From the NCBI GenBank assembly GCA_033675265.1, contig JAUJYZ010000630.1, positions 455,001-519,000 of the forward strand: a stretch of 64,000 bases of DNA, written 5' to 3'. Positions 1 through 64,000 of this stretch are shown piece by piece (within the stretch, counting starts at the first letter, position 1; each line of letters begins with the position of its first letter). The position numbers were made by a program, and so were the translations under genes. A model generated the notes under the pieces. It saw only the letters and a list, made by a program, of their open reading frames with translations, did no database searches and was not told the origin of the DNA. This DNA comes from Actinostola sp. cb2023 (lineage: Eukaryota > Cnidaria > Anthozoa > Actiniaria > Actinostolidae).

Positions 1-68
1 CACATTCACGTCACACAGGAAGCCCATGCCATGCTTCCTTCCCTCCACCGGAGGCAACTCCTTTAAAT

Positions 69-179
69 CTTCTTTGGTTTTGCTATGGTAAACGAGAGTA
101 GGACTGGGAGCTAACAAAGTAAAACGAACAGTAGCCTCCAGTCCTACTCATTGTCTTTTACCACAGGTAGACCAAGAAG
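69..179. mobile_element. Small inverted-repeat element (MITE-like)
   Basis: About 41 bases at 69-109 recur as an imperfect reverse complement at 137-179; the shared core is GAGTAGGACTGG. It sits in the ABTB1 intron after exon 8. No clear target-site duplication was found. Confidence 0.55.
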
Positions 180-374
180 TTATTATTTTATTGTACCTTC
201 AATCTCTTCAGGTAAATAATTATTAAAAACGCCATTCACCAATTGCTGGATAAAAAAAGTAAATAAATGTTATTCATTAAGAAAAGAGAAGTGAAGGACT
301 GCTAATAGTCTGATAATTACAGATTAATTGGTTCTACAAATAAATGAATGAGGATGTACAGTTGATGTAATCAC

Positions 375-3300
375 CTGATGTCTGAAGGGCACAGGAATAG
401 CAAGCTCGACCAGCGAACCAAAAGCTTCATTTAAGTCCCTTGAGGACGACTCTGGTTCGACGCTCACCACTTTGATTGGACGAGAACCTTTTTTGGACTT
501 TTCTAATGAAGATACAAAGGTGTATACAAGAATGAGCAAAGAAACCGTTACAATTCCTCAAGACAGTGTAATGATGCAGTAGACGTACCGAATGTGTCGA
601 TGACATTTAAACGTTCTCTCAATATTTCTTTAAGACTCGATAACTTGCACTGCTTTGCAAGTATGATACAGTCTTCCACTCCAGATACATCGACATACAG
701 GCGACCTTAAAGACACATGACATCCTCATTACACACGGTGATAAATCATTCAAACCCAAAACTTCAGCTATATCACTGATGTTTAGGCCGACTAATCCAA
801 ATGCAAACTCTCTCTCTTAGGGAGAGAGGGTTGGAATAAAAAAGCAGAGACTAGATGGATAGGTGCCATTGAGAGGGGTGTTTGTCTAGAGGGAGCAGAA
901 TTCGCCGCCACCTCTTTCTAGAATAAGAACTAAACAACGAAAGTGATTAAAAACTAGATGAAACATATTGTATGATTATAACGTATACCGACAGACTACC
1001 TGTGTATAGGAAATGTAATATCGCCTTGAATGCCCATGGTTTAACCTACCTGGCTATAGGAACTGTAATATCGCCTTGAATGCCCATGGTTTAACCTACC
1101 TGGCTATAGGAACTGTAATATCGCCTTGAATGCCCATGGTTTAACCTACCTGGCTATAGGAACTGTAATATCGCCTTGAATGAATGCCCATGGTTTAACC
1201 TACCTGGCTATAGAAACTGTAATATCGCCTTGAATGCCCATGGTTTAACCTACCTGTGTATAGGAACTGTAATATCGCCTTGAATGCCCATGGTTTAACC
1301 TATATACCTGTGAATAGGAACTGTAATATCGCCTTGAATGCCCATGGTTTAACCTACCTGGCTATAGGAACTGTAATATCACCTTGAATGCCCATGGTTT
1401 AACCTACCTGGCTATAGAACTGTAATATCGCCTTGAATGCCCATGTAATATCGAACTGTAATATCGCCTTGAATGCCCATGGTTTAACCTACCTGTGTAT
1501 AGGAACTGTAATATCGCCTTGAATGCCCATGGTTTAACCTACCTGTGTATAGGAACTGTAATATCGCCTTGAATGCCCATGGTTTAACCTACCTGTGTAT
1601 AGGAACTGTAATATATCGCCTTGAATGCCCATGGTTTAACCTACCTGTGTATAGGAACTGTAATATCGCCTTGAATGCCCATGGTTTAACCTACCTGGCT
1701 ATAGGAACTGTAATATCGCCTTGAATGCCCATGGTTTAACCTACCTGGCTATAGGAACTGTAATATCGCCTTGAATGCCCATGGTTTAACCTACCTGTGT
1801 ATAGGAACTGTAATATCGCCTTGATGCCCATGGTTTAACCTACCTGTGTATAGGAACTGTAATATCGCCTTGAATGCCCATGGTTTAACCTACCTGTGTA
1901 TAGGAACTGTAATATCGCCTTGAATGCCCATGGTTTAACCTACCTGTGTATAGGAACTGTAATATCGCCTTGAATGCCCATGGTTTAACCTACCTGTGTA
2001 TAGGAACTGTAATATCGCCTTGAATGCCCATGGTTTAACCTACCTGTGTATAGGAACTGTAATATCGCCTTGAATGCCCATGGTTTAACCTACCTGTGTA
2101 TAGGAACTGTAATATCGCCTTGAATGCCCATGGTTTAACCTACCTGTGTATAGGAACTGTAATATCGCCTTGAATGCCCATGGTTTAACCTACCTGTGTA
2201 TAGGAACTGTAATATCGCCTTGAATGCCCATGGTTTAACCTACCTGTGTATAGGAACTGTAATATCGCCTTGAATGCCCATGGTTTAACCTACCTGTGTA
2301 TAGGAACTGTAATATCGCCTTGAATGCCCATGGTTTAACCTACCCTATAGGAACTGTAATATCGCCTTGAATGCCCATGGTTTTAACCTACCTGGCTATA
2401 GGAACTGTAATATCGCCTTGAATGCCCATGGTTTAACCTACCTGGCTATAGGAACTGTAATAACCTTGAATGCCCATGGTTTAACCTACCTGTATAGGAA
2501 CTGTAATATCGCCTTGAATGCCCATGGTTTAACCTACCTGTGTATAGGAACTGTAATATCGCCTTGAATGCCCATGGTTTAACCTACCTGTGTATAGGAA
2601 CTGTAATATCGCCTTGAATGCCCATGGTTTAACCTACCTGTGTATAGGAACTGTAATATCGCCTTGAATGCCCATGGTTTAACCTACCTGTGTATAGGAA
2701 CTGTAATATCGCCTTGAATGCCCATGGTTTAACCTACCTGTGTATAGGAACTGTAATATCGCCTTGAATGCCCATGGTTTAACCTACCTGTGTATAGGAA
2801 CTGTAATATCGCCTTGAATGCCCATGGTTTAACCTACCTGGCTATAGGAACTGTAATATCGCCTTGAATGCCCATGGTTTAACCTACCTGTGTATAGGAA
2901 CTGTAATATCGCCTTGAATGCCCATGGTTTAACCTACCTGTGTATAGGAACTGTAATATCGCCTTGAATGCCCATGGTTTAACCTACCTGTGTATAGGAA
3001 CTGTAATATCGCCTTGAATGCCCATGGTTTAACCTACCTGTGCTATAGGAACTGTAATATCGCCTTGAATGCCCATGGTTTAACCTACCTGGCTATAGGA
3101 ACTGTAATATCGCCTTGAATGCCCATGGTTTAACCTACCTGGCTATAGGAACTGTAATATCGCCTTGAATGCCCATGGTTTAACCTACCTGGCTATAGGA
3201 ACTGTAATATCGCCTTGAATGCCCATGGTTTAACCTACCTGTGTATAGGAACTGTAATATCGCCTTGAATGCCCATGGTTTAACCTACCTGTGTATAGGA

Positions 3301-6300
3301 ACTGTAATATCGCCTTGAATGCCCATGGTTTAACCTACCTGTGTATAGGAACTGTAATATCGCCTTGAATGCCCATGGTTTAACCTACCTGTGTATAGGA
3401 ACTGTAATATCGCCTTGAATGCCCATGGTTTAACCTACCTGGCTATAGGAACTGTAATATCGCCTTGAATGCCCATGGTTTAACCTACCTGTGTATAGGA
3501 ACTGTAATATCGCCTTGAATGCCCATGGTTTAACCTACCTGTGTATAGGAACTGTAATATCGCCTTGAATGCCCATGGTTTAACCTACCTGTGTATAGGA
3601 ACTGTAATATCGCCTTGAATGCCCATGGTTTAACCTACCTGTGTATAGGAACTGTAATACTGTTTAACCTACCTGTGTATAGGAACTGTAATATCGCCTT
3701 GAATGCCCATGGTTTAACCTACCTGTGTATAGGAACTGTAATATCGCCTTGAATGCCCATGGTTTAACCTACCTGTGTATAGGAACTGTAATATCGCCTT
3801 GAATGCCCATGGTTTAACCTACCTATAGGAACTGTATAGGAACTGTAATATCGCCTTGAATGCCCATGGTTTAACCTACCTGGCTATAGGAACTGTAATA
3901 TCGCCTTGAATGCCCATGGTTTAACCTACCTGGCTATAGAAACTGTAATATCGCCTTGAATGCCCATGGTTTAACCTACCTGTGTATAGGAACTGTAATA
4001 TCGCCTTGAATGCCCATGGTTTAACCTATATACCTGTGAATAGGAACTGTAATATCGCCTTGAATGCCCATGGTTTAACCTACCTGGCTATAGGAACTGT
4101 AATATCACCTTGAATGCCCATGGGTTTAACCTACCTGGCTATAGGAACTGTAATATCGCCTTGAATGCCCATGGTTTAACCTACCTGTGCTATAGGAACT
4201 GTAATATCGCCTTGAATGCCCATGGTTTAACCTACCTGTGTATAGGAACTGTAATATCGCCTTGAATGCCCATGGTTTAACCTACCTGTGTATAGGAACT
4301 GTAATATCGCCTTGAATGCCCATGGTTTAACCTACCTGTGTATAGGAACTGTAATATCGCCTTGAATGCCCATGGTTTAACCTACCTGGCTATAGGAACT
4401 GTAATATCGCCTGAATGCCCATGGTTTAACCTACCTGGCTATAGGAACTGTAATATCGCCTTGAATGCCCATGGTTTAACCTACCTGTGTATAGGAACTG
4501 TAATATCGCCTTGAATGCCCATGGTTTAACCTACCTGTGTATAGGAACTGTAATATCGCCTTGAATGCCCATGGTTTAACCTACCTGTGTATAGGAACTG
4601 TAATATCGCCTTGAATGCCCATGGTTTAACCTACCTGTGTATAGGAACTGTAATATCGCCTTGAATGCCCATGGTTTAACCTACCTGTGTATAGGAACTG
4701 TAATATCGCCTTGAATGCCCATGGTTTAACCTACCTGTGTATAGGAACTGTAATATCGCCTTGAATGCCCATGGTTTAACCTACCTGGCTATAGGAACTG
4801 TAATATCGCCTTGAATGCCCATGGTTTAACCTACCTGTGTATAGGAACTGTAATATCGCCTTGAATGCCCATGGTTTAACCTACCTGTGTATAGGAACTG
4901 TAATATCGCCTTGAATGCCCATGGTTTAACCTACCTGTGTATAGGAACTGTAATATCGCCTTGAATGCCCATGGTTTAACCTACCTGTGTATAGGAACTG
5001 TAATATCGCCTTGAATGCCCATGGTTTAACCTACCTGGCTATAGGAACTGTAATATCGCCTTGAATGCCCATGGTTTAACCTACCTGGCTATAGGAACTG
5101 TAATATCACCTTGAATGCCCATGGTTTAACCTACCTGGCTATAGGAACTGTAATATCGCCTTGAATGCCCATGGTTTAACCTACCTGTGTATAGGAACTG
5201 TAATATCGCCTTGAATGCCCATGGTTTAACCTACCTGTGTATAGGAACTGTAATATCGCCTTGAATGCCCATGGTTTAACCTACCTGTGTATAGGAACTG
5301 TAATATCGCCTTGAATGCCCATGGTTTAACCTACCTGTGTATAGGAACTGTAATATCGCCTTGAATGCCCATGGTTTAACCTACCTGTGTATAGGAACTG
5401 TAATATCGCCTTGAATGCCCATGGTTTAACCTACCTGTGTATAGGAACTGTAATATCGCCTTGAATGCCCATGGTTTAACCTACCTGGCTATAGGAACTG
5501 TAATATCGCCTTGAATGCCCATGGTTTAACCTACCTGTGTATAGGAACTGTAAACTGTAATATCGCCTTGAATGCCCATGGTTTAACCTACCTGTGTATA
5601 GGAACTGTAATATCGCCTTGAATGCCCATGCCCATTTAACCTACCTGTGTATAGGAACTGTAATATCGCCTTGAATGCCCATGGTTTAACCTACCTGTGT
5701 ATAGGAACTGTAACTGTAATATCGCCTTGAATGCCCATGGTTTAACCTACCTGGCTATAGGAACTGTAATATCGCCTTGAATGCCCATGGTTTAACCTAC
5801 CTGGCTATAGGAACTGTAATATCACCTTGAATGCCCATGGTTTAACCTACCTGGCTATAGGAACTGTAATATCGCCTTGAATGCCCATGGTTTAACCTAC
5901 CTGTGTATAGGAACTGTAATATCGCCTTGAATGCCCATGGTTTAACCTACCTGTGTATAGGAACTGTAATATCGCCTTGAATGCCCATGGTTTAACCTAC
6001 CTGTGTATAGGAACTGTAATATCGCCTTGAATGCCCATGGTTTAACCTACCTGTGTATAGGAACTGTAATATCGCCTTGAATGCCCATGGTTTAACCTAC
6101 CTGGCTATAGGAACTGTAATATCACCTTGAATGCCCATGGTTTAACCTACCTGGCTATAGGAACTGTAATATCGCCTTGAATGCCCATGGTTTAACCTAC
6201 CTGTGTATAGGAACTGTAATATCGCCTTGAATGCCCATGGTTTAACCTACCTGTGTATAGGAACTGTAATATCGCCTTGAATGCCCATGGTTTAACCTAC

Positions 6301-9300
6301 CTGTGTATAGGAACTGTAATATCGCCTTGAATGCCCATGGTTTAACCTACCTGTGTATAGGAACTGTAATATCGCCTTGAATGCCCATGGTTTAACCTAC
6401 CTGTGTATAGGAACTGTAATATCGCCTTGAATGCCCATGGTTTAACCTACCTGTGTATAGGAACTGTAATATCGCCTTGAATGCCCATGGTTTAACCTAC
6501 CTGGCTATAGGAACTGTAATATCGCCTTGAATGCCCATGGTTTAACCTACCTGTGTATAGGAACTGTAATATCGCCTTGAATGCCCATGGTTTAACCTAC
6601 CTGTGTATAGGAACTGTAATATCGCCTTGAATGCCCATGGTTTAACCTACCTGTGTATAGGAACTGTAATATCGCCTTGAATGCCCATGGTTTAACCTAC
6701 CTGTGTATAGGAACTGTAATATCGCCTTGAATGCCCATGGTTTAACCTACCTGGCTATAGGAACTGTAATATCGCCTTGAATGCCCATGGCTTAACCTAT
6801 ATACCTGTGTATAGGAACTGTAATATCGCCTTGAATGCCCATGGTTTAACCTACCTGTGTATAGGAACTGTAATATCGCCTTGAATGCCCATGGTTTAAC
6901 CTACCTGTGTATAGGAACTGTAATATCGCCTTGAATGCCCATGGTTTAACCTACCTGGCTATAGGAACTGTAATATCGCCTTGAATGCCCATGGTTTAAC
7001 CTACCTGGCTATAGGAACTGTAATATCGCCTTGAATGCCCATGGTTTAACCTACCTGTGTATAGGAACTGTAATATCGCCTTGAATGCCCATGGTTTAAC
7101 CTACCTGTGTATAGGAACTGTAATATCGCCTTGAATGCCCATGGTTTAACCTACCTGTGTATAGGAAACTGTAATATCGCCTTGAATGCCCATGGTCTAA
7201 CCTACCTGTGTATAGGAACTGTAATATCGCCTTGAATGCCCATGGTTTAACCTACCTGTGTATAGGAACTGTAATATCGCCTTGAATGCCCATGTTTAAC
7301 CTACCTGTGTATAGGAACTGTAATATCGCCTTGAATGCCCATGGTTTAACCTACCTGTGTATAGGAACTGTAATATCGCCTTGAATGCCCATGGTTTAAC
7401 CTACCTGTGTATAGGGAACTGTAATATCGCCTTGAATGCCCATGGTTTAACCTACCTGTGTATAGGAACTGTAATATCGCCTTGAATGCCCATGGTTTAA
7501 CCTACCTGTGTATAGGAACTGTAATATCGCCTTGAATGCCCATGGTTTAACCTACCTGTGTATAGGAACTGTAATATCGCCTTGAATGCCCATGGTTTAA
7601 CCTACCTGTGTATAGGAACTGTAATATCGCCTTGAATGCCCATGGTTTAACCTACCTGTGTATAGGAACTGTAATATCGCCTTGAATGCCCATGGTTTAA
7701 CCTAGAATTGAAAAGAAGAACATTTAGTGTCTGCCTGTAATAGTGTCTAATTGGTGTGTCTCACTGTAACAGCGGTAATTTTCAGAGTAACATTGGTGCA
7801 TCTCACCATAATAGTGTTATGTGTTAACGTAACAGCGGTAAGTTTTGACGGTGAGTCTTACCTTAACATTGGTGCGTCTTACCGTAACATTGGTGCGTCT
7901 TACCGTAACATTTGTGCGTCTTACCGTAACATTGGTGCGTCTTACCGTAACATTGGTGCATCTTACCGTAAACTTGGTGCGTCTTACCGTAATAGTACGT
8001 TTTACCGTAATAGTGATGCATCTTACCGTAATAGTGGTTCGTCTTACCGTAATAGTGGTGCGTCTTACCGTAATAGTGGTGCGTCTTACCGTAATAGTGG
8101 TGCGTCTTACCGTAATAGTGGTGCGTCTTACCGTAAAAGTGGTGCGTCCTACCGTAATAGTGATGCGTCTTACCGCAAAAATGGTGCGTCTTACCGTAAT
8201 AGTGATGCGTCTTACCGTAATAGTGGTGCGTCCTACCGTAATAGTGGTGCGTCTTACCGTAATAGTGGTGCGTCTTACCGTAAAAGTGGTGCGTCCTACC
8301 GTAATAGTGATGCGTCTTACCGCAAAAATGGTGCGTCTTACCGTAATAGTGATGCGTCTTACCGTAATAGTGGTGCGTCTTACCGTAATAGTGGTGCGTC
8401 TTACCGTAAAAGTGGTGCGTCTTACCGTAATAGTGGTGCGTCTTACCGTAATAATGGTGCGTCTTACCGTAATAGTGATGCGTCTTACCGTAATAGTGGT
8501 GCGTCTTACCGTAATAGTGGTGCGTCTTACCGTAAAAGTGGTGCGTCCTACCGTAATAGTGGTGCGTCTTATCGTAATAGTGATGCGTCTTACCGTAATA
8601 GTGATGCGTCTTACCGTAATAGTGGTGCGTCTTACCGTAATAGTGGTGCGTCTTACCGTAAAAGTGGTGCGTGCGTCTTACCGTAATAGTGGTGCGTCTT
8701 ACCGTAATAATGGTGCGTCTTACCGTAATAGTGATGCGTCTTACCGTAATAGTGGTGCGTCTTACCGTAATAGTGGTGCGTCTTACCGTAAAAGTGGTGC
8801 GTCCTACCGTAATAGTGGTGCGTCTTATCGTAATAGTGATGCGTCTTACCGTAATAGTGGTGCGTCTTACCGTAATAGTGATGCGTCTTACCGTAATAGT
8901 GGTGCGTCTTACCGTAATAGTGGTGCGTCTTACCGTAATAGTGGTGCGTCTTACCGTTACATTGGTGCGTCTTACCGTAATAATGATGCGTCTCACTGTA
9001 ATAGTGGTGCGTCTTACCGTAATAGTGGTGCGTCTTATCGTAATAGTACTAGTGGTGCGTCTTACCGTAATAGTGGTGCGTCTTACCGTAATAGTGATGC
9101 GTCTTACCGCAAAAGTGGTGCGTCTTATCGTAATAGTGATGCGTCTTACCGTAATAGTACTAGTGGTGCGTCTTACCGTAATAGTGGTGCATCTTACCGT
9201 AATAGTGGTGCGTCTTACCGTAATAGTGGTGCATCTTACCGTAATAGTGATGCGTCTTATCGTAATAGTACTAGTGGTGCGTCTTACCGTAATAGTGGTG

Positions 9301-12300
9301 CATTTTACCGTAATAGTGGTGCGTCTTACCGTAATAATGGTGCGTTTTACCGTAATAGTGGTGCATCTTACCGTAATAGAGATGCGTCTTACCGTAATAG
9401 TGGTGCGTCTTACCGTAATAGTGGTGCGTCTTACCGTAATAGTGGTGCGTCTTACCGTAATAGTGGTGCGTCTTACCGTAATAGTGATGCGTCGTACCGC
9501 AAAAGTGGTGCATCTTACCGTAATAACGGTGCGTCTTACCGTAATAACGGTGCGTCTTACCGTAATAGTGGTGCGTCTTACCGTAATAGTGGTGCGTCTT
9601 ACCGTAATAACGGTGCGTCTTACCGTAATAGTGGTGCGTCTCAAAGCGTCTTACCGCAATAGTGGAGTATTTCTCAAAACATTGTATTGCTCAAATAGAA
9701 ACAAGTGAATTTACCAGTATAATATGTACTTACAAGAGAGAGAATTACGGCGCTTTTTCTAGGACATCACTTGATACTTACCATTGGATGATTGAGGCGA
9801 ATTAGAGATCGTCCTTTCCACTTTGTTTCAAACATCTGTGCAAAGTAGGATGACCTAGCGGTTATAATTGCTCTATGGGCATGAACCTTGACTCCATGAA
9901 TCACGAAACACACGTCTACAAACGCTTGATCCTCTAGACACCTATTAAAATATATTACAATGATTATGGGCAGCTACAATGAATGAATGAATGAATGAAT
10001 GAATGAATGAATGAATGAATGAATGAATGAATGAATGAAAAAAAAATTAATGAATGAATGAATGAATGAATGAATGAATGAATGGATAAATGAATGAATG
10101 AATAAATGAATGAATGAATGAATGAATGAATGAATGAATGAATGAATGAATGAATGAATGAATGAATGAATGAATGAATGAATGAATGGATAAATGAATG
10201 AATGAAAAAATAATGAATGAATGAATGGATGAATGAATGAATGGATAAATGAATGAATGGATGAATGAATGAATGAATAGATAAATGAATGAATGAAAAA
10301 ATAATGAATGAATGAATGGATAAATGAATGAATGAAAAAATGAATGAATGAATGAATGGATGAATGAATGAATGGATAAATGAATGAATGAAAAAAAATA
10401 ATGAATGAATGAATGAATGAATGAATGAATGAATGAATGGATAAATGAATGAATGAAAAAATGAATGAATGAATGAATGAATGAATGAATGAATGAATGG
10501 ATAAATGAATGAATGAAAAAATAATGAATGAATGAATGAATGGATGAATGAATGAATGGATAAATGAATGAATGGATGAATGAATGAATGAATGAATGGA
10601 TAAATGAATGAATGAAAAAATGAATGAATGAATGAATGAATGAATGGATAAATGAATGAATGAATGAATGAATGGATAAATGAATGAATGAAAAAATAAT
10701 GAATGAATGAATGGATAAATGAATGAATGAAAAAATGAATGAATGAATGAATGAATGGATAAATGAATGAATGAAAAAATAATGAATGAATGAATGGATA
10801 AATGAATGAATGAAAAAATAATGAATGAATGAATGGATAAATGAATGAATGAAAAAATGAATGAATGAATGAATGAATGGATAAATGAATGAATGAAAAA
10901 ATAATGTATGAATGAATGGATAAATGAATGAATGAAAAAATGAATGAATGAATGAATGAATGGATAAATGAATGAATGAAAAAATAATGAATGAATGAAT
11001 GGATAAATGAATGAATGAAAAAATGAATGAATGAATGAATGGATATATGAATGAATGGATAAATGAATGAATGAATGAATGGATAAATGAATGAATGGAT
11101 GGATAAATGAATGAATGAATGAAAGAATGAACGAATGGATAAATGGATAAATGAATGAGTGAATAGATAAATAAATGAATGAATTCAATGGATGGATATT
11201 TTTGATGAAAGTGATGACGAGAAGATAAATCATTTAATTCGATCGAATATTTCGGCTAACAACTGTAGCCATCTACTGCGCGAGTGAGTGAATGCTAATA
11301 CATTTACAAGGTTACTTAGTTGAATAAGTAAAGAGGAAGTGACTGTCCCTATTCGTTCAGGCTTGGCTTTATTTGTTTAATAAACAAAGCCTCTGAGATT
11401 TTTCTCTTTTTGTAGTACTGGTAGTTAGTAGCAAGCACGTGAAAATTGTCTTTGGAAACAGGCTTTGGATATTTTTGTATTTGCAGATAGATATTTTGAG
11501 TTGCTTTCTTCATTTTACTCATTCATATTTCATTAATTAATTCAATCATTCATTCATTTATTCATTGCTTTTATTTTTTTCTATTTTTTGGCAAGTACCA
11601 CAACGAGCTGTCAAATCAGAGTCAGTTCCATTTCATTTGTAGTTTTTTACTACAATACTTACTGTACCTTCTAAAACATTCCCTGTATGAATCTCTTCTC
11701 ATGCATTCTGGTGTGATAGCTTTATAATCCTTCAACAGCCCTCTAATACGATCATTTAAGGCAGCGTAAACACACCGTTCACCGTCAAATGAACTAGGTT
11801 CACATGTTGCACCTAAAGTATATAGCACAACGTTGAATATACCATACAAAAACAAAAAAAATTCTGTTTGTACTTTGTATGGTTTTTCATCAATCCATTT
11901 TGAGGCAAATTAATACATATATTGAAGAAATAGAAAACGAGCGCTATGTGCTATGTGCAGATTTATAGCATGCAGGGACTGATCATGCAGAACATGAGAG
12001 AAGTGTTAAGAGCGTTGTGCTTCTCAACAGTTCTCAAGTGTTTTGATCAGTCCCCAAGTGCTATAAATCTGCACAGCGGGCAAGTTTTCTATTTCTTTTA
12101 TAAAATACAATTATGATTTTAAGGTAAGATTTCAATTTTGTTTGCTACAAAAATGTTTGAATATCTGCGTGCGCATGCACTGTGCTCTCATAGAGCATGT
12201 GGAATACACATCCTTTGGCCAATCAGAGCACACGTTATATCATAGTTAAGTTATTTTATAATTTTACATAAAATGTTCTCAATATAATCTTTCTGTGAAA

Positions 12301-14710
12301 CCATATTTGTAGATTCTGAGACTGTTCATAAGTGTGCTTGCCTCTAAGTAGTCTCCCTCGCATCCATTCTTAGTTCTGTCACACTCCCGGAACTAATTAT
12401 AACAGATGCGAGGGAGACTAGCCTCTCAGTTACTTTCCCAGAAACCCTTGCACAGTCTCATTTTTGGGTTTGATAATTTGGATTTGAGCAATGGTGTGTA
12501 GTATGGGGCCATTTGGGTAGTTATATAGTCAATCCTGGTCAAAATTTAAAAACTCAAAAAATTTGAAAAAGTGAAATTCAAACCCATAATAAATAAACTC
12601 CTTTGCATCCCCTAGCTCTTTGAAGTACCACCCTCCCCTTTACTCCCTTCTGGGGTTCTATTATTTTATTTTAAAATTTTCACACTTAAATTATACCTCT
12701 TTGAAGAAGGAACTGCACTAGGCTTTCATGACCACATAGACATGTGTAGTAACTGACAAATGGGAAAAAATGAATGGTTAATTAAGACAAGTGAAATTTA
12801 AGCTTGTTTTCATTATTCAGTCTTATTCCTGTATTTCACATAATTCATACCCCGGCTGATTACAGTTATTTGATTTCTTTGTTGTTGGTTTAATTAATTG
12901 CCTTAAAACATATATATATATATATATATATCCACAAGGCTGACCTCTTTAATGCATTCATGTTGTCCTCATTGTCATATTGTGCTGTACTAGCATGCAA
13001 CAGCAATAATGAACAACGTTTCATGCATTCCAATGAGAATTGAAGTGCTTTTGTTTAGTTGCCATAAATGTTCTTTACTACTTACAGTGGAGTACTGTTC
13101 CATTGGTCCCTTACATTGATTTCAACATCTCCTTCTTCAACTATATACCTGAGGATTCAAATCAAATAAAGTATGTCAGCCTAGTTCCAGGCTTTCACTG
13201 ATGAGGGATGTTTTGATGATGTCACCGGCAAGCCCCCACGGGGGGTACTCAGGGATATCAGTGACGGGGAGGTGCGAAGACCTTTTTGGCGGGTACTTTG
13301 AAATTCGCGGCTTGGGACTTTTTGGGGTTAGCAATTTTCTGGTGGACTTTCTTTGATATAAAGATTTTGGCAAGGACTTTTTTTTTGGGTTGATTAAAAT
13401 GATATCCTCGCTCGCATTCTCTTGGTGTTTTTACTTTTTTTACGTGGAGAAAAAATGGACCTTTTTGGGGTTACGTTCTGGGCCGTGGACTTTTTGGGGG
13501 TCTTGTTTTTTGCGTAATTGACTTTTTGGGGGTTAAAAAGTTTGGCCTCATTCGCACCTCCCCGTCACTGATACCCCTGAGTACCCCCCCCCCCCCCCCC
13601 CTGGGGGCAAGCCCTCAGTCCTCAAGCTTTGTGCTCAGATAGGAGATTATATAACACACAGCTGGGAATTAAGGATGGAAGTATGTGTTTCTTCTACAGT
13701 TATTTAAAGTACTTATCACCCTTACATGGATGTTTTAAACATCAATTCAATATAAACTGTTTGGTATGTAATTGTAATTTGAAACTTGATGACTTGGGTT
13801 TGAAATTTCAATATGCAAATCAGGTGACCTCAATAGGTTCATATCACAAAATACTGACCCCGGCCTCCAACTATTCAGCTTTATACTGACCATTGAATCG
13901 ATTTTTAACACAAGCAGACAAACTGAAGCAAACAATGGTGATAGGCACTTAAATGCTTACATTGTATTTCATGTGATGTAAGCCATTGTTATTAATGTCA
14001 AAACCAGACATATATTAAATGTGCTTGGATTGAAATCGAAATTGATTCACGTATGGAATGGGTCATATTTTTTCAACTATATTTAAGGACATTATATTGT
14101 GTGTTTTTATTTTGCATGCTTCAAATCAACTAAAATTAAGTCCCTTCATGCATTGTAGTCTACATACGTCGAATTTGCATAACACTAAATTACAGGCCTG
14201 AGTGATATCTGAATAAAATATTAGTCAGACATCTGCAGAGCTGCTTCGTATACGTATTCTAACGCATTCAGCTCGTGAAGGCATAATTTACTTTCTTGTA
14301 CATTATATCAATGAGCTATTCATGTAGCTGATGACATTTACTAGAATACGCTAGAGTGCACAAAGCATCAATTAGTTCAACGCGTACTCGCTCATATAAC
14401 TTTTGACAGTCCAACCCGCTTTCATTTTTAAAAGCACAGATTCTCTCATTTTGTGATATTTGCAGCGGTAAAATCTCCACAGAATTGTACATATCAAGCT
14501 AGATTTTGAGCGTTAAGTTAACGAAGCACTCGCAGATTAACAACAATCAGTTATAAGCTTATTTCCATGTCGTCATCAGATCTCCACTCGAACATAAACA
14601 CAATAAAACATCACCAAAATATTGTGCAAAAATGACATATTTCGTACCACTCACCTTAACCTCTCCAAATCTCCAATTCTACAGGAGTAAAATAGTTCTT
14701 GGGCAGCCAT
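375..14710 (-). CDS. ABTB1: ABTB1 (ankyrin repeat and BTB/POZ protein 1), 5' eight coding exons
   Basis: ABTB1 (BPOZ) is an ankyrin-BTB protein; BTB proteins of this kind are linked to CUL3 ubiquitin ligases and to eEF1A turnover. Exons on the minus strand: E1 14710-14655, E2 13148-13086, E3 12752-12697, E4 11812-11668, E5 9941-9782, E6 7701-7656, E7 705-589, E8 502-375. All introns are GT-AG and phases run 2,2,1,2,0,1,1,0, giving 257 residues. Diagnostic peptides in order: start MAAQELFYSCRIGDL; ankyrin segments VEINVRDQWNSTPL and YYTCLCGHESLVQFLL; FDGERCVYAALNDRIRGLL (E4); BTB1 DVCFVIHGVKVHAHRAI and MFETKWKGR (E5); WAFKAILQFLYTG (E6); VEDCIILAKQCKL (E7); IKVVSVEPE (E8). These match vertebrate ABTB1 in the same order. 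The second BTB domain must lie beyond position 1. The exons are short while introns 4-6 are filled with tandem arrays. No disabling mutation was seen. Confidence 0.93.
1000..7701 (-). repeat. 50-bp minisatellite made of ABTB1 exon 6 plus GTAG (about 134 copies)
   Basis: On the gene's sense strand each unit is the 46-base exon 6 followed by GTAG, so every copy ends CACAG|GTAG and is preceded by AG. Length divided by 50 gives about 134 units. Two main variants exist: one ending CCTATACACAG (codes LYT) and one ending CCTATAGCCAG (in-frame TAG). Rarer variants include an ATATCACC form and small indels, for example near 1440, 3657, 5555 and 5628. Blocks of variants recur, pointing to higher-order duplication. 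Fifty is not a multiple of three and read-through meets stops, so including several copies would break the frame. Confidence 0.95.
7656..7701 (-). CDS. ABTB1: ABTB1 exon 6, promoter-proximal copy of the repeated exon
   Basis: This 46-base exon begins after a pyrimidine-rich acceptor (ttcttcttttcaattctag, minus strand) and ends at CACAG|GTAGGT. It reads VKPWAFKAILQFLYT plus the first base of a glycine codon. Phase 0 in and phase 1 out fit exon 5 (ends HPM, phase 0) and exon 7 (starts with GT then CGC CTG, giving GRLYVDV). It is the only array copy with a genuine polypyrimidine tract upstream. The last copy (1000-1045) is next to unique intron sequence and differs by Q to H in the QFLYT part. 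Confidence 0.9.
7752..9658. repeat. 21-bp minisatellite (about 85 copies) in ABTB1 intron 5
   Basis: The plus-strand unit is GTGGTGCGTCTTACCGTAATA with variants (GTGATG, AAAAGTG, TACATTG); the 7752-7870 end is degenerate. The unit length is a multiple of three and lacks stops, so long ORFs appear in several frames on both strands. This is an artefact, not coding evidence. On the ABTB1 sense strand each unit reads TTACGGTAAGACG, resembling a 5' splice site (G|GTAAGA). Confidence 0.93.
9979..11190. repeat. (TGAA)n-type tetranucleotide array in ABTB1 intron 4
   Basis: GAATGAAT tracts are interrupted by recurring GGATAAATGAATGAATG and AAAAAATAATG segments, forming a higher-order repeat of roughly 40-70 bases. 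The long minus-strand ORF (SFIH repeats) is a by-product of the period. It lies between ABTB1 exons 4 and 5. Confidence 0.95.
11924..12099. mobile_element. Hairpin MITE in ABTB1 intron 3
   Basis: The ends GAAATAGAAAAC and GTTTTCTATTTC are inverted, and the inner arms (GCAGATTTATAGCA, GGGACTGATCA) recur inverted before 12080. The element is almost wholly palindromic. No target duplication was resolved. Confidence 0.7.
12349..12420. mobile_element. Short inverted-repeat element
   Basis: AGTCTCCCTCGCATC at about 12350 is perfectly inverted at 12405-12419 around a 40-base loop, in ABTB1 intron 3. A similar CTCCCTCG end occurs in the large element at 57,603-59,496. Confidence 0.55.
13233..13607. 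mobile_element. MITE family with G/C homopolymer end
   Basis: The left end GGGGTACTCAGGGATATCAG plus GACGGGGAGGTGCG is inverted at about 13552-13590, followed by a long C run. Internal CTTTTTGG-type repeats are present. It lies in ABTB1 intron 1. A related shorter copy is at 63,160-63,307 in the copine gene, sharing GGGGTACTCAGGGGTATCAG and the blocks around GATATCATTTTTATCAACC and AAGTCCTTGTCAAAATC. The minus-strand ORF here is not a gene. Confidence 0.7.
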
Positions 14711-15143
14711 TTTCTATACATTTGCGTACGAGTTTGCAGCTCAAAATATAACAACTGCAATGTACAAGTCTGTTGATATGTCGATCACCTAGTTTAATTA
14801 TGTCACGATTGTTTACATCGTACTGCGCTTGCGTAGTCGTGAAACCGCTGAGCAAATCTTTCGAAAAGATACTGTGAAGTGCTGTACAGCGAATTTTCGC
14901 TCAAAACTGACTCGCTAGAAGCGGCAGTTTACGTTTATATCGTCAAGCTTAACCTGTTATTAATCAAGACGCCGTTAAAGTTTACTATTTGAAACCAGTT
15001 TCATCTTCGGAGCGTCGCGTCTGTGACTTCGGTGCTGTGGCTGTGGTCAGCGCGTCAGACTGACAGCTGATCGTGAACTAATTCCAGTGCTTTTGAAGTC
15101 ACATATTTATTCTAGCAACTTTGGAAACTCTCTGTACTCGAGT
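14711..15143. promoter_or_regulatory. Bidirectional promoter interval, ABTB1 / SUI1-domain gene
   Basis: The start codon of ABTB1 (minus, 14710) and that of the SUI1-domain gene (plus, 15144) are 433 bases apart and face away from each other, so both promoters and 5' UTRs must fit here. No TATA box is obvious and CpG is higher than in the flanks. This is inferred from gene arrangement. Confidence 0.6.
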
Positions 15144-15647
15144 ATGCCAAAACGAAGTAAAAGACAACAACAAAACGAGGAACACGAGGGAAGGCCACCA
15201 GGACTTACTCTAGCAAGTTTTGTTCAACTTACAGATCTCGATAGCTCACCTGCTACAGAGAGTTCTAATAGTACTACAGATAAAGTTGCTGGATCAAAGA
15301 CCTCAGAGACAAGTTGTGAAACTTTGGCTCAAGAATATGCATGCAGTTTAGAACAGGTCAAAGATAATGTCCAGTCGGAATCGTCATCTTCCAAAACAAC
15401 TTATTCTGTTGGGAAAACCAAGAAAGGCAAGTTGCCTTTATCATGCGAGAATAGATCCAAAGGCAAAAAGGTTACTGTAATAAGCAATGTAACAGGGGAT
15501 GCTAGTGCTCTGTTGCACGAGCTGAAAAAAAGAGCAGGATGTGGTGGAGTTTTACGAGAGGGGACGGTGGAGCTGCAAGGGGATCGAGTACTATTTGTGT
15601 CCAAGTATTTAACAGGGCATCCTTGTTTAAAGTCGTACAAAGGTTGA
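15144..15647 (+). CDS. SUI1/eIF1-domain protein resembling bacterial YciH
   Basis: An intronless ORF of 167 residues begins with ATG at 15144 (A at -3, a good context); the reading frame upstream has no earlier ATG. The N-terminal half is polar and low complexity (MPKRSKRQQQNEEHEGR, then Ser/Thr-rich). The C-terminal about 60 residues form a SUI1 domain: GKKVTVISNV, LLHELKKRAGCGG and EGTVELQGDRV, the pattern of YciH/eIF1 (LKK, GxGG, ELQGD). SUI1 domains act in start-codon selection on the small ribosomal subunit. The domain looks closer to the bacterial-type YciH form than to animal eIF1 or DENR, but that is judged by eye. A poly(A) signal AATAAA lies at 15709-15714. It is head to head with ABTB1. 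Lack of introns could reflect retroposition or transfer, or simply a short gene. Confidence 0.8.
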   Translation: MPKRSKRQQQNEEHEGRPPGLTLASFVQLTDLDSSPATESSNSTTDKVAGSKTSETSCETLAQEYACSLEQVKDNVQSESSSSKTTYSVGKTKKGKLPLSCENRSKGKKVTVISNVTGDASALLHELKKRAGCGGVLREGTVELQGDRVLFVSKYLTGHPCLKSYKG

Positions 15648-15820
15648 TAGGGATGGCTATGATATCATTTCTTAGCAACTTTTATCAGCAACAACAAAAT
15701 TCAAATCAAATAAAGTCAGAGAGTTTATATTGATACTGCAAAGTTGTTTGATGTCCTGCTATACTTGTACTCTGATACTGAAGGATTAGTTATAAAGGTT
15801 CATGTCAGCAGAGTGGCTTT

Positions 15821-16196
15821 GAATCAGTGAGAGGTTGTGGCAATTCTATTTTTTTGAAAAATTTACAATTCAGAATGCTCAGTTTCTCTAAAATTCAGGA
15901 TTTAGGTTTTCCAAGTGGGTCCACCATCTAAATTTTCCCTTACTTTTAGTTGTTTTTCATGATTCACTAGCGTAGGTAAAAAAAGTTAAGTTTATTTTGG
16001 ATAAATTGAATCAGTGAGAGGTTGTGGCAAATCTATTTTTTTTGGAAAAATGTACAATTCAGAACGCTCAGTTTCTCTAAAATTCAGGATTTAGGTTATC
16101 CAAGTGGGTCCACCATCTAAATTTTCCCTTATTTTTAGTTGTTTTTCATGATTGCTAGCATAGGTAAAAAAAGTTAAGTTTATTTTGGATAAATTG
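15821..16196 (+). repeat. Tandem duplication, 187-bp unit x2
   Basis: The segment starting GAATCAGTGAGAGGTTGTGG at 15821 is repeated from 16008 with few differences. It lies just 3' of the SUI1-domain gene. No ORF. Confidence 0.9.
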
Positions 16197-16273
16197 GCAT
16201 GGATATTTCAGTCAGTGTCCTTTGACACATTTCCTAAATCTTCTTAACTGTTTTCAGTCTTTCTACTTTTCTA

Positions 16274-16410
16274 ATAAAAGCAGAAAGCTGAAAAATGTGT
16301 ATCTTTTTTTAGAAATTCCAATAAAAGCAGAAAGCTGAAAAAAGTATACCTTTTTTCAGAAATTCAAACAAAAGTAATAGGCTGGAAAAAAGTGGGCCTT
16401 TTTCAGACAG
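16274..16410 (+). repeat. Three diverged tandem units of about 50 bp
   Basis: AAAAGCAGAAAGCTGAAAAA followed by a T run and AGAAATTC recurs about three times, the last copy degenerate. Confidence 0.75.
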
Positions 16411-16494
16411 TGTATTTATTCTACAGACAGTGTAATCAGTCTTGAAATCTACATGGGATCAATACTTCAGAAATATCATGTTCATGACGACTAC

Positions 16495-16680
16495 CTGAAT
16501 ATATATTACCCGGGGGGAAGTACTCTGGGTTTTTTTCGCGATCGGGTACAATCGCGTGACGAGATTGGATCGGTAGGGGAGTGCCGCAGACACCTCGAAA
16601 CCATGACCCTATCCCAGACCTAAAAATGCGATTTTCCATACCCTATCCCAGACCTAACCTAAAAACGTAATTAAACTGTC
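16495..16680 (+). mobile_element. Interspersed repeat with ACCCTATCCCAGACC motif
   Basis: Begins with a G run and GTACTCTGG and contains ACCCTATCCCAGACCT twice. A second diverged copy is at 57,123-57,310, also starting with a G run. Followed at about 16735-16875 by repeats of TCGCTACTTTCGGG. No coding content. Confidence 0.65.
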
Positions 16681-17069
16681 CGTCAACGTTGTTTCTGCGG
16701 CTGTTTTGTTTGGTGTACTGTATGTTTGTAACAGACTACCGTAAAGTTCCGAAAGTAGCGAGGTCGTTACTTTCGGATTTAGCAACCATAGGTAACTGTT
16801 ACTTTCGGGCCTATTCGGGGGGTCGCTACTTTCGGGTAGTCGCTAATTTCGGGGTGCTAAAATCGCTACTGAACTGAAACAACGAATATTCACAGGATCT
16901 AGAATATTTAATAATGACTATAATTTTGCTTTTGTTACATTTGTTTATGTGTAGCGGTAAATGTTCTGGCTCTTTACGTGCTGTTTACTAGCAAGGTAGC
17001 AAAGGGATTACACGTGACGCGTGATTTGGCCAAAAATGGCGCGTGAATCGTGAAAGACACTTAACAATA

Positions 17070-17213
17070 GAGCAGATTTCGAATGACTGTGAAAAACTTA
17101 CGGCACGGACGTGCCGTGCCGTGACCGTGATGATTTAGGATTTCGAATGAATCCGTGCCGTGACCGTGCCGTGCCGTGCGCCGTGGTTTTTCATAGTCAT
17201 ACGAAATCTGCTC
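17070..17213. mobile_element. MITE with TA target duplication
   Basis: The terminal inverted repeat GAGCAGATTTCG with GACTGTGAAAAAC has its partner GTTTTTCATAGTC with CGAAATCTGCTC, and the element is flanked by TA at 17068-17069 and 17214-17215. The interior is built of CGTGCCGTG repeats. It resembles the TA-flanked MITE in intron 3 of gene copies 1 and 2, which also has CGGCACGG and a similar terminus. Confidence 0.8.
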
Positions 17214-17215
17214 TA

Positions 17216-19420
17216 GAAACAAACCGTGATCCGTGAATTTACAAGAAAGAAGTGCGTGAAATGATTCTTTTGAGTCGTGAATTTACGAAAAATGGCACGT
17301 GAAATCCCCTAGGCCTTTGCTACCCTGTACTAGTGCTGTTTGCCATCTAATTGAGTGTTTTGCACAGAATAGTAAGATATTCTGTCCTGGGTATTGTTAT
17401 TCATGAGATGGTAATGAGATATGGACAATCAATCTGGCCTTCCCCAAGCTGTCACGCCATACACCATTATATGAGATCCCACATACTCCCAAAGTGTCCC
17501 TGAAACCCCCCGATGCAGTTAGGCCACACATAACCTTGTTTTATAGACTTGTTTTATTTCCGTTCTACTCTATACCCTTCCAAACCTTACAAAATATTAT
17601 ATAGGCGTCGTTATTGCCGTCAGAGCGAAGCGTAGATGGCCCCATATGCTATACCAATAGATTTCTAAAATGTTCAGGTGGTTATGCACACCCGCCGGCA
17701 ATAACGTATGACAGCAGACATCACATCACGTATACATCACATCTCTGTCACATTAAACCCATATCAACAAATGAGAATGGCCTGTTCCCACACCTGAAAT
17801 GGACAAGAAACGCTCGCGAAATCAAAACATGTCAAACCACTGAGTGAATAAAATTCAAGAACTGAATCAGAATCTCTATCACGTGTTTACCTCAAAAGCT
17901 ATGAAAAGGAAGCTCAAGTGTCGCAGTTCAATAAGAAGAGAAACACATGACATCATATATGGAACATTTCATGTACTCGTACCATGACAGATGACAGCGG
18001 ATATCACGTGTACATTCATATCGTTAAAGTTAAAATAAATAAATAAATGTGTAAGAGTGCATACCATATATCCACGAAAAAGTACTAACTAAATATTACA
18101 GAATAGCACTAATTGGCCGAAGGGCCCCGCGCTGAGGAATACCGTACGTTCATGGTCACAAAATTGCATAATTCGCACTGCGCAGTCTCGTGCAGCCCAC
18201 ATCACACAAACGAGCACACCCGAACTCCCTACGGTCACCTATCGGAATATCTTCGTATGCCTAACTCCTTACGGCCACCTATCGGGATATGTTCGTATGC
18301 TTCTAGATATTTCGGATCGCAGCCACGCTAAACGTCTGCAACAATGAATCATGCATCAGCTGATCAGAATATTCTGTTCTCACGCTCATTTAGAATAAGT
18401 CCACGTGCCTTTCCATGACAACATGGTTTTAGTGTTTGCTATATATAATAGTTTGACTCTACACCACGCACGTTTTCGTTAAACTTGCCATGCAAAAATA
18501 TACGACGGCGCTTCACTTGGTTGAACCAATTTACTACTAGTATATTATTTAGAGCCTGGTTATCGATACAGACACAAAACCATGGTCATGTGAACATCCT
18601 TTATTCAACCTATCACAGCGCCTGACACGGTAGTGACATATGCACATGAACCATGACATTAACACAACTTCCGGTCTTAAAGTGCTGTATAAAATCCTAC
18701 ATATCCACCTTGTTGTAATAAACTCCATAATTGTATCCCCCAAATGGTGATCCACTCCATAATTGTATCCCCCAAATGGTGATCGACAAGAATCTTTCAC
18801 CATGCTTTGGTATGCAAGCCATCCGCTACCGAGTGGTCTGTATCCCGAAATATAACAGGCAGAATACTCAGGAGAACACCGTGCTACCATGACGCCTTCT
18901 ATAGTAGACCAATTAAGCTCCCCCCAGAACGGGGACCCCATCTATATTCACCCAATTTAAGTTGTCGCTGACCTCACAGAGCGGAGTAGATGAATATCAA
19001 ATTCTGCAGCCTCTAGGAACAGCGAAAAGTTTGATTCCAAACTCGCGATCCATGCTATACTATGCGTAGGCAAAAAACGAAATACAACGGGGTCCCCGAT
19101 CAGGAGGGAGCAACTACAACACGTCCGTGAACGAAGCGTACACAAGCAGCTTAGATAAAAAGCTAACCTGAGTGAGTTACTCGCCCCAACCTGAGATACT
19201 AACCTACATTACATCGACATTACCCTGGAACGGCTAGAGTACGTAAAATGGAGTAGCCAATACCAAATCTGTATATGTATGTAACACCTTGTAAAAACTC
19301 GCAAATCCTATACACCTCCATTCATAAATTTGAAATCGTACCCAGAGTGTTTGCAACCCACACAGGTTATTGTTTATCTTATTCTCATCCAATACTATCA
19401 TGCAGCCTCCTTCAGATCAC
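17216..19420. other. No recognisable gene; small tandem duplications
   Basis: Only short ORFs without family signatures are present. Two direct duplications stand out: a 40-bp unit twice at 18223-18302 and a 32-bp unit twice at 18722-18785. Nothing else could be supported. Confidence 0.6.
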
Positions 19421-19424
19421 ACAA

Positions 19425-20480
19425 GCGCCATTTTCTACATTTCCTGTCACAGCGTGCCTCGAACAAGAGCCAGTACGCGATTTTCTACATTTCCTGTCAC
19501 AGCGTGCCTCGAACACGAGCCAGTAGGTGATTTACTACAGTTTCCAGTGACAGCGTGACTCGATCACGGTCCAGTACGCGATTTTATACATTTCGTTCCA
19601 GTCACAATCTGCTTCGATCACGGCTGGCACCCATTTTTCACATTTCCAGTCACAGTGTGCCTCGATCACGGGCAAGTACATACGTAAATCACTACCTGAA
19701 TTTCTGGTCACCAACGTACCTTTCCGGTCACAGTGTGCCTCGATCACGGGCCACATTCTTGGTCACAGCATGCCTCGATCACGGGCCAGTACACAATTTT
19801 TATCTCTTCGATCACATCGTGCCTCGATCACGGGCCAGTACACAATTTTTATCTCTTCGATCACAGCGTACCTCGATCACGGGACAGTACACAATTTTTT
19901 TTTATCTCTGCCTCGATCACGGGACAGTACACAATTTTTTTTTATCTCTTCGATCACAGCGTGCCTCGATCACGGCCAGTACACAATTTTTTATCTCTTC
20001 GTACACAATTTTTTATCTCTTCGATCACAGCGTGCCTCGATCACGGGACAGTACACAATTTTTTATCTCTTCGATCACAGCGTGCCTCGATCACGGGCCA
20101 GTACACAACACAATTTTTTATCTCTTCGATCACAGCGTGCCTCGATCACGGGGTACACAATTTTTTATCTCTTCGTACACAATTTTTTATCTCTTCGATC
20201 ACAGCGTGCCTCGATCACGGGCCAGTACAATTTTTTATCTCTTCGATCACAGCGTGCCTCGATCACGGGCCAGTACACAATTTTGTATCTCTTCGATCAC
20301 AGCGTGCCTCGATCACGGGCCAGTACACAATTTTTTTATCTCTTCGATCACAGCGTGCCTCGATCACGGGCCAGTACACAATTTTTTATCTCTTCGATCA
20401 CAGCGTGCCTCGATCACGGGCCAGTTACACGACTTTCTACATTTCCAGTCACAGTGTGCCTCGATTATGGGCCAGTACAA
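19425..20480 (+). repeat. 50-bp minisatellite
   Basis: The unit carries CAGCGTGCCTCGATCACGGG, then CCAGTACACAATTTTTTATC and CTCTTCGATCA. The early units (19425-19700) are a divergent form with CATTTCCTGTCA or CATTTCCAGTCA. Long plus-strand ORFs are by-products. Not related in sequence to the ABTB1 exon array. Confidence 0.92.
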
Positions 20481-20519
20481 CATATCCGTTCATAGCGTGC
20501 CTCCATCACCGGTCAGATC

Positions 20520-21075
20520 CGACAAACCATACATTCCGGCTTAGTTAGTACCACGTGCTCCGAGGTCGATCACGGGCCTCTTTCACTGTTCCTCTACGGA
20601 CTAGATCAAGCGGATTCTGGAAATGATCAATACAATTATCGATACACTGTTATTTTCTGCCATTTTCACTGTTATTTACGTGACTATCTTCAGTATACTT
20701 TTTCACGCTGCAGGCTCATCGTAAAGTCCATTCAGAAGTAGGGATTTCATTCAGTCCAAGCTCTCCGTTATTATTTGGCTGTTTTAGTTAGTCGGATTTC
20801 ATTTGCTGTCGAAATTCGAATACATCCTAGGATGTTTCGAAGATCAGTAACCGCTCGACGGGAACCCGCTTATGTCTATGTGCTACGGCGTATATAAAAT
20901 TTCAAGGTCTGTGTAGTGATGAGTGATTTACTTTGTCAGGTAATGACTGAATTACATATTCTCTGGCTGAATTAAGAGCTATCATACCCGGTGCCGGTTT
21001 AATTTGAATGAACTTTTATTTTTCCATTTATTTATTTATTATTTCGTTTCAGTTTCTTAGTTCTACCAATTCTAC
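20520..21075. other. Unique spacer, nothing recognised
   Basis: No ORF with family signal, no inverted repeat and no match to exons 8-11 of the three-copy gene family was found. It marks where homology to the gene family ends on the copy 3 side. Confidence 0.5.
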
Positions 21076-21204
21076 AGTCCGCAGCCCGCAGTCCGCAGCC
21101 CGCAGTCCGCAGCCCGCAGTCCGCAGTCCGCAGTCCGCAGCCCGCAGTCCGCAGCCCGCAGTCCGCAGCCCGCAGTCCGCAGCCCGCAGTCCGCAGCCCG
21201 CGTT
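21076..21204 (+). repeat. 14-bp GC-rich array (CCGCAGCCCGCAGT)n
   Basis: About nine units with one internal irregularity. It sits downstream of the truncated copy 3, beside its intron-7 minisatellite. Confidence 0.93.
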
Positions 21205-21264
21205 TTAACGACAGCCCTCTTGTCATAGTATTACTTATAATAACGCTGTCTATTGTCGTTCCAT

Positions 21265-22112
21265 CTATCATTACCGCGGGTAATGATACAATAGTTTGAC
21301 GTAATTAGTACCAAGCCCGCGGGTAGTGATACAATAGTTTGACGTAATTAGTACCAAGCCCGCGGGTAGTGATACAATAGTTTGACGTAATTAGTATCAA
21401 GCCCGCGGGTAATGGTACAGTAGTTTGACGTAATTAGCACCAAGCCCACGGGTAATGATACGGTAGTATGACGTAATTAGTACCAAGCCCGCGGGTAATG
21501 ATACAATACAATAACTTTTTTGACGTAATTAGTACCAAGCCCGCGGGTAATGGACTACTAATGGTACAGTACTATGACGTAATTAGTAGATGTGTTAATA
21601 CCTGCAATAGCAATATCAATACCCACGGGTAATGATACAATACATTATACAATACAATACAATAGTAACTTTTATTTAAACACGATAATATTTAAAGCTA
21701 AAGCTTGTGGGGTCGTACGGTAGTAGAACATAATTATAAATAATAATACATAACATAATACTATATTTCACGGGTAATGATACGGTAGTATGACGTAATT
21801 AGTACCAAGCCCAGTATGTTTGACGTAATTAGTACCAAGCCCACGGGTAATGGTACAGTAGTATGACGTAATTAGTACCAAGCCCGCGGGTAATGATACG
21901 GTAGTATGACGTAATTAGTACCAAGCCCACGGGTAATGGTACAGTAGTATGACGTAATTAGTACCAAGCCCACGGGTAATGATACGGTAGTATGACGTAA
22001 TTAGTACCAAGCCCGCGGGTAATGATACAATAGTTTGACGTATAATTAGTACCAAGCCCGCGGGTAATGGACTACTAATGGTACAGTAGTATGACGTAAT
22101 TAGTAGATGTGT
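21265..22112 (-). repeat. 43-bp minisatellite in intron 7 of copy 3
   Basis: Unit contains GCCCGCGGGTAATGATAC and TTTGACGTAATTAGTACCAA (plus strand). It is the same family as the arrays at 33,120-33,385 and 44,745-45,235, in the same intron of copies 1 and 2. A middle stretch (about 21590-21780) is degenerate. Copy 3 loses homology to the other copies at its far edge. Confidence 0.92.
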
Positions 22113-22984
22113 TAATACCTGCAATAGCAAGCCCAGCTGCAACCTTGAGAGTTTTGATAAAGCCTCTTGCTATGCTTTTGATTTTGGTGAAACTGATGTT
22201 AAATTTTCTTTTCAGCGTAACCATTTTCTTCTTGAATTTCGTTTGCTGTCTTCCAATCCACTGTCCAAATTTCGTGTTCTTGAAGCCTTTTTGTTTCTTT
22301 TTAGGAGGCTTAAAGTCGGCTTTTAGATCGCTTTCCAGCTGAAGAATTAATAAATAGTAACCGGTTATATTTATCCGCTTTCCCATGTTTGATATCATTG
22401 AAAAAAGTTAACAAAAGCAACATGTAGGTTTGTTTGGATCTTAGAATTGTAGGTTGATATGGATTTAAATCACAAGAAGATATCAATATGAAATTCATAC
22501 TTACAATTCCTACTCTTCGTTGTCTATATCGTTTTCTAGCAAACTTAAACATTTGAAAAGCAGCAGGAATGGCCAGTGTAAGAGCGGGGATGGAAATGGC
22601 CAGAGCATTTCGTAGTTTTGTTCTGTACAGACCATTAACCTTCAGATACGATACTTTTTTCTTCAATTCTTTTTTCTTTTTAGCTAATTTCTGTTGATTA
22701 GCAAAGGGAATTATGATATGTTTTTTTTGTAAGGATATGAAGAGCATTTTGTAAGTATTCATACCTCTATTTCAGTTCTAGCATTATTGCTTGCAACCAA
22801 GACTGCAGGACTGACTTGTCGAAGCATTTTTTCACTATCAGTATCGATTTCATTCAACTTGCATAATATTCTACCAAACATTTCTGATGTGCTCTGAATA
22901 TAATTTTGATCCGCCTCAGCTGCGGTGACAAAAGAGAAAGTATAAGGTGAAGACCATATTACAACTGCGCCATGCAATATTGTA

Positions 22985-23850
22985 GGCAATGTGTCAATCT
23001 CTGCATTTTGTTGCGCAATGTTGTAGGCAATGTGTCAATCTCTGCAATTTGTTGCGCAATGTTGTAGGCAATGTGTCAATCTCTGCAATTTGTTGCGCAA
23101 TGTTGAGGGCAATGTGTCAATCTCTGCAATTTGTTGCGCGCAATATTGTAGGCATCGTGTCCACCTCTGCAATTTGTTGCGCGCAATATTGCAGGCGTCG
23201 TGTCCACCTCTGCAATTTGTTGCGCAATGTTGCAGGCATCGTGTCCACCTCTGCAATTTGTTGCGCGCAATGTTGCAGGCATCGTGTCCACCTCTGCAAT
23301 TTGTTGCGCAATGTTGCAGGCGTCGTGTCCACCTCTGCAATTTGTTGCGCAATGTTGCAGGCATCGTGTCCACCTCTACAATTCGTTGCGCAATATTGCA
23401 GGCATCGTGTCCACCTCTACAATTTGTTGCGCAATATTACAGGCATCGTGTCCACCTCTACAATTTGTTGCGCAATGTTGCAGGCATCGTGTCCACCTGG
23501 CGCAATGCTGCAGGCATCGTGTCCACCTCTACAATTTGTTGCGCAATATTGCAGGCATCGTGTCCACCTCTACAATTTGTTGCGCAATGTTGCAGGCATC
23601 GTGTCCACCTCTACAATTTGTTGCGCAATGTTGCAGGCATCGTGTCAACCTCTACAATTTGTTGCGCAATGTTGCAGGCATCGTGTCCACCTCTACAATT
23701 TGTTGCGCAATGTTGCAGGCATCGTGTATACCTCTGCAATTTGTTGCGCAATATTGTAGTATCGTGTCTCTGCAATTTGTTACGCGCAATATTGCAGGCA
23801 TCGTGTCCCGCCTCTGCAATTTGTTGCGCAATATTGCAGGCATCAGTCTG
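22985..23850 (-). repeat. 41-43-bp minisatellite in intron 4 of copy 3
   Basis: The unit contains GCAATGTTGCAGGCATCGTG and TCCACCTCTGCAATTTGTTG (plus strand), with units at the low-coordinate end reading AATGTGTCAATC. Same family and same intron as 29,485-31,595 (copy 1) and 42,486-43,275 (copy 2). ORFs in it are artefacts. Confidence 0.93.
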
Positions 23851-24495
23851 TGCATTTATAAACAATAGTTTTAGGCTCTAACTACCTCGTAACTGCATAT
23901 TATCGACTTCTTTACTCAGGTTTTCAAATATCACTCTTTGCGCTTTGAACTTGTTTATGATAGGTTTTAGCTTCAGGGTAAACCCCAGCACATCCTTTAA
24001 CAGCCAGATAGATACTTGTTCCTAACGATACAATCGTTGAGCCATAAAAGGCTACCTTGGTACCGATTTTAAATGCTTTGAATATTGCAGATATCCAACC
24101 TGAACGAAACAAGCAAAAGACATGCTATTTAGTGGTTCCAATCACTGTTATGTTATCAGAGTACTGAGCTGGTCTAATCTCTTTTAGTCTTACCTTTTTT
24201 ACCAGCACATTCGTCAACGGGACTCTGATGAACCAAGTAGGTTCTGTTCTCCTTATTGGAAGTTGCTCGCACTTGAAAAACAAAGCTTTCTTATTAATAT
24301 TAGACCATACGAATCTATTATATTAGAAATATGGTGACCTTTAGCATGTTTAGTTGATTCATACCTGCGGCCTCACTTGAAAACACTGCCTGAGTCGCCA
24401 ATAGCATTATCGCCTTTAGCGCATTTGACTCAAGCCAAATAGAGTGCAAACCATATGTCCGTGAAACAGTACTAAATAGCACTGATGAAACAATA

Positions 24496-24640
24496 GAGTG
24501 ATTCCAATAAACCTGGGCATTACTAACTACACCAACACACACTATTAGACACTCACTCTTTTGTTTTCTTTTGTTTCTTTGCATCTAATAAACACTGACA
24601 GCTCAGTAATTAGTAGTGCCCAGGTTTATTGGAATCACTC
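24496..24640. mobile_element. MITE with TA duplication in intron 1 of copy 3
   Basis: GAGTGATTCCAATAAACCTG plus GGCA is inverted at the right end; TA flanks both sides (24494-24495, 24641-24642). The left and right terminal repeats are near perfect. Absent from copies 1 and 2. Confidence 0.88.
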
Positions 24641-25424
24641 TATAAAACAATAGAAATAACACTATTTAGTGCTATTTAGTAATAGTACTATTTGATTCAA
24701 GCCAAATAAACTTAATCGTTTTTCAAAAGTTCGTCGTAGTTTTCAAGATATTGAACTTTACCCTTCACCTACCTTTGTCCTCATAAAAAGCACTCGTTGG
24801 GCCGCTAGCATCATCATCATATCCACTACCATAATCAACATCATCATCATCATCACTGCCATCTTCATCATCATCATCGTGTTCATATTCAAAGTATCGT
24901 CTGTTTTTATGGAATTGTTCGTCTAGCGGCTCGTTGTAGGATTTTGCCTTGGCAAACTCTTCTCCAAGTAGTAAGAGACATACAAAGAACACAAAGCGGT
25001 ACTTGCAACGCGGCTTCATTCCTGCGTCGATATAACAACTATAAACATTGTTTGACGATCTAGTGAGTTGAGCCGGTTCTAGTGAATTGGATCGCTAGTT
25101 TTTTTATTGACAGTTTTGAACAATCGACAAAATGTATTACCAAAACTGAGAAGTTTCACTGCTTTCCTTTCAAAATATGTTCTCAAAATCAAAATCCAGG
25201 ATATGGCATTTTTTAATGAGTTTCTACTCTTTTCATTCGAACAATTGGAAATGAACCTCTCGTTGCTTTTCAGAAAGATTATCAAACTTTTATGATTATC
25301 AGAATTTTAATTAATTAAATTAATTTTATTTTTTTCTTTGAACTTTTTTTTTACAACTTTTTTTTTACAACTATGAACATTGTTTGACGCCGGATCTAGT
25401 GAGTTGAGCCGGTTCTTGTGAATT

Positions 25425-26367
25425 GCCCTATACCACTATGACGTCAAATCAAAACAATCTATTGTTTAAACGCTAAGGATCATGGTCGCTAGAGGGGGAC
25501 AAAACAGCAACAACACAAAGGATTTCCCAAATAAATGTATTTTACAGACGGTCTGAAAGCGATAAAAGTCACCAAACGCAGTAAATATTGTGGGAAAAGT
25601 ATCGATGAACATAATATCTGGAAACTAGCCAATTTGAAATCAAGCGAACCTCAGCAGAGCAGATTTAGTTCAAATTTCTATTGTATCACGCCCATAAAAC
25701 TATAAGGGGGTTGTAATTTGCTTTCGTTTTATTGCAGAAGCTTGGGTTCAGGATTAAATGTATAGATGAGCAGATTGTACATATTTGTGAAGTTAGTTAC
25801 CATGGCAACAATACATTTGACCTTTTAACCCGGGTTTAAGAAAATAAGATTCAAGGCTTTGGTAGAAGCGCACAACGTTAGTATATCAGAGTAGAAGATA
25901 GTGAAAATAATACAGTTTACCATGCTGTTCATCAGGCTAATTGGATATTTTGGAAATATATAATTGCTGAGTCATAAATCGAGAGTATCAAATTTCATTT
26001 TCACGTTGATCACCCTTCCCATTACTTTTTCCAACTTATCCAATTAGACCAATAAACTAGGTAGTAAGTCTATTTAATTTTCTATTAAATCCTTGTCATG
26101 CAAAATTTCTTTACCGGTATGCACGAGACTTTTATTTTATAAAATATAATTAGAGTTCAAAGGTCACATTGCATGTTTCCATGGAAACTGATATGTTTAT
26201 TTGTTGAGATTGTAACATTGTTGTATCACTTAAAGTTTCATGAAAGAATCTCGCAAAGAAAAGGAAATAGACCACCCCCTCTTAATTTGCAGCATACATC
26301 CTAGAACCATGCCTTAATAACCCTGTCCCCCTCGTAAATAAGCCGTTACATCATAATGGTATAGGGC
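25425..26367. mobile_element. MITE-like DNA element, AATT target duplication (longer form)
   Basis: Termini GCCCTATACCACTATGACGT and its inverted partner (ACATCATAATGGTATAGGGC) are bounded by AATT at 25421-25424 and 26368-26371. The matching site without an element is next to copy 1, where CCAATTCAC is uninterrupted (about 28156). The 943-bp interior has no ORF of note. A 315-bp derivative is at 40,506-40,820. Confidence 0.85.
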
Positions 26368-27029
26368 AATTGGATCGCTAGTTTTTTTATTGACAGTTTT
26401 GAACAATCGATAAAATGTATTACCAAATTAAAAGAAGTGTCACTGTTTTCCCTTTCAAAAATATGTTTTCAAAATCAAAATCCAGGATATGGCATCACTG
26501 AGTTTAATACTCTTAATGCGGAACCTTTCATGCATGTAACCGAAGTCTCGTTGCTTTTCAGAAAGATTATATAAAGTCTTATAATTAAAGTCTTATAAAT
26601 GATGAAAACAATTTATCGATCACACATAAATGCAAAAAGCAAAACAGTATCTGAAATCTAGATTTCTTCAGAGCTATTTAGTGTTATGCAAATTAGCTGA
26701 GTTGATCTTTATAGGTTTGCATTTTCTCTGGGACAGCAGGAATAGTGAAGGAATAAGATACGGATAATAATAATAATTAGGTTTTGGGAGCAACATAGAA
26801 AAGTCTCAATCCTTTCACAAATAAGAATAATAAACTGACTCAGGCTAAAAACACGAAAAAGCGAGAAAAAATATCACAAAAAGAGAACTGATCAAGATAT
26901 AAAACTTTCCCTAAAAATTAATCCCCCTATAAACAAACAAAGAATAAATAAACAAACAAACAAACAAAAAATATCCCAGTACTAGCTAGTTGTGTGAGAA
27001 AATAAAACCGTGGCAAAACTGCTATGATA

Positions 27030-27476
27030 CCAAAGCTAGTTACGAGTTCCACTGATCAACACTGACCAATGCCTGCTCAGTCTCTCAGTCTTCTAATGAA
27101 GACTGGACCAAAACACAGTAATTATAAGATGTTGCAGGTACCTTCTTTAAGAATCATGTTAGGTGACATTAAATTGACAGATGTGAAGGGGTGATCTAGT
27201 ATTGTTCACCATCAGGGAAATCATCAATATTAAATGTATCACTGCATTGTAAAATTACTGAAACAGGTAAATGCGATTTGTAGTTTGAAAATCACGATCA
27301 TCGCAGTTGGATTATTCACATCTGTCAATTTAATGTCATCAAACATGGTTTTTAAGAAGGTACCTGCAACATCTTATAATTACTGTGTTTTGGTCCAGTC
27401 TTCATTAGAAGACTGAGAGACTGAGCAGGCATTGGTAAGTGTTGATCAGTGGAACTCGTAATTAACTTTGGTAGTC
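27030..27476. repeat. Palindromic head-to-head junction between copies 3 and 1
   Basis: Bases 27030-27188 recur as an imperfect inverted copy at 27318-27476 around a spacer of about 130 bases. Shared blocks include GGTACCTGCAACATC, ACAGTAATTATAAG and CTTCATTAGAAGACTG in mirrored order. A third copy of this block lies upstream of copy 2 (about 39,700-39,870). This is the symmetry axis of an inverted duplication. Confidence 0.88.
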
Positions 27477-28223
27477 GATAGCAGTTTTGTCACGGTTTTA
27501 TTTTCTCACACGCAACTGAAAAATGATTTGTTTATTTATTTATTTATTTATTTGTTTATTAGGGGGATTATTTGTAGGAGTTCATAGTAGTGATTAGTTC
27601 TCTTCATTTAGTGATATTTTTCTCGCTTTTTCGTGTTATTAGTCTTGGTCATTTTATTATTATTATTTGTAAGAGGATTTAGACTTTGGTATAATGCTCC
27701 TAAAACTTTATTATATTGTTATTTTGATCTATATTACCACAACTCATTCATTGTTCACTATTCCTGCTGTCCCAGAGATAATATAAACCTATCAAAGATG
27801 AACTAATATGGATAACAATACTGAGCTGTAAATAATCTAGATACTGTTTTGCTTTTTGCATTTATGTGTTACCTAGTATATCATGTTATTCTTTATCCTC
27901 TTTTCCTTCTTCTAAGAAAAAAATAAATTTAATTTAATTAATTAAAATTCTGATAATCATAAAAATTTGATAATCTTTCTGAAAAGCAAGAACATTTCCA
28001 ATTGTTCGAATGAAAAGAGTAGAAACTCAGTAATGCCATATCCTGGATTTTGATTTTGAAAACATATTTTGAAAGGGAAAGCAGTGACACTTCTCAGTTT
28101 TGGTAATACATTTTGTTGATTGCTCAAAACTGTCAATAAAAAAACTAGCGATCCAATTCACTAGAACCGGCTCAACTCACTAGATCGTCAAACAATGTTC
28201 ATAGTTGTTATATCGACGCAGGA

Positions 28224-38319
<10,096 letters not shown>

Positions 38320-38809
38320 TGTGTGCAACTAATATATTCTCATCCGAAACTGCGATTAATGACTAGGTTAATTAGCAGTGGTCATGTGAAGTAGTAAAAG
38401 CTAGCAGTAGTAAATAAAATAATATCATCATATATGACTAACTGGTTGTTTTATTTAGTGACAAAGGTTTAGAAAAGAGATAATTACTGAGTGACTGACT
38501 GAATAAATGACTGAATAAATGACTGAATACTGAACGGATGAATAAATGAAACTGAATCAAAACTTATAGAGAATGAATGAATTGACAAATAAACGAACAC
38601 AACTAACTGGTGCATTAATATAAATACTGACCATTATTGGGCATCACGGGCTGTGATACGGGTAATTACAATTACAATATTCTATTTAATAGCTAAATGT
38701 TCACAATATTTTATCTTTTTTATTTGTGCACTTTTTGAGTCGTTCTTCGCAGGCAGAGGGAAAAAACTGCCTGGGAAATGTGGCATCTGTATTAAGTTGA
38801 TCTACGCTG

Positions 38810-39030
38810 CCAATGCTAAATGACGCATCAATGGTCCAGCCGCACTGCAACAACATCTGTTACGAGCGGTGATCCAAGGTGCGCTAGTGTGGGGGCAAGT
38901 GTTGGTGCAACAGTCAGATATTCCCAGTCCGGACCAATGGGGATGGAAAAAGATAGAAAACGGCTCTGGAGGCAAACTCGGACGACACTTTCGCAAGCAA
39001 AGGATACCTGGAAACTGCCTACAAGACTCC
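38810..39030 (+). pseudogene. Fragment of Academ-like transposase C-terminus
   Basis: The plus frame reads AALQQHLLRA, then VWGQ, then IPSPDQWGWKK, matching the C-terminal part of the minus-strand transposase relic at 49,690-50,000 (RRAIYQAGVW and IPSPDGWGWKN). No other part of the protein was found nearby, so this is a short decayed fragment in the spacer between copies 1 and 2. Confidence 0.7.
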
Positions 39031-39057
39031 TAGTGAGAGGTACTTTATCTACAGTAC

Positions 39058-39300
39058 TTTTTTTGCGAGTTTTTATTTTCACGATTGAAAAAAAAAGTCA
39101 CGTGACTAATCAATCACGTGATTGATCACATGATTAGCATCATACCATTTCCTACAGATGTGAAATTATTAATAGTTTTCACATTTAACCAGCGTAAAAA
39201 AAACTTAAAAATGCAACGTTTTAATTTTGCGAGTTCTTATTTTCACGATTGAAAAAAAAAATCAAGTCACGTGATCGATGATGTGATTAGCATTACAACC
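39058..39300 (+). repeat. Two-copy duplication with GTCACGTGA motifs
   Basis: TTTTGCGAG-TTATTTTCACGATTG followed by an A run and a CACGTGA palindrome occurs at about 39060 and again at about 39228. Nothing coding. Confidence 0.65.
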
Positions 39301-39579
39301 TTTGCTTATTGACTGCAGATGTCTACTCAATATTTGTTACCCGTTTCGGCACCTTTTACCAGCATTAAAAACCCTAAAAACACAAAGTTTTGCTCAGCCG
39401 CGTTTCCATGCTATAGTACGTGTTTTCAGCGGTTTTTTGACATGCGCATTACGGGAAACGTGGGCCTTATTTCAGATGCCTCCATATCAGAAATTAATAA
39501 GCACATAGAGATAAGTAATTGTGTCAAGTTTCATGCTTTTATCATAAAACGAACAATTTTTCACCTTAACAGCCTGACT

Positions 39580-39675
39580 ACCAGACCTCTTTCTCTACTT
39601 TATACTACAGTTTTCGCGAAATAAAATTATAATGTGCGTGGAAAACACTAAGAACATTTGCATAGGAGGCTAGAA
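39580..39675 (+). repeat. Interspersed repeat end (CAGTTTTCGCGAAATAAAAT)
   Basis: About 90 bases containing CTACAGTTTTCGCGAAATAA and TTGCATAGGAGGCT are nearly identical to 59,882-59,967 upstream of copine. It is probably the end of a dispersed element. Confidence 0.7.
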
Positions 39676-40505
39676 AAGATTTGAAAACGACGATCATTGC
39701 AGTTGGATGGCTTATTTAAATCTGTCAACTTAATGTCAACTAACATGATTCTTAAGAAGGTACCTGCAACATCTTATAATTACTGTGTTTTGTTCCAGTT
39801 TTCATTAGAAGTGAGAAGCAGGCACGGGTAAGTGTTGATCAGTGCAACTCGTAATTAACTTTGGTATCGATAGCAGTTTTTCCACGGTTTTATTTTCGCA
39901 CACAACTAGTACTGGGATATTTTTTGTTTGTTTGTTTGTTTATTTATTCTTTGTTAAATTTGTTTATAGGGGGATTAATTTTTAGGGGAAGTTTATCTTG
40001 ATCAGTTCTCTTTTTGTGATATTTTTTCTGGCTTTTTCGTGTTTTTAGCCTTAGTCAGTTTATTTTTCTTATTTGTAAAAGGATTGAGACTTTTCTATGT
40101 ATGCTCCCAAAATCTGATTATTATTACTTATCCGTATCTTATTCCTTCACTATTCCTGCTGTCCCAGAGAAAATGCAAACCTATAAAGATCAACTTAGCT
40201 AATTTGCATAACACTAAATAGCTCTGAAGAAAGCTATAGATTTCAGATACTGTTTTGCTCTTTGCATTTTATGTGTGATCGATAAATTGTTTTCATCATT
40301 TACTAAGACTTTATTTATAAGACTTTATATAATCTTTCTGAAAAGCAACGATACTTCGGTTACATGAAAGACTCAGTGATGCCATATCCTGGATTTTGAT
40401 TTTGAAAACATATTTTGAAAGGGAAAACAGTGACACTTCTTTTAATTTGGTAATACATTTTATCGATTGTTCAAAAATGTCAATAAAAAAACTAGCGATT
40501 CAATT

Positions 40506-40820
40506 GCCCTATACCATTATGATGTAACGGCTTATTTACGAGGAGGACAGAATCGTGAAGAACAATAGAAATTTGAACTAATTCTGCTCTGCTGAGGTTC
40601 GCTTGATTTCAAATTGGCTAGTTTCCAGATATTATGTTCATCGATACTTTTCCCACAATATTTACTGTGTTTGGTGACTTTTATCGCTTTCAGACGGTCT
40701 GTAAAATACATTTATTTGGGAAATCCTTTGTGTGTTGCTGTTTTGTTCCCCTCTAGCGACCATGATCCTTAGCGTTTAAACAATATATTGTTTTGATTTG
40801 ACGTCATAGTGGTATAGGGC
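40506..40820. mobile_element. MITE, AATT target duplication (internally deleted form)
   Basis: Same termini as 25,425-26,367 in opposite orientation, flanked by AATT at 40502-40505 and 40821-40824. It keeps both ends but lacks about 630 internal bases. It sits in the upstream region of copy 2. Confidence 0.87.
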
Positions 40821-41216
40821 AATTCACAAAAACCGGCTCAACTCACTAGATCCGGCGTCAAACAATGTTCATAGTTGTAAAAAAAAAGTTGTAAAAAAAA
40901 AACAACATTAATTTAATTAATTAAAATTCTGATAATCATAAAAGTTTAATCATCTTTCTGAAAAGCAACGAGAGGTTCATTTCCAATTGTTCGAATGAAA
41001 AGAGTAGAAACTCAGTAAAAAATGCCATATCCTGGATTTTGATTTTGAAAACATATTTTGAAAGGGAAAGCAGTGACACTTCTCAGTTTTGGTAATACAT
41101 TTTGTTGATTGTTCAAAACTGTCAATAAAAAAACTAGCGATCCAATTCACTAGAACCGGCTCAACTCACTAGATCCGGCGTCAAACAATGTTCATAGTTG
41201 TTATATCGACGCAGGA

Positions 41217-56805
<15,589 letters not shown>

Positions 56806-57122
56806 TGTGTGCAACTTCAATATTCTCATCCTAAACTGCGATTAATGACTAGGTTAATTAGCCAGTGGTCATGTGACTGAAGTAGTATACGTAAAAGCAA
56901 TAGTAAATAAAATAATATCATCATATCTGAATAACTGGTTGGTTTATTTAGTGACAAACAGACAAAGAGAGAGATAATTACTGAGTGACTGACTGAATAA
57001 ATGACTGAATAAACGGATGGATAAATGAAACGGAATTAAAACTTATATAAAATGAATGAATTGACAACACAACTAACTCCTGTATAACTGAAGAACATTC
57101 AAGTAGATAGTACTAGCAGTGT

Positions 57123-57310
57123 CTGGGGGGGGGGGGGGGGGGGGGTATACTCTGGCATTTTTTTGGGTAACCGGGTGTGCCGCTATGGCCCCAAAAACCT
57201 TACCCTATCCCAGACCCGTGAAACGACAATTTTCCGTACCCTATCCTCGGCCTATTCTTGAAAATCTACTGGCCCAGACCTGAAATCGAAAGTTCGTGAC
57301 CAATTTGAAG
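57123..57310 (+). mobile_element. Interspersed repeat with G run and ACCCTATCCCAGACCC
   Basis: Diverged second copy of the repeat at 16,495-16,680: a run of about 20 G, TATACTCTGGC, then ACCCTATCCCAGACCC and a second ACCCTATCC block. Confidence 0.65.
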
Positions 57311-57602
57311 CTAAGAATTATTATTTTGCCGCTACGATCATTTATAAACATATAGAGTATCAGTCTTCAAACTCGTAAAAATGCAAAAACAATGAAAAAA
57401 AGCAAAACATTCTGAACCGTATATCGCCCATATCGTGGTTTATGAAATTTAGTCAAAATAGTACACTAGCTGATCTACACTGACCATGCATACACTATAA
57501 ATACAGCCGTGATACAGACGTAACATAAGTCATTCATCACTATAAAATCTTTTAGTTCAAACAGGATGTATTTTTGAGTAAAAGCTTACCTTTACAAACC
57601 AA

Positions 57603-59496
57603 ACAAGACGCTCAATGAGCGTACACTCGGGCTTATGACAAGGACAATGTCAGTTGCGTGAGGAGAGACCTGACAATGACTGACAGTTGCGTGACGAGGG
57701 AGACTATGTATATCATGTATGTGTCGAGTTCATTTGATTTGACTTTGACTTTGAGTTCATTTGATTACCTTTTGACTTTGAGTTCATTTGATTACCTTTT
57801 GATGAGTTCGTGTAAAAGCCCCCTCTCTAGCTTCAGATCCCGAAACGTCGAGTTTGGAATCGAGTTCGAGTTCGGGTTCGAGTTACGGTTCGAACGTCGA
57901 ATAAAACAAGGACATCTTCTTCAATACAATATCATTTCTCTGACGTCATGACAATCAGTGACAGTTGAGTGACGAGGGAGACCATGAGTCGGGTGAGTAC
58001 GAACATGATACGTCTTGAGGTTGCATAGGTCAGATGGTTCCGATAACGCCCTCGCGTTTGTTTTTATTACTCGGGCCCTTCTAGCCTGCGAATACAGCCG
58101 CTTTTTTACGCTCGCCACAGGGGTCTCCCGAAAGAAGCGTCTGCGGAGTGAGGCCCAAATTCCTGTACTGTGACGTCATTTTGGACCCGATTCTGGTCCA
58201 CGAAGCTGATTGGTCAGCTTGCTGGTAATCGCATTATTTGCATAAATTAAACTCAACGACCTGAACAAAATATTACAATGTCGAGCCGCGGGCGATTGTA
58301 TCGGACTTATCATATGCACAGATGAATAAAATGATGTTCTACAATAATTTTGATTGCCGAATCAACAAACTCAGGCCGTTTGGAATTAGTGTTTACAACA
58401 CGAGCTGTCATGACCTCAGAGGTCACAGTACAGGAATTTGGGCCTCACTCCGCAGACGCTTCTTTCGGGAGACCCCTGTGGCGAGCGTAAAAAAGCGGCT
58501 GTATTCGCAGGCTAGGGCCCTTCCGAAGGAAGCCCGAGTTAGAAAATAATTTTTTTTTTTATTTTTTTTTTTTTTTTTTCCAGGTGATAGAATGAAGAAA
58601 AAATGCGAAGAATGAAGAAAGAATGCGATGTATTTGATCGTATCAGATCGTATCGAGTTTCAAGATTTCTCATCATAGATCTTCAAGCTATTAAGGTCAG
58701 CCGATTGTAGTTGATCGTTCCACGATGAAGCTAAGGCGCGTTTGCTTTTGTTATAAATGAAACGACATCTTTCAGAGTGGGCCCACACGAATAGCCGTAT
58801 GCTTTTGTCTGTGAAATGAGCATGTTTAAAGCCCGTGTTTTATCGGCTGTTGTATGACGCCGTTCCAGTCCACGAACTCGAACTCATATCCAAAAATGAA
58901 TTGAGACAAAGGCGATCGAGCAAGGTCAATGTTCGAAAATCCGTGTTCTTTTCAGTAATTAAGATGACAGTTGTAAAGTGATCCTTATCTGAGTCATACA
59001 TCTATTACGCGACCTAATTTTAGAACCGTTGCGTAGAGCTATTTAAAACCGAATTTCCACCCTCAAAACAGGTCAGTGAACGGCAAAAATACAATCGAAA
59101 TCAAAACGTCCTTAGACTTTAGGGATCTATTACAGAAGAAGACGCTCAATGACGAGGGAGACTTGTGTCTGACTCATAGATAAAGATCTCCGCGGACTCT
59201 TGAAGGTACACTGTGGTACGTATTTAAACGTATTTGAGGTCACTTGAGGTCACATCTTAAATCTAACAGAAGCAGTTAATTGTGTTAATGCTGTTCAAAA
59301 TAGTATTTTTGTATGTCAAAGAGAGAGTTATAATGGAGTGCATGTACCGTCGTTATCACCGTATTTTTATCTATGCTATACATAGTCTCCCTCGTCACGC
59401 AACTGTCAGTCATTGTCATGAGGTCTCTCCTCACGCAACTGACATTGTCCTTGTCATAAGCCCGAGTGTACGCTCATTGAGCGTCTTGTTAAATAT
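57603..59496. mobile_element. 1.9-kb inverted-repeat element
   Basis: About 115 terminal bases (ACAAGACGCTCAATGAGCGT, GACAATGTCAGTTGCGTGAG, GACGAGGGAGACTATG) recur inverted at 59385-59496. No transposase ORF is present. It contains the nested MULE-like MITE at 58,082-58,514. Sequence near 58580-58690 also recurs inverted near 59560-59710. Confidence 0.8.
58082..58514. mobile_element. MULE-like MITE with 9-bp target duplication
   Basis: Long TIRs of about 90 bases begin TAGCCTGCGAATACAGCCGC and end with the exact mirror. GGGCCCTTC flanks both sides (58073-58081 and 58515-58523). The uninterrupted target, GGGCCCTTCCGAAGGAAGCC in inverse orientation, is present at 59748-59778. Long TIRs with 9-bp duplications are typical of Mutator-like elements. 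Confidence 0.93.
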
Positions 59497-59881
59497 ATTT
59501 TAAGCGAGCTTCTAGTCCTTTTACCACTTCTAGTCATTGAACGATGAACTAGAATCCTGACCTTTTAATAGCTTGAAGATCTACAGCTGCTTTCAAAACT
59601 AAGATTCAAATCTACTTTAGTCCTGTGTGTGTGTGTGTTTTTTTCTTATCTGCTGAGTAATCTTGAAACTCGATACGATTAAATACGTCGCATACTTTCG
59701 TCATTCTTTCACCGAACAAAACTACGACTACTACCGAAAAACGCATTTTATAACTCGGGCTTCCTTCGGAAGGGCCCGAGTAATAAACAAATTAATCCAC
59801 CCCAACATGTACTGTAAGAAATCACTGATGGCGCGCGATTTGCCAAACGACGTGATCATGTTATTCAGCCCAGGCTCTCCC

Positions 59882-59967
59882 AGGACTTCTCTACTTACTA
59901 CAGTTTTCGCGAAATAAAATTATAATGTGCGTGAAAAACACTAAGAATGTCTGCATAGGAGGCTCGA
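59882..59967 (+). repeat. Interspersed repeat end, second copy
   Basis: Near-identical to 39,580-39,675 (CAGTTTTCGCGAAATAAAAT, AATGTGCGTG, TGCATAGGAGGCT). Located about 450 bases upstream of the copine start codon. Confidence 0.7.
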
Positions 59968-60417
59968 AAAACACTCTGATGAAGGTAAACTGATCTAAAT
60001 AACTGAGCCAAAAGGGAAATAACACAGGGATCCCGCAGTAATGATGATTGCCCGTTAATGTTTACGTCTTATGTTGAAAGAAGTACTAAAGTTTTATTAC
60101 GTTTTTAAAAGTCGTGATAAAAAAAGAATAAATATATACGGGATATATTGACAAGGATAATAGAGATTTTTTTAGGCGCGTTAGACTTCATCAACGACTG
60201 AAGGGTCTGGGATCTAGTGCTTCGTCTCCGCTCTGTTGAAAACTGGGAATGTTTTGATTTCAGTCACTACTGAACTGTTTGCAAACTGTGCTTTTTAGGT
60301 TTTGTGGATTTCGTACGTTAAGATCGTCTTATTTCTTAATCAGGCTAATCTATAGACTAGTCTGACAAGTGAATCGCTTGCTGTAATAGTTGTAATAATC
60401 CAAGAAAGCCTTCTATA

Positions 60418-63400
60418 ATGGCTCAGTGCGTATCAAAAGTAGAGCTTCACATTTCCTGTCGAGGTCTTCTCGATAAAGACACGACGTCCAAATCCGACCC
60501 TTTGGCTGCTTTACTTATGCAAGACAAGGGTGGGAATTGGTACGAGGTAAGAGAGATTGTGTTATTGATTATGACTTGGTATATGGCGTATCTATAATAT
60601 AGATACTGCTAAAAACAGCTATAAGTCTTAATAGATTTAGCTAGATTTGCATCAGAACAATAACCTTACATTTAATTAAACAGCAGTTAACGTTCAATAG
60701 CAATAAACATACACACAACTTGCATGATGACCACAAATGCTATTGAAAACAATTCCGACTACCAAATTGATCACAAAGATTGCAAAATTGCTGATCTACA
60801 ACTGCGACATGTTCCACCTCTTTATACATGTACATTAAGCTTACATGTAAGCTGATAAGAATGTAAGTTACTACTTCCACCAGTTGTGGTTTCAGTTCAA
60901 CATTCATAATAAGGCGATTCCACAAGGATTCTGCTAACAGAGCTGAAACACAGGAATCCCATACTACTAATACTTTCTCTAGATAGTATACATGTACACA
61001 ATGTACATGTACAAGCCCATCAATAATAGCCTATGATTAATATTGAGTTAATACTAACTACTTACATGTATATAAAATAACCAAGCATGAGGTCAGTACA
61101 GGAAAATATCAGACCGTGTTGTACATGTACATTATGTAGGCGAGGTCTGATGTTTTTTAAATTCCTGTACTGATCGAGCAAGCAAGGTTATTAAGTTGTT
61201 TATTACATGTATATATAAGCTAATTGCATAATCGTTGTCGGGTTGAAAATCATGAAAGCTATGACCAAAAGGAATTCTGGGAAATTAAAGCTCTCAAATA
61301 ACAGCTTCAAATGATCGACCTTTTTATCCAGACTTGTAGGATCTTAGTTAAATAGCTCATATACCTTCAAAACTACGAGAACATTGAATATATCTGTATG
61401 TAATGCAGGTCATGAACTGATCTCCCATCCATCCTTGCGGTCTCAGCTTCTATGATTTATGATTTTCAACCTGTCACAACGATTATGCAATTAACAAATA
61501 GAACAGCTTTTTCCGTGCTCTGTTCTGACAGTAATACAGCACGAAGGAAGTGACGAGAGCACGAAAGAAGTGTAGGGAGAGCACGAGCCGTGGCGAGTGC
61601 TCTCCACACTTCTTGAATGCTCTCGGAACTTCCTGAGTGCTGTATTACTGATTGGAGCACGGAAAAAGCTGTTCTATTTGCTTTATTATATAGAATGATG
61701 AGAAAAAGGGCAAGAACGTTGAGGATTCTGTTGTGTTTTTTGAATAACATTTTAGCGAGTGAAGTGTGCGCGCGCTACTGACGCCAGTTACGCCATCGAG
61801 CGCGTGTGCGCGCTTGGTTTGTTTTCTTCAGAATTTTGGATCAAACCAAACAGCCGAAAAATAGCGTCATCAAACCGTGCTCCATTCTCTGATACAGCAC
61901 AGTTTTCAGCCAACCAGAGCGCGCGGATTGACTTGACTATATAATAATATTATTAGCTATACAGTATGGCATTTTTAATTTAGGAGAGGTAATTTTTGTC
62001 GTGAAATTTAAAAATATCTGTTGATTCAGTTTGCTAGGACTGAAAGAGTGAAAAACAACCTGAACCCAGATTTCTCTCAAGCCATCACAGTTGACTATTA
62101 CTTTGAAATGGTTCAGAAACTGAAATTAGTTGTGTATGATGTGGACAATGCTTCAAAAAAGCTTGATGATGATGATGACTTTCTTGGTGAAATGGAATGC
62201 AACCTTGGGCAGGTATAATATATTATATACAGCTTATTAGATGTTTTCTCGGGTATTACGGGCTGATATTTTACGAGTTGCGAATGTATTTTTCCGATCC
62301 CGCAGGGCGAGGAAAAATGCGAGCAACGAGTAAAATGTCAGCCCGTAATACCCGAGAAAACATCTAATGAGGGATTTATTATATAACTGTGACGTAATTT
62401 TATCAGAATATTGTTTTTTGAGTTGTGAACAGGGCATTACGGATTTCTACAGGGCATTAACGCCTCATATCGGCCCTCGAAAATGACCAAATTTGGTAAA
62501 ATTATGTCACAGATATATAATAATACAATGTATATACCATTGTTAATAATTTATTATCAGATCTTGTTTCAGATCTCATCTTGTGGAGAAGTTACACTCC
62601 TTTTTTATAAATTTAATAATAATAATAATAATATAAATAATAATAATAATTTATTACTGTTAGCATGTACACTGTATGATTGTACAACCTCAGTGTCATG
62701 TAAATTTATTTAGTGTACCACTTTTTGTCTACTCTGTACACAGATTGTATCAAAGAGATCATTTTCAAAACATCTACTGATCAAAGGAAGGCAAGTTGGT
62801 ACAATAACGGTGAGTGAACCTTAATATGTGCTGTATTACTCTTAATAATTAAATGTACTCTTTGAATTGCTGATATTACTTAGGGCTTCATTAATGACCC
62901 TAAATGTATTTGTAGGTTTATGCAGAGGAGATAAAAGGTGGAAATGAAAGAGTGAAGCTAACTTTAAGAGCAACTAATTTGGACAAAAAGGTACAGTTAC
63001 ACGTATATTTGTTATCATATTGTGAACAATATAAATTTGAAGGGGTCTCACAGTACAATAACAGCGTAAGTGAACTCTGATCAAACTCTAATTTCTCCTC
63101 TAGAATCTTTGAATTTGTAAGGAGAATTTATTTGGGTTTTGATCACAAGTCACTTACTCCCAGGGGGGGTACTCAGGGGTATCAGTGACGTGGATCAGTA
63201 TTTTCTCCGCATAAAATCAAGAATGGTAGGATATCATTTTTATCAACCCCCCAAAAAGTCCTTGTCAAAATCTTTATATCATATTTATGCCCCCCCCCCC
63301 CCCTGGGCACTTACTCTTGTACACATGTATACAACCATATGCAAAATAAATCAGGGGTCTCCTATGCAGCCGTTCTTAGTGTTGGGATCCCTGTGTTCCC

Positions 63401-63738
63401 TCCCCTTGACCCCCTCATGTCTCATGCTATTTATGGTCAATTTTAGAACAATCTAAAGGATGCCAAGCAACATTGGAATGGGGAGAGGGGGTTAATTTCA
63501 CATGTTGATATCATGGATGGCATACCATATTTTAATTATGTAGCAAAATTTATGTATATTTATGTACAATGTAGCAATATTGCAAACAATGTAGCACTAC
63601 TCTGTGTCCTTCTTTCATTAAACACAAATTTATGTGCAATAATTTATTATTCAGGATTTTCTTGGAAAGTCTGATCCTTTTGTGGAGATTTCTAAAGTGA
63701 AAAGTGACGGAGGATTGTTAATGATTCACAGAAGTGAG
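60418..63738 (+). CDS. Copine (CPNE family), first five coding exons
   Basis: Copines are cytosolic calcium-dependent phospholipid-binding proteins with two C2 domains and a vWA-like domain. Exons, all phase 0: 60418-60546, 62030-62212, 62744-62809, 62916-62990, 63655-63738; the gene continues past the window. Exon 1 starts [20 protein letters not shown] with KSDPLAALL (C2A). Exon 2 has [22 protein letters not shown] and [15 protein letters not shown] (calcium-binding loop Asp). Exon 3 encodes [13 protein letters not shown], exon 4 [18 protein letters not shown], and exon 5 the C2B start [12 protein letters not shown]. All GT-AG borders are intact. The member of the family cannot be decided from this part. 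The introns hold several MITEs. Confidence 0.95.
61077..61200. mobile_element. MITE-like inverted repeat in copine intron 1
   Basis: ATAACCAAGCATGAGGTCAG with TACAGGAA and ATCAGACC on the left is mirrored by GGTCTGAT, TTCCTGTACTGA and AAGGTTAT on the right. Imperfect arms. Confidence 0.65.
61495..61680. mobile_element. MITE in copine intron 1
   Basis: CAAATAGAACAGCTTTTTCC plus GTGCTC is mirrored at 61655-61680. Inner arms (GTAATACAGCAC; GAAGTGTNGGGAGAGCAC type) are also inverted, so the whole element folds into a hairpin. Confidence 0.8.
62240..62364. mobile_element. Palindromic MITE with TA duplication in copine intron 2
   Basis: GATGTTTTCTCGGGTATTAC plus GGGCTGA is exactly mirrored at the right end; TA flanks at 62238-62239 and 62365-62366. 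The 125-bp element is one long hairpin. Confidence 0.92.
63160..63307. mobile_element. Short copy of the G/C-tract MITE family in copine intron 4
   Basis: CCCAGGGGGGGTACTCAGGG then GTATCAGTGACG on the left, a C run and CTGGG on the right. Related to 13,233-13,607 but internally shorter. Confidence 0.7.
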
Positions 63739-63806
63739 GTAATTTTACAGACATTTATTTATTGCTTGATAAAGAAACTATAATGATGAGTATAGACATA
63801 TATATT

Positions 63807-63951
63807 TATTGAAGACTGAGACTGATTAATGAACATTTATTTTTATCGAACGTTTCGGTTATATACTGCAACCTTCTTCGGCGATGGGAAACCGGAACGT
63901 TCGATAAAAATAAACGTTCATTAATCAGTGTCAACTCATCAGTCTTCAATA
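63807..63951. mobile_element. MITE in the copine intron after exon 5
   Basis: TATTGAAGACTGAGACTGAT, then TATTTTTATCGAACGTTTCGG, is mirrored by CCGGAACGTTCGATAAAAAT and CAGTCTTCAATA. It folds as a hairpin of about 145 bases. Confidence 0.85.
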
Positions 63952-64000
63952 TTTATCATGCCTGATTACAAAATCTTCAACTTTATATATTTATTTATTG

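Follow-up and report, generated by a model that had tools for sequence, protein, structure and literature searches.

A 46-nt coding exon of ABTB1 has been amplified into a minisatellite in the 64,000-nt stretch of an Actinostola sp. cb2023 contig analysed here (hereafter the window). To the splicing machinery the array probably presents a single acceptor and, downstream of it, a ladder of donors that are nearly the same in sequence, with the copy adjoining the acceptor (copy 1) as the working exon and copies 2-134 as intron. We favor this reading because a good acceptor is found only at copy 1, a strong donor is found in 127 of 134 units, and 48 of the 134 copies are unusable as an exon. A minisatellite that contains an exon essential to the frame would be expected to do a gene great harm, and the frame is nevertheless intact.

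Eight minus-strand exons between positions 14710 and 375, joined via array copy 1, form a 257-aa open frame. They comprise exon 1 with the start codon (14655-14710), exon 2 (13086-13148), exon 3 (12697-12752), exon 4 (11668-11812), exon 5 (9782-9941, phase 0 out), exon 6 as copy 1 of the array (7656-7701, the predicted working exon), exon 7 (589-705) and exon 8 (375-502). GT-AG borders were found for exons 1-5, 7 and 8, and exon 6 is entered in phase 0 and left in phase 1. The model protein carries Pfam Ank_2 and BTB matches above the cut-off, with N-terminal ankyrin repeats followed by a BTB domain. Its best named homologs are from sea anemones, which supports an anthozoan origin, with 77% identity to ABTB1 of Exaiptasia diaphana over 100% of the query and 68% to that of Actinia. 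The initial annotation had named the gene ABTB1 and predicted a missing exon of 46 bases, phase 0 in and phase 1 out; the name agrees with these matches, and once exons 1-5, 7 and 8 are placed the phases are those predicted. A gene encoding a SUI1 domain lies head to head with ABTB1.

The exon 6 segment occurs once in each of 17 of 19 aligned homologs; the two exceptions are Pocillopora models, in which the segments after it are absent as well. Since 13 of the 19 homologs are 479-510 aa long, ABTB1 likely continues beyond the window start, after exon 8. The second BTB domain and the C-terminal part, which are defining for ABTB1, would here fall beyond window position 1. As the remainder of ABTB1 lies outside the window, the gene is not proven to be intact. 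Six of 72 highly conserved columns are changed in the window protein relative to its homologs, two of these in common with Exaiptasia, so that relaxed constraint is possible.

The array occupies positions 996-7704. Tandem Repeats Finder (TRF) reported 134.1 copies of a 50-bp unit with 95% matches, and an independent segmentation of the minus strand also gave 134 units, each a 46-nt copy of exon 6 followed by GTAG; both the copy number of about 134 and the composition of the unit had been proposed beforehand and hold. A search of the whole window with a 23-nt exon core, allowing up to 3 mismatches, returned 129 matches, all on the minus strand and all inside the array, against a chance expectation of 0. 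No fewer than 76 interior units agree with one another in every letter. Copies 1-5 share the same sequence, and an mRNA derived from copy 1 would therefore be indistinguishable by sequence alone from one derived from copies 2-5. At the downstream edge, copy 134 (1000-1045, minus strand) carries a Q to H change; 15 of the 17 homologs bearing the segment have Q at this site.

The acceptor that had been claimed for the array edge is present and reads TTCTTCTTTTCAATTCTAG/GTTAAA. This acceptor of copy 1, gacactaaatgttcttcttttcaattctag (7702-7731, minus strand), is the only one in the array with a polypyrimidine tract, and 31 nt separate it from the next AG upstream, the corresponding distance in the seven acceptors of the gene model being 21-56 nt. 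The AG of an internal linker has other AGs at 6, 19, 31, 52 and 56 nt upstream, and the competing AGs at 6 and 19 nt suggest that the internal-border AG is not a credible acceptor. A simple acceptor score was unfit as evidence, giving -3.1 for the genuine exon 7 acceptor and -2.3 for an internal linker AG; our argument relies on the AG-free distance together with the pyrimidine tract. The initial annotation had each copy bordered by AG and GT: the GT stands, as a strong CAG/GTAGGT in 127 of the 134 units, but inside the array the AG is not credible as an acceptor. The donor thus appears to be the usable splice signal that is repeated.

The copy 1 donor, GTAGGT (7650-7655, minus strand), takes its +5 and +6 bases from the first two of the copy 2 exon and forms a U1 duplex of -11.4 kcal/mol. 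The presumed original donor at the far end of the array, GTAGTC (994-999, minus strand), is weaker than the internal donors: its CAG/GTAGTC scores 4.9 bits and -7.8 kcal/mol with U1, compared with 10.0 bits and about -11.4 kcal/mol internally. These values depend on the donor matrix and the U1 5′-end sequence that were assumed. The linker donor reaches at least 7 bits in 129 of the 134 units (the 127 identical ones, plus 1 and 1), and a wider donor search found one in 133, unit 125 being without. Donors 2, 3, 4 and so on are as strong as donor 1, so the choice of rung 1 is not explained by donor strength. At 46 nt, the exon is on the small side for exon definition. Among the 133 rungs of the ladder, only the first leaves the frame open; translation ends after 220 aa at the second and after 194 aa at the remaining 131, while skipping exon 6 brings a stop after 188 aa. 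The arithmetic proposed earlier, that one copy keeps the frame and two copies with their linker (96 nt) do not, was correct.

The same figures would suit a poison switch, in which many equal donors are used, most ABTB1 transcripts gain additional steps of 50 nt and undergo degradation, and the amount of functional mRNA is set by array length. A donor shared by 127 of 134 units and a ladder with one productive rung in 133 fit this, as does human IFI6, where splicing can also use the donors of two repeat units farther downstream, yielding three mRNAs (PMC4526556). The remaining exons argue against a long-silent gene: their frame is open and the protein is 77% identical to that of Exaiptasia. We regard such a switch as rather unlikely.

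Variation among the units bears on the reality of the array. Long tandem arrays are difficult to assemble, and single-base indels, which distinguish several units, resemble read errors; the array might then be a rare allele, or an artefact of assembly or consensus calling, and the normal gene might have one or few copies. Other variants, however, look inherited: in-frame stops fall at the codon that reads TAC in copy 1 (TAC>TAG), the linker is GTATATAG in 3 units, and a C23T change occurs in 5. Patterns also recur at a distance, as expected from unequal exchange, units 24-32 matching units 44-52 and the rare variants of units 73 and 75 reappearing in units 128 and 130. With further arrays elsewhere in the window (182-305 copies of 4-bp units), an artefact or rare allele seems very unlikely.

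The condition of the copies distinguishes the favored reading from one in which they serve as alternative exons. The initial annotation held that the pre-mRNA offers more than a hundred versions of the exon, and in that case any intact copy might be spliced in, possibly several non-adjacent ones, since by arithmetic 1, 4, 7 and so on copies keep the frame. Frame and donor are indeed kept in 86 of the 134 copies, but the other 48 are broken, 32 by an in-frame stop, 14 by a frameshift and 2 by loss of the AG/GT donor. In addition, a competing AG lies 6 nt before every internal border, and the intact copies are so nearly identical that little would be gained. With an acceptor free of close upstream AGs in copy 1 only, 4-nt linkers far too short for introns and 48 unusable copies, the array is unlike usual alternative exons; the claim of over a hundred versions was not upheld, and we consider this alternative highly improbable. 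A bank of functional exons was likewise rejected, given the in-frame stops in 32 of 134 copies and no sign of purifying selection on the interior copies.

Under the single-acceptor model, copies 2-134 (996-7651, minus strand), which contain all stop, frameshift and AG/GT-donor-less copies, are predicted to be part of intron 6. The 13 units adjoining the acceptor form a stop-free run, as occurs at 2 of 134 circular offsets (hypergeometric P 0.024), which favors copy 1 as the working exon but is suggestive only. Counting defects of every type, unit 6 is the first copy that is not intact, which is unremarkable (P 0.10; 16 of 134 circular offsets). Folding of the RNA of two units revealed no structure beyond chance (z 0.44).

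Loss of ABTB1, as a decaying pseudogene or a gene already broken by the array, has next to no chance of being correct: the potential for mis-splicing is strong and 6 of 72 conserved columns are changed, but 257 codons are open over eight exons with GT-AG borders, and the head-to-head SUI1 neighbor has a counterpart in Actinia tenebrosa, where a SUI1 relative and ABTB1 each lie on a contig of 365,846, equal in size.

The anatomy suggests how the gene may have survived, with a four-base overhang of the founding duplication giving the first copy a better donor and making the rest intron. This duplication would have fused ...CAGGTAG to the GTTAAA of the exon itself, with three bases, TAG, common to both breakpoints, and would have changed the donor from GTAGTC to the stronger GTAGGT. 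Because GTAG plus the exon's own GT gave the stronger donor, the first duplication likely completed copy 1, leaving it with the full acceptor and an improved donor and rendering later copies intronic. Unequal exchange would then have been free to expand the intronic copies with the gene unbroken, and the copies free to decay, intron 6 lengthening from 294 nt (706-999) to 6950 nt (706-7655). Donors 2 and 3 may leak to some degree, producing mRNAs of +50 and +100 nt with early stops; array length may therefore lower ABTB1 output somewhat.

Several known systems share features with this array. Mutually exclusive exons of the Dscam type likewise multiply a single exon position many times in tandem between constant exons. 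Their copies have diverged, and each possesses an acceptor of its own as well as a true intron, whereas the copies here are near-identical, lie 4 nt apart, lack good acceptors (AGs 6 and 19 nt upstream) and are broken in 48 of 134 cases. Coding VNTRs such as LPA kringle IV-2 and the mucins also place exon sequence in a tandem array, and translation reads through their exon copies jointly; in the ABTB1 array, a pair of adjacent copies plus linker would shift the frame, and from three copies upward a stop would appear. The closest known system is human IFI6 (G1P3, 6-16), whose minisatellite likewise sits on the boundary between an exon and an intron and has donor-bearing units. The IFI6 unit is reportedly short and carries a donor only, whereas the unit here is a whole coding exon plus 4 intron bases, in 134 copies, and all rungs but the first break the frame. 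The title of Turri, Cuin and Porter (1995) describes the IFI6 minisatellite as supplying multiple splice donors. Intron gain by tandem genomic duplication is also related: as PMC3443670 describes, the AG/GT borders of a duplicated AGGT-bearing segment let the extra copy be spliced away with the protein unchanged. The duplicated segment in ABTB1 is likewise bordered by AG/GT (junction CAG/GTAG/GTTAAA), but it is a complete exon, and no new intron arises at a formerly exonic site because intron 6 already had the far-edge donor GTAGTC (999-994) and the exon 7 acceptor. Among the matches listed for the exon-array literature, in a search of titles and abstract beginnings that left most subscription papers outside, none concerned a minisatellite built from an entire coding exon with a 4-nt linker.

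The array constitutes a natural experiment on how the spliceosome selects one of many identical 5′ splice sites, spaced 50 nt apart, when only one 3′ splice site precedes them. It bears on how far exon length and order, as opposed to site strength, decide splicing, and the products predicted should give a clean ladder in +50-nt increments, readable by RT-PCR.

A second array, with a 21-bp unit, lies in intron 5 (7850-9641, minus strand), and its sense strand carries 69 donor-like sites scoring 7 bits or more, and ACGGTAAGA accounts for 65 of these. One could imagine a repeat-length dial, in which the number of exon-plus-GTAG copies sets the balance between rung 1 (protein) and later rungs (stop) and in which, with about 200 U1-binding donor motifs per pre-mRNA from both arrays, splicing and U1 protection of the long intron would vary with a hypermutable repeat; we think this unlikely. 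Counted over the 50-bp and 21-bp arrays, U1-binding donor motifs number 203 on the sense strand and 5 on the antisense strand.

The ABTB1 gene model consists of eight minus-strand exons with GT-AG borders, yielding a 257-aa open frame that begins with the start codon at 14710 and extends as far as position 375, close to the window edge, with fitting phases at all seven introns. The initial annotation had deduced a missing exon entered in phase 0 and left in phase 1. The first copy of a tandem array (copy 1, 7656-7701, minus strand), 46 nt long, matched these required exon 6 phases. In the window, TRF delimited this array at 996-7704, with a unit of about 50 bp, 134.1 copies and 95% matches, and an independent segmentation also returned 134 units, in agreement with the annotated exon-plus-GTAG unit in about 134 copies. 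On the minus strand, the unit reads GTTAAACCATGGGCATTCAAGGCGATATTACAGTTCCTATACACAG, followed by GTAG, the linker between neighboring copies. A 23-nt core of the unit gave 129 matches in the window when up to three mismatches were allowed, every one of them within the array and in minus-strand orientation, for a chance expectation of none. Counted from the acceptor side, units 1-5 are letter-identical, so that copy 1 is indistinguishable from its neighbors by sequence.

Ankyrin and BTB matches in the 257-aa model protein exceed the Pfam cut-offs. Its best homologs come from two sea anemones, with Exaiptasia diaphana ABTB1 (77% identity across the full query) ahead of Actinia tenebrosa ABTB1 (68% over 99%). 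Head to head with the gene lies a SUI1-domain gene (15144-15647, plus strand; a single 167-aa open frame with a Pfam SUI1 match), whose Actinia tenebrosa relative is located on a contig equal in size (365,846) to that of Actinia ABTB1, an arrangement suggestive of a conserved gene pair. Together, these homologs and this pairing point to a sea anemone as the likely host and to probable orthology of the gene with ABTB1. In an alignment of 19 homologs, two weak ankyrin-only matches being excluded, the exon 6 segment occurs once in each of 17 sequences; the other two, Pocillopora models, lack the following segments as well. At 72 highly conserved columns, the window protein deviates at six, two of them in common with Exaiptasia.

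The copy 1 acceptor, ttcttcttttcaattctag, has its closest upstream AG at 31 nt, this distance being 21 to 56 nt for the seven acceptors of the gene model, copy 1 included. Interior units would be entered at the linker AG, which is preceded by AGs at 6, 19, and 31 nt. A simple acceptor score (copy 1, 6.6; interior AG, -2.3; exon 7, -3.1) did not separate gene-model acceptors from the interior AG, and the case for the copy 1 acceptor is therefore based on its AG-free distance and pyrimidine tract. Regarding the donors, CAG|GTAGGT ends 127 of the 134 units; it scores 10.0 bits and pairs with the U1 5′ end at -11.4 kcal/mol, compared with 4.9 bits and -7.8 kcal/mol for the far-edge donor CAG|GTAGTC (999-994, minus strand). 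The AG-free approach to copy 1 and the recurrent donors lead us to read the array, from its sequence, as a single acceptor with a ladder of donors behind it.

Predicted products were derived by joining exon 5 to the copy 1 acceptor and donor n to exon 7 for all 133 units with a linker donor, unit 125 being the sole exception. On paper, n=1 is open, n=2 stops after 220 aa and the remaining 131 stop after 194 aa, confirming that one copy keeps the frame and two with the linker do not; skipping exon 6 leads to a stop after 188 aa. The proposal of more than one hundred exon versions held only in part: used singly, 86 of 134 copies keep frame and donor, but 48 are broken (32 with an in-frame stop, 14 shifted, two without an AG|GT donor) and the interior AGs are crowded. 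Copy 134, at the far edge, carries a Q-to-H change; of the 17 homologs having the segment, 15 show Q at this position. The 13 acceptor-side units are stop-free, a run that begins at 2 of 134 circular offsets (hypergeometric P 0.024); when all kinds of damage are counted, the first broken unit is unit 6 (P 0.10, 16 of 134 offsets).

The last bases of the left flank, TTCTAG, have TAG in common with the far edge, GTAGTCTG. Duplication via this shared TAG would have produced exon-GTAG-exon, in which the preceding donor gains the exon's own leading GT as its +5 and +6 bases and is converted from GTAGTC into GTAGGT. Copy 1 would then possess all that an exon needs and the second copy would be intron, after which unequal exchange could have expanded intron 6, initially 294 nt long (706-999), to 6950 nt (706-7655). 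The distant recurrence of variant patterns fits unequal exchange: units 24-32 match units 44-52, and rare variants of units 73 and 75 recur in units 128 and 130. The TRF arrays listed take up about 29% of the window. Array growth by itself is therefore commonplace in this stretch, and what sets the exon 6 array apart is that its unit is an exon.

The array does not qualify as a cluster of mutually exclusive exons, since it lacks the features that define one. Nearest in kind is the human IFI6 minisatellite, whose units likewise supply splice donors, two downstream units being used (PMC4526556); by analogy, splicing would be expected to leak to rungs 2 and 3 of the ladder to some extent. New introns have been described as arising when segments bordered by AGGT are duplicated in tandem (PMC3443670), whereas the predicted outcome in ABTB1 is the lengthening of an existing intron. 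Unlike in both cases, the unit here is a complete coding exon with a 4-nt overhang. Among the papers listed from a literature collection with few subscription journals, no title or abstract opening showed the same anatomy.

Expanded arrays follow one another in intron 4, intron 5 and exon 6. TRF placed about 305 AATG copies in intron 4 (9978-11184). Just upstream of the exon 6 array, intron 5 holds 84 copies of a 21-bp unit (7850-9641) with the donor-like sense-strand repeat ACGGTAAGA. Sense sites of at least 7 bits number 69 in this 21-bp array, 134 in the exon 6 array (129 at linkers, five within exon copies), none in the AATG array and nine in the remainder of the gene; antisense sites total nine, five of them in the 21-bp array. 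The 21-bp array may belong with the exon 6 donor ladder, or its adjoining donor-like motif may be due to chance: a shuffled 21-mer attains its score on one strand with a probability of 0.003, uncorrected for the eight repeat units and two strands examined.

Elsewhere, three arrays (22974-23844, 29496-31599, and 42490-43276) have one 41-43-bp unit; open frames behind the last two have a nearly identical stretch in common (LYHGL...), and each of these two arrays is also followed by an AGAC array (33443-34530 and 45293-46017), so that sizeable segments of the window appear duplicated. A run of long open frames, up to 444 aa, at 49989-53942 (minus strand) possibly represents parts of a mobile-element gene.
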